Assembly (NCBI GenBank): GCA_021300155.1
Contig: JAJTID010000001.1
Span: 124,001 to 188,000, forward strand
Source of the DNA: Pirellula sp.
GTDB lineage: Bacteria > Planctomycetota > Planctomycetia > Pirellulales > Pirellulaceae
DNA: 64,000 nt
Direction: 5' to 3'
The notes below the pieces were generated by a model that saw nothing but the letters and a program-made list of their open reading frames with translations, was not told the origin of the DNA and did no database searches. This document shows, piece by piece, positions 1 to 64,000 of this stretch (positions are counted from its first letter, which is position 1; the number at the start of each line of letters is the position of its first letter). A program made the translations under genes and the position numbers.

Positions 1-1436
1 TAGGGGCGATCGCTGGTCATCGCATCGTATGCATCTGCCACTGCAAGAATTCTTCCATGCAATGGAATAGCCGTACCGACGAGTCCATAGGGATAACCTT
101 TGCCACCGACTGCTTCGTGATGGTGCAAAACCCCCGGCAGCACATAGTCTAATTGCTGGAGATGCTTGAGGATATTGAAGCCAATCTCCGGATGCTTCTT
201 CACGATCGCGAATTCTTCTGCGGTCAACGGTCCCGGTTTTCCTAAGATGGAATCTGGGATGCCAATCTTTCCGACGTCATGAAGCAATCCTGCCATGTAG
301 ATCCTATCACATTCTTGGGAACTTAGTCCCATGCGCGTCGCGATGCGTTTGGCGTAGCGAGCAACTCGGTCACTGTGACCGTAAGTATATGAATCCTTAG
401 CGTCGATTGCATTGATGATCGCGCGGACGACTCCAGTCAGCAGATGTTCTTGCGATTGGAGCAGCTCGAGGTTGCGAGAGTGGGATGCCATGATATTCGC
501 TGCAGCACTTAGTAATCCAGCTTCGAAAGTTCCAAACTGTAGTGGATTGACTTCATCGACTGTTCCCTTCTCACTATCCAATTCAAAGTTGGGAGAGGCC
601 AGCTTGTTGATTGCTATGATCCATCCGTAGATTTGTTCCCCTTTGGAGACAGTCAAGGCAACGCAGTTGCGGATACCAGGATAATTGGGAAGGTGTTCCT
701 CGTGCTTCTTGCAATTGCGAACAAGTGGACCACGCAACAAAAATTCAATCGAATCGGCTAATAATTGTGTGCAGGAGTCTTGTTTACCTGCCATCTCCCC
801 GACTGATACCAGCCGACTCCAATCGGGAAGGCTAGTTACCAGTGGAGAATTTTCCACAGATCGAACAAGCAGGATAGCCTCGGATCGAATCACCTTCGTG
901 AGGGTAGGGAAACAGGATCTCGCAATTGATTCGATAGTGTGCTGCGAATCGCACAAATCAAAATACTCGTTGGTGGTCCTTAGCCAAGTCAGCTCTTCAA
1001 AATCCTGAGTGACTTGATCTATAAAGAATTCGGATTGTTTCTTTGCCGTGATGGCAATCCTGCGATTTAGTAAAGCCTCGAGATGAGCTATCAAAAAGGA
1101 GCAAATAAGACGGTCATCTTGATTAGGAAGAGCAACAACGACTACGACAGGAGCTAAGGCATCTCCCGAGGTTTTAATTGCAACGAATAGTGTGCCGCTA
1201 GCTCTCCATACAAAGGGTTGGTCTGATCGAAGATCGAAATGTTGCAGTGCTGCATCGATCTCAGATGGTCGAACTGGCAATATCGCTTCGACCTTATCAG
1301 TACCGTCTTCTTGATGACACGCGGACGACCAGCGTCCCTTGGATCTCATCCATACACTCGCACACGGCCCAAACACGGATTCTATCCGTGTTGCAAGCTC
1401 GCTTGCGAGTTGAAGGTCTGAGTCGTGTGTAGGCAT
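1..1436 (-). CDS. HD-GYP domain cyclic-di-GMP phosphodiesterase-like protein (3' end outside window)
   Basis: Translating the minus strand from an ATG at 1436 gives an open frame of about 478 codons running off the window start. The C-terminal part carries the HD-GYP signature: an HD doublet in LLHDVGKIGIPDS, then HHEAVGGKGYP and the ILAVADAYDAMTSDRP stretch. HD-GYP domains hydrolyse cyclic di-GMP. The first 300 or so residues resemble a GAF-type sensory region but are poorly conserved; no membrane segment is evident. It is divergently transcribed from the pilin/assembly operon, so cyclic-di-GMP control of that apparatus is a reasonable inference, not shown by the sequence. The last residues lie outside the window. 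Confidence 0.88.
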   Translation of the reverse strand, partial: MPTHDSDLQLASELATRIESVFGPCASVWMRSKGRWSSACHQEDGTDKVEAILPVRPSEIDAALQHFDLRSDQPFVWRASGTLFVAIKTSGDALAPVVVVVALPNQDDRLICSFLIAHLEALLNRRIAITAKKQSEFFIDQVTQDFEELTWLRTTNEYFDLCDSQHTIESIARSCFPTLTKVIRSEAILLVRSVENSPLVTSLPDWSRLVSVGEMAGKQDSCTQLLADSIEFLLRGPLVRNCKKHEEHLPNYPGIRNCVALTVSKGEQIYGWIIAINKLASPNFELDSEKGTVDEVNPLQFGTFEAGLLSAAANIMASHSRNLELLQSQEHLLTGVVRAIINAIDAKDSYTYGHSDRVARYAKRIATRMGLSSQECDRIYMAGLLHDVGKIGIPDSILGKPGPLTAEEFAIVKKHPEIGFNILKHLQQLDYVLPGVLHHHEAVGGKGYPYGLVGTAIPLHGRILAVADAYDAMTSDRP

Positions 1437-1625
1437 AATGGCGATAAAGTATTCGAAAATCAGATGAGCTGAGGAGACTCGACTCTGACAAAAGTCCGCA
1501 TTGTATATAGCACGCAAATTATGACGAATCCAGAAAAATTGTGGATTGAATAATTTGCTCTATCCATTTTTGGTCGTATGTTTCCATGGCCAATTACTTC
1601 ACTCTTCCAGGTACGACAAATACCC

Positions 1626-2051
1626 ATGACTTCCTTAGCATTCTCAAAAACGAAACGCTCAGCCTTCAGCCTAGTTGAACTGGTGGTGGTTGTGCTGATT
1701 ATCGGAATCTTGGCGGCAGTTGCTGCTCCACGAATGTTTAGAACTGCAGAGGATGCTCGCGATGCTGCGACAAAAGCCTCTTTAAGTGTGATTCGTGATT
1801 CGATTGAACGCTATAAATCTGAAATTGGCAAATACCCAGAGGAAGCGAATATTGAGACAAATCTAAAGACATACATACGCGGTCCCTTCCCCTCGGTTCA
1901 GACTCCATCGGTTCCTAAGGAGCATCGAAACAATACGGTCGTTGCCAACGATGGTGATCCCATTGCGAGCTTTACGGGAACCGCAGGTTGGGCCTATAAC
2001 GAATCAACAGGCGAGTTTGTTGTCAATCACGACTCTTGTAAAAGTTGGTAA
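1626..2051 (+). CDS. Type II/IV pseudopilin (GspG/PilA-like) with unusual cleavage site
   Basis: A 141-residue protein with a short basic leader, then SAFSLVELVVVVLIIGIL, the class III prepilin signature with Glu at mature position 5 and one N-terminal hydrophobic helix. The residue before the cleaved Phe is Ala rather than the usual Gly. The C-terminal half (FTGTAGWAYNESTGEFVV) matches major pseudopilins of the GspG type. I chose ATG 1626 because it gives a typical short leader; an in-frame ATG at 1578 would add 16 residues. It is first in the operon with the response regulator five bases downstream, and is probably the structural subunit of the machine encoded by the following genes. Confidence 0.87.
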   Translation: MTSLAFSKTKRSAFSLVELVVVVLIIGILAAVAAPRMFRTAEDARDAATKASLSVIRDSIERYKSEIGKYPEEANIETNLKTYIRGPFPSVQTPSVPKEHRNNTVVANDGDPIASFTGTAGWAYNESTGEFVVNHDSCKSW

Positions 2052-2055
2052 CCAC

Positions 2056-2475
2056 ATGAAGTTGGAATCCAGAAAAGTACTAGTTGCCGAAGACAACATA
2101 GTTTTAGGCGACGTCATTCAATTCAATCTTCAACGTGCTGGCTTTGATGTCACACTAGCAAGAAATGGTAATGACGCTATACGACTTCTCGAGTCAGAAC
2201 CGTTCAGCATGTTGGTCACTGACTACGAAATGCCCGGACTCGATGGTGAACAAATTTGCGATCGAGTTCGAAACGAGATGCATCTCGACTCGCTTCGAAT
2301 CGTTGTGTGCTCCGCGAGAGGTCATGAGCTAGATCGAGAAGCGCTCAAGGCAAAGTTCTCTCTCGAAGCGATCCTTTTCAAGCCGTTTAGTATTCGAGAT
2401 CTAATGAGTCTATTGGAGAGTCTCGTGTTATTAGAATGCGACAGCACTCCAAACACGGTAACTTGCTCCCACTAG
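2056..2475 (+). CDS. Single-domain response regulator (CheY/REC-like)
   Basis: A 139-residue protein consisting essentially of one receiver domain. The acidic pair E12-D13 and phospho-acceptor D56 (in TDYEMPGLDG) are present, as are the conserved Ser in VVCSAR and Lys in LFKPF. No DNA-binding output domain follows, so it probably acts by protein contact or as a phosphorelay intermediate. It starts four bases after the pilin stop codon and precedes the histidine kinase by about 65 bases, suggesting that the kinase is its partner and that pilus assembly or motility is the output. The start is the ATG at 2056; the longer open frame upstream overlaps the pilin. Confidence 0.88.
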   Translation: MKLESRKVLVAEDNIVLGDVIQFNLQRAGFDVTLARNGNDAIRLLESEPFSMLVTDYEMPGLDGEQICDRVRNEMHLDSLRIVVCSARGHELDREALKAKFSLEAILFKPFSIRDLMSLLESLVLLECDSTPNTVTCSH

Positions 2476-2493
2476 CGACTTGTCCCAATAACT

Positions 2494-2514
2494 ACGTGCG
2501 CCCAGCACGCACGT
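2494..2514 (+). other. Inverted repeat between response regulator and kinase genes
   Basis: ACGTGCG and CGCACGT form a perfect 7-bp stem around a 7-base loop in the gap between the receiver gene and the kinase. No T-run follows, so it is not a classical terminator. It could be an attenuator, an mRNA processing or stability element, or a protein site. Confidence 0.35.
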
Positions 2515-2540
2515 GAACTCCAACTGCAACGAATCGAAAC

Positions 2541-3980
2541 ATGCTTCTAGCCCAACGCAATCGTAGCCTCACGCGGCGTGTTAGCGAGCAATATCTGTTT
2601 TTCGGATTGTCGGGGCTGTTCAGTTTTGTTGCCGCTTCGATTTACCTTTCGTGGCATGGTCTGTTTCTCAGTTTCATTCCGGCAACGATCGGCATTCCGC
2701 TAGGCCTGCTTCTGTTTGGATCCTTCACATTACGCCGCACTTCACGGTGGAACGAGAGTATTGAGCGTCAACTCACGAAATATGCAAACTCTGCGAATCG
2801 ATCCGTTACCGAACTAAAGCCCCTACCTGCTTCAGACCCTCTCGCGGTTGGATGGAATCAATTGCTCGCCCGAGTTTATGAGCATTCTGCATGGAACGGT
2901 GTTGAAAGGCGATTGTCGGAAGCAGTGCATGCACAACAATCCAAACGTTGGGAATCCGTTTTTCAACATCTGAACGATGGGATAGCAATTTGCGATCCCG
3001 ATGGCCGGGTTCTGCAACTCAATCGTTCGTTTGCGACGCTACTGAAACGAGGGGATTCTAGTCAGCTTTTGGGACGCAATCTTATGGATTTGTTGGCCGA
3101 GCTCGCGGCGGACGAATCTTATCTGCGATTGCGAGAGCTATGCGATAGCAACGCGACACAAATCGTTGAAATTCAACGGTCTAAGGATCCCGCCGAGGGT
3201 ACCTGGCGATTAAGCCGCATCATACTCTCCAGCGAAAGCGGTACACCGTCCGAGTCGATATGGACAATACGAGATGTTACACAGCAAAAACTAGCGGAAA
3301 AAGCTAGAGAACAGTTTGTGTTTACTGCGACCCACGAACTTCGCACACCGCTTGCAAACATTCGAGCCTACTCGGAGACACTTGCACTCGCGACTGATAT
3401 TCCGGTCGAACAACAACAGTCGTTCTACAATACAATCAATAATGAAGCGACACGGCTCGCGCGATTCGTGGATGAGTTGCTGAACCTTAGTCAGATGGAA
3501 GCGGGTGCAATCACCATTCAGAAACACGAAATTGAACTGGAACGAATGCTGGGTGAGATCTTCGAAAGCCAACGTCCATTGGCTATAGAGAAGAACCATA
3601 CATTCAATTTCTCGATCGCGCCCAAGCTTCCCAAAGTTATTGCAGACAAAGATAAACTCGCTGCTGCGATTACCAACTTGGTAAGCAACGCGATTAAGTA
3701 TACGCCAGATGGAGGCAAGGTCACTGTTTCGATAGAAGCCAACAATTCATCTGTTTTGTTTGCCGTCGAGGATAGTGGAATCGGAGTATCGCCAGAAGAT
3801 ATTCCAAAGCTTGGAGAGAAATTCTTCCGAAGCGGTGATGATCGTGTGCAGTCGATCGTAGGTAGTGGGCTCGGTCTGGCATTCTCTCAAGAAGTAGCAA
3901 GATTGCATGGTGGTAGTATCTCCATTCGGAGCCAACTCCATCAAGGATCCTGCTTTACTCTCGAACTACCTCTTCGATAG
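2541..3980 (+). CDS. Membrane PAS-domain sensor histidine kinase
   Basis: A 479-residue kinase. Two hydrophobic helices lie at about residues 18-38 and 40-62, with almost no extracytoplasmic loop. A PAS domain spans about 135-250, followed by a HisKA domain with phospho-accepting H265 in THELRTPLANIRAYSE. The HATPase domain has an N box (NLVSNAIKYTPDGG, about 379-392), a G1 box (EDSGIGV) and a G2 box (GSGLGLAFS, about 441-449). All boxes needed for activity are intact. It lies directly after the orphan receiver and before a STAS gene, giving a compact signalling cassette inside the pilus/secretion operon. The lack of a periplasmic sensor suggests it reads a membrane or cytoplasmic signal through PAS. 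Confidence 0.93.
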   Translation: MLLAQRNRSLTRRVSEQYLFFGLSGLFSFVAASIYLSWHGLFLSFIPATIGIPLGLLLFGSFTLRRTSRWNESIERQLTKYANSANRSVTELKPLPASDPLAVGWNQLLARVYEHSAWNGVERRLSEAVHAQQSKRWESVFQHLNDGIAICDPDGRVLQLNRSFATLLKRGDSSQLLGRNLMDLLAELAADESYLRLRELCDSNATQIVEIQRSKDPAEGTWRLSRIILSSESGTPSESIWTIRDVTQQKLAEKAREQFVFTATHELRTPLANIRAYSETLALATDIPVEQQQSFYNTINNEATRLARFVDELLNLSQMEAGAITIQKHEIELERMLGEIFESQRPLAIEKNHTFNFSIAPKLPKVIADKDKLAAAITNLVSNAIKYTPDGGKVTVSIEANNSSVLFAVEDSGIGVSPEDIPKLGEKFFRSGDDRVQSIVGSGLGLAFSQEVARLHGGSISIRSQLHQGSCFTLELPLR

Positions 3981-3994
3981 TCGCTTAAACCATC

Positions 3995-4330
3995 ATGTAC
4001 CATTGCAAACGATCGGGAGCGGTAGACATTGTTAGTGGAAACTCGCCACTTATCCAAGAGCATCGCACTGAATTCCTAAAGTCTATTGATAGTTGTATCG
4101 GGAATGGTCAACCGAGAGTGATCCTGGACTTGTCTGGAGTTGCATTGATGGATAGCGTTGGTCTTGATGCATTGATGGATGCTCGCGATCGATGCCAATC
4201 CCTGGGTGGATCTTTTGTCTTGGCGCACCCCAATCCGCTTTGCCGCGATATTCTGAGAATCAATGGAATCGATCGTGAAATAAACGTCTATGACGATGTC
4301 GTCAGAGCGTTGGGGAGTTTTGCACGATGA
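3995..4330 (+). CDS. STAS-domain anti-sigma-factor-antagonist-like protein
   Basis: A 111-residue stand-alone STAS domain, related to SpoIIAA/RsbV. The key segment is VILDLSGVALMDSVGLDAL, with S54 at the position phosphorylated in partner-switching proteins. Its final codons overlap the start of the pilB-like ATPase gene (ATGA, 4 bases), so the two are probably translationally coupled. No cognate anti-sigma kinase (RsbW type) is seen nearby, although the PAS histidine kinase is adjacent. A role in regulating the assembly ATPase or polarity is inferred from position alone. Confidence 0.85.
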   Translation: MYHCKRSGAVDIVSGNSPLIQEHRTEFLKSIDSCIGNGQPRVILDLSGVALMDSVGLDALMDARDRCQSLGGSFVLAHPNPLCRDILRINGIDREINVYDDVVRALGSFAR

Positions 4331-6096
4331 GCACGAGCCTCCTAGCATCTCCGTCCATCGCTGGAAACGTTGAATCTGCCGGACGCAAAAAACCGGATTC
4401 ACTGAATCGCATTTCCACTCCGCTCGGCGAGAATCTCGTTCAAGCAGGATTGTTGAAATCAGGAGACCTCGAAGCCGCGCTTGCGCAGCATTCCAGTCGA
4501 CAATCCCAGCTCGGTGAAACGTTGCTGGAGATGGGTTTTGTTGAAGAAGATACATTGCTGCTGTTCCTGGGACAACAGCTTGCCGTCCCTTCGGTGCGGC
4601 TGCGAAGTGGTCTTGTGGACCCCAAAGTGGTCAGGAAAATACCTCGGTCGAAAGCTGATGCGTTTTCTGCGCTTGCTCTGTTCTGTGTTCGTGGCAGACT
4701 CACCGTCGCTATGGCAGAGCCCAACAATCTGCGACAGCTCGACGAATTAGAGCGGATCACAGGAATGCCGATTCGGCCGGTGTTGGCGATGCGCTCGGCC
4801 ATAGATCGAATGCTTCCCCATTGTTACGAAGAGAACTTTGCTGTTGATGCCGTTACCGCCGATCTCGAAGCGAACTCGCTGGAGATACATGCCGATTCAG
4901 TGGACATCTCCCTCGCGGATGTTGAATCGCTGACAGATGGTAGCCCGATTATCAATCTGGTCAATTACATCGTTGTGCATGCGATACGACAAAAGGCGAG
5001 TGATATCCATATTGAAGCTGGACAACAGTCTTCTTTGGTTCGCTATCGAGTGGATGGTCATTTGAGGGAAGTCCTCCGCCCTCGGCGAGAGTACCATCCC
5101 GCCATGATCTCGCGTATCAAAGTGCTTGCGAAGCTAGATATCTCAGAGCATCGAATGCCTCAGGATGGGCGCGTTCACTTGACCGTGGATGGTCGCGAGA
5201 TCGACTTGCGAATCTCAACTCTCCCAACCATTCTTGGCGAGAAAGTGGTGATGCGCGTCCTGGACCGAAAGAACGTTACCTTTTATCTGGATAAGCTCGG
5301 AATGCCAGAGGATGCCCTCGCCATAACCAAGGGACTACTAAAGCGTCCACACGGCTTGATACTGACCACTGGCCCTACCGGGAGCGGAAAGACAACAACA
5401 CTCTACTCCGCGGTCGAACTCATCAAGTCGATCAAACGAAACATCGTAACGGTCGAGGATCCTGTCGAATATCAGCTCGATTTGATTAATCAGGTACAAG
5501 TTAGTAATACGAAGACGATGAAGTTCGCCGATGCGTTGCGATCGATTCTGCGTCAAGATCCTGATGTGATCATGGTCGGAGAGATTCGAGATGCAGAAAC
5601 AGCAGCAATCTCTATTCAAGCGGCTCTTACTGGGCACCTGGTGCTTAGTACTTTGCATACAAACGACAGCTTCAGTGCCGTCACTCGGTTGCTCGACATG
5701 GGTATAGAACCCTTCAAGTTATCGGCTGCGCTTTTGGGTGTGATCGCACAGCGCCTCGTTCGAACCATTTGCCCAGCTTGTAAATCGAACTATTATCCAC
5801 CGCAAGAGCAGCTTGACGCGATCCAATACAAAGGGGATCGACGGCGACAGTTTGCACATGGTACCGGGTGCCGTGAGTGTTACGACACGGGCTTCCGGGG
5901 CAGGACCGGTATCTATGAAGTTTTTGCAATCGATCGTTCTGTACGAGATTTGATTTCTAGCAATGCATCGGTAGACGAACTAAGAACGTACCATCGCCAA
6001 CAAGGAAAGGGCTCGTTGTTAGATGAAGGAGTGCGTTTAGCTGAATCTGGCAGAACAAGTCTCGATGAGATCATTGAAGTTGCCTACTCGGACTAA
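4327..6096 (+). CDS. GspE/PilB-family assembly ATPase
   Basis: A 589-residue secretion/pilus extension ATPase. An MshEN-like N-terminal domain (about 30-165) precedes the ATPase core. Walker A is GPTGSGKTTT (about 349-358), the Asp box has TVEDPVEYQL, and the Walker B region is DPDVIMVGEIRD (about 411-422). The His box is LSTLHTND. Two cysteine pairs, C482/C485 and C515/C518, form the zinc site typical of GspE/PilB extension ATPases and absent from most PilT proteins, so this is an assembly motor rather than a retraction motor. MshEN domains in some homologues bind cyclic di-GMP, which fits the divergent HD-GYP gene, but binding here is untested. Confidence 0.95.
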   Translation: MSTSLLASPSIAGNVESAGRKKPDSLNRISTPLGENLVQAGLLKSGDLEAALAQHSSRQSQLGETLLEMGFVEEDTLLLFLGQQLAVPSVRLRSGLVDPKVVRKIPRSKADAFSALALFCVRGRLTVAMAEPNNLRQLDELERITGMPIRPVLAMRSAIDRMLPHCYEENFAVDAVTADLEANSLEIHADSVDISLADVESLTDGSPIINLVNYIVVHAIRQKASDIHIEAGQQSSLVRYRVDGHLREVLRPRREYHPAMISRIKVLAKLDISEHRMPQDGRVHLTVDGREIDLRISTLPTILGEKVVMRVLDRKNVTFYLDKLGMPEDALAITKGLLKRPHGLILTTGPTGSGKTTTLYSAVELIKSIKRNIVTVEDPVEYQLDLINQVQVSNTKTMKFADALRSILRQDPDVIMVGEIRDAETAAISIQAALTGHLVLSTLHTNDSFSAVTRLLDMGIEPFKLSAALLGVIAQRLVRTICPACKSNYYPPQEQLDAIQYKGDRRRQFAHGTGCRECYDTGFRGRTGIYEVFAIDRSVRDLISSNASVDELRTYHRQQGKGSLLDEGVRLAESGRTSLDEIIEVAYSD

Positions 6097-6129
6097 CCAC
6101 GCCTCCGCTTATCGCGGCAATCGAATCTC

Positions 6130-7371
6130 ATGAAATTTCATTACGAAGCAAAAGACCGGCAAGGTAACTCGACCCGTGGTCAATTCGAAGGGGAAAGCGC
6201 TCTCGCCGTTCGGCAAAAGCTACGCACCCAAGGATTGTTCGTGCTCTCGCTGGTGTCTGCAGATTCAACATTCTCGCGTCGTCCAGTCGGAGGAAGTGCG
6301 AGCGGTTCCCTGTCGATCTTGGGTAAGAATTTCAATCGAGTCAATGGTTCGGATCTTATTGTTGCACTATCGCAATTATCGATCATGTGCCATTCTGGGG
6401 ATGATCTGGCCGAAGCCCTGAGGACGGTTGCGAATCAATGCCAATCGCCAAAGCTACGACAAGTGCTATTGAATACCTACGAAGATGTTGCGCAGGGGGT
6501 GAAATTCTCCGCGGCGCTGGCACGTCACCCAGGCGTCTTTAGTCAGTCCTTGGTCGCTGCGCTTGCTGCAGGAGAGCAGGCCGGACGCGTTGTAGATGTA
6601 CTCGATAGAACAACGCGCATGATGCGAAAAGATCAAAGTCTTCGAAGTACGATCGCTTCTATGCTGATGTACCCTGCGGTACTATGCACGGTCACATTGT
6701 TAGTGATTTTCTCGATGCTCTTTTTTGTGCTACCACAATTTGCAACAGTCTTTCGCGATATGGATCGACCGGTTCCTCCGTTGACGAATATCCTACTTTC
6801 GATAGGAACAGGGGTGAAAGAAAATTGGATTATTGTGGTCACGATTCTCGGTACACTCTTAGGAGCGGGCATCGCGTTCAGAAAACATCCTCAGGTTCGT
6901 AATGCCCTGGATCATGCCATCCTGCACATGGTCATCGTAAAGGACTCTGCTCGGGCGTTGCTCACAGGCCGCATATTCCGACTGTTGGGGACGATGTTGG
7001 AAAATGGTGTCCCATTGTTGGAAAGTGTTCGTCTTTGTAGAAACGCCACGAGCAATCGACTATTTCAGAAAATGTTTGATTCCGTAGAACACCAGATCCT
7101 CGAAGGCGAAGGGATGAGCGAGACATTTGTCAACGCTGCGTTTCTTCCGCCCGGTGCGGCGCATATGATCGCGACGGGTGAACGCGCTGGAAAACTACCT
7201 TCGGTATTGCAATCGGTAGGCGAGTACTTTGAAGATGAAGGCGAAAGGCGACTGCGCACCTTGGTGAAGATGCTTGAACCCGCCATTATCATTGGGCTTG
7301 GAGCGATCGTTGCGCTCGTCGTCTTATCGATTGTACTGCCTTTGTTGGATGTGACGACTGCATCTCGGTAA
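6130..7371 (+). CDS. GspF/PilC-family inner-membrane platform protein
   Basis: A 413-residue protein with the duplicated T2SSF architecture: cytoplasmic four-helix domains around residues 75-190 and 275-390, a membrane segment after each, and a paired hydrophobic region around 180-260. The N terminus (KFHYEAKDRQGNSTRGQ) is typical of GspF/PilC. It forms the platform around which the PilB-type ATPase drives pilin insertion. It starts 33 bases after the ATPase gene and is followed by the pilM-like gene, the standard order in pilus and secretion loci. Confidence 0.94.
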   Translation: MKFHYEAKDRQGNSTRGQFEGESALAVRQKLRTQGLFVLSLVSADSTFSRRPVGGSASGSLSILGKNFNRVNGSDLIVALSQLSIMCHSGDDLAEALRTVANQCQSPKLRQVLLNTYEDVAQGVKFSAALARHPGVFSQSLVAALAAGEQAGRVVDVLDRTTRMMRKDQSLRSTIASMLMYPAVLCTVTLLVIFSMLFFVLPQFATVFRDMDRPVPPLTNILLSIGTGVKENWIIVVTILGTLLGAGIAFRKHPQVRNALDHAILHMVIVKDSARALLTGRIFRLLGTMLENGVPLLESVRLCRNATSNRLFQKMFDSVEHQILEGEGMSETFVNAAFLPPGAAHMIATGERAGKLPSVLQSVGEYFEDEGERRLRTLVKMLEPAIIIGLGAIVALVVLSIVLPLLDVTTASR

Positions 7372-7433
7372 GTCGATCTGTAGACGGACAACGAAATGTC
7401 CATGTGCGAAACCGCGACCTACGGTTGCGTACC

Positions 7434-8579
7434 ATGACACGAACTCTTTCTACACTCAATCGATTACAAACTCGACTGTTCAGCCGTTCCGACGGATGGA
7501 TCGGTATTGAGATGGGCTGTCATTGCATCCATTTTGCGCAAGTGTCTAAACGAGAGAATCGTTGGCAGCTTTCCGCGATATGGTCATTAGAACACCCTGC
7601 AAGTGAGCTTCGAGAAAGCAACGATCCCAAGAGAAGAACTGATGAGATGTTTGGTTGGGTAGCACGCGATGAAATGTTCAAAAATGGTCTTGCTAAGACG
7701 TTAAATACAGAAGATTTACGCTCTCTCTTTCTGGGGCGTCGTTGTGCCACGACGCTAACCGATGGAATGATCGCGTACCGTGAATTGGAGTTGCCATCGG
7801 CGAATCCATCGGAAGCCAACGAGATGGTACGTTCGGAAATAGCGATTGAAACAGACCTCGACATCGAAGAACTAGTCACCGATTGTTGGGACCTGCCTCA
7901 ATGCGATTCTCGCGCCGGTTTATGCAGCTTTGGCGCCGTATCCATCAAGAAAACCGAAGTGTCTCACGTTGCCAGTAGTTTGTTAAAAGCTGGTTTTGAG
8001 TGTCAAACCATGGATGCATTGCCGTGCGCCATGGCTCGCTCAACTGCCATGGTCGTTACGGATCCAGATACATCTACACTAGCTGTCGATCTTGGGTACC
8101 AACAAGCCACGCTGACATTGGTCAAAGCAGGACGCCCAGTACTGTCCCGAGAGCTTCGCGGGCTCGGCGTAGTTTCGCTGCTAGATCAGATCGCGGATGC
8201 ATTCGAACTCAGCAGATCGGATGCACAGACGTTGCTCTTTCAACCGTCGAGCAAAGCTGCCAACGACGACCCTGGCAAACTCGCGTTCTCCAATCCAATA
8301 CACCAATATCTGAGTTCGTTCTTCCAAGTCTTGGCTGCGGAGATCGACAAAACGATACAGTTCGCGACCAGAGCTTATCGCTTCGCTGTGCCCTCTCAGT
8401 TACTGATGATGGGGGCAGGAAGTCGCATCTGCAATGTGGATCGCTCCATGGAAGATCGTACGGGGCTGTCGGCAAGATTTTGGAGTATCGATCAGTCCGA
8501 TAGTCTGTTTGTGGATAAACCAAGCTCGATTTATGCAGTTGCGGCTGGGCTATCGACGCTTGCTTGGGAGCAAATGTGA
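7434..8579 (+). CDS. PilM-like actin-fold assembly protein
   Basis: About 381 residues with the PilM/FtsA-like actin-fold signature: an N-terminal DGWIGIEMGCHCIHFAQV strand-turn and an internal phosphate-type loop, TLAVDLGYQQATLTLV. PilM binds the N terminus of PilN on the cytoplasmic face and links it to the motor. The gene overlaps the next one by TGATG, implying coupled translation. The start is uncertain: ATG 7434 is given, but an in-frame GTG at 7404 would add ten residues and neither has a strong ribosome-binding site. Confidence 0.85.
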   Translation: MTRTLSTLNRLQTRLFSRSDGWIGIEMGCHCIHFAQVSKRENRWQLSAIWSLEHPASELRESNDPKRRTDEMFGWVARDEMFKNGLAKTLNTEDLRSLFLGRRCATTLTDGMIAYRELELPSANPSEANEMVRSEIAIETDLDIEELVTDCWDLPQCDSRAGLCSFGAVSIKKTEVSHVASSLLKAGFECQTMDALPCAMARSTAMVVTDPDTSTLAVDLGYQQATLTLVKAGRPVLSRELRGLGVVSLLDQIADAFELSRSDAQTLLFQPSSKAANDDPGKLAFSNPIHQYLSSFFQVLAAEIDKTIQFATRAYRFAVPSQLLMMGAGSRICNVDRSMEDRTGLSARFWSIDQSDSLFVDKPSSIYAVAAGLSTLAWEQM

Positions 8580-9223
8580 TGCATGTCAATTTGCTACCCT
8601 CATCCTTTGTCTGGCAACAGCTACTTCGAAAACGACTTCGGCACTGGGCCTTTGCCTTGGGATGCTTGTTGATCGTGTTGATCGCCTCCAATGTTTCTCT
8701 GATCGTTCAATGGTGGGTTGCTCTCCAGGATTATCAGTCCATGCAGTTAGCTGCGGAACCAGCAAGGAAACTGCAAGATAGTCGAATCGAAAACACGAAA
8801 GCACTACACGTGTTGAAGCAGAAAACAGAATTCTTGAAGGCCTTAACGGACCGAGATCGTGGTACTTCACTTTTGGGGCTGATCGCCAGCGGCGTGAATG
8901 CCACGGACAAAACGGTTCAGGTACAGCAGTTGCAAGTGAGTATCGAAAACAAAAGTCCAGAAACGCAGTCTGTAAATCCAGCCCAGGTTTCGACTGCGAG
9001 TCCTTCTCGGAAAAATCCTCCCATCGGTGACCATGTACCCGACAATCAAATTCGTCTCACATTGAAAGGGATTGCAGTCGAAAGCGAATCGATCAGCAGA
9101 TTTGTAGATTCCATTCAGCGATCGAACATTTTTCCAAAGGTAGAGTTACGTTCCACGCAGGAACGAATGTTGCTGGACCGTTCCATCCAAGATTTTGATT
9201 TGGAGTGTTTCGGTAATGAGTAG
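8579..9223 (+). CDS. PilN-like inner-membrane assembly protein
   Basis: A 214-residue bitopic protein. It begins MHVNLLP, matching the conserved INLLP motif of PilN that contacts PilM, followed by one transmembrane helix (about 22-42), a coiled-coil region (about 48-85) and a periplasmic ferredoxin-like domain. A low-complexity linker (about 125-150) separates the coil from the final domain. The ATG overlaps the preceding stop codon, and the gene end overlaps the next gene by eight bases. Sequence conservation of PilN is low, so the identity relies on motif, topology and position. Confidence 0.8.
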   Translation: MHVNLLPSSFVWQQLLRKRLRHWAFALGCLLIVLIASNVSLIVQWWVALQDYQSMQLAAEPARKLQDSRIENTKALHVLKQKTEFLKALTDRDRGTSLLGLIASGVNATDKTVQVQQLQVSIENKSPETQSVNPAQVSTASPSRKNPPIGDHVPDNQIRLTLKGIAVESESISRFVDSIQRSNIFPKVELRSTQERMLLDRSIQDFDLECFGNE

Positions 9224-9794
9224 TGGATCGTTGTACTCCAGCAGACTGGTTCGAAATGAACGACTGCTGCATTGCGGGATGGCAGCCCTGTTGGTCATCT
9301 GCTTCTTCTCGGGGATTGAGCTCAAAAACAAATTACAGTACCGTGTCGCGTCCATTGACGAAGAGCGAGAATACCTCAGAGAACTATTAAATTCTGAAAC
9401 TGAATTACGCGTCGCAGTAGACCAACTAAAGCAGCAATACGATGAGTTGGAAGAAGACTACCGAGGGCTCCTAAGCAAGATTCCAATTCGTGTCGTCGAC
9501 TCTGATGTTCTGTCGTCGATACGTAGCATCGCTCAAACCATGCAATGTAGTTTGGTCGACTTTCGCCCTGGCTCGACACAGAAATATCTCGACTACCAAA
9601 CGAGATCGTTTGAATTGCATTTGGAAGGTAAATTCAAAGAACTTTTTCGCTTCTTCGAATCATTGCCCAAGGTCCCGTTTGCCTACCAGATATGTCGCTT
9701 CAAGATTGTCGAGTCAGCCACTGCAGGTGGCCCCTATCGTCTCGACCTCGAGCTCAAGGTGGTGTTCGATCATGCATGGGGGCGAGGAGAGTAA
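9216..9794 (+). CDS. PilO-like inner-membrane assembly protein
   Basis: A 192-residue bitopic protein with one N-terminal transmembrane helix (about 20-40), an acidic coiled coil (about 45-95) and a C-terminal periplasmic domain. This topology matches PilO, which pairs with PilN. Its ATG lies eight bases inside the pilN-like gene, so expression is probably coupled. A longer in-frame start upstream would overlap pilN further and was not chosen. No strong family motif is visible; position between PilN- and PilP-like genes decides the call. Confidence 0.75.
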   Translation: MSSGSLYSSRLVRNERLLHCGMAALLVICFFSGIELKNKLQYRVASIDEEREYLRELLNSETELRVAVDQLKQQYDELEEDYRGLLSKIPIRVVDSDVLSSIRSIAQTMQCSLVDFRPGSTQKYLDYQTRSFELHLEGKFKELFRFFESLPKVPFAYQICRFKIVESATAGGPYRLDLELKVVFDHAWGRGE

Positions 9795-9798
9795 CCAG

Positions 9799-10329
9799 AT
9801 GAATCTCGATAATAAAAAGCAATATGCAAAGATTGCTTTGATCCCAATGCTCGCTCTCGTATTATACGCCGTCTTTCCTCGCACGGAGAATAGAGAAAAT
9901 AATGCCGCCCAAGTGAAGAGTGCTTCGCAATTGAGTAGACTCGATAACCACTCTCGAATTCGCGTGCCGAACTCCACTGCCGCGTTGAGTAAGGAGAAGA
10001 GTACGGAATGGCCTAGTTTCAGCTTATCCGATATCTCGACGATTGATCCGTTTGATAAAGGCATGATCTTTCCGGAGAATGCTGTAAGTACAACCAAGGA
10101 AAGCTCAGCAGATTCATCCCAACCTACGCTAGTATCTTCTCCATTGTTGTCGCACCGAGCGACGAAAGTATCCGACGTAAAGATCCAGGCAATATTCCGG
10201 TCTTCTCGCGGAATAGCAGCGCTAGTCGAGACAAAATTGATTCACGTCGGCGATCGGCTCGACGATGGAACAGAAGTGATGGAAATCACTCCGGAACAAT
10301 TGATTGTTGTCGCTCCATCAGTGGAATAA
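9799..10329 (+). CDS. PilP/GspC-like pilus assembly protein
   Basis: A 176-residue protein with an N-terminal membrane anchor (about 12-27), a long low-complexity linker and a compact C-terminal beta domain around 120-176. The end (QAIFRSSRGIAALVETKLI followed by HVGDRLDDGTEVMEI) resembles the homology-region domain shared by PilP and GspC, which couples the inner-membrane platform to the outer-membrane secretin. It starts four bases after the pilO-like gene and ends the operon; no secretin gene follows, so PilQ/GspD must be encoded elsewhere. Confidence 0.7.
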   Translation: MNLDNKKQYAKIALIPMLALVLYAVFPRTENRENNAAQVKSASQLSRLDNHSRIRVPNSTAALSKEKSTEWPSFSLSDISTIDPFDKGMIFPENAVSTTKESSADSSQPTLVSSPLLSHRATKVSDVKIQAIFRSSRGIAALVETKLIHVGDRLDDGTEVMEITPEQLIVVAPSVE

Positions 10330-10363
10330 GGTCATCCAGCCAACAACATGGTACGGATTCGCA

Positions 10364-10594
10364 CTACACCCAAAAGCTCAACCAGTTCTCCTTCATCCAT
10401 TCGACAAATCCAGCACCGAGCCAGAGGCCGAGAAGTCCACCTGCGATTGCACCAATCAGAATGGTATCGCCGGTAAAGAACGGCGGATCACTGAAGATGA
10501 ACATGCAGGCTCCCAGCCCCAACCCTCCGCCGGCAAGAGCCCCAAAAAAGACTCCAGCGACTAGGTTTCCAAAGTGAGTTTCATCGTTCGACAT
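10364..10594 (-). CDS. Small glycine-rich two-helix membrane protein
   Basis: A 76-residue protein starting MSNDETHFG, with two hydrophobic helices rich in Gly and Ala (about 11-36 and 43-64). The GxxxG-type spacing, as in GALAGGGLGLG and GAIAGGLLGLWLG, is characteristic of glycine-zipper membrane proteins that pack tightly or oligomerise. A longer upstream extension of this frame looks non-coding, so the start is placed at 10594. It is convergent with the pilP-like gene. Function unknown. Confidence 0.6.
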   Translation of the reverse strand: MSNDETHFGNLVAGVFFGALAGGGLGLGACMFIFSDPPFFTGDTILIGAIAGGLLGLWLGAGFVEWMKENWLSFWV

Positions 10595-10792
10595 CGTGGG
10601 CTCTTCGAAGCACTGAATGACTGTTTGTATCGGTATCTTCGAACATTCATTTAGAATCTTGGACTTAATAGGACAGTGTTCCTTCAAACGCGGTATGCCC
10701 CTTCGTCTCCAAAGGAACGATTTCAACCTGGATTTGAAGTCGCTAGATCTGCTACCCTCGTATGTAACGGTTTGTTGGACGAAAGGAAATGT

Positions 10793-11110
10793 ATGGATCG
10801 AATTGGAAATTTCTTGATCGGATTCCTCGCAGGTACTGTCGCACTTTACGCAGTGATGCACTTTACTCTAATCCGCGCAGACGATGGATTTCATTTGATC
10901 CCGAAGATTGCGGCCAAGTTAGATGTCCCGTTCGAAGACGTTCGCGGGATGAAGCTTCGGCAATGGCAGAAAAAACAACCCCTTGCACTTGCTATTGTTC
11001 GTGCACAGAAAGGTCATCTCCTCAAGGATCCATCGCTCTTGGCATTCAAGGAGAATGCAAAACAAGTCCTCGATCGATATCAAGGAAAAACCGCCTTAAC
11101 CGGTGGGTAA
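10793..11110 (+). CDS. Small membrane-anchored hypothetical protein
   Basis: A 105-residue protein with one N-terminal transmembrane helix (about 6-25) and a basic cytoplasmic or periplasmic tail. The ATG at 10793 has a good ribosome-binding site (AAGGA about six bases upstream), which rules out the longer frame. The segment HLIPKIAAKLDVPFEDVRGM is the most distinctive part; it resembles small planctomycete proteins of unknown role. It stands alone between a small membrane protein and the NusG-like gene. Confidence 0.7.
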   Translation: MDRIGNFLIGFLAGTVALYAVMHFTLIRADDGFHLIPKIAAKLDVPFEDVRGMKLRQWQKKQPLALAIVRAQKGHLLKDPSLLAFKENAKQVLDRYQGKTALTGG

Positions 11111-11174
11111 TCCTCTTATCTCTTAAACGGTCTTGCTCCCTGTTATCCTTTTGCTTGGCGAACGCTGGGCTTTG

Positions 11175-11741
11175 TTAGATGACTTCTAATTGGCAGTCGT
11201 CTAAGGCGACACTCGCACCGCGTCCCATGTAGCGAACACTGATGAGAAGCCGAATTTCGTTTTCGCGTCGAATCACGATTCCCTCAAACCCTTTGAAGAC
11301 GCCGGACTTTACTCGCACTTTTTGCCCCGGTTCAATTCGGAGTTCCGGTGCTAGCGGAGCGTCTGTGAGAATCAGTTCTCGAATCTGTCGCAGGTCTTCG
11401 ATCAACTCGCCAGGATTAGGGACTGGCATGAAACGACTGACGCTGCCAGTGCATACAGCTCGGTACCGCTCGACCTCATCCCCCATCATGAAAACGTAAT
11501 TTGGGAAGAGCGGTTCGATGCTCGTTCGAATCCTACCCTGAGGTGAACGGTAGCGTCGGGAAATCGTTGGACCGAAAAATGCGATTTTCTCTTCCAAAAG
11601 CTGACGCATCAGCTTTTTCTCAAATCGCGCCAGGGTGTAAAGTGCCCACCATGGTTTCGAGTCAGCAATTGCCTCTTCCCCCTCTACGGGGGATAGCAAG
11701 TTCAAGGGCCAGATATCTGGCTCAGGTTTGAGCAATGGCAT
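11175..11741 (-). CDS. NusG/RfaH/UpxY-like transcription antitermination factor
   Basis: A 188-residue specialised NusG paralogue. The N-terminal NGN domain starts at about residue 29 (KPWWALYTLARFEKKLMRQL) and includes EPLFPNYVFM, a hallmark of RfaH and UpxY proteins. A KOW motif follows (GQKVRVKSGVFKGFEGIV, about residues 139-156). It lacks the secE/ribosomal-protein neighbourhood of housekeeping nusG, so it probably acts on a particular set of long operons, often surface polysaccharide clusters in related bacteria. Its target is not evident in this window. It is divergent from the outer-membrane-like gene that follows. Confidence 0.87.
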   Translation of the reverse strand: MPLLKPEPDIWPLNLLSPVEGEEAIADSKPWWALYTLARFEKKLMRQLLEEKIAFFGPTISRRYRSPQGRIRTSIEPLFPNYVFMMGDEVERYRAVCTGSVSRFMPVPNPGELIEDLRQIRELILTDAPLAPELRIEPGQKVRVKSGVFKGFEGIVIRRENEIRLLISVRYMGRGASVALDDCQLEVI

Positions 11742-11929
11742 TGGAATATTTACGTTTGAAGAGGTCCGAGACTAGTTGTCTATTTCGGTTCTTTGAGACG
11801 CAGCCCGTATGTGAATCATAGAAGCAAACAAGAAAGGTCAAGGGGGATGCCCTACTAAACGCTAGCTTTGGTGCCTAGTTCCGACTCTATCTTTTTTATC
11901 ACTATAGAACTGCCGGCACAAACCCGATA

Positions 11930-11941
11930 GTTTAGCTAAAC
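11930..11941. promoter_or_regulatory. Perfect 12-bp palindrome in divergent intergenic region
   Basis: GTTTAGCTAAAC is a perfect palindrome about 55 bases upstream of the beta-barrel-like gene and 190 bases upstream of the NusG-like gene. Its size and symmetry fit a dimeric regulator site, but no neighbouring regulator is known to bind it and chance occurrence is possible. Confidence 0.3.
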
Positions 11942-11995
11942 GAAAGTCTATTCTCTCGGAAACAGGTCCGCGTTACCGGAACATATAGCCGTACG

Positions 11996-12976
11996 ATGCA
12001 ATCATTCCTGCTTCGCCTATCCGTCGTGCATTTGGTTGTCTGGCTTGGCATGGCCCAGGCACAAGAGCCTTACCATGGGAAATTGGTCAATCTGGAGGAC
12101 GCGGATTCGGTTCCAACCTATCGACTAGAAGGCGAGGAGCTAGAAGAACTGGAGCTAAGCTCACCTCTGGAACTCGGGAGCGAATCTCGCAGACTGCGTT
12201 TACCTCGCTTAAGGCATGCTGGCCACCATCCCTACACAGATTATCGATTGGATGAAAGTTGGATTTCGTACATGCCGGGCTCTGGGGATGAATTTGGATG
12301 GGTTGATGTCGAAACGACCCCCTACCAACCGAGTGGCTATCGCGGTGGATTCTCGTCTGCGATCGGGTTCCATTTTTTAGGTGGACCTACCGCCGTTGAC
12401 TTGCCGCCGCGCCTTTACGACTTTAGCCTCGGCTACCAGCATCGCGGCAAGCTCGATGATGCCTTTAGCTACGATATTTCGACCAGCATCGGCATGTTCA
12501 GCGATTTTGAGTCGAGTGCGCGGGACGGGGTCCGATTTCCAAGTCATGCCGTCGGAATGTTGCATGTGTCTCCAGAAACCGATTGGGTCTTCGGAATCGA
12601 TTATCTCCATCGCGATGATATCAAGATCTTGCCTGTCGTTGGTATTGCCAGGCACTCAGAGCGGCATCCAGCCATGCGATTCGATTTAGTGTTCCCACGC
12701 CCTCAAATTGAGCTTGCATTGACCTCGGGAAAAACCATTTACCTGGCTGGACGCTTAGGTGGCGGAACTTGGGATATTGAATATCCAAACACCCAAGAAG
12801 ATGTCGTAACCTACAGAGATTATCGATTATTGCTTGGGGTACGAGGACCCAGGAAAGATAGTTCGTCTAGTATTGAGTTTGGCTACGTTTTTGGCCGCAA
12901 AGTTGATTTCCGGACAGCATCCGACGTGACTCGACCTGAGGATGCCTTCATTCTTCGACTGGTTACGACACGTTGA
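11996..12976 (+). CDS. Secreted outer-membrane beta-barrel-like protein (DUF6268-like)
   Basis: A 326-residue protein with a signal peptide ending near AQAQE (about residue 23). The body alternates hydrophobic and polar residues in repeated strands such as FSLGYQHRG, YDISTSIGMFSDF and IYLAGRLGGGTWDIEY, and ends in a strand-like segment near the C terminus. This pattern suits an outer-membrane barrel and resembles DUF6268-type planctomycete proteins. There is no partner gene; substrate and function are unknown. Confidence 0.65.
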   Translation: MQSFLLRLSVVHLVVWLGMAQAQEPYHGKLVNLEDADSVPTYRLEGEELEELELSSPLELGSESRRLRLPRLRHAGHHPYTDYRLDESWISYMPGSGDEFGWVDVETTPYQPSGYRGGFSSAIGFHFLGGPTAVDLPPRLYDFSLGYQHRGKLDDAFSYDISTSIGMFSDFESSARDGVRFPSHAVGMLHVSPETDWVFGIDYLHRDDIKILPVVGIARHSERHPAMRFDLVFPRPQIELALTSGKTIYLAGRLGGGTWDIEYPNTQEDVVTYRDYRLLLGVRGPRKDSSSSIEFGYVFGRKVDFRTASDVTRPEDAFILRLVTTR

Positions 12977-13042
12977 GCGGCCAGATTTTGAGTGGCCAGA
13001 GAGCTGTTTGGCTTTACTCACTGCTTCCAGTAGAATGAAGCC

Positions 13043-13399
13043 ATGGACGATGAAAAAGTATTCCTAAGTCAAATTCCCAAAGCTCAGCCGAGTCGCTATC
13101 AAGCGAAATCGATTTCGAGCATTATTGATCGCTTGATGCTGGAGAAAGGCTACTCTGCTCAGCAGTCGCGTGATTTGATTGAAGAGCAGTGGCGATTGGC
13201 TGTCGGTAGTCTGCTCAGCAGCCAGTCCAAAGTCGGACAAATCAAACGAGGAGTTCTGCAAATTTTTGCAGCCAACGAGATCGTTCGATCGGAATTGGAA
13301 TTCGAAAAGTCCAAAGCATTGAAGCTTCTGCAAGCCGAACTTCCTACCATGCGGATAACCGGCGTAAAAATCCATTTGCAGCGCAGTCAGTTTTCCTGA
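13043..13399 (+). CDS. DciA/DUF721-family protein
   Basis: A 118-residue protein with the DUF721 pattern: a helical N terminus, then a W..AVG box (EEQWRLAVGSLLSSQSKVG) and GVLQIFAANEIVRSELEF. The family includes DciA, the replicative-helicase loader or operator of bacteria that lack DnaC and phage-type DnaI, so a role with DnaB is plausible. The length matches the family. It is monocistronic here; the helicase gene is not in the window. Confidence 0.75.
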   Translation: MDDEKVFLSQIPKAQPSRYQAKSISSIIDRLMLEKGYSAQQSRDLIEEQWRLAVGSLLSSQSKVGQIKRGVLQIFAANEIVRSELEFEKSKALKLLQAELPTMRITGVKIHLQRSQFS

Positions 13400-13641
13400 T
13401 TGCGTGGCAGCATACGTAGGCTGGGACCATTGTCCCGGCCTTCGCTAATCTTATTGCAGAATCCATACGGTCCAGGAAAAAGGTTCCCAACCTCCAGTAA
13501 AGCATAGACTTTTGTCGGCTTTGTACTCCTTGGCGTTTGCTGTGGTAATTCTCGTCTGGATTCGTCGATGACTCGTTTGCTACATTCCTCTGCATGCGAA
13601 CTTCGGCGCCTCCAATCACTCACTCGAATCCTCGAGCTCCG

Positions 13642-14493
13642 ATGAGCGACGTTGGAATATCCACTAGTCGAGGGTACAGAGTTCGGATTTCCATTCTCTC
13701 TCTTTTGTTCCTGTCCGTCGTCTGCAGCGGTTGCAGGATACTGGAACCGATCCCAATACATCGAGTCAGAAACAATCTGCCAACGGATCTGACACCGGAT
13801 CACGAACCAATCATGGAACGGGGGCAACCGCGACGCGTCATCGACGCCTTTGGATGGGTATGGGGAATTCCATCGAAGCTCATGCTGTGGAATCGAAAGG
13901 TCGAATCGCATTCGATTTCGCCAGAGACTGAGCAACGCCTCGAAGAGTACATGGTGGACAATCAGTTGGTGGACGTGAAGGTGCGACTGAACCAATACCG
14001 GCCTCTCGACGATTGGCGTCGATTGGTTCGAAACAAATCCGTTGCGTGGCCGTGGCGTTACACGTTTGGTGTTGTCGCAACCGCAACGGAAACAGTCGTG
14101 CCAGGCAGGCTCTTTGGCGGCGACCATTTCAATCCTTATACTTCGACCATTCACCTCTATAGCGATCTGCCCGCAGTCGCGCTGCACGAAGCTGCGCATG
14201 CTAAGGATTTCTCCAATCGAAAGTTCCCTGGCACTTATGCTGCAGCTTATGTGCTACCCATTGTCCCGTTGTGGCACGAGAGAATCGCGTCGAATGATAT
14301 CCTCGCGTACGTGAGAGACAAGGGAGACGTCGAAGCCCAGCGAGAGGCATATCGGTTGCTTTATCCTGCGTATGGAACGTACGGCGGCAATGCTGCAGGT
14401 GTTGTTTTTCCGACCGCTTCAGCACCTCTCTTTATCGCAGGAGTTCTCGCGGGACATGCCGTGGGACGCTATGAAGCTAATTCGATTCGTTAG
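13642..14493 (+). CDS. Lipoprotein with HExxH zinc-peptidase-like motif
   Basis: About 283 residues from ATG 13642. A hydrophobic signal ends in a lipobox-like SVVCSGC, predicting lipid attachment. A later ALHEAAHAKDF contains HEAAH, an HExxH zinc-binding motif, with further hydrophobic segments near the end (AAAYVLPIVPLW and LFIAGVLAGHAVG). Planctomycete relatives are annotated only as hypothetical. An earlier in-frame ATG at 13594 would give an overlong leader. The 3' end overlaps the convergent ygfZ-like gene by 17 bases. Peptidase activity is inferred, not established. Confidence 0.7.
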   Translation: MSDVGISTSRGYRVRISILSLLFLSVVCSGCRILEPIPIHRVRNNLPTDLTPDHEPIMERGQPRRVIDAFGWVWGIPSKLMLWNRKVESHSISPETEQRLEEYMVDNQLVDVKVRLNQYRPLDDWRRLVRNKSVAWPWRYTFGVVATATETVVPGRLFGGDHFNPYTSTIHLYSDLPAVALHEAAHAKDFSNRKFPGTYAAAYVLPIVPLWHERIASNDILAYVRDKGDVEAQREAYRLLYPAYGTYGGNAAGVVFPTASAPLFIAGVLAGHAVGRYEANSIR

Positions 14494-15421
14494 CTCTAGG
14501 CGAAACGATCTTTGCTATACGATCTGTACCTAGCTTGAGTTCGGTGCCCACCTCAAAATGGCTTCGCTTGACGTAACCCAATGCAACGATCGATCCATCG
14601 GGACGCACACCGACAGAACGAATGGTACCTACTTCTTGATCTCCGCTTCGCAATACCACTTCCTCTTCGTTTTCAAGTGCCGGTGAACGGCCTAAAGAGA
14701 TTTCCAAACGGACTAATTTCTTTTGTACCTGCCCAAGAGCGTCGAGTCGTGCGATCGTTTCTTGTCCCAGATAACACCCTTTGTTAAAGGAAATGGTCTG
14801 CTCATTTCGGTCCAATTCTTGAGGAAGATTTTTTGCGTCCATATCTTGACCTACCCATGGCCAGAACTGATCGATTCGCATGGCCTCCCAACCCTCTCGA
14901 TGTTCCAAACTGCTGGCCACAACCGGTACGCCAAATGCCATCTGAACATCCGCATCTTGGATCGTTGTATCGAGAAGCAGCAGGGCAGATCGATCACCAA
15001 TCCATGGCGCATGAATCCAGAGCCCAGATCGATTTTGGATATCGATCGATTTGCATTGTCCTCGTTCGAGGGTGCCAGAATTCGGTCCCTCCAATTTCGA
15101 AACATCCGAAATCAACCATACTTCATATTGCCAACTCGCATCTTGGATCGTGGCATCCTCCATGATGATGTAGCGATCCAAATGCTTGGACAGTATTTCC
15201 GCTTGGCCTGGTACAGAGACAAAGAGCAACTCTTCCGATATCGCTGCAACAACACCATGCCCGAAGATCTTCCCCTTTGGATCGGTAATGAATGTCTCTT
15301 TGCATTCGCCGGAATGAAGAACGCGGAGGTCTTGTGTTGCTAGATTATTCAGGACCTTGCAGCGATCCTTTCCAAGAATTCGCAACACGGTACATTGCCC
15401 GAGCCTAAAAATGGTTGCCAT
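14477..15421 (-). CDS. ygfZ: YgfZ/GcvT-like tetrahydrofolate-binding protein
   Basis: A 314-residue protein of the YgfZ/GcvT fold. The defining motif is KGCYLGQETIARL, containing the KGCYxGQE signature whose Cys is conserved in YgfZ proteins that help maintain or repair Fe-S enzymes. The start is placed at the ATG at 15421, which has a strong GGAAGGA ribosome-binding site six bases upstream; an in-frame upstream codon would lack one. It stands alone, divergent from the squalene-cyclase-fold gene. No glycine-cleavage genes accompany it, which favours YgfZ over GcvT. Confidence 0.87.
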   Translation of the reverse strand: MATIFRLGQCTVLRILGKDRCKVLNNLATQDLRVLHSGECKETFITDPKGKIFGHGVVAAISEELLFVSVPGQAEILSKHLDRYIIMEDATIQDASWQYEVWLISDVSKLEGPNSGTLERGQCKSIDIQNRSGLWIHAPWIGDRSALLLLDTTIQDADVQMAFGVPVVASSLEHREGWEAMRIDQFWPWVGQDMDAKNLPQELDRNEQTISFNKGCYLGQETIARLDALGQVQKKLVRLEISLGRSPALENEEEVVLRSGDQEVGTIRSVGVRPDGSIVALGYVKRSHFEVGTELKLGTDRIAKIVSPRANESN

Positions 15422-15609
15422 CAAACTTCCTTCCGATATCGTCCAAACAATCCGAACATCCGGCACAGTACGAATCATATCAGCTCGCCTATCCCAATAG
15501 TTTTCGCACGGGAGCCCGAAATTGACCAGCCGAATGTCGCTTCCCTAGAGATTTTAAGGGCCATGATTCTTGCCGATGGTACAATGAATGGATTCCTGGA
15601 TCATCCCTT

Positions 15610-17097
15610 TTGTTGAGTCGTATTCATTCATCTTTTCCTAAGCACGAGATTGCTGTAGTGAGCGGAAGCCAAGCAAAGACACGTTGGATTGCCAGCTTAA
15701 GCAGCTTTGTCGTTCATCTTTTGTTGCTTCTTCTTCTGGCTGTTTGGACCGTCGTTGGTCTTGGTAAAGTTCGAAAGCTTTCCGTGGAGTCCGGGATGAG
15801 TGATGACCATGGGGAACAAGTGGAGACTGTCGAGATTTCTCAATCCTCGGACGCGGACGCTTCGCCTGCAAGCTCGGGAGCCGACACGCTGTCCACGACA
15901 ACCCTCGTTGCCGAAATGCCTGAACTCTTGGATCCACTTTCAGGGCAGACAACAGGACAACTGGAAACGTTGGCCGATGCGATTCGATTCGCAGGCCAAA
16001 CACTTACCAGCGGCCCGACTGGCTTTGTCGGTCTATCCACCGAATCTCGAACTGTCGAGAATCGGCGTGCCGCAGCCGCACGTCATGGCGGAACCGCAGC
16101 TAGCGAAGCAGCGGTCGAAGCTGCACTCGCATACTTGGCTCGTCATCAAAGAAACAATGGCTCTTGGAGCATGGGTTTCGATGTTTGTGGCGAGGAATGT
16201 ACAGACGGGTGCATTGATCTCGACAAAAAGGACATTGCAGCCACGGGGCTTGCATTGCTCTGCTTTCTTGGGGCTGGGCATACGATGCACCAAGGGGAGT
16301 ACAGCGACAACGTGAGTCGAGGTGTTTACTATCTTGTTCAAAACATGAAGTTTCGAAAAGATGGAACCCAAGGCTATTGGCTTACAGAACAAGCCGCAGC
16401 ACAGATGTATGAAAACGGAATTGCAACGCTCGCACTTTGTGAATCGCTCCAAATGACAGGCGATACGTCCCTCAAGGGACCATGTCAGGCTGCGATCAAC
16501 TACATCGTTGCCGCTCAACACAAAGACGGCGGCTGGGGATATCATCCATCGACCCCCGGCGATTTATCGATCGTTGGCTGGCAGATGATGGCTTTAAAAA
16601 GCGCCTCAGCCGCCGGTATCAAAGTCATTCACGAGACGCTACATCTGGCGGATAACTTCCTCAAGAGGGAAGCTAGCGGTCCGTTTCTGTATACCTATCG
16701 CCGGGGAAAGCCAACTGCTTCCATGACAGCGATTGGAAACTTGATTCGTATCTTTCGAGGAATCACTCTAACAGATGGCGGTCTGATGCGAGCCAATGAT
16801 TACATCGCCAAGCAAGGGCCTTCGCGAGTTGACAGCTACTACAACTATTACGCAACTCAGTTCATGTTTCAAATGGGTGGCGAACGATGGAAGAACTGGA
16901 ACCTCGTGATGCGAGAACTCTTGGTGCAAACCCAGGTACAGCAAGGGCACATGGCTGGCAGTTGGTACACGGACGGAGAGCTACCGTACCCTAACGCCGG
17001 AAGAATTTATATCACGACCATGAATTGCCTCACGCTCGAGGTCTACTATCGTTACTTGCCAGTCTACGAATCCTCGACAGACGAATTCAAATTCTGA
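15610..17097 (+). CDS. Membrane-anchored terpenoid-cyclase-fold (prenyltransferase/squalene oxidase repeat) protein
   Basis: About 495 residues. An N-terminal hydrophobic helix (VVHLLLLLLLAVWTVVGL) anchors it, followed by a low-complexity linker and an alpha/alpha-barrel with repeated motifs such as AALAYLARHQRNNGSW, IATLALCESLQ and YIVAAQHKDGGWGY. These are the QW-type repeats of squalene cyclases and related proteins, but the DxDD catalytic motif of hopene cyclases is not visible, so it is likely a non-catalytic or differently active relative. The start is uncertain: TTG 15610 is the longest, GTG 15658 is an alternative, and neither has a clear ribosome-binding site. Confidence 0.75.
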   Translation: MLSRIHSSFPKHEIAVVSGSQAKTRWIASLSSFVVHLLLLLLLAVWTVVGLGKVRKLSVESGMSDDHGEQVETVEISQSSDADASPASSGADTLSTTTLVAEMPELLDPLSGQTTGQLETLADAIRFAGQTLTSGPTGFVGLSTESRTVENRRAAAARHGGTAASEAAVEAALAYLARHQRNNGSWSMGFDVCGEECTDGCIDLDKKDIAATGLALLCFLGAGHTMHQGEYSDNVSRGVYYLVQNMKFRKDGTQGYWLTEQAAAQMYENGIATLALCESLQMTGDTSLKGPCQAAINYIVAAQHKDGGWGYHPSTPGDLSIVGWQMMALKSASAAGIKVIHETLHLADNFLKREASGPFLYTYRRGKPTASMTAIGNLIRIFRGITLTDGGLMRANDYIAKQGPSRVDSYYNYYATQFMFQMGGERWKNWNLVMRELLVQTQVQQGHMAGSWYTDGELPYPNAGRIYITTMNCLTLEVYYRYLPVYESSTDEFKF

Positions 17098-17120
17098 CCG
17101 CGTCTCGACGAGACGCGGTC
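17096..17120. terminator. Perfect 12-bp-stem hairpin terminator between convergent genes
   Basis: GACCGCGTCTCG pairs perfectly with CGAGACGCGGTC around a single central base (effectively an 11-bp stem with a 3-base loop). It begins at the stop codon of the cyclase-fold gene and is followed by TT and an A-rich stretch. It sits between two convergent genes, so it probably stops transcription from both sides. Confidence 0.75.
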
Positions 17121-17147
17121 TTACAGAAAGATAATCAAGCGTTACGA

Positions 17148-17633
17148 TCAAAGAATCTCAATCTTCTTTGGTTGCACTTGAGGTTTCTTGTTCAGTCGAA
17201 TGGACAGGATACCATCCACAAGCGAAGCTTGAACGGTATCAGGATCGTAGTTTTCACCAACCGAGATTCGCTGCTTGAACAATCCATAGCGGAATGAATT
17301 GTGAAGCGTCTTGTGTTCCCCCAAGTCTGGAGCTTTTCGTTCGGCCTGAAGGTTTAAATATCCGTTCTCGTAAGTGACGGAAACTGCGTCCTTGGAGACA
17401 CCTGGTAGTTCGACATCAATCTGAAGGGCGTCCTCCTTTTCCCAGACGTGCAACGGTGCCTTCCATGTCTGGAGCGGCTTTTGACCATTGGACGTTTCGT
17501 CAGTACTACCCTCTGTGGCGCAACCTGTTCGTTTGTCTCCAAAAAAATGTTCTAGCAAGCCATCGAGTTCGCGACCTACCACGGCCAATGACTCCGGCGA
17601 AATTGAACAACCGTTATGCAAAAATCTTGACAT
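17148..17633 (-). CDS. hsp20: Small heat-shock protein, Hsp20 family
   Basis: A 161-residue protein with an alpha-crystallin domain from about residue 57: LQIDVELPGVSKDAVSVTYE, then FRYGLFKQRISVGE and VDGILSIRLNKKPQVQPKKIEI. These are classic Hsp20 landmarks, including an I-x-I-like tail. The N-terminal 55 residues vary, as usual for this family. A very strong ribosome-binding site (GGGAGGA, six to seven bases before the ATG) suggests high expression. It holds unfolded proteins in an ATP-independent way. Confidence 0.93.
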   Translation of the reverse strand: MSRFLHNGCSISPESLAVVGRELDGLLEHFFGDKRTGCATEGSTDETSNGQKPLQTWKAPLHVWEKEDALQIDVELPGVSKDAVSVTYENGYLNLQAERKAPDLGEHKTLHNSFRYGLFKQRISVGENYDPDTVQASLVDGILSIRLNKKPQVQPKKIEIL

Positions 17634-17856
17634 GATTTGTTCCTCCCAAAATTGGCTAAAGTCAGTTGATGATCCGTGGACGCCACCTGCATGTCACAGT
17701 TGGCAGTCCTCACATTCTTCGTATCCCTTCAAATGCAATCTGCGTGCCAACTCGAGAAACTCGCGTAGGAACGACAGGCGTTCCTGATTAAGATGGTGCG
17801 ACGTTTACTACTTCAATGATGGAAAGACTGCTTCGTCCGTTTGGGACGAAAATACG

Positions 17857-18906
17857 ATGCGTATCGAGTTTCACTTTACCGATTGTTCCAAACTGCTTCG
17901 GGGCGTTGGCGGCTTGGGCGGAAAACGCAGCAAATGCCCTTCATGCAATTCATTGCAGACGGTCCCAATTCAAAACGTCGTCCAGCAGGCGATTAAGGTT
18001 CCTTCTGCGAAAAACTATCCGAGAACCTTTGTCCAGCCTCCGAAGCCATCGGCGGTCGATGAGTCTCCTCAAACAGTTGTTCCAAAAGCACTGCGACCAC
18101 CTTCAACTGCTGCACCTAAACGCTTCAATCTCTTGAAGCCTACTTCTGACGCCCAGACTGCGATTCCTGCTGCGGCCAAACGCGAAACAAGCTACGCTGT
18201 TCGGGTGAATCCAATAATTGCGGTAGTGCCACCCACTGCGAGTCCTTCCATGGAAGCGGTTTGGGGTCAGATCGAGGTGCCAACACCCGATTGGACCGCT
18301 GCGAACACGTCGGACAGAAATCCACACGCGCCCCCCTTAGCCTACGGTTCAAATTCCACGCGGTCCTATGAAAGGTCACTGACCGTTGCGAATTATCTGA
18401 GAAAAGTCCAAGAGAGAATCTGGCCTATCCTTCGATGGTCGCTGATTCCAACCATGATGATGATCGGCATCGTCGGAGGGATAGGCGGTCTAGTGATGAT
18501 TGACTATGAAGAGGCAGAGCCTTTCGTTCGTAGTGTGTCTGGAGTGATCGGTTTATGTGTCGGCAACATAACTCCGCCATCGCAATTGTTACCGTTGACG
18601 TTAGCGGACGGATTTCCCGTTGGGCATGCCATCCAGGTGGCTTTTCGTTATGTGTTCGGGCATTTCTGGCGATTTGTCGGCTTAAGCATCTTGGCTAGTT
18701 TGATTTTCTGGGCACCCGGTGTTCTCATTTTTGCGAACGTTGCAATTGCTTTTGCGATTACGGGTGCAGGGGCTGGCTCTGCTATCGGTGCTATTGTTTT
18801 CACTTTAGCCATGGTCTCGGCTGGTCCTGTGGCCGTCTTTTTCTATCCCGGGTTTTATGACTGCTACGCCTCGTTCAATGTTTTGGCAAAAGAGAATGAC
18901 CGATGA
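17857..18906 (+). CDS. Membrane protein with N-terminal zinc-ribbon-like motif
   Basis: A 349-residue protein. Cys codons near the start form a possible ribbon (DC at residues 9-10 and KCPSCN at about 26-31), followed by a Pro/Ala-rich linker and four or more hydrophobic helices at about 195-225, 260-285, 290-315 and 318-335. Similar planctomycete proteins combine a small zinc ribbon with a DUF4013-like membrane region. The stop codon overlaps ribD by four bases (ATGA), so the two are coupled, but a link to riboflavin is unproven. Confidence 0.6.
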   Translation: MRIEFHFTDCSKLLRGVGGLGGKRSKCPSCNSLQTVPIQNVVQQAIKVPSAKNYPRTFVQPPKPSAVDESPQTVVPKALRPPSTAAPKRFNLLKPTSDAQTAIPAAAKRETSYAVRVNPIIAVVPPTASPSMEAVWGQIEVPTPDWTAANTSDRNPHAPPLAYGSNSTRSYERSLTVANYLRKVQERIWPILRWSLIPTMMMIGIVGGIGGLVMIDYEEAEPFVRSVSGVIGLCVGNITPPSQLLPLTLADGFPVGHAIQVAFRYVFGHFWRFVGLSILASLIFWAPGVLIFANVAIAFAITGAGAGSAIGAIVFTLAMVSAGPVAVFFYPGFYDCYASFNVLAKENDR

Positions 18907-20024
18907 CGGACATAAATCACCACGAGATCGACATGCATTGGATGCGATTGGCGCTCGAGGAAGCGGCCAAAGGGAAGGGGTGCGTTGAACCGAACCCTAT
19001 GGTGGGATGTGTTGTGGTTCGAGACGGTCGCCTCATCACAAAGGGATACCATCGTTACTTTGGTGGTCCACATGCCGAGGTCGAAGCCTTGCAATCGATC
19101 GTTGATCCAAATGCGACAATCTACGTTACGCTCGAACCCTGCAGTCATTTCGGAAAAACGCCTCCCTGTGCGCCGCTTGTCGTTTCGAAGAAACCTAACC
19201 GAGTCGTCGTCGCTATGCTGGACCCTTTCCCTGTAGTCGCAGGTCGTGGTATTGCAGTGTTGCGAGAGCAGGGCATTGAAGTCACGACAGGTATTCTGGA
19301 ATCAGAAGCGCGTGAACTGAATGCACCTTACCTAAAGCTCTTAAAGACCGGCAAGCCATGGACAATTGCCAAATGGGCCATGACACTCGACGGTGCGATC
19401 GCAACGGCAACGGGAGATTCGAAGTGGATATCGAATGAGCTATCACGAGCTTCTGTCCACCAATTGCGCAGTGATTTGGATGGTGTGATCGTAGGGATCC
19501 AAACTGTTCTCGAGGATGACCCCCTTTTAACCGCTAGGCTTCCAGGCAATTCGAAACCGCACAGGATTGCAACACGTGTTGTTCTCGACCATCGCGGTCG
19601 CCTGCCACTGGATAGCAAACTCGTTCAGTCGATCCCGACGGCGCCACTTTGGGTGATCGTCGCAGATCATTGTCCCATCGCAAAGAGAGAAGCGTTGGAG
19701 AGGCTAGGGGCCTCTGTGTTTGCGATGCCGACGGACTACCAACACGATTCGCTGACCTTCGCCCTAGAAGAACTTGGTCGTGTTCGTGCGACCAATGTAC
19801 TCATTGAAGGTGGCGGTGCAGTCCTCGGTAGCGCTTTTGATCGAAATCTCGTCGATCAAGTGGAGTGCTATATCGCTCCGAAGATTTTCGGAGGCGATGC
19901 CAAGCGGCCCGTAATGGGAACAGGTCTGAAACGCGTCCAGGATGCAAGCCTATGGCGGATTGAATCCACCCGTTTGCACGGTGATGATCTTCACATGACC
20001 ATGCGCAGACGAGAACCGATCTAA
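18903..20024 (+). CDS. ribD: Bifunctional RibD deaminase/reductase
   Basis: A 373-residue bifunctional enzyme of riboflavin synthesis. The N-terminal zinc deaminase has PHAEVEAL and PCSHFGKTPPC, providing the His, Cys and Cys zinc ligands and the catalytic Glu. The C-terminal RibD_C reductase includes KWAMTLDGAIATATGDSKWI and LIEGGGAVLGSAF, the NADPH-dependent reductase markers. It converts diaminohydroxyphosphoribosylaminopyrimidine to 5-amino-6-ribitylaminouracil phosphate. It overlaps the membrane-protein gene by four bases. Other rib genes are not in the window, so the pathway is scattered. Confidence 0.95.
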   Translation: MTDINHHEIDMHWMRLALEEAAKGKGCVEPNPMVGCVVVRDGRLITKGYHRYFGGPHAEVEALQSIVDPNATIYVTLEPCSHFGKTPPCAPLVVSKKPNRVVVAMLDPFPVVAGRGIAVLREQGIEVTTGILESEARELNAPYLKLLKTGKPWTIAKWAMTLDGAIATATGDSKWISNELSRASVHQLRSDLDGVIVGIQTVLEDDPLLTARLPGNSKPHRIATRVVLDHRGRLPLDSKLVQSIPTAPLWVIVADHCPIAKREALERLGASVFAMPTDYQHDSLTFALEELGRVRATNVLIEGGGAVLGSAFDRNLVDQVECYIAPKIFGGDAKRPVMGTGLKRVQDASLWRIESTRLHGDDLHMTMRRREPI

Positions 20025-20370
20025 ACGTCATAGCGCGATGCCTTGATCTGCTGATCAATTCACTTTTTAAGCCCGCGAATTGTAATTTCTTGTTGCATCG
20101 GTGCATCTTTTTGCAATAAAAAATCGTCGGAGGTTCCGTTGAACGACGCCGTGAAATGCTAGCGTTTGCTGTGGTTTTTTCGGAGAACACGTGCGAGTAG
20201 ATTGTTTTCGGCTTGACCAGTTTTCGGCAATCGATCAGTTTAATCATTATTGCAGACCAGCCGCTTCACCCGAGTGGTTGAGCCGTCAGGATCAGGATGA
20301 TCTCGATGGCCTGTCGCAATAGCACGGACCATTGCAAAACACTGCTCAATACTGGCATGGAGGCCACCCG
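20025..20370. other. Intergenic region without a recognised gene
   Basis: About 345 bases between ribD and the MurE-like gene. I find no convincing open frame, tRNA or riboswitch. It contains A/T-rich patches near 20090-20130 and probably the promoter of the downstream gene. The GGAGG ribosome-binding site of that gene lies at 20359-20363. Confidence 0.5.
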
Positions 20371-21921
20371 ATGAGTCGCTGCGCGTCAACAACGCTAGTT
20401 TCTTTACGATCGCTTTTTCCGAAGGCACAGATTCTTGGGGCTTCGGATGTTCGGTGCGATTCGTGCCATAGCCATCCGGAAACTGTCAAACCCAACGGCG
20501 TCCTCTTTATCGGTCTGGAGGACACAGAGGATTTGGCTCGGCAAGTGATTGAGGGTGTTGCCAACGGTGCTGTGGCTATTGTGACTGAACAGTTTTTGCC
20601 TTCGCCTATTCCGCAATGCATCGTCTCAGACGTTCGTGAGGCATACGCAGTCCTGGCAAACGCCATTGTTGGCAATCCATCGAAGAAGGTCTTGACCATT
20701 GGGGTTATCGGAACGCACGGCAAAACGACCGCCGCGTTGATCACGGCAGCCATGTTGAAGCACGTAGGAAATCGAGTCGCATATCACTCCACTTTGGGAG
20801 GATGCGATGGCGCAGCAGCAGGGCTTCGATCTGACCCGGATGCAACGGCAGGCGAGCTTGCAAGTTTCATTTCAAAAGCACAGCTTAACGGCTCTCCAGC
20901 TGTGGTCTTGGAAATAACGGACGAAATGCTCTGCACGCGAGCAACGCAAGGAATCGAGTTCGATGTTTTGCTATTCACCAGTCTTCGAAAAAGTCAGCGA
21001 GTGGACAAGCTTCGCGCACGTGGTGTCGAGAATTCAATGCAACGATTGATGGCGCAGCTCAAGAATCATGGTGTGATTGTTTACAATGCGGATGATGCGA
21101 GATTGAATCGATGGATTCAACGACATCAGCCTCATTCGATCGGCTATGGAATTGATGCTGCCTGCGATGTTATGGGAAGGAAGCTCAAGTCGCAGGGAAA
21201 CACCCAATCGATGATGGTGCAAGTCGGTCGATCGGTTATGCCGTTGACATCACGTTTGGTTGGAGATCACAACGCGCGCCATATTCTCGGAGCTGTTGCG
21301 ATTGGCTATGCCTTTGGATTGGATACAGACGAAATTGTTGCAGGTATAGAACGGTTGCAACGAATTCCAGGTCGACTTCAATCGATTGCGAATCCGCTTT
21401 GCTCCATCACCATCGATTTAGCCGATCAAGCGGACCGATTGGCTGTCTCTTTGCATGCATTGACGCGAGTCAACTCTGCCCCAATCATCTGTGTCGCAGA
21501 AGTTCCCGAGTCTGCGACTGCAGAGCAGCTCATGGCATACGGTCGTGTGCTCGAACGGGCTGCCAGCCGAGTGATCCTAACTCAGAGTCGAACATCGACC
21601 GCCAACGCTCAGAAGACGATATGGAGCGTATTGGATGGATGCAGTCATCCGGCAGCAATTCAAATCGTTCCAAATCGCGAGACTGCCATCGAGCTCGCTT
21701 TCCGTTCCGCTCGTCCGGGGGATCAGATCATGCTCGCAGGCTGGGGGACAGTTCGCTGGACTAACAACCAAACGCGTGAATCGAAATCTGACCTGGACGT
21801 CGTTGAGGCACTATTGGCGAAGCTCGATGGTGAGCACAACAAAACAGGCGCGAACGCGGCTGTTAACGGTGAAGCGATGCCCGTCGCTCGCCAATCCTTA
21901 CGAATCTTCGACCCAGCGTAA
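20371..21921 (+). CDS. MurE-like Mur ligase with degenerate catalytic motif
   Basis: A 516-residue Mur ligase. An N-terminal MurE-type domain is followed by the ATP loop GTHGKTT at about residues 114-120, an HNARHILGAVAIGYAF Mur segment and a C-terminal domain containing GRLQSI. The start at 20371 is set by a GGAGG site seven bases upstream. The family motif that in MurE reads SSH...TNLSRDHLDYHG, with a carbamoylated Lys, is replaced by ITDEML and TSLRKSQRVDKLRA at about 182-216. No DNPR-type substrate-recognition motif was noticed. It may be a diverged paralogue with another amino-acid or nucleotide substrate, or a non-catalytic form. Confidence 0.75.
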   Translation: MSRCASTTLVSLRSLFPKAQILGASDVRCDSCHSHPETVKPNGVLFIGLEDTEDLARQVIEGVANGAVAIVTEQFLPSPIPQCIVSDVREAYAVLANAIVGNPSKKVLTIGVIGTHGKTTAALITAAMLKHVGNRVAYHSTLGGCDGAAAGLRSDPDATAGELASFISKAQLNGSPAVVLEITDEMLCTRATQGIEFDVLLFTSLRKSQRVDKLRARGVENSMQRLMAQLKNHGVIVYNADDARLNRWIQRHQPHSIGYGIDAACDVMGRKLKSQGNTQSMMVQVGRSVMPLTSRLVGDHNARHILGAVAIGYAFGLDTDEIVAGIERLQRIPGRLQSIANPLCSITIDLADQADRLAVSLHALTRVNSAPIICVAEVPESATAEQLMAYGRVLERAASRVILTQSRTSTANAQKTIWSVLDGCSHPAAIQIVPNRETAIELAFRSARPGDQIMLAGWGTVRWTNNQTRESKSDLDVVEALLAKLDGEHNKTGANAAVNGEAMPVARQSLRIFDPA

Positions 21922-22093
21922 CACAACCTAAGCAAGTCAAAGAAGATAGGGACGGTCGTCCCGGTCCCGAGTGTAATTTTGAATACGCGCTAGCTCGGTC
22001 TGTCCTATTCCGAAGCTCGGGTATAGACGACGGTGTACGCGAGCTCTACAGCAGACGCCCTGTTCGGAGTTAGCGATGAAGCCATCGAACGCA

Positions 22094-25000
22094 TTAAAGC
22101 GTCCGAAGCTTGTTGATCGCTTCCTTTACTTCAGCCAATTGTGTGACCAATTCGGATAACGCTTGCCGCTCCTTTTCAATAATGTCGGCAGGCGCTCGGC
22201 TGACAAACGACTCGTTGGCCAATCGTCCCTCTTTGCCTTGGATTTGTTTCACCAAATTAGCTTCCAACTTTTCGTTGCGAGCGATTTCTGCAGCGACATC
22301 GATGAACTGCGTCAAATCCACAAAAACATCCATCTCGGGGATAGAGATCTGTGCTGGTATGGCTGGCATTGTGGGATTGCTATTCCACTGTGTTGCGGTG
22401 GCATTGGCCATCGATTCAATAAATGGCGCCATCGGTGAAAGTAACTGCTTCATTTCGTCGTTGCAACGAACGGAAAAGGCGACTTTGTCCTTCGGTGCAA
22501 TGTTCTGTCGGGAGCGAATTTCGCGAACCGCGCCAATCAAATCAACGAAGTGCGAGAACTGCTTCGCAACATTCGGATTGATGAACTTCTTGTCTACGAC
22601 CGGCCATGGTGCGCGAACGATCCAATCTCCTGCGGCTTCGCCTGTAATGAAATCACGTTGACGAGTGATCTTATTCAACTGAGTCCAAATCGCTTCGGTA
22701 ACGAATGGCATGATCGGGTGAAGCAATCGCAACATCCGATCCAGGACATGTGCGAGAACACGTTGAACTTGCGGCCTCATTGCAGGGTTTTGCAACCGTG
22801 GCTTCGCCATCTCGACGTACAGCGAACAGAAATGATCCCAGGCAAAGTCATAGATCGCACGCGCACCTTCGGCATAATGATATTGCTTGAGCTCCGTCTC
22901 CAATTGCTCCGTGACCGATGCTAGGCGGGAAAGGATCCATTGGTCTTCCAATGGTAAATCCTTGGTTGAAAGCTTCTCAAACGTAAAGTCTTCTAGATTC
23001 ATCATGACGAACCGCGAGGCATTCCAAAGCTTGTTCACAAAATTGCGAGCTTGTTCGAAACGTTCGCTAACGACAGATGCTTTCGGATGCGCCTTGTCCT
23101 GTTCAGACTCGGCCCATTGAGTGGAGAAGAGTTTTTGGCATTTGTCACACTTGACCGTCGGTGTTTGTCGATTCTCTTTGGTCTGATTCACTTTGGCTTC
23201 GCAGTGTGGACATTCGTATTGGACAGGCATACGAACATCTTGCGTTTCGGTGCAGAGCCATGCCAATCCGAATCGCAATGCGTCCGGCCCAAATTTGTCG
23301 ATGACATCGATCGGATCGACACCATTTCCTTTGCTCTTGGACATGGTTTCACCGTAACCGTCCAGAATCTTAGGGTGAATAAAGACCTCGCGGAACGGTA
23401 CTTCGCCAAGATTGTTGAGCCCCATCAGCACCATTCGTGCCACCCAAAGGGTGATGATGTCCCGTGATGTGATCAGCGTCGTCGTCGGGTAGAAGTATGA
23501 AAGATCCTCGTTCAAATCAGGCCATCCAAGCGTCGAATGGGGCCAGAGCGCCGACGAGAACCACGTGTCCAAAACGTCTTCTTGGCGCGTGAGACCGAGC
23601 GATTCCAGTTTCACCTCAAGCCCACGGTCTTCTTCTTGAACACAAACATGCACCGTAGCTGGTTCTTCGATATGGGCAACTAATAGTCCAGCAGCGCGTT
23701 CAGGCATCGATTCGATTTGGAACTTCATCGAATGAGCTTTCGAAGCATCCTCCAATGTACGGCTCCAAATAGGAATTTGATGTCCCCACCAAAGCTGTCG
23801 ACCGACCGGCCAGTCACGCTTTTCCCCAAGCCAGTCGAGATAGCCGTTGGCATATCGGGGTGGATAGATTTTGACCCGACCGTCGGTTACCGCATCCATG
23901 GCCGATTGAGCAAGCTGATCCATTTTGACGAACCATTGATCCGCCAGATAGGGTTCGATCGGAGTTTTGCTTCTGTCGCTGTGCTTTAGCTCGATCTCGC
24001 GATCTTCGACTTTGAGCAGCAGCCCAAGGTCGTCCATTTGTGCAACGACTTTGTCGCGTGCTCGTGCCATGGACATTCCTACGTACGGACCACCGTTTTC
24101 ATTGAGCGTTCCGTCCGAGTTCATGATGTTCAGCAACGGAAGATCACAACGTTTGGCAACTTCGTAATCGTTAGGATCGTGAGCTGGCGTGATCTTGACA
24201 CAACCGCTACCCATCTCTGGTTTAGCCCAAACATCCGCGACGAGCGGTATCTCTCGATTGACGATCGGCAGCATGATCTTGCGACCGTCCCGAGCCATGT
24301 TTGCAAGCAACTCCAATAGCGGTAAGTGATCGCGGCGCCGCGACACAAGCTCTTCGAGTTGGGCATTCAGGGCTGGTAGGTCCTTTGCGTTCGCTTCTGT
24401 GATTTTTTCACGAAGTCCTTGCTCATACTTTGCCAACGCCTCCGTCGGCCTCGGATGGACAGCGACAGCCGTATCACCCAACATCGTTTCGGGTCGAGTC
24501 GTTGCTATCGTGACATGCGTTGGCTCACCTGATTTCGGATCGAGAATCGGGTATTGCAAGTGCCAAAAATGCCCCTTGGTCGTTGCCGCGTAAACTTCGT
24601 CATCGCTGACGGCAGTTTGCAAGAACGTGTCCCAATTCACCAACCGCTTACCTCGGAAAATCAACCCCTTGGCAAAGAGATCATAAAAAGTAGATCGCAC
24701 TGCTTTGGCACATCGTTCGTCCAATGTGAAGCGTGTTCGACGCCAATCGCACGAGCAGCCCATGCTTTTGAGTTGTCCCAAGATGCGGGCTTCGTATTGG
24801 TCTTTCCATTCCCAAATTCGTTGAACGAGTTTCTCTCGTCCGAGATCGTGGCGTGTTTTGTTTTCGATCTCCTTGAGGCGTTTCTCCACGACCGCTTGCG
24901 TGGCGATTCCGGCATGATCGGTTCCAGGTATCCAGAGTGCCTCGAAACCCATCATCCGGTGCATTCGGATTTGAACATCCTGCATCGTGTTGTTTAACGC

Positions 25001-25180
25001 ATGTCCTAAATGCAATGCTCCGGTAACGTTTGGTGGAGGAATGACGATTGTGAATGGTTTTTTGGAGGGAGCGACGTTGGCATCAAAGCAACCGTTCGTG
25101 GTCCAGGCTTCATAGATTTCTGCGCATGCAGTCGAAAAATCAAAGCGATTGGGGATTTCTTGGATTTCAGCGTTCGTCAT
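22094..25180 (-). CDS. valS: Valyl-tRNA synthetase
   Basis: A 1028-residue class I synthetase. The HIGH-type motif appears as PPPNVTGALHLGHALN near residue 50 and the KMSKS-type motif as TMSKSKGNG. An editing (CP1) domain lies between them (ATTRPETMLGDTAVAVHPR). A zinc-like YECPHCEAKVN...VKCDKCQKLF ribbon follows the KMSKS region, and the C-terminal coiled coil (EKLEANLVKQIQGKEGRL) is the valine arm. The length is a little above typical ValS. It charges tRNA-Val and edits threonine. It is convergent with the MurE-like gene. Confidence 0.97.
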   Translation of the reverse strand: MTNAEIQEIPNRFDFSTACAEIYEAWTTNGCFDANVAPSKKPFTIVIPPPNVTGALHLGHALNNTMQDVQIRMHRMMGFEALWIPGTDHAGIATQAVVEKRLKEIENKTRHDLGREKLVQRIWEWKDQYEARILGQLKSMGCSCDWRRTRFTLDERCAKAVRSTFYDLFAKGLIFRGKRLVNWDTFLQTAVSDDEVYAATTKGHFWHLQYPILDPKSGEPTHVTIATTRPETMLGDTAVAVHPRPTEALAKYEQGLREKITEANAKDLPALNAQLEELVSRRRDHLPLLELLANMARDGRKIMLPIVNREIPLVADVWAKPEMGSGCVKITPAHDPNDYEVAKRCDLPLLNIMNSDGTLNENGGPYVGMSMARARDKVVAQMDDLGLLLKVEDREIELKHSDRSKTPIEPYLADQWFVKMDQLAQSAMDAVTDGRVKIYPPRYANGYLDWLGEKRDWPVGRQLWWGHQIPIWSRTLEDASKAHSMKFQIESMPERAAGLLVAHIEEPATVHVCVQEEDRGLEVKLESLGLTRQEDVLDTWFSSALWPHSTLGWPDLNEDLSYFYPTTTLITSRDIITLWVARMVLMGLNNLGEVPFREVFIHPKILDGYGETMSKSKGNGVDPIDVIDKFGPDALRFGLAWLCTETQDVRMPVQYECPHCEAKVNQTKENRQTPTVKCDKCQKLFSTQWAESEQDKAHPKASVVSERFEQARNFVNKLWNASRFVMMNLEDFTFEKLSTKDLPLEDQWILSRLASVTEQLETELKQYHYAEGARAIYDFAWDHFCSLYVEMAKPRLQNPAMRPQVQRVLAHVLDRMLRLLHPIMPFVTEAIWTQLNKITRQRDFITGEAAGDWIVRAPWPVVDKKFINPNVAKQFSHFVDLIGAVREIRSRQNIAPKDKVAFSVRCNDEMKQLLSPMAPFIESMANATATQWNSNPTMPAIPAQISIPEMDVFVDLTQFIDVAAEIARNEKLEANLVKQIQGKEGRLANESFVSRAPADIIEKERQALSELVTQLAEVKEAINKLRTL

Positions 25181-25336
25181 GATTGCGATGGAAGTCGTTT
25201 GCTAGAATGTGATGCGCGATTGCAAGTTTCGTACTTGCCCCGTGAAACGCCGCTATTTGAACAAAAATTCTAATTCTGAACACTCAAAAAGCCCCGAGCA
25301 GACTTGATTGGTTCAGGGCCTCCAATACTCACAACT

Positions 25337-26506
25337 ATGAATGATACTTACCGAATCTCCGCCGAAACAAAGGACATCGCGGCTGCAATCGAGCAAGCGT
25401 GTGAGTTGATGGAGCGATTTTACGAGGATGGCAGATATTCCAAGGTGACCGTGCTTCGCCATTGGTCAAAACATAACCCAACGATCTCCGGCAAAATAGC
25501 TCGTCCGGGAGCGTATCGTTGGTATCTGCGCCGCGAGCTTTATAAACTGGCAGCCAAAGGAGCTGAAATTGAGATCACGCAGTCGCAGCCTCGGATCGAT
25601 TTGAACTCGCCCAATCTCCTGACGGCAATCGACGAATCGGAATTTGATCAGACCCGCAAAAAAGTGTTTTTGTTTGGGCCGGAACGCGTGGAGCTCTCTC
25701 TCGAACGACTGGAACATTACACCGGCACCCGGGCAGAAGATTTCCAAAGGTTTGTTTTCTTGACCAACTACCACATGCATATGGACTCGTTTCGCAAGCT
25801 GCATCCGAATTCGGTTGAATCATCGAGACCCGATGTCCAGATGCCTACATTGCATTCCGTATCCCCCGATAGCAACGGCCTCACGATTGTGAATATCGGA
25901 GTCGGTCCTTCCAACGCAAAGAACTTCACAGACCACCTAGCCGTTTTGCGTCCCGATGCCATGTTGATGATCGGACACTGCGCAGGCATTCGAAACCATC
26001 AAGAAATTGGAGACTTCGTCTTAGCCACCAGCTACATGCGCGATGATCATGTTTTGGACGATACGCTACCTCGATCCGTTCCAGTCACTCCGAGTTTCTT
26101 GTTCAACCGAAGCTTGGCACGCGTACTCGAGGAACGCAATCTCCCTTATCGTATCGGAGTTGTCTATACGACTGCAGACCGAAATTGGGAGTTGGCAATC
26201 AGTCGGAAGCTAGCAGACCTCAAGGCAAGTCGAAGCATCGGAGTCGACATGGAATCGGCAACTGTCGCTGCCAATGGATTTCGATATCGCATTCCATCTG
26301 CCTCGTTACTTTGCGTCTCCGACAAACCTCTGCATGGAAGCCCTAAGCTTCCGCGAGCGGCTAACGATTTTTACCAGGCGACGAAATCCTTACATATCGA
26401 GATCGCGGAAGAGGCAATCAACGGCATTCGGTCAGCATTTCCTGACGGATTGCCCACTACGGATTTGCGAGCCATGGACGATCCGCTTCTTGGCTCCACC
26501 TGTTGA
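25337..26506 (+). CDS. amn: AMP nucleosidase
   Basis: A 389-residue enzyme that hydrolyses AMP to adenine and ribose 5-phosphate. An N-terminal AMNp_N-like domain (about 20-150) precedes a nucleoside-phosphorylase-fold catalytic domain. The domain contains LMIGHCAGIRNHQEIGDFV and IGVDMESATVAANGFRY, then LLCVSDKPLHGSPKLP, matching AMP nucleosidases closely. It is shorter than the enterobacterial enzyme. ATG 25337 is chosen over a TTG 33 bases upstream. It stands alone, divergent from valS. Confidence 0.9.
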   Translation: MNDTYRISAETKDIAAAIEQACELMERFYEDGRYSKVTVLRHWSKHNPTISGKIARPGAYRWYLRRELYKLAAKGAEIEITQSQPRIDLNSPNLLTAIDESEFDQTRKKVFLFGPERVELSLERLEHYTGTRAEDFQRFVFLTNYHMHMDSFRKLHPNSVESSRPDVQMPTLHSVSPDSNGLTIVNIGVGPSNAKNFTDHLAVLRPDAMLMIGHCAGIRNHQEIGDFVLATSYMRDDHVLDDTLPRSVPVTPSFLFNRSLARVLEERNLPYRIGVVYTTADRNWELAISRKLADLKASRSIGVDMESATVAANGFRYRIPSASLLCVSDKPLHGSPKLPRAANDFYQATKSLHIEIAEEAINGIRSAFPDGLPTTDLRAMDDPLLGSTC

Positions 26507-26646
26507 GCGAGTGCAGAAGATCGATCCCGATTTTTAGCAGATGATTTTGCTCATCACGCCATCTTGTGAGATTTGGACCCACCAATTAGACTATTAGTGA
26601 GAGATTTGGGCGGTTTGTTGATTATTCGTTTTGGGAGTACGTCGCG

Positions 26647-27750
26647 ATGAAGAAAGTTGTTTTCGCTTCCACTCGGCGTGGATTCACACTTGTTGAACTA
26701 TTGGTTGTTATTGCCATCATAGGAATTTTGGTTGGCCTGCTTCTTCCTGCCGTTCAAGCGGCGCGAGAGGCTGCTCGGCGTATGCAATGCTCCAACAATC
26801 TCAAGCAATTAGGTTTGGCTTTGCATAACTACGAATCAACCTTTAAGTCTTTGCCAACACGCAGCGGCGGAACGAATAGCACGACAGGTACTGGCCTGAT
26901 GAATTCCAATCGTGGTCGACTAAGTGCTTTCATTCCATTACTCGCATTCATTGAAGGTGGAAATCAGTACAATCAAATTGTCGCTGGGGACGCAAACAAT
27001 CCACCCCACGGTCCACACGCATGGGCAAGCTGGGGCCCCTGGAATACATCCCCTGCCTTTATGCGATGCCCCTCAGACGGCGGTTACACAAACAATACTC
27101 GAACCAATAGCTATGCGCTCAGCGCTGGCGATATGGTGGAAGGATTGATGTCGGGTGTTTCCGGACAAGCGAGAGGTGTTTTCAGTCCGCGAGGAAGTGT
27201 TCGCGGTTACAAATTCGGCGACATCTCCGATGGGACGAGTAACACCATCGCTTTGAGCGAGCGACTGTGTCAGCAGTCAACTCCTGTCCGTGCGGAGGAT
27301 CCTGTTTCTGTCGCAGCCAATCAAGTCGAGATCGTGTTGGGAACTCATACGAGAATCGCTGGTTTGATCAATACACCTTCCCTCTGCAATACCGTCGTAG
27401 CCGGACGATTCTTCGTGGCTGGGTCTTCAATTCAATCTCGTTTCGGGATTGCTTGGCAAGACGCAAATCCAATGTATGTAAGCTTCAATACGGTATTGCC
27501 TCCCAATGCTGCGTCCTGTGCGGATGGCGGAATTAATGGTGACTCTGTGCATCTAGTCATTCCGCCCGCCAGTCGACATACAGGTGGCGTGAATGCAACT
27601 CTTTGCGATGGTTCGGTTCGTTTCATTAGCAACAGCGTTGACACAGGGAATCTGAACGGACGCCAGACGATCTCTGGACCCTCGATGTATGGCGCGTGGG
27701 GCGCACTTGGATCTAGGGCGGGCGGCGAAGCAACCTCGATCCCCGAGTAA
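26647..27750 (+). CDS. DUF1559 prepilin-like H-X9-DG protein
   Basis: A 367-residue planctomycete protein with a type IV prepilin start ([19 protein letters not shown], cleavage after Gly12) and the [20 protein letters not shown] continuation typical of DUF1559. Near the C terminus, [17 protein letters not shown] shows the H-X9-DG pattern. It is probably processed by the prepilin peptidase and displayed at the membrane or surface. It is followed 98 bases later by a small lipoprotein; the same arrangement recurs at 60.6-62.3 kb. Function is not established for the family. Confidence 0.93.
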
Positions 27751-27848
27751 CGCCATCTAGTAAAGGTTCTTGTTCAAGTGGCGGATAGCATATCGCGATT
27801 ACAGCCACTTCACATTGTTAAAATAAGTATTCTTTAGAGAGAGTCGAA

Positions 27849-28358
27849 ATGCTTACTGGCAGTATGTTGCGATGGAAATCAACACTTCTACTGATGCTTA
27901 TCTGCTTTGGTTGCTCAGGCGAGGCTTTAGAGCCAGTCTATCCAGTGTCCGGTACGATAACTTCAAAGGGCAAACCAGTTGAGGGTGCCATCGTTGCATT
28001 CACGCCAACGACCCCAGGTGTCGGCATATCGGCTTCCGGTGTTACTGATGCTTCTGGCACGTACAAGCTAACGACTCGTATGAGTGGAGATGGTGCAGCG
28101 GCGGGGAAATATGACGTCACGGTGGCCAAGTACGACAAGAAGCTCGAACCCAAAAAGTCAGAAGGTTCTGAGAAGCTTGCTGACCCCTACGACATTACTA
28201 ACGAATATCCGACAGGCTACAACGAAATGCAGGCTTCGGAGATCGCAGCTTCTCTCTCCAAGAATTTGCTTCCAGCGAAGTATTCAAATCCCGCAACTTC
28301 AAAGCTCAACGCAGAGGTCAAGAGCGGAACAAATTCGTTCGATTTTAAGGTCGATTGA
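27849..28358 (+). CDS. TTR-like (carboxypeptidase-regulatory-type) lipoprotein
   Basis: A 169-residue lipoprotein with lipobox ICFGCSG (Cys at about residue 22) and a transthyretin-like beta sandwich: YPVSGTITSKGKPVEGAIVAF and VTDASGTYKLTT, a GxxG-type carboxypeptidase regulatory domain. Genes of this type commonly follow DUF1559 genes in planctomycetes. They may form a surface pair, although neither biochemical role is known. The ATG at 27849 gives a normal signal length. Confidence 0.8.
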   Translation: MLTGSMLRWKSTLLLMLICFGCSGEALEPVYPVSGTITSKGKPVEGAIVAFTPTTPGVGISASGVTDASGTYKLTTRMSGDGAAAGKYDVTVAKYDKKLEPKKSEGSEKLADPYDITNEYPTGYNEMQASEIAASLSKNLLPAKYSNPATSKLNAEVKSGTNSFDFKVD

Positions 28359-28445
28359 TGTTAGAAGCCTCAGAGAAACTGACAATCGACTATTCCGGTC
28401 GGGCTGGCACGACCATTCAGGCGACTTTCTGGGTGGCACGTCCCT

Positions 28446-29669
28446 CTAACGTTTCGACTTCCCTCTTTGAATCGAATTTCGCCCAAAGCGATTTGCAATT
28501 GTATCCGAGATAGCATCGAGCGTACGCTGTTTGGTGGTATTTTCCTCGTCCAACAAGTCAAGTTGTCGATACTCTTCGTGCCCCAAATGGTGGATTCCGA
28601 AGCCGATCAGACGAATCGATCGGCCATCATCCGGCACCTTGGTTCGAAAAAGCGATTCCGCCCCTTCTAAGAAAACGTTTGTAACATCCGTGGACTGCTG
28701 CAGCATCATCGAACGCGTGATCGATCGAAAGTCGCTGTATCGTACCTTGATCTCAATCCCTCGGCCGGTCAATGCATGGTTACGCAACCGTCTTGCGACA
28801 CTCTCTACCAAAAGTGAAAGCCAGCTCTCTAGAATCGATCGATCTACGATGTCTTCATGAAAGGTCGTTTCACTGGAAATACTCTTCGCCTCTCGATCAC
28901 AAACCACAGGTCGCGCATCGATCCCATGCGAAAGATCCCAATAGTGCTGCGCGGAATTTCCAAAAAGCAATGACAAAGTATCAAGGTTCAATTGCCTCAA
29001 TTCACCAATCGTGCGAATGGATCGCTCTCGAAACTGACGAGCTGTTACCTTTCCCACGCCCCAAATACGTTCGATAGGCAAAGGCTCCAGGAACCGCAAT
29101 ACGTCGTCCGGACGAATACACACGAATGCATCCGGCTTGCGAAGATCACTCGCTATCTTGGCAACAAACTTACTGGGTGCGACTCCGACGGAAGCGACCA
29201 ACGATAGCTCGTCTCTAATGCGAGACTTGATTGCCATGCCCACCTTCTCCGCACCACCATACAAATGCGCTGTGGCGGTCACATCGAGAAAGGCCTCATC
29301 GAGCGATAACGGCTCTATGATTGGTGTATATGCACTAAAAATCTCGTGTATCGATTTCGAAACTTTCGAATAGTAATCAATGCGTGGTCGAACAATAACC
29401 AAATTTGGGCATAGTTGAACCGCTTTGCGCATCGCCATCGCGCTATGTACGCCATACTTTCGAGCTTCATAACTCGCAGCCGCGACCACTCCGCGCCCGT
29501 CTGCTGATCCCCCGACTGCTACGGGTTTTCCTAGCAATTCAGGGCGGTCTCGTTGCTCGACTGACGCATAAAAGGCATCCATGTCGACATGGATAATCTT
29601 CCGTAGTTTCTGCGATGAGTCTGTTGCACTCACCTCGCCATCCGTAATGCTTTCCATTCTATGCAACAT
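28446..29669 (-). CDS. dinB: DNA polymerase IV (Y family)
   Basis: A 407-residue translesion polymerase. The catalytic start is KIIHVDMDAFYASVEQRDRPEL, with VAVGGSADGRGVVAAASYEAR and EPLSLDEAFLDVTATAHLYG, giving the usual metal-binding acidic residues. The finger/little-finger region ends in a RAD-type segment. It is a DinB/Pol IV enzyme expected to bypass lesions. The start at 29669 overlaps nothing; an internal ATG at 29657 is an alternative. It is probably under SOS control, but I see no LexA box I would defend. Confidence 0.95.
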   Translation of the reverse strand: MLHRMESITDGEVSATDSSQKLRKIIHVDMDAFYASVEQRDRPELLGKPVAVGGSADGRGVVAAASYEARKYGVHSAMAMRKAVQLCPNLVIVRPRIDYYSKVSKSIHEIFSAYTPIIEPLSLDEAFLDVTATAHLYGGAEKVGMAIKSRIRDELSLVASVGVAPSKFVAKIASDLRKPDAFVCIRPDDVLRFLEPLPIERIWGVGKVTARQFRERSIRTIGELRQLNLDTLSLLFGNSAQHYWDLSHGIDARPVVCDREAKSISSETTFHEDIVDRSILESWLSLLVESVARRLRNHALTGRGIEIKVRYSDFRSITRSMMLQQSTDVTNVFLEGAESLFRTKVPDDGRSIRLIGFGIHHLGHEEYRQLDLLDEENTTKQRTLDAISDTIANRFGRNSIQRGKSKR

Positions 29670-29695
29670 TCTTCAATGCAATCATCCTATCGTTC

Positions 29696-31027
29696 TTATT
29701 GGGCGATAGAGTAACAGATCGTTTCCTTGTCATTTCGAACGTAGAGGCAACGATTGGCATATGCAGGATAATTCCACACGACACTTCTCCCGAAACAATC
29801 ATTGGTTGGTTCTATCACATGATATCGCCCAACCTCTTCATACTTCTCTGGCGAAAGTTTCGCGATGATAAAGTCACCGGTCTCACTGACGATGTAGTAT
29901 CGGTCCCCAACCTTGTTCAAAAATGCTGTACCATGCGAAGCACGACGGTCGCCACCCGATGTGGGTTGAAACGTTTCCCACATTCGCGTTCCATCTGATG
30001 CGCGAACGCACATCAATGGTCCTTTGCCGCAATCGCAGCCATACAAGTAATCTCCTTCAAAAATCGGAGTGCTCTCACTGCAATAGACGGCATTCTTTGG
30101 GTTACCTTTCCACAAAACCTCGACCCCTGGCTTATCTTGCTTCAATCGAAACATCTGTGCCACTTCTCCAATGCCACTAGCGTACATGAGGTCGCCAGAA
30201 ACAACTGGAGGAGTGATCGACATTTCATACTTGGGAACCAATGGGGTAGACCAATAGACTTTGCCATTCGTTGGATTCAGTGCATGCAAACTCTGCGGTT
30301 CCCATATCAATAGCTGATCAACATTGGCAGCACGAATCAGCGTGGGCGGGCAATACCCTATCTCCTTGCCGGACAATGCCCGCCAGTTCTCTTTTCCTGT
30401 CTTCTTGTCTAGCGAAACGACCAGCGATCCTTCGCCGCCAGCGAGCAATACGATCTGTTCCCCAATCACCAGCGGTGATGCAGAATATCCCCACATCGGT
30501 GATTCGGTTTTGAATCGTTCCTTCAATTGCGTATTCCAAATGACCTCACCCTTGTCAGCCGACAAGCAAGTGAAGTCTCCTTCTGCGCCGAGGAAATAGA
30601 CCATTCCGTCATCGACGGTCGGAGTAACTCGAGGCCCACTCGGGTAAGACAACTCATAAGCTCGGTCGTAACTGTAACTCCAAATCTTCTTTCCGCTCGA
30701 TGCATCAAAGCAGTGGATGGCCTCTTTTCCTGTTAGCTTGTCACGGCCGCCAGGGTTGTTCGTCGACTCTCCAGATTCTTTCATATAGTCGGTAACGTAC
30801 ACCCGCCCATTTGAAACCGCCGGGCCTGAGTAGCCGAGGCTGACCGGTGCACTCCAAAGCTTCTTTAGTCCGTCCTTGGGGATCTCACGGAGTACTCCCA
30901 GCTCGGCATACTCGCCCGTTCGCTTAGGGCCATTCCATTGTGCCCAATCTTCCGCATCAACCTCACTGCTTGTCCATGGGCTGACAGTCACTGCGGATAG
31001 TAACAAAGTCGCAAAATGCAATCGCAT
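29696..31027 (-). CDS. Secreted PQQ-type beta-propeller repeat protein
   Basis: A 443-residue protein with a signal peptide (about 1-25) and a PQQ-like beta-propeller: repeated blades such as CFDASSGKKIWSYSYDRAYE, LSADKGEVIWNTQLKERF and LDKKTGKENWRALSGKE. Planctomycetes carry many such secreted proteins. Catalytic PQQ dehydrogenase residues are not evident. It follows dinB by 26 bases on the same strand but is unrelated in function. A scaffold role at the surface is likely. Confidence 0.88.
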   Translation of the reverse strand: MRLHFATLLLSAVTVSPWTSSEVDAEDWAQWNGPKRTGEYAELGVLREIPKDGLKKLWSAPVSLGYSGPAVSNGRVYVTDYMKESGESTNNPGGRDKLTGKEAIHCFDASSGKKIWSYSYDRAYELSYPSGPRVTPTVDDGMVYFLGAEGDFTCLSADKGEVIWNTQLKERFKTESPMWGYSASPLVIGEQIVLLAGGEGSLVVSLDKKTGKENWRALSGKEIGYCPPTLIRAANVDQLLIWEPQSLHALNPTNGKVYWSTPLVPKYEMSITPPVVSGDLMYASGIGEVAQMFRLKQDKPGVEVLWKGNPKNAVYCSESTPIFEGDYLYGCDCGKGPLMCVRASDGTRMWETFQPTSGGDRRASHGTAFLNKVGDRYYIVSETGDFIIAKLSPEKYEEVGRYHVIEPTNDCFGRSVVWNYPAYANRCLYVRNDKETICYSIAQ

Positions 31028-31330
31028 CGTCTAGATTCTTCTTCAGGGGGAAAGCACTGTGTCAAAAAACCGATGCTGAATTGTAGCAATACCAGCCGTT
31101 CTTTGTCCTATTCCCAACGCTTTCACCAACGCCGGAAAATTCGGAATAATCATAAAAGTCTTGCCATGTTCCGGGAAAATTCTTTGGTTTTCGATTTTCG
31201 TTCATCGTCGCGCCTTGAAGCGCGGTTAAGAACCATCAGTCCATTATCGAGTGTTCCTCATACGTAATTCGTATCCTCTTGTGCTGTATGAGGGGGCATT
31301 GCGTCAACTATTAGATGGCTGCACGAAACC
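31028..31330. other. Intergenic region with hairpin-forming arms
   Basis: This 303-base gap between divergent genes has no convincing open frame. CTCATAC (about 31257-31263) can pair with GTATGAG (about 31286-31292) to form a stem near the 5' side of the next gene. CCGGAAAATTCGG (about 31134-31146) is a second short inverted repeat. These could be regulatory; no RNA family is recognised. Confidence 0.35.
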
Positions 31331-33472
31331 ATGACAACAGCATCCTGTTCAGAGAATTGTGATTCACTAAGCGACGTTAAGGAAGATTCCGTTGTTTTAC
31401 AACCGAGTCGAAGTCCATGGTCATGGGCTCCTTTGTTTGCCGTTACTATTTTTCTCGGCGCATTTCTCCTCTTTCAAGTACAACCGATCATGGGCAAGTT
31501 CATTCTACCATGGTTTGGAGGTAGCCCAGGCGTCTGGACGACGTGCATGTTGTTCTTTCAATTGATGCTGTTTGCTGGATACATGTACACCTACATTCTC
31601 TCCAGGTGGTTTTCGCTCCAATTACAAATCGCGATTCACGTGTTTTTGCTTATCGTCTCAATGTGTGCTTTGCCAATCTCGCCAGAAGCGGACTGGAAGC
31701 CAACGGCCGGCGAGTCACCAATCCCCTTGATTACCTTGCTCCTTTTGTGCAAAGTGGGAGCTCCTTACTTCCTACTATCAGCCACAGGACCATTGCTACA
31801 AAGCTGGTTGAGCGCGAGTCGAATCATCGATAAGCCCTACCGGCTTTATTCATTGTCCAATCTCGGGTCTGTGCTGGCATTGCTGAGCTTTCCATTCCTG
31901 TTTGAACCTTCTTTTTCATCGGCCGAGCAGTCTGCACTTTGGTCGATGCTTTTCGTTCTTTATGGATTGCTGTGTATCGTCGCCGGTTGGGGAATAAGCC
32001 GGATAAGGATTTGTTCCGTCGACAAGCCAGGATCCAACTCTAGTGTCGAAGTGGATAATTCGATTGTGGTTTCTAAGTCGCAGTGGACCGGTTGGCTCGT
32101 CTGCGCGGCTTTGCCCACAGCAATGCTTCTCGCGACAACCAATCAAGTTTGCTTAGATACAGCGGTCGTCCCCTTTCTCTGGGTGATTCCACTCGCCGTG
32201 TATTTGCTCTCTTTTATCTTGACATTCGAAAGCGATCGTTGGTATTCGAGACGTCCCTGTATTCAGTTCGCCGCGATTTCATTTCTAGCGTTGTACGGCA
32301 GCAAACTGCTTGACCTAAAGCTGCCGCTGGGTTGCGAGATCAGTCTCTATTTTTCAGGTTTGTTTTTTGTATGCATGGTATGCCACGGAGAATTGGTGGC
32401 AAACCGGCCACATCCCTCCAAGCTCACTCTGTTCTACATGACCATTTCGGCGGGTGGGGCAATAGCAGGACTGTTTGTGGGGTTGATCGCGCCAAACATT
32501 TTCCAAGGGTTCTATGAGTTTCAATTGACACTGTTGTGTTGCCTCATGCTCTTTCTCGCAACGTATCTTCAGTCTAATACTTTGTGGACCACGCGAGTTC
32601 CTGCTTGGAGTAAAGTCGCCATAGCGATTGGTGTACCCGCATTTGTCTACCTGCTTTTGACCATTTCGAATGCTCGCTCGAACCAACAAATCGTTGCCAA
32701 GAGAAACTTTTATGGTGTACTGAGTGTTACCGAGGGACGTGATTCCCGATCGGGTACGACCATTCGGAAACTCGTCCATGGCCGGGTTGTGCATGGCTCA
32801 CAATTTATGGACCAAAACGTCGTACACTTGCCTACGACCTACTACACACCGACCTCGGGTGTCGGCCGGACGCTTCGAACCATGGCATTGCCAAACTGTC
32901 GCGTGGGTGTGGTTGGTCTCGGTGCGGGAACGTTAGCAACGTATGGCAGCCTTGGCGATTACTATCGCTTTTACGAAATCAATCCTGATGTTATCGATAT
33001 AGCGCAGAACTACTTTACGTTTCTTCGAGATTCGTTGGCATCGACCGAGTTAGTTCTTGGCGATGCTCGATTGCAGTTAGAGAAGGAAGTTCCTCAGGAA
33101 TTCGACTTGCTCGTCTTGGATGCTTTCAGCGGAGACGCGATTCCCGTGCACTTGCTCACCACCGAGGCGATGCAGATTTACAAACGGAATTTGAAACCAG
33201 ACGGAAAAATGGCCATCCATATTTCCAATCTCTACTTTGATCTGAAGTCGATCGTCCTCGGGCTAGCCGAATCACAACAAATGCATTGCTGCTTTGCCGA
33301 CGGTCTGGAAGAAGAAAGCCCGAATGCGTATGCTTCCATGTGGGCTATCTTATCCAGCGACGAGAAATGGCTCAGTCACTTCACAGAAACTGAACCAACC
33401 CATACAAGGAGTTATACCAAACCGATCCTTTGGACCGACGACAAAAACAATCTATTTGAAGTTCTTAAGTAA
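31331..33472 (+). CDS. Fused membrane domain and spermidine-synthase-like domain protein
   Basis: A 713-residue fusion. About twelve hydrophobic helices fill residues 30-460 (for example FAVTIFLGAFLLFQVQPIMGKF). The C-terminal domain is a spermidine-synthase/methyltransferase fold: RVGVVGLGAGTLATYG, the acidic YRFYEINPDV, and LLVLDAFSGDAIPVHLLT with YDLLVLDAFS-type aminopropyltransferase residues. Such fusions are widespread in environmental bacteria; substrate and whether they are transferases are unsettled. The 3' end overlaps mutY by eight bases in convergent orientation. Confidence 0.8.
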   Translation: MTTASCSENCDSLSDVKEDSVVLQPSRSPWSWAPLFAVTIFLGAFLLFQVQPIMGKFILPWFGGSPGVWTTCMLFFQLMLFAGYMYTYILSRWFSLQLQIAIHVFLLIVSMCALPISPEADWKPTAGESPIPLITLLLLCKVGAPYFLLSATGPLLQSWLSASRIIDKPYRLYSLSNLGSVLALLSFPFLFEPSFSSAEQSALWSMLFVLYGLLCIVAGWGISRIRICSVDKPGSNSSVEVDNSIVVSKSQWTGWLVCAALPTAMLLATTNQVCLDTAVVPFLWVIPLAVYLLSFILTFESDRWYSRRPCIQFAAISFLALYGSKLLDLKLPLGCEISLYFSGLFFVCMVCHGELVANRPHPSKLTLFYMTISAGGAIAGLFVGLIAPNIFQGFYEFQLTLLCCLMLFLATYLQSNTLWTTRVPAWSKVAIAIGVPAFVYLLLTISNARSNQQIVAKRNFYGVLSVTEGRDSRSGTTIRKLVHGRVVHGSQFMDQNVVHLPTTYYTPTSGVGRTLRTMALPNCRVGVVGLGAGTLATYGSLGDYYRFYEINPDVIDIAQNYFTFLRDSLASTELVLGDARLQLEKEVPQEFDLLVLDAFSGDAIPVHLLTTEAMQIYKRNLKPDGKMAIHISNLYFDLKSIVLGLAESQQMHCCFADGLEEESPNAYASMWAILSSDEKWLSHFTETEPTHTRSYTKPILWTDDKNNLFEVLK

Positions 33473-34550
33473 GCTGTTTCCATAGCCGCTTCCCGGTAGA
33501 GCTCAATGGTAATGTCGCAAGTTGGTCTCTCGTTCGCCATTCGAGACCGACTCTATTCGGTCTGGACTGCGGTGATAAAGCGGCTTCGAAACAATAAAGT
33601 GTAATGCGATACTTGGTGACACCATGCTTCATGGATGACATAAGCGATCGAATTTCGATCGACAGATCGTACTTCGACAAGAATTGAGTTGCGAGCGACT
33701 CCTCAATCGACTCACCTGCTGAGAGTTTCGAAACATCGAATCGTGGAAAATCCCAAAGGCCCGCCCAGCGTTCCTCTGGCAAGCACAACCGCACTAGATA
33801 GCCTTTCTTCGGATGATGGATCAACAACGCCGCTTCGGTTCTGTCCTCGTATATCTTTGCCGGTTTCGGTGATGGAATCTCAGCTTGCGATCCAGATTCA
33901 TATGTTGGGCACATTTGATGGAGTGGGCAAACGAGGCAATGCGGATTTTTGGGCAGGCAGATTTGTGACCCGATCTCCATGAACGCTTGATTGGTTTCGC
34001 CACTTCCGGTCTTCGTGGGGAGAATCGCCGTCGCGAAGTTCCATAGCTCGGATTGGATCTTCGCGTCTGTGAGTTGCCCTTTCAGTTTAAGAAGCCGAGC
34101 GAAAATGCGTTGTGTGTTCGCTTCGACGATCGGAGAAGGAAGATCGAAAGCAAACGAACGGATGGCCCCCGCGGTGTAGCGTCCAATTCCAGGCAAAGAA
34201 AGAATCTGATCGTAATCAGAGGGGAAAATGCCTCCGTGTTTTGCAACAACCAGTTTTGCCGCTGCGTGCATTTGTTTCGCGCGGCGGTAGTACCCCAACC
34301 CGGCCCAATAGAATAAGACCCGTTCTTCGTCCGCTCTCGCCAAATCTCCCACCGTCGAGAACTCTTCCATGAACCGATGGAAATAAGGGACGACGGTCGC
34401 CACCTGCGTTTGCTGCAGCATGATCTCACTCACCCAGATGGAGTAAGCATCGTTGGTCCTCCGCCATGGCAAGTCTCGCTTGTGATCGCGATACCATGCG
34501 ACAGACTTTGATCTCAGTTTTTGAAGTTCCTGTGTGGACCAAACCTTCAT
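33465..34550 (-). CDS. mutY: A/G-specific adenine DNA glycosylase with Asp-to-Glu change
   Basis: A 361-residue MutY. Catalytic Glu is present in WVSEIMLQQTQVATV (E42), the helix-hairpin-helix as LSLPGIGRYTAGAIRSF, and the Fe-S cysteines as CLPKNPHCLVCPLHQMC (C-X6-C-X2-C-X5-C). The C-terminal NUDIX-like domain that reads 8-oxoG is intact. The residue matching the catalytic Asp of E. coli (PILDGN, D138) is Glu143 in PIVEAN. ATG 34550 is chosen over a TTG nine bases upstream. It removes adenine opposite 8-oxoguanine. Confidence 0.93.
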   Translation of the reverse strand: MKVWSTQELQKLRSKSVAWYRDHKRDLPWRRTNDAYSIWVSEIMLQQTQVATVVPYFHRFMEEFSTVGDLARADEERVLFYWAGLGYYRRAKQMHAAAKLVVAKHGGIFPSDYDQILSLPGIGRYTAGAIRSFAFDLPSPIVEANTQRIFARLLKLKGQLTDAKIQSELWNFATAILPTKTGSGETNQAFMEIGSQICLPKNPHCLVCPLHQMCPTYESGSQAEIPSPKPAKIYEDRTEAALLIHHPKKGYLVRLCLPEERWAGLWDFPRFDVSKLSAGESIEESLATQFLSKYDLSIEIRSLMSSMKHGVTKYRITLYCFEAALSPQSRPNRVGLEWRTRDQLATLPLSSTGKRLWKQLT

Positions 34551-34807
34551 GCTGTGCAACGCTTCCCTTGTTGTTTATTGCCTAACACACAGTTTGAATT
34601 GTAAAGGAGCTTTGAAGGATTCAGTAGTGCAACCGATTACGCAGCGGATTCAGGTTGTGCGGATTGGAACGGTTGAAATCGGTCACGAAATGCGATTTGG
34701 AGAGGAAAGCGATGAAACTATTTGGCAACCAGGAGCCAGATATTCTAGCTTTACTGTACTAAAGAAATGAAACCGTTTGCGACTTGATGATCGAACTGGA
34801 GCGCAGC

Positions 34808-35023
34808 ATGATTTCCTGGCAACAAAGGGAACAAGAAGAGTCCTATCTAAGAACTCTTGAAGAACTTTTGCTTCGAAGACTTAGAAATAGCGATGAACCG
34901 GTTCCTGCCGTCGATGGACGAGCCACGGAAGGAGTTTCCCTCTCTCGGTTCTCTATCGAAATCAATGAAGAACTAGACCGCCTTGAGTCAATACTTGCAG
35001 AGGAACTCTCCTACTGCGATTGA
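34808..35023 (+). CDS. Possible small acidic coiled-coil protein
   Basis: A 71-residue open frame, acidic and helix-rich (QQREQEESYLRTLEELLLRR and INEELDRLESILAEEL). ATG 34808 has a GGAG site six bases upstream, which argues that it is translated. No family is recognised and there is no clear partner; it sits between divergent mutY and the convergent floA-linked gene. Alternatively it is chance coding. Confidence 0.45.
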   Translation: MISWQQREQEESYLRTLEELLLRRLRNSDEPVPAVDGRATEGVSLSRFSIEINEELDRLESILAEELSYCD

Positions 35024-35083
35024 CAGTTATTGTCGTTGACCGCTCCGCCGATGAAAAATCCTGATACTGTTGTTCACCGCCTA

Positions 35084-35503
35084 TCATCCAGCAGATCCTA
35101 CCGCTTCATCACACTGTCGGATCTGATACTCTGCCTTATTGGGTACGAGATCTAGACGCAATGTGATGGGAATACTCGAGGTGTTCGATTCCATGCATGT
35201 GATCACGGACTGGACCGTTACTGCGTGGAAAGAGGAGGCTGTCTCGCTCAAAGCATCAATCACGATCACTGGTTCGCTCGTAGCCTTAATCTCCAAAAGA
35301 CCTTTCAAATATCCTTTCACGAGAGGATAAGGTCTTAATCCTTCCGAGGCACTCGCGATAAATGTATCGTACGGTCCCTTGTCCGAGAATCCGAACAACA
35401 CACGCTGTTTCGTACCGTCTGGATCAGCAACGACCGAGGGGCCTAAAGGTTGTTTGTCCTTTAACAGTAAGTACATTGGTATTTTAGTTGTAAGTAGGTT
35501 CAT
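35084..35503 (-). CDS. Conserved-position hypothetical protein downstream of floA
   Basis: A 139-residue protein with no signal or membrane segment. It begins 20 bases inside the end of floA, with an AGGA site seven bases before its ATG within the floA coding region, so it is most likely translated from the same message. The sequence (DGTKQRVLFGFSDKGPYDTFIA and ITLRLDLVPNKAE) shows no known motif. By guilt of overlap, it may work with FloA at membrane microdomains. Confidence 0.65.
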   Translation of the reverse strand: MNLLTTKIPMYLLLKDKQPLGPSVVADPDGTKQRVLFGFSDKGPYDTFIASASEGLRPYPLVKGYLKGLLEIKATSEPVIVIDALSETASSFHAVTVQSVITCMESNTSSIPITLRLDLVPNKAEYQIRQCDEAVGSAG

Positions 35504-36545
35504 TTCCGAATCCTCGTTTTGTAACAGGTTTGATTACTTTAGGCTTCAGTGGTTGCAGGGCCTTTTCGGTAACTGCATCCCAGGCATTTTGTCGAAAGGC
35601 TTCCGCAATAGCCGACGGAATCAATGCTTCTGACAAAACGTATTGCGAGCGACGTTCAACAACTTTCGCTCTCATGACTTGCGTTTCTGCAACCGCTTCG
35701 GCACGACGCCCCTCGGCATGAGCTTGCGCAATGCGGGTATCTGCATTTGCTTGGTCGATCTGCAGCCTCGCTCCAATATTCGCACCGACTTCGATGTTCG
35801 CGATGTCGATCGAAACAATCTCGAACGCAGTACTAGCATCCAGCCCTCTATCCAAAACATTCTTGGCGATCTGCGATGGTTTTGCTAGGACATCCATATG
35901 GTTGTCGGCGAGTCCAATGGCTGTGATGATTCCCTGCCCGACTCTCGCGATAATCGTTTCTTCCGTTGCGCCACCTATCAGTTGGTTTAAATTGGTTCGG
36001 ACGGTGACACGCGCCGAAACTTTCAGTTCAACTCCATTCCTAGCGATGGCGCTCAAAGTTGCTCTGCTGTTTTGAAGATCTGGGGGGCAGCGAATCACCT
36101 GCGGCAGAATGCTTGTCTGCACCGCAGACAAAACATCGCGTCCTGCCAAGTCGATCGCGGCGGCTCTATCGTAGTCGAGCTGTATTCCCGCGCGATCGGC
36201 AGCGATGATGGCTCGAATAACGTGCGATACATCGCCTCCCGCTAAAACGTGGGACATCAACCTAGCTGTCGACATGCCTCCTTCGTCCGCATCAATTCGC
36301 AACCCAGCTTGCCGTCCCATGACTTTTGCATCCACAATCGTGCTGTGCTTGATGCCGAGTAAAGTCATTGCGATCAAGCTGGAGAGTCGCACTTCTGCGC
36401 CGGACGAATACGCTTGCAACCAGTACACTCCCCATTTCATAGCTACAAAAACCACTACCACCACCATCAATGCTGTGAGAATGCCAACGATAAGAAGCGG
36501 CATAGTCCAGCTTATGGCAAAAAAATAGATCGAGTTGCTTTCCAT
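35484..36545 (-). CDS. floA: Flotillin-like membrane microdomain protein
   Basis: A 353-residue flotillin-like protein of the YqfA/FloA family. One hydrophobic hairpin lies at about residues 10-38, followed by an SPFH-related region (ALVAGG-like VLAGGDVSHVIRAIIAADRAGI and AAAIDLAGRDVLSAVQTSILPQV). A long Ala/Glu-rich coil (QIDQANADTRIAQAHAEGRR) follows. FloA scaffolds lipid microdomains in the inner membrane. The usual nfeD partner is absent in the window; instead an unknown gene overlaps its 3' end. Confidence 0.93.
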   Translation of the reverse strand: MESNSIYFFAISWTMPLLIVGILTALMVVVVVFVAMKWGVYWLQAYSSGAEVRLSSLIAMTLLGIKHSTIVDAKVMGRQAGLRIDADEGGMSTARLMSHVLAGGDVSHVIRAIIAADRAGIQLDYDRAAAIDLAGRDVLSAVQTSILPQVIRCPPDLQNSRATLSAIARNGVELKVSARVTVRTNLNQLIGGATEETIIARVGQGIITAIGLADNHMDVLAKPSQIAKNVLDRGLDASTAFEIVSIDIANIEVGANIGARLQIDQANADTRIAQAHAEGRRAEAVAETQVMRAKVVERRSQYVLSEALIPSAIAEAFRQNAWDAVTEKALQPLKPKVIKPVTKRGFGNEPTYN

Positions 36546-36737
36546 CTTTCCCTCCGACGAAACACGAGATTCGGAGCCCTAAGAGAAAACAACTGCTCTC
36601 GAAGCGACTAAGGCATCACAAGGCGATTGGTGGTTCGTGTCCATGCGAAGCGAAGGTCTTATTGCTTTAATTACAGCACGTCGCGTGACTGGCTGTCGCT
36701 TTAATCCCAACTCGAAGCGTGCGCTCGCACCTTCGGG
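36546..36737. other. Intergenic region upstream of floA
   Basis: Probable promoter region for floA followed by sequence that borders the transposase relic. I see no gene or known RNA in it. Confidence 0.4.
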
Positions 36738-37085
36738 TTGGGACAGATCCTCTGCCTAGCGGCAACACTACCTACTGCTCGCTTATGTGTCATGAAATCT
36801 TTTAACTGCGTTGATATTGTAGGATGCATCTCGTTGCCTTCGAACGTCGAAACAGGAATAATGTCAAGAAATCGAACGCTTCTATGTGGAAATGGCAATC
36901 GAAAGAGAATCGAGCAAGCGCGATCGCTACTCACTTCTTCTGCAACAACACCCACAGAAACTGCCTCTGAGCCAGACGTGTCATCAGACGTAGAACTAAA
37001 ACATCGATGTCCAATATGTAACACCGATGGACCGAAGAGGTCGATCAGCTGCTCGGCTTTCTCCGCTGGGGCATTTCATAACTGA
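36738..37085 (+). pseudogene. Probable IS91-type (Y2) transposase C-terminal relic
   Basis: A short open frame whose tail (GNGNRKRIEQARSLLTSS and ELKHRCPICNTDGPKR) resembles the end of IS91-family transposases, which finish with an RKxxxxxARxLL helix and a CPxC ribbon. The upstream LPSNV segment corresponds to the LPSGF box of those proteins, but the rest is scrambled and the catalytic Tyr pair is absent. No intact terminal ends are recognised. This is a guess from motif resemblance; it could be non-coding. Confidence 0.35.
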
Positions 37086-37571
37086 TGACGGATTGCATCC
37101 GCTGCTTGCAAAACCAACACCCCTGATCCAACTCCTCGGAGATTCGCATCAACTCTGCGGCGGACTCTAACCAGAACTCGACTTCAAAATTCACTCGAAA
37201 ATCCCTTACCTGACCTTCGCTAACCCCCCATTAGCGCCCAACTGATGAAAGGGACGAACCAACTAAAGGATTAGATTCTGCGTATTTGTTCCGGGGACGA
37301 ATGTGGACTGGACTGCGGGTGATCGCCCGATCTGGTGATTGCCCAATCTATGGTGAGGGGCTGAAGAGTTTAGCCGGAATCTTACCATGTGGCTTCTCGA
37401 ATACGGTCGTGTTTCGCCAGCCGCATTGCAATCGCAGTTGGTCGAAGCTATTTTCTATATAGCAACCAGCTCCGAGTAGCTGCTTTGTTTTTTGATCAAT
37501 GTTTTGGGTGATGTTTTGCCACTGAACCCACATGCCAATCCTTGAATTCTCCCCCATCCTGGAAATGCTAC
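37086..37571. other. Intergenic region upstream of sulfatase gene
   Basis: About 490 bases lacking a convincing gene. Short minus-strand frames here look like noise. It may hold the end of the decayed transposon and the promoter of the sulfatase gene. Confidence 0.45.
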
Positions 37572-39002
37572 ATGAGTCGTTCTTCAAACTTCGGGACTGT
37601 TGCTTGCTTTCTCATCTTCGGTTTTTGCCTCCTTACAGTTCGGCAATCGCTAGCGGTCGAGCGGCCGAATGTGCTGTTTCTCTTTGCCGACGACTTCAGT
37701 TATGAGGCAATAGACGCTTTGGGGTATACTGACATTGAAACTCCGAACCTTGACCGACTGGTCAAACGGGGCACAACGTTTACGCATGCTTACAACATGG
37801 GTGGCTGGAATGGCGCGATCTGCGTTGCAAGTCGCAATATGCTGTTGACCGGTCGAAGTCTGTGGCGGGCCGAACAGATTGCAAAGTCAACGCAGGAAGA
37901 GTGTAAAGCTGGCCGACTTTGGCCGCAGCTTTTGAAGAACGTCGGATATGACACTTACATGACCGGGAAGTGGCACATTCAAGCAAAGCCAGAGCTAGCT
38001 TTTGATGTCGTGCGACATGTCCGACCTGGGATGCCAGACACGGTTCCTGCTTCCTATGTTCGCCCCGCGCCGGGTAAGATCGATGATTGGTCTGCCTCCG
38101 ATACTAGCCTCGGCGGCTTTTGGAATGGAGGGAAGCATTGGTCAGAGGTCGGAGCTGATGATGCAATCAATTTTATTGAGATGGCCAAATCAAAAGCCAA
38201 CCCCTTCTTTATGTACATCGCTTTCAATGCACCTCACGATCCTCGTCAGTCACCTCAAGAATTCTTGGATAAGTATCCTGTCAGCCGAATCAAACTTCCC
38301 AAAAGCTTTTTATCAGAGTATCCCTACAAAGACGCAATTGGTTGCGGGCCAAGCCTACGAGATGAGAAGCTAGCTCCATTTCCGCGAACCGAGCACTCCA
38401 TTCAGATTCACCGCCGAGAATACTATTCATTGATCACTCATCTGGATCAACAGATCGGTCGTATCCTCGATTCCCTAGAAAAGTCAGGGCTTGCCGAAAA
38501 TACTTATGTATTCTTTACGGCAGATCATGGGTTGGCCGTTGGAAATCACGGTCTGGTTGGCAAGCAGAACATGTACGATCACAGTATACGTGTCCCGTTT
38601 ATTGTTAACGGCCCGCAAGTGAAGAGAGATCATAAGGTTTCGGCTCCTATCTACTTGCAAGACGTGATGGCAACTACTTTAGAGTTAGCAAGTGTCCCCA
38701 AACCTTCTACGACGGATTTCCACAGTTTCCTTCCGCTCCTTCGCGGCGAAACCGATCGGTCACGTTACGATGCTATCTATGGCGCCTATCTTCAGCTGCA
38801 ACGATGTGTCATCATGGATCAATGGAAGCTGATCGTCTATCCAGCCGCAGGCGTCAGTCGGTTGTACGACTTGAACAACGATCCGTTGGAATTGAAGGAT
38901 GTCGCGAGCGATCCAGCCAATACGGATCGTAAGAAAGTGTTGTTTCAGAAGTTGCTGACGTTGCAAAGCGAGTTCGGCGACAAACTGAGTCTCAAGCCTT
39001 GA
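37572..39002 (+). CDS. Secreted sulfatase (formylglycine type)
   Basis: A 476-residue arylsulfatase-family enzyme with a signal peptide ending near LAVERP. Metal-binding ADDFSYEA follows, then the activation motif CVASR (Cys becomes formylglycine; the usual Pro is Ala), with TGKWHIQ, DHGLAVGNHGLVGKQ and the C-terminal part. The set of metal-binding Asp, Asn/His and Lys residues looks complete. Planctomycetes use such enzymes to desulfate algal polysaccharides; the particular substrate cannot be read from sequence. ATG 37572 is chosen over a TTG 30 bases upstream. No maturase gene is nearby. Confidence 0.92.
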   Translation: MSRSSNFGTVACFLIFGFCLLTVRQSLAVERPNVLFLFADDFSYEAIDALGYTDIETPNLDRLVKRGTTFTHAYNMGGWNGAICVASRNMLLTGRSLWRAEQIAKSTQEECKAGRLWPQLLKNVGYDTYMTGKWHIQAKPELAFDVVRHVRPGMPDTVPASYVRPAPGKIDDWSASDTSLGGFWNGGKHWSEVGADDAINFIEMAKSKANPFFMYIAFNAPHDPRQSPQEFLDKYPVSRIKLPKSFLSEYPYKDAIGCGPSLRDEKLAPFPRTEHSIQIHRREYYSLITHLDQQIGRILDSLEKSGLAENTYVFFTADHGLAVGNHGLVGKQNMYDHSIRVPFIVNGPQVKRDHKVSAPIYLQDVMATTLELASVPKPSTTDFHSFLPLLRGETDRSRYDAIYGAYLQLQRCVIMDQWKLIVYPAAGVSRLYDLNNDPLELKDVASDPANTDRKKVLFQKLLTLQSEFGDKLSLKP

Positions 39003-39033
39003 AATGGATGCGTTCGCATTTTCATTACAAAGC

Positions 39034-40185
39034 CTAGAGTCTTGAGGCGGCATTCCCACGCAGTACGCGGAATGGTTCCAAGTCGATGTCGGTCGGTTCT
39101 CCAAACATCAACTGCTGCATCAACACTCCCGTCGCTGTGGACCAGTGTAATCCATGACGAAAGTGTCCTGCAGCAACAAATAGGTTTTCGAATCCAGGTA
39201 CTTTTCCCATATAGGGGTAGCTATCAAAGGAACCGGGCCGCAAACCTGCCCACGATTGCACCAAACGGTTCTCGGTAAGTACGGGCATCAACCCTATCGC
39301 CCAGTCACGCAATTCATCTGTTTTTTCTTGAGTGGTTTCAGTGACATAACCAACTTCCTCTTCGCATGACCCGACCAATAGATGCCCATCATCACGAGGA
39401 ACCAGGTAACGATGCCCTTCGTTGATCACACACGAAAAGGCTGATGACGCTAGTTTATACAGGAGCATCTGCCCTCGAACTGGCATGATTCCAGTCGCCA
39501 CACCCACGGTGGAGATTAGCTTTGAGGCCCAGGCACCAGAAGCCACGCAAAAAGCATTGCCCCTCACCACGCGATTTCCTTCACAATTCGCGCGATCGAT
39601 TCGCCCGCTTTGGTGGTGAAAATCTAGAACCGAAGTATGGGGTAGGAACTCGACACCGAGCTGTGTCAATGCAGTTTGCAGTGCTTTTAAGTGCCGCGGG
39701 TTGCGAACTCGGCAATCGCCAGGCACCCACCAACATTCCGCTTCAGGTTCGACCAGAGTCACTGACTTCAGCCCTGAGAGATGCTGGCTTATCTGACCAA
39801 CAGTGCTCTGTTGGTACGCAATCCCATGATCGTCCCACCAACTGCAATTCGCCCGAAGGGTAGCTCGTTCAGCTCGTGTTCTCGCTAAGTACAGACCTCC
39901 GCAGCGTCGAAACTCATTGTCGATGCCAGTGAATTCCAATAGTTCTTCTGCCCAAAGTGGATGAAGACGATGAGACAGTGCACGCAATTGTTCTAGTGGA
40001 TCTAGTGCATCAACGGACGCACCGGCGGGAAGAATCCCAGCACCCGCCCAAGAAGAACCTTTGCCAATCTCACCCGCATCTAGAACGCAAACCGTCCATC
40101 GATTCTTGACGCATTCGTAGGCGATCGAAAGGCCTACAGCCCCGCCTCCACAAACGACGAGGTCATAGTACTTCGAATCACTCAT
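39034..40185 (-). CDS. thiO: Glycine oxidase ThiO-like FAD-dependent oxidoreductase
   Basis: A 383-residue DAO-family oxidoreductase. The FAD-binding GGGAVGLSIAYEC starts at about residue 12, followed by LDAGEIGKGSSWAGAGILPAG, typical of ThiO. The C-terminal SWAGLRPGSFDSYPYMGKVP and AAGHFRHGLHWSTATG parts carry the second cofactor-contact motifs. ThiO makes dehydroglycine for thiazole synthesis. No thi neighbours are present. It is convergent with the sulfatase and shares a strand with the transporter, from which it is separated by 18 bases. Confidence 0.85.
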   Translation of the reverse strand: MSDSKYYDLVVCGGGAVGLSIAYECVKNRWTVCVLDAGEIGKGSSWAGAGILPAGASVDALDPLEQLRALSHRLHPLWAEELLEFTGIDNEFRRCGGLYLARTRAERATLRANCSWWDDHGIAYQQSTVGQISQHLSGLKSVTLVEPEAECWWVPGDCRVRNPRHLKALQTALTQLGVEFLPHTSVLDFHHQSGRIDRANCEGNRVVRGNAFCVASGAWASKLISTVGVATGIMPVRGQMLLYKLASSAFSCVINEGHRYLVPRDDGHLLVGSCEEEVGYVTETTQEKTDELRDWAIGLMPVLTENRLVQSWAGLRPGSFDSYPYMGKVPGFENLFVAAGHFRHGLHWSTATGVLMQQLMFGEPTDIDLEPFRVLRGNAASRL

Positions 40186-40203
40186 GGTAAACCGTCCGTC
40201 GAA

Positions 40204-41937
40204 CTAATCTTTGGGTAGCAGGTCACCATTTTTGTAACGTACCCAGTAACGATCCAGTTCCTTTCGAATCATTCCGCTCATCAAAAAGACGCCGATCAGG
40301 TTCGGAATGGACATCGACAAGATCAACATGTCACTAAAGTCCAGAATATTCGTGGCGCTGACGATGGACCCGAGGAAAGTGAAGATGAGGAATAGAATCT
40401 TGTAAAGCAATGATGATTTGCTTCCAAAGATCGATACGAAACAGCGTTCACCATAGTACGACCACGAAACACAGGTCGAGTACGCGAATAAAAAGACCGC
40501 TAGATACAGAACGTATTTAAACCATGCAAACGATTCATTCTGAGTGAATGCGGCCAGAGTGATCATCGAGCCTTTGTTATCGGCCGCTAATTGCAAAACA
40601 TCCGGTTGTCGATGCACACCTGTAACAACTACAGCCAACGCAGTTAAAGTACAAACAACAACGGTATCAATAAATGGTTCGAGCAATGCTACAATGCCTT
40701 CGCTCACGGGTTCATCGGTTCGAGCGGCGGAGTGTGCAATGGCTGCAGAGCCCGCACCTGCTTCGTTGGAGAAAACGGCACGCTTGATACCAATCACCAT
40801 AACCCCCAGAAACCCGCCGTACATCCCAGCTGGCGTGAATGCTCCCGATAAAATTTCACCGATGGCCCATGGAAGTCTTGAAGCGTTCAGACCGATAATC
40901 ACGAGGCACATCGAGATGTACGCAATACACATAAAGGGAACAACGGTACCCGCAAAATTGCCGATCGACTTGATTCCGCCAATGATGACAACCCCAACCA
41001 ACACTACCATTATCAGGCCGTAGATCCACGGGTAGTCCTTCAAGAAGCTAAAGGACTCCTCGGCTTGCAATGCATTCAACGATTGAACGACCTGGTAAGA
41101 ATTTCCGCCACCAAACGATCCCCCAATACACAAGAAGGTAAAGACCAAAGCGAGTACGCTTCCTAGTGGGCCAAGCCCCATACGTGATAAGCCCTCCTTT
41201 AGGTATATCATCGGTCCGCCCAGAATTAATCCTTGCTCGTCAGTTTTTCGATACATGACAGCCAAAGTACATTCCGAAAATTTGCTCGACATGCCTATCA
41301 ATCCAGAGAGTATTATCCAAAACGTAGCACCAGGGCCGCCCGTGCCAACCGCAATGGCAACGCCAGCAATATTTCCGAGTCCTACGGTTCCAGACAGAGC
41401 CGAAGCGAGTGCTTGAAAGTGAGACACGTCTCCCTTGTGGTGTTTGGAGTCGTAAACACCGCGAATGAGTTGAATCGAGTGATAAAACCCGCGCAAATTG
41501 ATAAAGGACATGCGCAATGTCAAAAAGACTCCAGCGAACAAAAGCCATACTACCACGAAAGGTACGCTCGTCCCTAGCCATCCCTTAATGACAACGTTGT
41601 TGCCGGCTTCATCTTTGACTTCGTTACCTTTCTCGTCTTTTACAGGTTTATCGCCCGAACCAAAGTCATAAAACAATACGGCGTCCATCGGCTTCACCAA
41701 CCAAGCTCCAAAAGCTTTATCGACCTCATAGATCCAGTCCTTCTTGGACTCATCCTTCGGGGTTGCCGCTGGAAGCTTATCGGGCAAAGGCAGATCATGA
41801 GGATCTGCTTTAGCGGTCGTCGCTTCTTGCGAAACACAAATACTTGGAACAAAAACGGGGTGCAGTAAGACAACAAGGGAGAGGGCGAGTGAACTTACGA
41901 ATCCAACGCTACGGAACCTGCCAACCATGCTCGCCAT
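40204..41937 (-). CDS. AGCS-family sodium:alanine/glycine symporter with N-terminal extension
   Basis: A 577-residue transporter. Family motifs SALSGTVGLGNIAGVAIAVG, GPGATFWII, FSNEAGAGSAAIAHSAA and SWSYYGERC identify the AGCS (SLC-like sodium:amino-acid) group. It has about ten helices. Ahead of the core lies an unusual 110-residue extension: a signal-like hydrophobic segment (about 13-33), a Pro/Lys-rich region and a stretch around 45-105 that would lie outside the membrane. Most AGCS proteins lack this. The substrate is probably alanine or glycine with Na+ or H+. Confidence 0.9.
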   Translation of the reverse strand: MASMVGRFRSVGFVSSLALSLVVLLHPVFVPSICVSQEATTAKADPHDLPLPDKLPAATPKDESKKDWIYEVDKAFGAWLVKPMDAVLFYDFGSGDKPVKDEKGNEVKDEAGNNVVIKGWLGTSVPFVVVWLLFAGVFLTLRMSFINLRGFYHSIQLIRGVYDSKHHKGDVSHFQALASALSGTVGLGNIAGVAIAVGTGGPGATFWIILSGLIGMSSKFSECTLAVMYRKTDEQGLILGGPMIYLKEGLSRMGLGPLGSVLALVFTFLCIGGSFGGGNSYQVVQSLNALQAEESFSFLKDYPWIYGLIMVVLVGVVIIGGIKSIGNFAGTVVPFMCIAYISMCLVIIGLNASRLPWAIGEILSGAFTPAGMYGGFLGVMVIGIKRAVFSNEAGAGSAAIAHSAARTDEPVSEGIVALLEPFIDTVVVCTLTALAVVVTGVHRQPDVLQLAADNKGSMITLAAFTQNESFAWFKYVLYLAVFLFAYSTCVSWSYYGERCFVSIFGSKSSLLYKILFLIFTFLGSIVSATNILDFSDMLILSMSIPNLIGVFLMSGMIRKELDRYWVRYKNGDLLPKD

Positions 41938-42144
41938 AAGATAGGTGCCTGCTTCTAAATGAACATATTCGAGGAAACATCTAACGGGCAGAAGGCGTAA
42001 TGCTACACAAGCTTCATCAAAGTGCTAGCAGTTTGCTGAAACTTCGAGGTTTCAAAAAGTCGATTTCAACGTATCATTTGTGTTCTGAGGCGACTTTCTT
42101 GCCCAGGTTGCTCATTTTCCAACTATTACCCACCCCCCTATCGC

Positions 42145-43272
42145 ATGACAAAACCGCATCCCTGGATTGCACAACGTACACTCGCTTTCGACTCGAGCGG
42201 CATCCGGAAAGTCTTTGAGCTTGCGGCCAAGCTGAAGAATCCGATCAATTTGTCGATCGGTCAGCCAGACTTTGAAGTGCCTCAACCTATCCGTTTTTCT
42301 GCGATTGAAGCCATCGAATCAGGCAAGAACGCCTATTCCCCGACGCAAGGGATTCCCCCATTGCTCGATCGGTTGCAGCGTCATGTCGATGAGAAGTACC
42401 CCAAAAGCGATCGAAAGGTATTCGTTAGCTCTGGAACGTCCGGAGGGCTGGTACTTTCCATGCTATCGATGGTCGACCCAGGCGACGAAGTCATTATCTT
42501 TGACCCCTATTTTGTAATGTATGTACCTCTGGTTCAGCTAGTCGGAGGTAAGGCTGTTCTTATCGATACGTATCCTGACTTTCGCATCGACATCGACAAA
42601 GTGCGAGCAGCCATTACTCCCAAAACCAAGCTGGTGTTGTTCAACAGTCCGGGCAATCCAACGGGCGTAACAGCCACGTTGCCTGAGATTGAAGCGATCG
42701 CAAAATTGTGCCGCGAGAAAAACATCGCGTTGCTATCCGATGAAATTTACAGCGGTTTTCATTTCTCTGGCCCGATGCGGTCGCCAGCCGAGTTTAATCC
42801 AGACACTATCGTGATCGATGGATTCTCCAAGAGCCATGCCATGACAGGTTGGAGAGTGGGATACGTCCATGGGCCAGCCGAAATAATTCAGACGATGATC
42901 AAATTGCAGCAGTATTCCTTCGTGTGCGCGCCCACTCCATTCCAGTGGGGAGCACTCGGTGCAATGGACTATGACATGACGCAATACTACCAGCAATACG
43001 CTCTCAAGCGGGATCGTATCGTGAAGGGGCTTCGCGACTTCTACGAGTTTAGCGAGCCGGGGGGAGCTTTTTATATCTTCCCGAAAGCCCCAGGCGGGAA
43101 TGCAACGCAATTTGTTCAACGTTGCATCGAGCACGAGCTATTGGTGATCCCGGGAAACATCTTCTCGAAACACGACACGCATTTTCGAGTCTCATTTGCC
43201 GTAAGCGATGAAACATTGGATCGTGGGATCAAAGTTCTTCGAAAACTAGCCATCAGTTACCGCGATAGCTAA
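42145..43272 (+). CDS. Class I aminotransferase
   Basis: A 375-residue PLP aminotransferase of the aspartate/aromatic type. PLP-binding Lys229 is in DGFSKSHAMTGWRVGY; the SIGQPDFEVP, NSPGNPTG and DEIYSGF motifs are present. The most likely substrates are aspartate, alanine or aromatic amino acids. It stands alone, divergent from the AGCS transporter. Confidence 0.9.
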   Translation: MTKPHPWIAQRTLAFDSSGIRKVFELAAKLKNPINLSIGQPDFEVPQPIRFSAIEAIESGKNAYSPTQGIPPLLDRLQRHVDEKYPKSDRKVFVSSGTSGGLVLSMLSMVDPGDEVIIFDPYFVMYVPLVQLVGGKAVLIDTYPDFRIDIDKVRAAITPKTKLVLFNSPGNPTGVTATLPEIEAIAKLCREKNIALLSDEIYSGFHFSGPMRSPAEFNPDTIVIDGFSKSHAMTGWRVGYVHGPAEIIQTMIKLQQYSFVCAPTPFQWGALGAMDYDMTQYYQQYALKRDRIVKGLRDFYEFSEPGGAFYIFPKAPGGNATQFVQRCIEHELLVIPGNIFSKHDTHFRVSFAVSDETLDRGIKVLRKLAISYRDS

Positions 43273-43472
43273 ACCGGTTACCCAAAATCGCCTACTGTAC
43301 GGTCGAACTATTTGAATCCTGCTAAGTGCTCGGTTGCTTCTCGACATCCTCCGAACTGAAAACCTGCTCGGCAATCTCTTGAGGAGGGAATCCATGTGTG
43401 ATTCATGAGCGAGCCACTGGGGAGGACCGCCGCAGGACTGAATCGCTACACGTGCCATCTGGAAAAGTCTGC

Positions 43473-44723
43473 CTAATGAGATTGCTGAGCCGCGTTGAAA
43501 TCATTCTTGGATTTGATCAGCAACTCCGAGCACATCCATTGCATGCGGGGGTGGTGGAAAAAACTCTTCCATAGATTTCCTTTGGTCGTAGTCGCCAATC
43601 GTCCATCTCGATGAAGATAACCGAACCATTCACCGTGTTTTGCGTCGGCAAAGTGGCGATGACTCCAATCGTGCACTTGTTGGTGCCAGTCCGCATACTT
43701 CTTTTGGCCCGTTAGTTCAAAGGCCAACAATGTCGCAATGATGGCTTCATTGTGCGGCCACCAAAATTTCATATCCTGCCAATACTCTTGGACTGGCTTG
43801 TGATAAAGGTCACGAAAGTAAAATAGGCCACCGCACTCCTTATCCCACCCTCGCTCCCACATGAAATCGAGCATCTCGCAGCCTAACTGGATTAGGCTCT
43901 GATCGCCTCGATATTGCCCTTCGTGCATGATAAACCACGCACCCTCCATCGCGTGGCCAGGATTCAACAAGCGTCCATCAAAGTGATCCACGATATCTCC
44001 GTTGGGTGCGACCGACTCCATGACCACCCTAAGCTCTGGCTTGACAAACAATTGGCGGATCTCATCGATGCTGCGATCAATCCAACGCTCGAAGGTGGGA
44101 TCATTACCCAGGTTGGATCGTAACTCTTGGGCAGTAACGATGGTGATCATGCGTGGCCCTAGTCCGATCATCGGTCGAATGTCGGTACATTTGGGCGGCA
44201 TAACGCCTGGTGTGAAATTCCAATAGGTAAAGAATTCGAATAGTTCTTTGGCTCGTTTGGCCGAGCGATGATCACCGGTCGCTTTGAAGTGCGAAGCGAA
44301 TGCGATCGCTGCAAACGATTCGCTATAGGCGTAGCGTCGTTTGCGAATCGGTTGTCCTTCGCGAGTTACGTGAAAGAACATTTTGCCGTCTTGATCGAAG
44401 CAATGGCGATCAAGGAATCGCAACCCATGTTCGCCCCATTGGAACCATTCTGGTTTTTTCTCCACGGTGTTGTACAGCGTGAACAACATCCAACTTATTC
44501 TGCCTTGAGCCCAGACAGATTTGTCATGGTCAAGGATTGTGCCATCCTGATCCAGGCAATGCAGATAACCTCCCTTTTCACGATCGACGCAGCGAGGGAA
44601 CCAGAAGGTTACAGTGTCCTCCAGGAGTCCATCACGGTAGCACTGCAGCAATTGGTTTCTGCCCGACAATGTCGTTAACAGGGGCTTCTCATGAAGCGCA
44701 AGCGTCTGTGATTCACGCGTCAT
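43473..44723 (-). CDS. AGE-family epimerase (N-acylglucosamine 2-epimerase-like)
   Basis: A 416-residue alpha/alpha-barrel protein. Segments YSESFAAIAFASH, GHAMEGAWFIMHEGQY, FWWPHNEAI and DWSHRHFADAKHGEWFGYL match AGE epimerases and related cellobiose 2-epimerases, with the catalytic His pair in conserved positions. It epimerises a sugar or amino sugar; the substrate cannot be assigned. It lies six bases downstream of queE on the same strand. Confidence 0.87.
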   Translation of the reverse strand: MTRESQTLALHEKPLLTTLSGRNQLLQCYRDGLLEDTVTFWFPRCVDREKGGYLHCLDQDGTILDHDKSVWAQGRISWMLFTLYNTVEKKPEWFQWGEHGLRFLDRHCFDQDGKMFFHVTREGQPIRKRRYAYSESFAAIAFASHFKATGDHRSAKRAKELFEFFTYWNFTPGVMPPKCTDIRPMIGLGPRMITIVTAQELRSNLGNDPTFERWIDRSIDEIRQLFVKPELRVVMESVAPNGDIVDHFDGRLLNPGHAMEGAWFIMHEGQYRGDQSLIQLGCEMLDFMWERGWDKECGGLFYFRDLYHKPVQEYWQDMKFWWPHNEAIIATLLAFELTGQKKYADWHQQVHDWSHRHFADAKHGEWFGYLHRDGRLATTTKGNLWKSFFHHPRMQWMCSELLIKSKNDFNAAQQSH

Positions 44724-44729
44724 GTCCGC

Positions 44730-45419
44730 TTATGTGCCTCGTGTGTTACCATACCAATAGATGTGCTGACGATCGCAATAGTGGTAGCCATGTTTCTGGC
44801 ACCAAGGCATAAGCCATGTTTTTTGTAAATCGAGATCTTCGCTGGTGGTACCGCGCGGCATCATGAGGACTTTCGATCGATCCCAACCTGACAGTTTGGT
44901 GAGATACTCTTCAGCCTCACAAGCATCGAGGATGGAACCGACCACAAACTTGAGTTGATAGTCCCCCTGGCTCATCAATTGCGCGACAATGTCTGGCCGA
45001 TTTCGTCGATCGTCATGGTTTTGTACCCATTCGTTGGAAGCGTAGCCGATCGGAGTCGAATTGCTGAGTTTGGGACTGATGGACCAAAGATCACAAGGCA
45101 TGTCGCGAGCGATCGTTCCCGCCGTCTCGATCGTGACGTGGCGAGAGTGAGCTTGCAGGCGTTCAGCCAGATCCACGATTTCATCGTAAATCATCGGCTC
45201 GCCGCCCGTGATCACAACATGCTCGGATGGCCACTTCAAAACCGAATCGACGATGCTTTCCAACGGAACGCTGTCACCTTCTGGCTCCCAGGAAGCGTAC
45301 ATCGTGTCACAAAACCAACACCGAAGATTGCATCCGCTGGTACGAACAAAGACGCTAGGAGTGCCAGCAAGACGCCCTTCGCCTTGAACGCTGTGAAAAA
45401 TCTCCGCAATGCGAATCAC
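44730..45419 (-). CDS. queE: 7-carboxy-7-deazaguanine synthase
   Basis: A 229-residue radical SAM enzyme. The cluster is CNLRCWFC (C-X3-C-X2-C) at about residues 30-37. EIFHSVQGEGRLAGTPSVFVR at the start is a QueE hallmark and VITGGEPMI a SAM-binding loop. It makes 7-carboxy-7-deazaguanine on the path to preQ0 and queuosine. QueF lies divergently 134 bases away; queC and queD are not in the window. The AGE gene follows by six bases. Confidence 0.94.
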   Translation of the reverse strand: MIRIAEIFHSVQGEGRLAGTPSVFVRTSGCNLRCWFCDTMYASWEPEGDSVPLESIVDSVLKWPSEHVVITGGEPMIYDEIVDLAERLQAHSRHVTIETAGTIARDMPCDLWSISPKLSNSTPIGYASNEWVQNHDDRRNRPDIVAQLMSQGDYQLKFVVGSILDACEAEEYLTKLSGWDRSKVLMMPRGTTSEDLDLQKTWLMPWCQKHGYHYCDRQHIYWYGNTRGT

Positions 45420-45553
45420 GATCCGTTCTCGATTCCTTTAGGGTTTTTCACGAATTGGGTCCAAGAGATTTCGCCTGGAGGGGCAATTAGCCCTGTTAAG
45501 ATGTCACTAATTTAGCAGAATATCGGAAACAATTCATTGCTAGGAGGAAAACT

Positions 45554-45913
45554 GTGCCGGGTACCCCATTTCAAGAAGAACTCGAGTGTTTTGATAACTC
45601 GTTTCCAGACCGTGAATACCATATCGAGATCGTATGTCCTGAATTCACTTCCATGTGTCCAAAAACGGGCCAACCGGATTTTGGAACATTGACCTTTCGC
45701 TATATCCCCGATGCAAAATGCGTAGAGCTCAAGAGCCTCAAGCTCTACCTGCAAAAATTTCGCAATGAAGGTATCTTTTACGAAAACGTTACTAATCGCA
45801 TCCTGGACGATTTCGTTCATGTCGTCGATCCTCGGACCGTAACTTTGGAGAGCCGCTGGGGAGCTCGAGGTGGAATCACTTCGGTGATTACAGTCACTCA
45901 CACCAAACCGTAA
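45554..45913 (+). CDS. queF: NADPH-dependent 7-cyano-7-deazaguanine reductase
   Basis: A 119-residue QueF of the short (unimodular) type. Catalytic Cys is in [15 protein letters not shown], and the ELKSLKLYL motif is the substrate/NADPH signature; [19 protein letters not shown] follows. It reduces preQ0 to preQ1 for queuosine. The GTG start at 45554 has AGGAGG six bases upstream. It is divergent from queE. Confidence 0.95.
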
Positions 45914-45989
45914 TCGCTGACGCATGACTGTCAACCTTGCACGTCGCCCCTGTTTGTTCGTATTCACATAAATCTTATAGGAACATCTG

Positions 45990-47024
45990 ATGCCTGCCGA
46001 TTCCCTCTCCCTGCCTCCGGTTTTGCTAAGTGGATTTGCTGACGAAGCCGCGAACCAAAAAACGGCGGAGCAGCAATTTTGTGCTTTCGCTGCACTCGGT
46101 CTCAAGTATTACACGCTTCGATTTATCGACGCGGGAGAAGGGATCCAGAATGCGATGCTTTTGTCAGACGCATCGATCGCCAAGATTCAATCGATGCAGC
46201 GCGAGTATGGATTGAGCGTTTCTTCGCTTGGCTCGCCGATTGGTAAAGTGAAGTTGATCGATCAGGAAGACGGCACAAGCAATCGATACGTTCCATTTGC
46301 CGAGTACCTGGCAAAAGATGTTGTTCGAGCTTGCGATCTGGCGAATCGATTTGGGACCAGATTGATCCGAGGTTTTTCCTTCTACCATCCGCGTGGAACC
46401 GATCCTGAAGTTCATTTGGGACAAGCCATCGATCAACTCGGTGCAATTGCATCAGAATGCGATAAGCATGGTTTGACTTTCGGACTCGAAGTCGAAGCCA
46501 ATTTGATCGGTCAGTCCGGCAAATTGCTGCAGAAGCTTTACCGAGGCGTAAATCACCCAGCGATGGTTTTGATTTTCGATGGCGCGAATCTCGTTTGCCA
46601 AGGGATGTCAACCGATCAAGTGTACGAAGAATACTTGGCGATGAAGGACGGTCTAGGTTGGGTTCATATCAAGGACTATCGACGACCTGCAGTTCGAACC
46701 GCACACGTCGATGAAGAATCGCTCGCAAGCTTCGTTCCAGCCGATGAAGGGGACTCGGGGCACGAGGCCATTTTGCGTGATATCAAGCGATCTTACCCAG
46801 ACATTTTGAAACGGCTCGTGGCACGGGGCATACCAGGCTTGTTCTTCGACATGGAACCACACGTCAAGGGTGGAGGTCAGTTCGGAGGTTTCAGTGGTCC
46901 AGATGGATTCGGCATTGCCTTGCGTGCATTTTGCAAAGTACTGGACTATGTGGATTTGCCATACGCATTGAGATGCTACGAAGACATTCGAGATGTCAAA
47001 GTATCTCACGAGACACCTCGATAG
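45990..47024 (+). CDS. Sugar phosphate isomerase/epimerase-like TIM-barrel protein
   Basis: A 344-residue xylose-isomerase-like TIM barrel. Strand and metal-site segments SGFADEAANQK, KHGLTFGLEVEANLIG, PAMVLIFDGANLV and GLGWVHIKDYRR look intact, with acidic and His residues for a divalent metal. The substrate is unknown. The next gene starts two bases after the stop codon, so they are probably co-transcribed and translationally coupled. Confidence 0.82.
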   Translation: MPADSLSLPPVLLSGFADEAANQKTAEQQFCAFAALGLKYYTLRFIDAGEGIQNAMLLSDASIAKIQSMQREYGLSVSSLGSPIGKVKLIDQEDGTSNRYVPFAEYLAKDVVRACDLANRFGTRLIRGFSFYHPRGTDPEVHLGQAIDQLGAIASECDKHGLTFGLEVEANLIGQSGKLLQKLYRGVNHPAMVLIFDGANLVCQGMSTDQVYEEYLAMKDGLGWVHIKDYRRPAVRTAHVDEESLASFVPADEGDSGHEAILRDIKRSYPDILKRLVARGIPGLFFDMEPHVKGGGQFGGFSGPDGFGIALRAFCKVLDYVDLPYALRCYEDIRDVKVSHETPR

Positions 47025-47026
47025 GC

Positions 47027-47932
47027 ATGTCGCAACCACAATTGCCATTGGGTAAGCCGAACGCGATTTGGCGAAGCGAGTACCCATTCGAATCTCATTC
47101 GATGAACGTTTCTCCAAACGTCCGACTCCATTATGTCGATGAGGGACCGCGAGAATCGAAAAATACGATTCTTGCTGTTCATGGCAATCCAACTTGGTCC
47201 TTCTATTATCGATCGATCATTGGCAAGTTTCGCGATTCGCATCGAGTCGTTGCCATCGATCATGTCGGTTGTGGAGGAAGCGACAAACCTGCATCGTATG
47301 ACTACTGCCTGGCGCAACATACAAGAAACTTGGTGCGACTTATCGATACCCTCGAATTGACCGATGTGACAATGGTGGTCCATGATTGGGGCGGCGCGAT
47401 TGGGCTAGGGGCGGCGGTTGAGCGACAGTCGTGTATCAAGAACATCCTGGTGCTCAACACAGGTGCATTTCCTCCGCCGTACATTCCATTGCGAATTGCT
47501 GCGTGCCGTTGGCCATGGATCGGTTCGTTTGCGATGCGATACTTCAATGCATTCGCCTGGACGGCTACCTTTATGGCCATCGATCGACTGCCTCGCTTAA
47601 GTCCTCAAGCCAAAGCCGGCTTGCTGGCTCCGTACGATTCACCGGCCCATCGAATTGCCATCGATCGATTCGTTCAAGATATCCCGATGAAGCCAACGCA
47701 TCGAACCTACCAGGTTCTAGAGCAGTTGGAGAATCGGTTGCCTGAATTGGCCAACAAACGAATTCACTTTGTTTGGGGCATGAAGGACTGGTGCTTTCGC
47801 CCAGAGTGCATGGAGCGAATGGCAAAGGCATGGCCAAATGCGACTCGCCGCGAGCTTGCCGACGTTGGGCACTACGTCATGGAAGAGGCACCGAACGAAG
47901 TATGCGAGGAGTTAGCCAAACTTCTCAGCTAG
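47027..47932 (+). CDS. Alpha/beta hydrolase, OleB/haloalkane-dehalogenase-like
   Basis: A 301-residue alpha/beta hydrolase. The oxyanion segment is VHGNPTWSFYYRS, the nucleophile is Asp in VHDWGGAIG, and the base His is in DVGHYVMEEAP. This pattern groups it with haloalkane dehalogenases and with OleB of long-chain olefin synthesis. The OleA, OleC and OleD partners are not next to it. It begins two bases after the isomerase stop. ATG 47027 is chosen; an upstream frame overlaps the isomerase. Confidence 0.82.
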   Translation: MSQPQLPLGKPNAIWRSEYPFESHSMNVSPNVRLHYVDEGPRESKNTILAVHGNPTWSFYYRSIIGKFRDSHRVVAIDHVGCGGSDKPASYDYCLAQHTRNLVRLIDTLELTDVTMVVHDWGGAIGLGAAVERQSCIKNILVLNTGAFPPPYIPLRIAACRWPWIGSFAMRYFNAFAWTATFMAIDRLPRLSPQAKAGLLAPYDSPAHRIAIDRFVQDIPMKPTHRTYQVLEQLENRLPELANKRIHFVWGMKDWCFRPECMERMAKAWPNATRRELADVGHYVMEEAPNEVCEELAKLLS

Positions 47933-47968
47933 ACTCGTGCCGGCTCAGCAACAAATTCTGGTGAGATC

Positions 47969-48283
47969 TCAATCTGGTCGAAGACCAATGGTACAGCATC
48001 CCAGATCGAGCGACTTGTTGGTTTGACGGCTCTTTACAAAGTTGGGATTCAGTTTGTAGTACCGAAATCTACCTTCCTTCTGAATCGAGAGTAGATCCGC
48101 ATGAAATAGAATCCGGAGATGGTGCGAGACCTTCTGGATGTCGATTTCAAGCAGTTCTGCCAGATCAGAAACCGTGAGCTGCCCCGTTTGTAACGCCTTG
48201 ATAATGCGCAGGCGAATGGGATCTCCCAATGCCTTGAGATAATTAGCGCAATTTTCGTCCGTGTTGACTTCTGTTTCTACCAA
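47969..48283 (-). CDS. ArsR-family winged-helix repressor
   Basis: A 104-residue ArsR/SmtB-type regulator: LKALGDPIRLRIIKAL, then the recognition helix DIQKVSHHLRILFHADLLS and the wing KEGRFRYYKLN. The LGCC tail near the C terminus could bind a thiol-seeking metal or a redox signal, but the usual ELCVCDL metal box is absent. It is divergent from the PiT relic, which probably was its regulated gene. Confidence 0.9.
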   Translation of the reverse strand: MVETEVNTDENCANYLKALGDPIRLRIIKALQTGQLTVSDLAELLEIDIQKVSHHLRILFHADLLSIQKEGRFRYYKLNPNFVKSRQTNKSLDLGCCTIGLRPD

Positions 48284-48289
48284 GTTGAC

Positions 48290-48973
48290 GCTTCATTTCG
48301 TTGCCGGTGAATCGTTGGGCACTCTGCGATTATCGCGAAAGCTCGAAACTATACAAGCGACTATGCCAGCACCCGCTGTTCTTCAAAGGTGTGGCATCAC
48401 TTTACGGCAGTGGGACTGCTTCGCGTCGGACAGCACTTGGCAACTGATCGACGAAATCGATTGCTTGACATCGCGCACTTTGCTTCGGCCGGGGCGGCGA
48501 GTTCTGCACGCGGGCTCAACGACACTCTAGAAATGGCAGCCCTATTACTTATCGTGCCGAGCTCATCGGAAAAGTGCGCGATACTTTTCATGGGAATCAT
48601 GATTGCTGTAGGGGCCATGTCGAATGCGACGAAAGTTGCAGAAACACAGGGCAAGGAGGTGACCGATATGACAGCAGGTCAAGGATTTTCGGCCAATCTC
48701 GTCACTGCGATCCTGGTCACGACGGCCAGTTTTCATAATATGCCAGTCAGCACAACGCATGTTAGCGTTGGTTCGCTTCTAGGGATGGGAGTAATTACAA
48801 AGCAAGCGAAAGGGAGAAAGGTTGCAAAAATACTCATAGCATGGATCACCACGGTTCCATACTCGCCAAAAATACCTAACGGTTTGTTCGTCAAGGCTAT
48901 CTCCAAAATAGCGGTTTACAGATCGTTCGTTCACGTATTTCGACCGACCAAGGTTTTGAATCGGAGAGTTTAG
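48290..48973 (+). pseudogene. Decayed PiT-family inorganic phosphate transporter
   Basis: The readable C-terminal half (from about 48470) contains ASSARGLNDTLEMAALLLI, GIMIAVGAMSNATKVAETQG and HNMPVSTTHVSVGSLLGMG, the defining PiT permease motifs (normally FARGLNDTPKI and PVSTTH). It ends in a scrambled tail (WITTVPYSPKIPNG). The preceding coding resumes in another frame (AVLQRCGITLRQWD, about 48375), and the N-terminal half with its first GANDV-type motif is missing. A truncation plus at least one frameshift is inferred; the gene is unlikely to work. Confidence 0.7.
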
Positions 48974-49251
48974 GCTTGCCAAAGCTACGCCCTCGTATAC
49001 TTCTTCCTATGGCTTGCTATTCGTCTTTCTGTCTCAGCAATCAGGATACCGCAAAAGCCAGTTTAGTAAGTCTCTTGAACCGTTGGAATTCGTGTCGACA
49101 AGATAGCAGAAAGCTTATAATCAAACAGATATTGAGAGGCGTCAGAGGATTCTATGGCGGAACGATGGTGATGCTCTGCTTCCAGTTGCTATGGACTGCA
49201 GATTGGCGACGTCCTTTCCTGAAAATTGAAGAAAGACGAACCTGGGTTAGT

Positions 49252-49950
49252 ATGGTCGCAATTGTCTCACTATTGGTTATCGCAATGGTTTCATTGTTGG
49301 CGGTTCGGGCTGGTTCTACAGCATTGATGATGACGGGATTGAGTTGGGATGCCGCCAGTTTTCAAAGCTACTCGGCCTTCTTCGGCGTTGGCTTTACGAC
49401 GCGTGAAGCCGAATTAGTTGTGAATCACCCGGTGCGTCGTCGCATCATTCGCGATCTCATTCTGGCTGGCAATATTGGCATCACCTCTGCCGCCGCGACG
49501 TTAGTGGCAACCATGGTACAGAACTCTCGCGGATTTCAACCGTTGCTTATTGTTGTAGGTCTCGTCTTCGGACTTGGGTTGCTGATCTATCTAACACGTG
49601 TCAGTTGGGTACAGCGTGCAATCGACAGGGCGATTCAGCATACGCTTGAAAGGACCGGACTGGTGCGGGTCATGGATTACGAGCTTCTTCTACGCATTCA
49701 GCATGGCTATGTCGTTTCTGAAATGGAGATCTTCGCTGACTCGAAAATTGCCAATCAATCGCTGCGTCAATCGCGCCCCTGGGATCACGGTGTTGTTATA
49801 CTTTCCGTGAAGTCGGAAGGGAAGGATCGACCAGGCATTCCGAATGCGGATACCATACTGCAGGTAGGGGATGTCGTTACCGTGTACGGCGAAGAACATC
49901 ATATACGCAAGATATTTGATAGCGTTCCTCCCACTCCCGCTGTTTTATAA
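49252..49950 (+). CDS. TrkA_C-domain membrane protein, potassium-channel-like
   Basis: About 232 residues from ATG 49252, with two or three transmembrane helices (MVAIVSLLVIAMVSLLA and NIGITSAAATLVATMVQ, FQPLLIVVGLVFGLGLLIYL) and a C-terminal TrkA_C (RCK-C) domain around residues 160-225 (QSLRQSRPWDHGVVILSV and ILQVGDVVTVYGEEHHI). Such domains bind ligands that control K+ transport. There is no pore signature. Frame-open sequence extends upstream to 48976 but resembles non-coding or relic DNA, so the start is uncertain. Confidence 0.7.
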   Translation: MVAIVSLLVIAMVSLLAVRAGSTALMMTGLSWDAASFQSYSAFFGVGFTTREAELVVNHPVRRRIIRDLILAGNIGITSAAATLVATMVQNSRGFQPLLIVVGLVFGLGLLIYLTRVSWVQRAIDRAIQHTLERTGLVRVMDYELLLRIQHGYVVSEMEIFADSKIANQSLRQSRPWDHGVVILSVKSEGKDRPGIPNADTILQVGDVVTVYGEEHHIRKIFDSVPPTPAVL

Positions 49951-50099
49951 GATAGTAGATAGTTACGTCGTCGACTGAATCCGCCAAGCTGGCCGCAACT
50001 CGTTCTATCGGTACGCGTGAAGAACCAACTAAGAAACTTCGATAATGATGCCGATCCCGACTGCGTTCCAGCGATGCAGGTTAGCAATGAGAGAACTTC

Positions 50100-52028
50100 A
50101 TGCCTGATCTAGCAATGTTTATCTCCCGATATGCGATAAGTGTTCTGCTCGTTTCGTGCACATCTTGCCATCTCCTGGCGGCTGAAATTTGTGGCGTGAC
50201 TGTTACTCCGCATGTCCTGGCCGATTCCATGATGTATCGAAAGCCACGGGACCAGGATCTAGCTGCCAAAGTGCAATTGTTCGTCAAGGGCTCTGCATCG
50301 CCTCGTTTATGGGACGGGAAGTCGCCAAGTGAACACCTCGCGTCCGGCGATTGGGCGTGGCATGATCTTGGTACCGCTGTCCAAGGCACTGAAGACTCTC
50401 TCAGTGTCTGGACTTGGAATGGAAAAACATCTCGTTGGGGAATCGGAAACACTTGTGAAGTGGAGGGGGTTGGTTTATCGAAGACTAGCATCTCCATCGA
50501 CGCGCCGAAGAAGTGGGTTTCCGCGATCACATTTCTGGCTGACGAAGCAGAGTCCAAGCCTCGTCAGATGATCGCCCACATCGTCAACAGCTCAGACGGA
50601 TCTCTAAAGATCGCATCGGTACGACTCTGGCTTCCTCGCAGTGGAGCAACATGGCAAACGCTCTATGCTCAAGAGGCTCGTGTTGTGGACGTGCAAATTC
50701 CCCCTCGTGATCGAGGCGTCGTCAATCTGTCGTTCAAAGAGCCGTTACCCTTGATCTATGCTGCTCTAGAATTGTCTACCGATTCTGGATCACTGTGGGC
50801 TCATTTGCGAATCAAGTCCGAACAATTTGACATCAGCGGAGGTTGGATCGGTGATCATCTGAAGGAAGAACCCTACTTGAAGCTGCTTTCGCGATTGCAT
50901 GTGAACTGTGGGCAAATTCAAAATGTAGCTGGTTACACGGACAACGAGGAATTGTATCAACGTTATCCGATGAAGTTATTCAATCGAATGTGGCCGCTGG
51001 ACACGTGGGATAGGGAGAAGTGGCTGCCCAAGATACATGCGGTCGAGTTCCTAGGGGAGCCTCAGTATGGAGGTGGTCGGCCTGTTGCCCCGCAAGAAGT
51101 CTTCGATAAGCTGTTGCCCTATCGTACGAGTCGACTTGCCACTAGCGTGACCAACTCCGAGGAACGAATCTGGCGATTCTACGCCGGGCTTTCGGATTAC
51201 CCACATTACGATGCGTATCGAGTGGTTGCCCCTGCCGCAGACTCGTGGCGTGCCTACAATCGATGGGGTGGCCAGCGAATCACTTGGGGGGCGCCGCTAG
51301 AAACAATTGGAGATATGTGTCGCTCGTTGAGGGAACTCAGTCGCCCGATGCCTGTAGCTTATTGGTCACAGGGGCCGCATGACGGCTGGGGGAGTGGTTT
51401 TGGCTTGAGCGCTCGTCAGCGACGATCGCCAACCCCGGATGAATTGCGCGCTCAAGCCATGCATGCATTGTCGACTCGCATCACATCCTTGTATTGGTTC
51501 AACCTGAGCCTGAAATCGCTTCTGAAGTTTCCCGACACATGGGATCCGATCATGCGAATCGGTCGAGAGATTCAAATGCTCTCTCCATTCTATCTTTCTG
51601 GAGATGCCTTCCAATTTGAAAGGACACGAAGCGAAAGCGGTCAGCTAGACTGGGACTGTGCTTCAATTGTTTCTGAAGAGTGTGCGATTCTTTTTGCGAA
51701 TGACATTGCTTATGAGCCGGATTCTCGTGACAACACGTTCCGCTTCGGCCAGCCCCGGGATTTCTCCTATCGCTATCCCCTTCCGCACTGGCTTCGAGAG
51801 CCGACAGACGTTTTTCGAGTCGATGCAGATGGTATTCACGCAGTAGAATGGAGTCCTGATTCAAACGGAGTATTTATCAAGCACCAATTCAGCCGTGATG
51901 CAATCTTTGTTGCCACCAAACTACCGAGCTTACGAACTAGCATTGAGGCACGCCGACAAGCCGCAATCGCAAAAGAAAACAGCCTCCAAGTGGACGTAGA
52001 AGTACTGAAGCTATTGATTCGCAATTGA
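50100..52028 (+). CDS. Secreted protein of unknown function with glycoside-hydrolase-like features
   Basis: A 642-residue protein with a signal peptide (about 1-28). Its N-terminal part (about 30-220) is beta-rich, and the remainder carries Trp- and Tyr-rich segments (HYDAYRVVAPAADSWRAYN, VAYWSQGPHDGWGSGFG, ITSLYWFNLSLK) that look like a TIM-barrel glycosidase. No family catalytic motif is recognised. ATG 50100 has a GAGAG site upstream. It lies alone between the TrkA_C gene and the recombinase relic. Confidence 0.7.
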   Translation: MPDLAMFISRYAISVLLVSCTSCHLLAAEICGVTVTPHVLADSMMYRKPRDQDLAAKVQLFVKGSASPRLWDGKSPSEHLASGDWAWHDLGTAVQGTEDSLSVWTWNGKTSRWGIGNTCEVEGVGLSKTSISIDAPKKWVSAITFLADEAESKPRQMIAHIVNSSDGSLKIASVRLWLPRSGATWQTLYAQEARVVDVQIPPRDRGVVNLSFKEPLPLIYAALELSTDSGSLWAHLRIKSEQFDISGGWIGDHLKEEPYLKLLSRLHVNCGQIQNVAGYTDNEELYQRYPMKLFNRMWPLDTWDREKWLPKIHAVEFLGEPQYGGGRPVAPQEVFDKLLPYRTSRLATSVTNSEERIWRFYAGLSDYPHYDAYRVVAPAADSWRAYNRWGGQRITWGAPLETIGDMCRSLRELSRPMPVAYWSQGPHDGWGSGFGLSARQRRSPTPDELRAQAMHALSTRITSLYWFNLSLKSLLKFPDTWDPIMRIGREIQMLSPFYLSGDAFQFERTRSESGQLDWDCASIVSEECAILFANDIAYEPDSRDNTFRFGQPRDFSYRYPLPHWLREPTDVFRVDADGIHAVEWSPDSNGVFIKHQFSRDAIFVATKLPSLRTSIEARRQAAIAKENSLQVDVEVLKLLIRN

Positions 52029-52199
52029 GTCTTGAGCCGCCAAGTTCCTGTCGTGAGTCTTTCCTCGTGATGATTTGATTTAATATGTTCGTGGGGAGTC
52101 GAACGACAGAAGATGTTCTTTACGACAACATGATCAAGAATATGTTGCGTTTGTTTCACTTTGACTACTGTGGAAAGAAATTGCTTTGCAAGCGGTTAC
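52029..52199. other. Flank of recombinase relic
   Basis: About 170 bases of short frames with no gene recognised. It may include the missing upstream part of the recombinase remnant. Confidence 0.35.
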
Positions 52200-52520
52200 T
52201 GAGCCCTGCGACGACGGTGGCTTCACCGGTGGCAACATGGATCGTCCGACGCTTGCCAATCGTGTGGCTGCGGCATGACGCATTCGTTTTTTTGTGAAGA
52301 CGCCAAACGATACCGCTACTATGTCTGCGGTACAGCCATGCAGCGAGGCTGGTCGGAGTGCCTATAGCCGTCGGTGCCTGCTGGTGAGATCGAGCGGTTC
52401 GTGGTGGAACAAATTCGAACGATCGGCAAGGGCACAGCGCTATTGAAGCAAACGGCCATCGATGTTCAACTACGGAACAATGTCGAGTGCAAGCGATCAC
52501 GTTTCATCCAACCGGCTTGA
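52200..52520 (+). pseudogene. Degenerate large serine recombinase
   Basis: Three frames must be joined to read it. CDDGGFTGGNMDRPTLAN (about 52207-52260) matches the end of the resolvase catalytic domain of large serine recombinases. A different frame then gives CGCGMTHSFFCEDAKRYR and YYVCGTAMQRGWSEC (about 52263-52361), the zinc-ribbon domain, followed by a stop (TAG) and PSVPAGEIERFVVEQIRTI (from 52366). The DNA between the domains is deleted, and the N-terminal Ser region and coiled coil are missing. Non-functional. Confidence 0.75.
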
Positions 52521-52778
52521 AAAGCTTATCATCGTTCGTGCTGTCGCTCCACCTTCTGGGCTAACGTCCACATTAAAAGTTCTGCTTGCTCGTATTGATC
52601 TAGTTCGTGCTTAAGGTTGTTATTCATTTGTCCGGTATGGTTCAGCGAGAGAAGTTGAGAAGGAAAAACTTCGATATATTTTCTTGTGATTTGGCGTCAG
52701 ATTACCGCATCGAGAGGAGAATATTCGTATCCGAGAATAATACCTCTCAACCTCTCAACCAACTCAGGAATTCGCAGG
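52521..52778. other. Intergenic region upstream of the DUF1501 gene
   Basis: About 260 bases with no recognised gene; it probably holds the promoter of the downstream operon. The direct repeat ACCTCTCAACCTCTCAACC at about 52742-52760 (two CCTCTCAA copies) lies just before the ribosome-binding site. Confidence 0.4.
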
Positions 52779-54173
52779 ATGAATCCACCCGCTCCTTATC
52801 TTCGCGGTTGTTCCGGATTTCGAGCCGCGCCGCGCCGTCAGGTACTCCAGGCCGGAGTGCTTGGTGCGCTTGGGATTTCCATGGCTGATTTGTTTCGCTT
52901 GCAGGCCGAGGATAGGTCTGGGGTGACGATTGCCGGTGGCAAAAAGATAGAGCCGCACGCGATGAGCGTTATTCAGATCAATCTCCCCGGTGGCTTTCCT
53001 CACCACGAGTCGTTTGACCCCAAGCCCGAGGCGCCCGTTGAGTGTCGCGGATCGTTTGGCGTCGTCAGGACAAGCTCGGGAGAGGTGTTTAGCGACAACT
53101 TGCCTAAGCTAGCTGGCATCGCTGGCAAGATTACCGTCGTGCGGTCTGTGGTTGGAAAGATTCCGGACCATGGTTTGGCCACCTATCATCTCCATACTGG
53201 CTACACTCCTTCTACTGTGATTGACTATCCGCAAATGGGTTCGATCGTTTCGCACGAACTCGGTCCGCGAGGGGAACTTCCTTGCTATATCGCCTTGCCT
53301 GGAAAAAATGTATCGGGTGGAGGAACGGGTTTTCTCCCGAGCGTTCACGGGCCATTTGAAACGGGTGGTGATCCTGCGACCCAGAAAAAGGACTTTCGAG
53401 TCAGGGACTTTTCTTTGCCTTCGGATTTAACCGTAGAGCAGCTCAATCGTCAGCGATTTGTTCGCGACACTGTCGAGAAACGGATTCGCGCTCTTGAGGC
53501 GAATCCGGTGTTGTTGGATACGATGGACGAGTTCCATGCCAGGGCGTACTCGCTCTTAACTTCGAGCGGTGCCCAGCAGGCCTTTTCTTTTGAAGGCGAA
53601 AGCAGCGAGATCTTGGATCTGTATGGAAGCCAAGTGACAGGAGACGTCAAGGGTCCCGATAACAGGTTTCACCCCAAAGGTCTTGCAGAAAGGTTGATTA
53701 TCGCGCGCCGGTTGGTCGAGGCGGGGGTGCGGTTCGTGACGCTGGAGTACGGAGGTTGGGATTGTCACGCGGACGTTAGGAAGTCTTGTATCGACCAGAT
53801 GCGGCCGTTCGATTATGCGATTGCGGGACTCGTCAGCGATTTAGAGCGACGCGGATTGCTCGACTCAACCATCGTCTGGGTGACGAGTGAGTTTGGGCGG
53901 ACGCCGATGATCAACAAGGAGAGTGGTCGAGATCACTGGGCTCGGTGCTATTCGATGATGATTGCAGGAGGTGGCTTCAAACAAGGGTTAGTCTATGGAG
54001 CTAGTGACTCGACGGGTGGTGAACCATCGCGCGACGCCATAACTCTTGAGAATCTCATGGCTACTATCTATCACCAGTTGGGTATCGACCCAAACAAAGA
54101 ACTGGTGGCATTTGGCACTCGCCCGATCGAGATCATTCGTGATGCGGAAGTTGTCAAGTCGCTCCTGAGTTGA
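52779..54173 (+). CDS. DUF1501-family secreted sulfatase-like protein
   Basis: A 464-residue DUF1501 protein. Its N terminus has a twin-arginine-type leader ([22 protein letters not shown]). Family landmarks [44 protein letters not shown] and [13 protein letters not shown], with [16 protein letters not shown], are in order. The fold belongs to the alkaline-phosphatase/sulfatase superfamily, but the activity is unknown. ATG 52779 with AGGAA about eight bases upstream is chosen over a longer frame. It is first of the long co-directional block. Confidence 0.92.
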
Positions 54174-54207
54174 GAGTTTCGACATTTTTTATAGGAGCCA
54201 ACACAGT

Positions 54208-56697
54208 ATGCGTTCATCCAGATTGTTGACATTCACTTTTTCAGCGCTTGTTGTCGTTTTTCAGGCTGTTGCCGTTGCGGACCCTTGGATCACGGGTGTG
54301 ACGCCGCGACTTGTAGGCCGAGGCACGACAAGCGAAATTATTATCGCCCCGTGGCGTCACGAAGCAGTGGATGTCTTGTTCTATCCGCAGGCAACCTATG
54401 TGCCTTGGACCGCATTAGACACCAATGCATCGCCCGGCATCCGTTGTGTCGGAGCGGATTTCGACGCAGCGAAACAACGGCTTGTCTGCAAGCTTGAGGT
54501 CCCGCCAAACAGTCAGCCGGGCGAACATCCGTTTCGTGTGCTCACCGGTTTGGGTCTATCCTCGATGGGGACAATCTATGTCAGTCCTTTCCCGGTCATC
54601 GACGAGGGAGAGACCAAGTACAACACGAACGATACCTTCGAAAACGCCTTGCGCGTTGAGCAAAACGTAACCGTCCGCGGCACGCTTTCTAAAAGCCCAG
54701 CCAACGACATTGATTGTTTCCGTTTGGCGGGTAGAGCTGGCGAGAGACTGTCTATTGAAGTTGATATGGTGAAAATGGGAGATGACCTCCAATGGAATCC
54801 TGTTCCCGATGGCTACGATTCTGTCGTCGCGGTCTTCGATCCGCAAGGGAAAAGGATCGCCATCAATGATGACTCGGCACTCAATCGCCAGGACCCGCTC
54901 CTTTCAATTCGACTGCCGGTGGATGGTGATTACACGATTGTACTGCGGCGTTCGATGTTCGTACCACAAGACCGCGAGTATGCGATACACATAGGAAGCT
55001 ACTTCCGACCATTGACCGCTTTTCCATTGGGTGGGCCTGCGGGCAAACCGCTAGAGGTTCAACTGCTTGGTGACCCTATGGGTACGATGTCGCATGTGGT
55101 TGAGATGCCACAAGTGCCACGAACGTTTCAGCATTTCGTCGAAGCCCCGTTACCACTCTCGCTACGATCGAGTCCGTTTCCTAACTTGATTGAGGAACAC
55201 GGCCAACCCGAGACACTTGTGCCTTCCATCCCTGTCGCAGTCAATGGCATCCTTAGCAAACAAGACGAAGTCGATCGGTTTCGCATTCGCGTGGAAAAGG
55301 ATGTACCGCTCCAGGTTCGAGTTTGGGCCAGTGCGCTTGGATCGCCCGTAGACCCTTCGATCAAGATCAGGCCGATCGTTGCGGCAGGATCAGCTGGGGA
55401 AGTTGAATTAGAATCTGACGATGCCAAACTCCCGGAAAGGGACATCTTTGGCGCACAAGGTGACTTTCCTGACACATTTGACCCATCGGTTGTTTGGGTA
55501 CCCAAGCGGGATGGAGAGTACTGGCTTGAGATCAACGATCCGCGTGGAGCGGGAGGCCCGACTCATGTTTACCGAGTCGAAATCGCTCCACCATCGAACA
55601 CGTTGCATATTGGTTTGTCCCATGAACAATACAAGCCGGAACGTCCACGTAAGACATCACTTTCCGTCCCTCGAGGTAGTCCTTGGACTGTTAGGCTTTC
55701 GCTTTATCCTGGTCAAGGAAGTATCTTTACAGGACCGATCGATCTTGCGTTCGAAGGGTTACCTTCCGGTGTGAAGATGTTTTCACCTCGAATGCCGACC
55801 CTGCAGTCGGTCTGGCCAATGACACTCGTTGCTGACGTCGATGCACCGATTGCTGCGTCGCTAGTTCGAGTGACAGCGATCCCAGCCGATGGAGGCGAAC
55901 CGTTCGTAACCGTTAATCAACAGAATTTGCAACGTGTATCCTATTCTCACTATCCGTGGCGCAGCATTCGCGTGGATCGCTTCGCCGCATCCGTAAGCGA
56001 GCCAGCTGGTTTTGCTGTACGGATCGAAGCCCCCAAGCAGCCGCTGATGCGCGGTTCCGAAATGACCATCCCGGTGACAATCGAGAGGCAACCTGGATGC
56101 GACGAACCGCTCGAAATGCAGTGCGAATTCGGTCCCGCAGGTGTCGGCATGTCTCCAGCTCAATTGATCCCGGCGGGCGAAAACAGTGCCAGCCTTACAC
56201 TCTCAGCCGATTTGAATGCCAAGCTCGGCAGTTCGCCTCTTTACGTGATAGTGACCACGACCCAGCCACGGGGAGGTCGCTCGAAAAGCTCGGTAAGCGG
56301 AGATACAGCGTTAGGATCTGAACGTGTGCGGGTCTCTTCGGAGCTCGTAAACATCGAGGTCGCTGAGCCCTTCGTGTCCCTATCGAGCGATCCACAGAGC
56401 GTTCGCAGGGGCGATCGAATAGCATACCGTTGGGCGGTCAAGAAGCTGCGTTCATTCGAGGGACAGGCTAGTGTCCGAATACTTGGACTGCCGGTAGGAG
56501 TCACTGCATTAGGCCCCGAGCCATCCATCAACAAATCTTCAAATGATGTCGCAATAGAACTCGAGGCTAGCGATCAAGCGCTCCTAGGTATGGTAAGTAA
56601 TCTCCAATGCGACGTGAAGTTTTCCGTAAACGGTGAAGAGATTCACTTGCGAACGGGCTCGGGGAAATTGCGAATCGATCCGCGATTGGAAAAGTAG
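54208..56697 (+). CDS. Large secreted pre-peptidase-like (PPC) beta-sandwich protein
   Basis: An 829-residue protein with a signal peptide (about 1-25). A beta-rich N-terminal region leads into two segments resembling bacterial pre-peptidase C-terminal (PPC) domains: [19 protein letters not shown] followed by [18 protein letters not shown], and [18 protein letters not shown]. Further Ig-like strands fill the rest. It begins 34 bases after the DUF1501 gene with an AGGAG site. Planctomycete homologues always accompany DUF1549/1553 or DUF1501 genes. Probably a structural surface or periplasmic component. Confidence 0.82.
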
Positions 56698-56743
56698 TTG
56701 GATCAATTCATCGGAAAGCGAAAACGGAACAGGGACCCCCTTT

Positions 56744-58999
56744 GTGAAAATCGTGAATATGAAGTCGATTTTGCTGCTATTAGCAATGGTTGTGGAAGTG
56801 ACTAGAACTGCAGTGATGGCATCGGATACAGCCGGTCAAACGACAACAGCCGATAACGCGGTAGTGCCGAGTTTTCGGCGCGATGTAATGCCTGTCTTTT
56901 TCAGAGCCGGTTGCAATTCCGGTACTTGCCACGGATCAGCACGCGGCAAAGACGGTTTCATGCTCTCGCTATTTGGGTACGATCCAGCTGGCGACTATCG
57001 CCGAGCGGTTGAAGAGATACCGGGGCGCCGAGTCAATGTTGCCATGCCGCGCGAGAGTTTGTTGCTGCTCAAAGCCCTAGGTGCAGTGCCTCATACCGGC
57101 GGAAAGCGAATCGAGTCCGACAGCGATCTGGCTAAAACACTTGTTGCTTGGATTGACGCTGGTGCCCCCGACGACGTTGGTACCATACCTGATGTAGCAG
57201 GCATTCACGTTTCGCATCCAGCAATGGTCTTTGACAAACCCGGCGCGTCAGAGAGCATGCGAGTCATGGCCACCTACGAAGACGGATCTACCCGCGACGT
57301 GACATCATTAGCACTGTTTGGTACCAACAATCCAAGCGTTGCCGATATCGATTCAAATGGTCGGGTCAATGCTAAAGGTTCAGGTAACACAACCGTCTTT
57401 GCTCGTTTCAGCCGTTTTACTGTCGGTGCCGAGGTAATCGTGTTGCCGCCGGGCGATCATTTTGCTTGGCCCAACCCTCCTGAGAACAATTTCATCGATA
57501 CTCTTGTGTTTGAGCGGCTCAAGAAGCTACGGATCGTTCCAACTGAAATTTGCGACGACGAGACATTCCTTCGACGAGTGACACTCGACCTAGCGGCGCG
57601 TCCACCCACGGTTGACGAATACAAAACCTTCAAAGAGGACATGTCAGCGGGAAAGCGAGCGGAGAAAATCGACGCGTTGCTCAAAAGCGAAGATTTCAAC
57701 GATTACCAGACAGCCCTTTGGGGTGAACTCCTGCGGGTGAACAGTCATGACTATACCGGGCGGGCTGATTCTCACAAACCAGCGAATGCATTTTTGGGCT
57801 GGATCCGGGACCAGGTAGCAGCCGATCGACCGTTCGACGAGGTCGTCGCTGATATGGCGACTGCGGTTGGCAGCACGAATATCGATGGTCAAACAGGCCT
57901 CTACACCATGTTGATCAAAGACTACAAACTCAATCCCAAGGTATTAGCTGCGGACTTTTCCCAGCTATTCCTTGGAGTGCGAATGCAGTGCGCCGAATGT
58001 CACAACCACCCATTCGACCGATGGACGATGGATGACTACTACGGTTTCGTCAGCTTCTTCACGTGCGTCAAGCGAAAGACAGGCAGCGACAGTCGCGATC
58101 GTCGAGTCGTATTTGATCCATCAGCGCCGCCGGCTATGCATGCGGTTGATGGCCGGCCAGTCCCAGCAAAGTTACTCGGAGAACTAACGCCTGTTGGAGG
58201 CGAAGGAGATCCTCGTCGTGCGCTTGCAGATTGGATCAAGAGCCCAGCAAATGACCTCTTCAATCGAAATATTGTCAACCGAATTTGGGCGCAATTGCTC
58301 GGTGTCGGAATCGTTGACCCAGTAGATGACTTCCGTGCCACAAATCCGCCGTCTAACGGTCCACTTCTCGACGCGCTTGCAGCTCGGTTCGTGGAGAACG
58401 GGCGTCGGATTCGCCCCATCTTTCGCGACATCTGCAATTCCCGAGTCTACCAGCTATCGGTCCAGCCGACTCCTTCAGGAAGAGATGATACCAGACAGTT
58501 CTCGCACGCACGCCTTCGAAGACTTCGAGCAGATGTACTGCTCGACTCCATTGTAGCCGTCACGGGCGTACCTCGATCACTTCCCAATTCACCGGTCGGC
58601 ACCAAGGCCATCAATTACATTAACCGCAAACAATCCTACGCAGCTACGGGTGATTTCGTGCTCGATACCTTTGGGCAGTCGCCACGGAAGACCGTTTGTG
58701 CATGTGACACCAGGACCGATCCATCGCTGTCGCAGGTCATGCATCTTCTGGTTGGTGACACTGTCGGTACAAGGGTTCATACCGCTGCTAAGAACGGAGT
58801 GCTCAAAGAGATCGTAGATGCCGATTCAAATCCGGATCGGATCATCGACGCTATCTTCATTCGCGTTCTTGCTCGACGCCCAACCAAGGAAGAGTTAGAG
58901 TCCATGCTCGAACTTGTCGAGGAAAACAATTCGTCTTCTATCTATCAAGACATTTTCGCTGGACTGATCAGCTCTAGCGAGTTCCTCTTTAATCATTAA
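56744..58999 (+). CDS. Big2-DUF1549-DUF1553 protein with CX4CH cytochrome-like motif
   Basis: About 751 residues from GTG 56744. A signal segment is followed by a CNSGTCH motif (CX4CH-type, about residues 61-67), an Ig-like Big2 domain (about 160-225, [20 protein letters not shown] and [17 protein letters not shown]), then DUF1549 ([17 protein letters not shown] and [19 protein letters not shown], a CXXCH) and DUF1553 ([11 protein letters not shown] through the C terminus). Two candidate haem sites suggest an electron-transfer or redox role. An AGGGA site lies about eight bases before the GTG; ATG 56759 is the alternative start. Confidence 0.9.
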
Positions 59000-59059
59000 T
59001 GCCTCGGCATCACAGGTTCGGACTGCGCCGTTCAACCCTCACTCGACTCGGAGATTACC

Positions 59060-60484
59060 TTGAAGCTATTACGTCGCCTGCCTCTTCCGATTTTTGCAGT
59101 GATTCTGACTTTTGCATTCGTAGCCAACATCCGCGCTCAAGTTGGTAAGGAAGAAAATAGTAAGGACCATAATGGTAAACCCATTACGTTCGAGGACGAT
59201 GTCGCAGCAATTTTTAAGAAGTCCTGTTCGGTATGCCACGGCGATGGTAAGCAGGAGGCTGGCTTGAACCTCGCAAACTATGCGGCTGTTATGAAAGGGA
59301 GTGGAGGGGGGGAAATTGTCGTAGCCGGCCGGTCCTCGGCGAGCCGGCTCATCGAAGTACTCAGGTCAACGGAAGAAGGGGAACGCATGCCTCCGGACGG
59401 AGAAAGATTGTCCATCGAGGCAGTATCCATGATTTCGCAGTGGATTGATACTGGACTAAGGGAGAACGCTGGCAGTTCGGTGGCAGCGATGCGAACTCTC
59501 GGGTTCAAAGCTGCACCACTCGCCGATGGGGCGCTGGGGGCGGTTCCAACGAACTTGCCTACAATAAACCCGATTGAAACACGACGCCCCTATCCGTTAC
59601 TAGCCTTGGCTACCAGTCCACTTGCACCAGTCGTGGCTGCCAGCCGGTACACGGCAATCGAACTTCTAACCCCATCATCGCGAAGTCCGCTTGGGACGCT
59701 CCCATTTCCAGAGGGTGAGCCGCTGGTAATCACATTTAGCCGATCCGGCAGATTGCTTCTCGTTGCTGGCGGTAAGCCTGTTCAGAGTGGGGTGGTTGTG
59801 CTTTTCGACGTAGCGACAGGAAAACGACTCGCGACCGTTGGTGACGAACCCGATGCGATCATCGCAGCGGATATCTCACCTGACGAGAAACGGGTGGCAA
59901 TCGGCTGCACGAGCCGGCTCGTAAAGCTCTATTCTACTGAGGATGGCAGCCTTCAAGCGACGATTAACAAACATACCGATTGGGTTACCGCAGTCGCATT
60001 CTCGCCAGATGGAAAGTATTTGATCACGGGGGATAGGATCGGCAATATCCATCTCTGGGATGGAGCGACGGGCGGAGTGATCCTCCCCCTTTCCGAGCAC
60101 AAAAAGTCGGTCCGAGCTCTCTCATGGCGGAGTGACTCGAATGTCATCGCATCGTGCGGCGAAGATGGTACTCTCGTGTGGTGGGACGTGAAAGATGGTT
60201 GGCCATTAGAGACCAAACCAAACGCTCACCCCGGTGGTGTACTCGACTGTCGGTTCGGACCGCAGGGGGAACTAGCGACTTGCGGTCGAGATGGCACTGT
60301 AAAGCTTTGGTCTACTGATGGAATCGAAAAATCGAAAATACTGCTCAACGAATTGGTATCGGCAGAGTTTCAAGCTCCGAAGGGTGTGCGACTTCTGCCG
60401 ATCCGAGTTGCTATGTCGGGCGACAGCGAAACTGTAATTATCGGCGATACGGGTGGCGATTTGCACGCATGGAAGGTTCCTTAG
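59060..60484 (+). CDS. Planctomycete cytochrome-c domain plus WD40 protein
   Basis: A 474-residue protein with a signal peptide (about 1-26), then a PSCyt1-type cytochrome domain ([21 protein letters not shown] at about 56-60, and [12 protein letters not shown] with an axial-type Met). WD40 repeats follow from about residue 220: [57 protein letters not shown] and [10 protein letters not shown]. The TTG start at 59060 has GGAG seven bases upstream. It follows the DUF1549/1553 gene by 60 bases. It probably partners that protein. Confidence 0.9.
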
Positions 60485-60598
60485 GGATTTTTTCCCTTGT
60501 TAATTCGGTTTCATTCGTAAATGACGGGTTTCTGCCGGAGATATTTCAGTGCGAGTTTCAAATTCGGCGGTTTTTGTTTTTTAGGATGGAGTAAAAGC

Positions 60599-61708
60599 AT
60601 GATGAGGCGGTACAGAGACGGATTCACTCTAGTGGAGTTACTTGTAGTGATTGCGATTATTGGGATCTTGGTGGGATTGCTATTGCCAGCAGTTCAAGCG
60701 GCTCGTGAAGCGGCGCGAAGAATGCAGTGCACGAACCAGCTGAAGCAGTTTGGGTTAGCATTGCATAATTACGCGGATGCGTACAAAAGATTCCCGGCAG
60801 GGTCAGGCGGATCTGGCGGTCCAACCGGTATGGGCAATCCGCGAAGTAACCAAAATCGCATCAATGCGATGATCGGTCTATTGCCTTTTGTGGAGGAAAG
60901 TGCCCTCTACAACATGATTCAGGCTCCGCAGACTTTTGGAGCCAATTCTTTTCCGCCAGGTGGCCCCGCTCCTTGGGAAGCAAGTTACGATCTTTGGGGC
61001 TCGCAATTTCAAGTGAAGGGAATGAATTGCCCCTCCGATAGCCCAGTTGGCGACCCTCGTGGTGGACGCTGGGCAGGTGGTGCCGCCGCGACGACAAGTT
61101 ACGCGTTTTGCCATGGCGATCACATGACTGGTATTCAAGACCAAGGTGCATATCAACGACGCGGAATGTTCGGTACAAGAAGCTGGACTGGCTTTAAGGA
61201 CATTACCGACGGTACAAGCAACACGATGGCGATATCAGAGCGTTGTTTCCCGAAGGGAGACCGATCTCTTTTTGGAAGAACGATCGAAGGACTAACTGGA
61301 ATCACAACCAATCCAGCGCTATGTTTGGCTCAAGTCGATCGCGCAACTCGACAGATTCGCGCTTCCGTGCCAGCGTGTGGTGGATTCCCATGCATTTCGG
61401 TATATCGAACGGGCGGAACGCGTGCCTATGATGGGATGCCGATCTACACAGGATTCAACGCCATCTTGCCGCCCAATAGTCCATCCTGCTTGATCGGTAA
61501 TATCAACACGCGAGGAGTTATGTCGGCCCAGAGTTGGCATACTGGAGGTGTCAACTGTGTTTTTGGCGATGGCTCCGTTCGGTTCATTTCCGAGAGTATC
61601 GATGCTGGGAATTCAGGGGCTCCCGAAAGTCTAAGCGGACCGAGTCCATACGGAGTTTGGGGGGCGCTCGCAACCATTAATGGTGGCGAAGTAGCCAGCG
61701 AACAGTAA
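60599..61708 (+). CDS. DUF1559 prepilin-like H-X9-DG protein (second copy)
   Basis: A 369-residue DUF1559 protein with the start [18 protein letters not shown] (cleavage after Gly8), [20 protein letters not shown] and [17 protein letters not shown] (H-X9-DG). ATG 60599 has GGAG seven bases upstream; the longer frame is not expected to be used. It parallels the copy at 26.6 kb, including the lipoprotein that follows, but the two proteins differ in the middle third. Confidence 0.93.
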
Positions 61709-61861
61709 CGCAACTTGATGTGCGATGTGGCCGAGTTGAATCGCGACTCGGCTTGAACCTGGTACGCTAAATTGTGCGGTAATCGAATTCGCCGGCACTC
61801 GCGGCACTACAGAGATTCCGGTGAATCCCACTAAAGTCAATTCAAAGAGAGCTGCGTTTAG

Positions 61862-62323
61862 ATGTTGAAAAGTTGTTTTTGTGTTTCCCTGATCTGCTTC
61901 GGAATGTTATCCATCGTTGGATGTACTGGCGGACAAGAAGAGAATCCTAATTGGCCCAAGCGATTTCGCGCATCAGGAACGGTCACTTACCAAGGAAAGG
62001 CAATCGAAAACGCTGAGGTCACTTTCACAAGCAAAGCTGGGCACTCAACAGGTGTGGGCAAAACAGACAATGCTGGTCGTTTTCATTTGACAACACATAT
62101 CGAGAAAGATGGCGTGGTGGCGGGCCCCCACGTTGTTTCGATTCGTCGGGTCGAGGTTATCGATAAGACGCCAAAAGACGTCGACGTTTCGGCTGGTGGT
62201 GTCGCTCTCCCCCCAGAGATTAAGTGGATCATTCCTGAAAAATACTCGATAACAACCAAGTCCGGTCTGACTGCAGACGTCACCGAGTCGGGACCCAACG
62301 AATTCAAGTTCGATTTGAAGTGA
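61862..62323 (+). CDS. TTR-like (carboxypeptidase-regulatory-type) lipoprotein, second copy
   Basis: A 153-residue lipoprotein with a lipobox (LSIVGCTGG, Cys at about residue 21). A transthyretin-like sandwich follows: ASGTVTYQGKAIENAEVTF and GKTDNAGRFHLTTH. It is similar in plan to the 27.8-kb protein and again follows a DUF1559 gene. Its stop overlaps the GTG of the sigma-factor gene. Confidence 0.83.
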   Translation: MLKSCFCVSLICFGMLSIVGCTGGQEENPNWPKRFRASGTVTYQGKAIENAEVTFTSKAGHSTGVGKTDNAGRFHLTTHIEKDGVVAGPHVVSIRRVEVIDKTPKDVDVSAGGVALPPEIKWIIPEKYSITTKSGLTADVTESGPNEFKFDLK

Positions 62324-62838
62324 GCTCAGTACCCAGTCGACACTCGCTGTTTCTGCGCTCCTTCACCATGCATGAATCGAGTGTACGCGCGTACGTTCGA
62401 CGGTTGCTCCCTGCGCGAGCTGATGCGGATGATGTTATGCAGCGAGTCGCGTTGGTGTTGTGGGATAAGTTCGATCAGTTTCGCGAAGATGGGGATTTTC
62501 GAAAGTGGGCCTTCGGCGTTGCCCGATACGAAGTGCTAGCGTGGTTGCGCGATCATGGACGCGATCGGTTGGTACTCGCCGGTGATGTGGCAGAGATGAT
62601 AGCGAGTGAGTCAGCTGAGCAAGAGTCTCTATTCGAGCAACAACGCACGGCACTTCAGCTCTGCCTTGAGAAGATTGCTCCGCATAACCGACAATTGCTT
62701 CTCGAATGTTATCGATCAGACTTGAAGATTCAAACCGTTGCGGCCACTAGCGGTAGATCGGTCGGTGCCTTTTACCAGTGGTTGCATCGCATGAGACGCA
62801 TCCTTTTGGATTGTGTTCAACAAGAAGTGGCCAGGTAA
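62320..62838 (+). CDS. ECF sigma factor, Rhodopirellula/Verrucomicrobium type
   Basis: A 172-residue ECF-type sigma factor. Region 2 contains ADADDVMQRVALVLWDKFDQF and FRKWAFGVARYEVLAWLRDHG; region 4 contains ENCYRSDLKIQTVAATSGRS-like residues (LLECYRSDLKIQTVAATSGR) and YQWLHRMRRILLDC. The pattern matches the planctomycete/verrucomicrobial group. The GTG at 62320 overlaps the lipoprotein stop. Its FecR-type anti-sigma gene follows by three bases; it may control this operon. Confidence 0.9.
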   Translation: MSSVPSRHSLFLRSFTMHESSVRAYVRRLLPARADADDVMQRVALVLWDKFDQFREDGDFRKWAFGVARYEVLAWLRDHGRDRLVLAGDVAEMIASESAEQESLFEQQRTALQLCLEKIAPHNRQLLLECYRSDLKIQTVAATSGRSVGAFYQWLHRMRRILLDCVQQEVAR

Positions 62839-62841
62839 AAA

Positions 62842-64000
62842 ATGCGTATGAATGATCTTGATTTCCTGATCAATCGCTATATCGACGGACTTGCTTCCGA
62901 GCATGAAGTTGCACAGCTAAACGAGATCCTGCGGTCCAACGCGCAGTCGCGGCAGATATTTGCAGAGCACCTCAACATCGATTCAGCGTTGGCCGAAGTT
63001 GCTGCGGGTTTACCCGGCAAACAAGCGGCAATCGATGACATCGTTCAACTGAATCAAAGGGCTTTGTTTTCCAATGCGATTGCATACTCTATTACTGCGG
63101 TAGCTGCCGCGGTCGTGATTTCTGTTGGAACCTGGCTTTGGTTAGCAAACTCAACGAGCAACCGAATTGCAAGCACACCAGCTGTTTCCATCAATGACAT
63201 TTCTGAAAATAGTACCTCAAGTGTAGCCGTTTTCGTCGATGAAGCAGGGGCCAAGTTCGCTTCGGACCGAGGGCCGTTCGGAAGAAAGTTCGAACCGGGA
63301 GATTACGAATTGGTCGCTGGCGTGGCACACCTACGGTTCGCCTTGGGCGCTGAAGTGATTCTCAATGCGCCCGCTCGCTGGACAATCTTGGATTCGATGC
63401 ATGTTCGAGTCGAGTATGGAAAGCTGCGCGCGATCGTTCCGCCATCGGCAAAAGGGTTTTCGATCATGACGCCGGATGCGGAGTATATCGATTTGGGAAC
63501 CGAATTTGCATTGGGTGTCGATAAGAGTGTAGGCGCAAGCGATCTTTATGTATTCGATGGTCAAGTGAATGTGGCGAATAATTCGTCGAAACAAGTGATG
63601 CAAGAGGTGTTTGAAGGCGAAGCCAATCGCTATAGCCAAGGCGTCGCCGAGCCAGCTCCTAAGATGGATGCAGCGGATTTTCCCACACCTAACCAAATCG
63701 GCTTGGTACGTTGGCAAAGTCACATCGAACAACTACTGAAAGCCCCAGGATTGATCGCCTTTTTCCCGTTCCACAAAACGAACGATGAATCGGTTCTTGG
63801 GAACGAACTCAGGCACACAGAACATGCCATCCCAGACGGACGAATTGTTGGGGCTCGTTGGGTGTCGGGACGCTGGCCCGGAAAAGACTCGCTGCTCTTT
63901 GACGGGGACAACGAACGTGTGGAGTTGAGTATCCCCGGAGCGTTTCGAGAGTACACCATCGCGGCGTGGATCAAGATTGATCGCTTGGATTATGAAATGA
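62842..64000 (+). CDS. FecR-like anti-sigma/LamG protein (3' end outside window)
   Basis: At least 386 residues, cut by the window end. It starts NDLDFLINRYIDGLASEHE, a cytoplasmic anti-sigma-like segment, followed by one transmembrane helix (about 78-97), a FecR-type beta domain (about 140-245, LRAIVPPSAKGFSIMTPDAE and IDLGTEFALGVD) and the start of a LamG domain (about 335 onward, LLFDGDNERVELSI). AGG lies about seven bases before the ATG. It probably restrains the preceding sigma factor and senses something at the surface. The remaining domains lie past 64000. Confidence 0.88.
   Translation, partial: MRMNDLDFLINRYIDGLASEHEVAQLNEILRSNAQSRQIFAEHLNIDSALAEVAAGLPGKQAAIDDIVQLNQRALFSNAIAYSITAVAAAVVISVGTWLWLANSTSNRIASTPAVSINDISENSTSSVAVFVDEAGAKFASDRGPFGRKFEPGDYELVAGVAHLRFALGAEVILNAPARWTILDSMHVRVEYGKLRAIVPPSAKGFSIMTPDAEYIDLGTEFALGVDKSVGASDLYVFDGQVNVANNSSKQVMQEVFEGEANRYSQGVAEPAPKMDAADFPTPNQIGLVRWQSHIEQLLKAPGLIAFFPFHKTNDESVLGNELRHTEHAIPDGRIVGARWVSGRWPGKDSLLFDGDNERVELSIPGAFREYTIAAWIKIDRLDYEM

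What the first reader, a model, noticed from the sequence alone, without database searches (positions are those of the whole stretch)
52779..64000. Compact DUF1501-PPC-DUF1549/1553-cytochrome/WD40-DUF1559-TTR-sigma-FecR module
Eight co-directional genes with gaps of about -4 to 153 bases combine two haem-motif proteins, large beta-sandwich surface proteins, a pilin-like subunit, a lipoprotein, and their own ECF sigma factor and anti-sigma with LamG. Each family is known only as a planctomycete domain of unknown function. Together they look like a self-regulated surface machine, perhaps redox-linked capture or degradation of a polymer. This is the strongest candidate for an undescribed system.
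Basis: partly seen in the sequence, partly recalled or inferred. Interest (0 to 1): 0.75.

Follow-up and report, generated by a model that had tools for sequence, protein, structure and literature searches.

The report
Mobile haem-protein operon in planctomycetes
Eight genes lie in a row; four of them form a predicted exported haem-and-hydrolase unit that recurs in the same order in many planctomycete and verrucomicrobial genomes and is inherited as a block, while the other four (pilin-like protein, lipoprotein, sigma factor, anti-sigma) are add-ons seen beside few copies, and the function of the unit is still unproven.

The parts
52779..54173 (+). Core gene 1: DUF1501 protein, twin-arginine N-terminus, predicted alkaline-phosphatase/NPP fold
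54208..56697 (+). Core gene 2: PPC-type protein, 829 aa, secretion signal by eye
   Evidence: no Pfam hit; profile of relatives matches collagenase PPC/collagen-binding domain 5iku E 3.5e-6; matches at E 0.001 in 158 of 196 genomes of the order, partial ones included
56759..58999 (+). Core gene 3: PSCyt2/DUF1549 + PSD1/DUF1553 protein with N-terminal cytochrome-like domain (C-x4-CH), Ig-like Big_2 domain, second haem motif CxxCH
59060..60484 (+). Core gene 4: PSCyt1 cytochrome domain (CxxCH, MPP) + WD40 propeller; TTG start
   Evidence: PF07635 1.3e-12, PF00400 2.8e-28; C56, C59, H60, M110 invariant in 28 rows
60521..61708 (+). Accessory: DUF1559 pilin-like protein (prepilin N-terminus, H-X9-DG)
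   Evidence: DUF1559 genes with TTR-like genes also lie among the tandem cores of L040
61862..62323 (+). Accessory: TTR/carboxypeptidase-regulatory-like lipoprotein (lipobox by eye)
   Evidence: CarboxypepD_reg 26.8 bits, below cut-off 32.3
62320..62838 (+). Accessory: ECF sigma factor of TIGR02989; its GTG start overlaps the stop of the previous gene
   Evidence: 167.8 bits, cut-off 124.55; highest of 34 matches in the genome; overlap seen
62842..64000 (+). Accessory: FecR/LamG anti-sigma-type protein, continues to L009:2419 (525 aa in all)
   Evidence: FecR 25.5 bits over cut-off, Laminin_G_3 63.6 bits in the full protein; 42-53% identical to the FecR/LamG beside four other compact cores

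Best explanation
The locus is a compact, laterally moving copy of a four-gene module of PVC bacteria (DUF1501, PPC protein, PSCyt2/PSD1, PSCyt1/WD40), carrying here a regulatory and pilin-like tail. Shown by calls: gene order, block inheritance, invariant haem-c motifs, the predicted alkaline-phosphatase/NPP fold of DUF1501, and the recurrence of one FecR/LamG family beside cores of this clade. Inferred: all four proteins are exported (Tat for DUF1501, Sec for the others) and work together outside the cytoplasm. The WD40 protein is a His/Met cytochrome on a propeller scaffold that exchanges electrons with the low-potential, probably bis-His haem of the PSCyt2/PSD1 protein; the second haem, in the PSCyt2/PSD1 helical body, is the redox centre that acts on the substrate; DUF1501 hydrolyses or transfers a phosphate- or sulphate-type group on the same substrate; the PPC protein binds the substrate or holds the complex. 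FecR/LamG senses the substrate or envelope state and releases the ECF sigma factor, which switches the operon on.
For: Order DUF1501-PPC-PSCyt2-WD40, co-directional: 28 of 40 loci, 45 of 80 named loci, with 11 more of the 80 holding all four in another order or orientation. Distance matrices of the four proteins correlate at r 0.86-0.94 over 86 loci, 0 of 1000 permutations as high. The compact clade, less three deep members, has support 1.0 in each of the four gene trees. Haem motifs and H58, H112, H415, H417, H662 invariant in 81 rows; C56, C59, H60, M110 in 28. The N-terminal region of PSCyt2 aligns with PSCyt1 of the WD40 protein (hhalign E 3e-9, probability 96%). DUF1501 fold. The genome has one cytochrome c assembly match and one TatC. 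FecR/LamG beside compact cores 5 of 23 against 0 of 57; the five form one clade with only L201 added (support 0.973). Own genome: 45 of 49 PSCyt2 hits have a DUF1501 hit within 4.5 kb on the same strand, 3.7 expected.
Against: No substrate, activity, complex or haem loading is shown by any search. L041 shows no WD40 gene in the 6 kb held downstream of its PSCyt2, and L042 none in the stretch fetched. In much of the AP superfamily an Asp-His pair is a metal ligand (recalled); DUF1501 reads SEFGR or GEFGR where I would place it, so the metal site may differ or be lost; no coordinates were available to map residues. The first haem motif lies in a part of the PSCyt2 model with pLDDT under 50 (residues 53-64). 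The closest relative L079 has no sigma/FecR; in the four other sigma/FecR cases these lie upstream of the core, not downstream as here. In the own genome sigma factors are not clearly enriched near PSCyt2 (2 of 17 within 4 kb, 1.0 expected). No conserved promoter was seen upstream of DUF1501 in three aligned loci, and promoter- and terminator-like sites are no more frequent than in shuffles. The FecR/LamG family is not exclusive to cores: L201 and L202 carry it without one in view. The mirror-tree correlations also contain shared species history.
Confidence: 0.5

Rival explanations
1. Two independent units lie side by side: the four-gene core, and a separate DUF1559-lipoprotein-sigma-FecR/LamG cassette whose sigma factor controls other genes.
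For: L079 has the core without the tail. In the own genome the 17 best sigma hits lie within 3 kb of a DUF1559 in 4 cases, 0.8 expected, while PSCyt2 is not enriched near DUF1559 (3 of 49, 3.9 expected) nor sigma near PSCyt2 (2 of 17, 1.0 expected). Sigma-FecR-DUF1559-TTR without a core is seen in L205.
Against: The window FecR/LamG is of the family seen beside other compact cores; DUF1559/TTR genes interleave with tandem cores in L040; the lipoprotein and sigma genes overlap by 4 bases and no gap in the row exceeds 153 bases.
Confidence: 0.3
2. The module is a sensory or structural envelope complex without catalysis: DUF1501 is a non-catalytic alkaline-phosphatase-fold scaffold and the haems sense redox state or gas.
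For: Changed metal-ligand motif in DUF1501 (recalled comparison); WD40, PPC, Ig-like and LamG are binding domains, and a sigma/FecR pair is next door.
Against: DUF1501 keeps many invariant polar residues (H131, W327-D328-x-H330, E371-F-G-R, D385-H386: all 66 core rows and 17-19 of 19 generic rows), more than a scaffold needs; 45 PSCyt2-DUF1501 pairs in one genome fit varied enzymes better than sensors.
Confidence: 0.2
3. The module serves cell-plan or membrane organisation, as earlier suggested for the DUF1501 module of compartmentalised PVC species.
For: Earlier authors noted the module preferentially in compartmentalised PVC species (Kamneva et al. 2012 as cited in PMC4960237, passage seen); it is common in the order (158 of 196 genomes with a PPC match).
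Against: Patchy in the phylum (15 of 119 genomes with a PPC match of 380 bits or more, my count), lateral spread of the compact type and more than one copy in some genomes fit an accessory metabolic trait better than a cell-plan gene set.
Confidence: 0.05

Closest known systems
DUF1501 module of PVC bacteria (Kamneva et al. 2012; paper not held, seen only as cited in passages of PMC4960237, PMC4452313, PMC5122149)
   Same: Conserved gene module around DUF1501 in Planctomycetes/Verrucomicrobia; signal peptides noted (PMC4452313); electron transport was suggested (recalled from its abstract).
   Different: Whether its gene list is this four-gene core could not be checked; the window copy belongs to a compact clade with a pilin-like/sigma/FecR tail.
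PSCyt2/PSD1-DUF1501 gene pairs (Studholme et al. 2004 as cited; He et al. 2017, PMC5615132, passages seen)
   Same: Same two families side by side; 45 of 49 PSCyt2 in this genome. PMC5615132 reports PSCyt2 genes usually next to an unknown family.
   Different: The core adds the PPC protein and the PSCyt1/WD40 protein.
ECF factor RB10049 beside PSCyt2/PSD1 protein RB10051 in Rhodopirellula baltica (PMC2754498, passages seen)
   Same: Sigma factor proposed as regulator of a PSCyt2/PSD1 gene.
   Different: Here with FecR/LamG, DUF1559 and the full core.
DUF1800-DUF1501 pairs of other bacteria (PMC5122149, passages seen)
   Same: DUF1501 with a standard partner; the DUF1800 model rings just over its cut-off on the core PSCyt2 of G001 (27.0 against 26.1 bits), and hhalign aligns 270 columns collinearly (E 0.0024; other three core proteins 0.29-0.68).
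   Different: The printed DUF1800 sequence lacks the haem motif at the aligned place; homology is suggestive only (hhalign probability 12%).
Nucleotide pyrophosphatase/phosphodiesterases and other alkaline-phosphatase-superfamily enzymes
   Different: 10-19% identity in the rows listed; ligand motif seems to differ (recalled); no activity shown.

Membership tests
PVC four-gene core DUF1501-PPC-PSCyt2/PSD1-PSCyt1/WD40 | All four genes adjacent, co-directional, in this order | tested here: met
PVC four-gene core DUF1501-PPC-PSCyt2/PSD1-PSCyt1/WD40 | Co-inherited as a block | tested here: met
PSCyt2/PSD1 proteins (PF07583/PF07587) | Both domains over curated cut-off | tested here: met
   151.4 and 141.4 bits, cut-offs 29.8 and 28.5
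c-type cytochromes | Haem attachment motifs CxxCH / C-x4-CH, invariant in relatives | tested here: met
c-type cytochromes | Covalent haem in the protein | not testable with these tools
   needs haem stain or spectra; an assembly protein is present
Alkaline phosphatase superfamily | Fold | tested here: met
Alkaline phosphatase superfamily | Two-metal ligand set and nucleophile | tested here: inconclusive
   D/H/E residues conserved, but the usual Asp-His motif (recalled) is not seen; no coordinates to map
TIGR02989 ECF sigma factors | Model score over cut-off | tested here: met
   167.8 against 124.55 bits
FecR-type anti-sigma partner | FecR domain, gene directly after the sigma gene | tested here: met
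   25.5 bits over cut-off 24, 3-base gap
FecR-type anti-sigma partner | Represses this sigma factor; sigma-dependent promoter at the module | tested here: inconclusive
   no conserved upstream motif in three loci; binding not testable
DUF1559 pilin-like proteins | N_methyl prepilin motif, SBP_bac_10, H-X9-DG | tested here: met
DUF1501 module of Kamneva et al. 2012 | Gene list of that module | not tested
   paper not held
DUF1800 | Homology of PSCyt2/PSD1 to DUF1800 | tested here: inconclusive

The most novel reading that the evidence does not exclude
PSCyt2/PSD1 is the haem-bearing branch of a DUF1800-like enzyme superfamily whose constant partner is the alkaline-phosphatase-fold DUF1501, and the compact clade is a transferable redox-hydrolase unit with a dedicated FecR/LamG sensor that is kept with the core while the sigma factor beneath it is exchanged.
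Probability: 0.22. Interest if true: 0.68.

Novelty: new variant of a known kind. Interest (0 to 1): 0.45.

Why it matters
This genome alone has 62 DUF1501 and 49 PSCyt2 matches, and I found no functional study of either in the library searched. The four-gene core gives one well-bounded set of orthologous partners of clonable size (about 7.7 kb), with predicted ligands and fold, on which function can be tested in a laboratory planctomycete.
Full report
What is there. The window is contig C108:124001-188000 of a 6.46 Mb, 260-contig genome. Eight + strand genes run from 52779 past the window end to L009:2419: DUF1501; an 829-aa protein without a Pfam hit; PSCyt2/PSD1; PSCyt1/WD40; DUF1559; a small lipoprotein; an ECF sigma factor; FecR/LamG. 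The gaps are 34, 61, 60, 36, 153, -4 and 3 bases. The second protein is of PPC type by profile match to the collagenase collagen-binding domain (5iku, E 3.5e-6).

The core. A search with the PPC protein found matches at E 0.001, partial ones included, in 158 of 196 genomes of the order. A sample of the phylum with the profile gave 60 of 119, of which I count 15 genomes with a match of 380 bits or more. I fetched 40 stretches, most around chosen PPC matches, two from the own genome, and mapped the eight families with profiles grown from the window proteins. Leaving out L009 and L078, which were not fetched for a PPC match, 28 of 40 loci (window included) have DUF1501-PPC-PSCyt2-WD40 co-directional in order (my count). 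The other 12 are short of a gene in the stretch held, often at a contig end (L013, L041, L044, L047, L050, L058, L062), rearranged (L042, L043, L049, L052) or interrupted (L040). The two sets overlap in part (L081 is L040, L108 is L052; other overlaps were not checked).

Block inheritance and mobility. Over 86 loci the distance matrices of the four proteins correlate at 0.86-0.94 (0 of 1000 permutations as high); part of this is shared species history. The concatenated tree shows a long type, common across the order, and a compact type with the window. The compact clade without its three deep members (L052, L057, L108) has support 1.0 in all four gene trees; with them it has 0.963 (DUF1501), 0.67 (PPC), 0.984 (PSCyt2) and is absent from the WD40 tree. 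The own genome also has a long-type copy on C30 (L051), which groups with L071 of the same genus, whereas the compact copy of that same genome (L045) is not sister to the window's. The nearest relative of the window core, L079 of Aporhodopirellula aestuarii, has integrase-like ORFs 0.3-3 kb downstream, one over and one just below the Pfam cut-off, and a recombinase-like remnant lies just upstream of the window core (by eye). I infer that the compact core is laterally transferred.

The tail. DUF1559 genes stand beside 2 of 37 compact and 2 of 78 long-type loci. A FecR/LamG gene stands within 4.5 kb and on the same strand beside 5 of 23 compact loci and 0 of 57 long-type loci that have 2.5 kb of upstream sequence or such a gene (Fisher p 0.0014, related loci counted as independent). 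One long-type locus, L067, has a sigma/FecR pair about 4.2 kb upstream on the other strand, which that rule leaves out. The four other compact cases (L048, L083, L093, L094) have the pair upstream of the core; the window alone has it downstream. The five FecR/LamG proteins are 42-55% identical to one another, and 24-32% to others over long stretches, up to 38% over about 100 residues. A search of the order listed, apart from the window, three matches of 45% identity or more: one beside a compact core, L201 beside another DUF1501 gene near a contig end, L202 with no core in 19 kb; the rest of the list is at 36% or less. In a tree the five plus L201 form a clade (0.973), with L202 next (1.0). 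The sigma factors do not form one clade. Of 13 next-tier FecR/LamG loci inspected, 10 have an ordinary PSCyt2-DUF1501 pair nearby, co-directional in L206, L211, L214 and L215 and divergent or opposite in the others; L205 and L206 have DUF1559/TTR; L209 and L212 have none of these. L206 has sigma, FecR, DUF1559, TTR, PSCyt2 and a partial DUF1501 match in a row. So the tail belongs to a modular repertoire that recombines around such pairs.

A link to DUF1800. In the own genome a DUF1800 gene (C227:54586-55845) lies just before a DUF1501 gene (C227:56040-57023), and among 14 control genomes both families ring in the same two (Caulobacter, Deinobacterium). The DUF1800 model also hits the core PSCyt2 of G001 at 27.0 bits (cut-off 26.1), and hhalign gives a collinear match over 270 columns, E 0.0024, probability 12%, against 0.29-0.68 for the other three core proteins. 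This suggests, without proving, that PSCyt2/PSD1 and DUF1800 are related and that DUF1501 has a standard kind of partner.

Known work (passages seen, no paper read whole). PMC5615132 reports PSCyt genes in Verrucomicrobia, PSCyt2 next to an unknown family, and a possible carbohydrate role. PMC2754498 cites the ECF factor RB10049 as regulator of a PSCyt2/PSD1 gene. PMC5587647 notes DUF1501 and sigma-70 genes near WD40 genes of planctomycetes. PMC4960237 and PMC4452313 cite a DUF1501 module from Kamneva et al. 2012, which is not held; I recall its abstract as suggesting membrane targeting and electron transport. The passages I saw do not state the four-gene order, the compact clade, the FecR/LamG family or the DUF1501 fold; the last is also how I recall Pfam's clan for DUF1501, so the fold is not claimed as new.

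Verdict. A real and well-conserved unit in a known but unexplained gene family, here in a compact variant with a partly dedicated regulatory tail. Identity of the unit is well supported; its chemistry is inference.

Noticed in passing
window 52165-52560: Remnant resembling the zinc-ribbon C-terminal part of a serine recombinase, broken by stops, directly upstream of the core; judged by eye from three-frame translation.
   Followed up: partly
L079:10561-13224: Integrase-like ORFs (Phage_int_SAM_1 below cut-off; Phage_integrase 9e-9) next to the closest named relative of the window core.
   Followed up: partly
L009:4740-5729: Amidohydro_2 protein (8e-43) 2.3 kb after the FecR/LamG gene; the same family recurs in compact-core stretches L043, L049 and L093.
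   Followed up: partly
L009:7018-10818: A long protein with CxxCH motifs followed by a shorter protein, looking like the PSCyt3/DUF1592-DUF1552 kind of pair; both have relatives in L094. Family names by eye.
   Followed up: no
L040:2-18426: Two core copies in tandem, with three DUF1559 and three TTR-like genes interleaved and one WD40 gene at the end.
   Followed up: partly
window 48389-48973: A 194-aa PHO4 phosphate transporter piece matching only profile positions 195-346 of 350, followed by a TrkA_C protein: possibly a split or truncated transporter.
   Followed up: no
L206:7474-15350: Sigma, FecR/LamG, DUF1559, TTR-like, PSCyt2 and a partial DUF1501 match in one row, without PPC or WD40 hits.
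   Followed up: no
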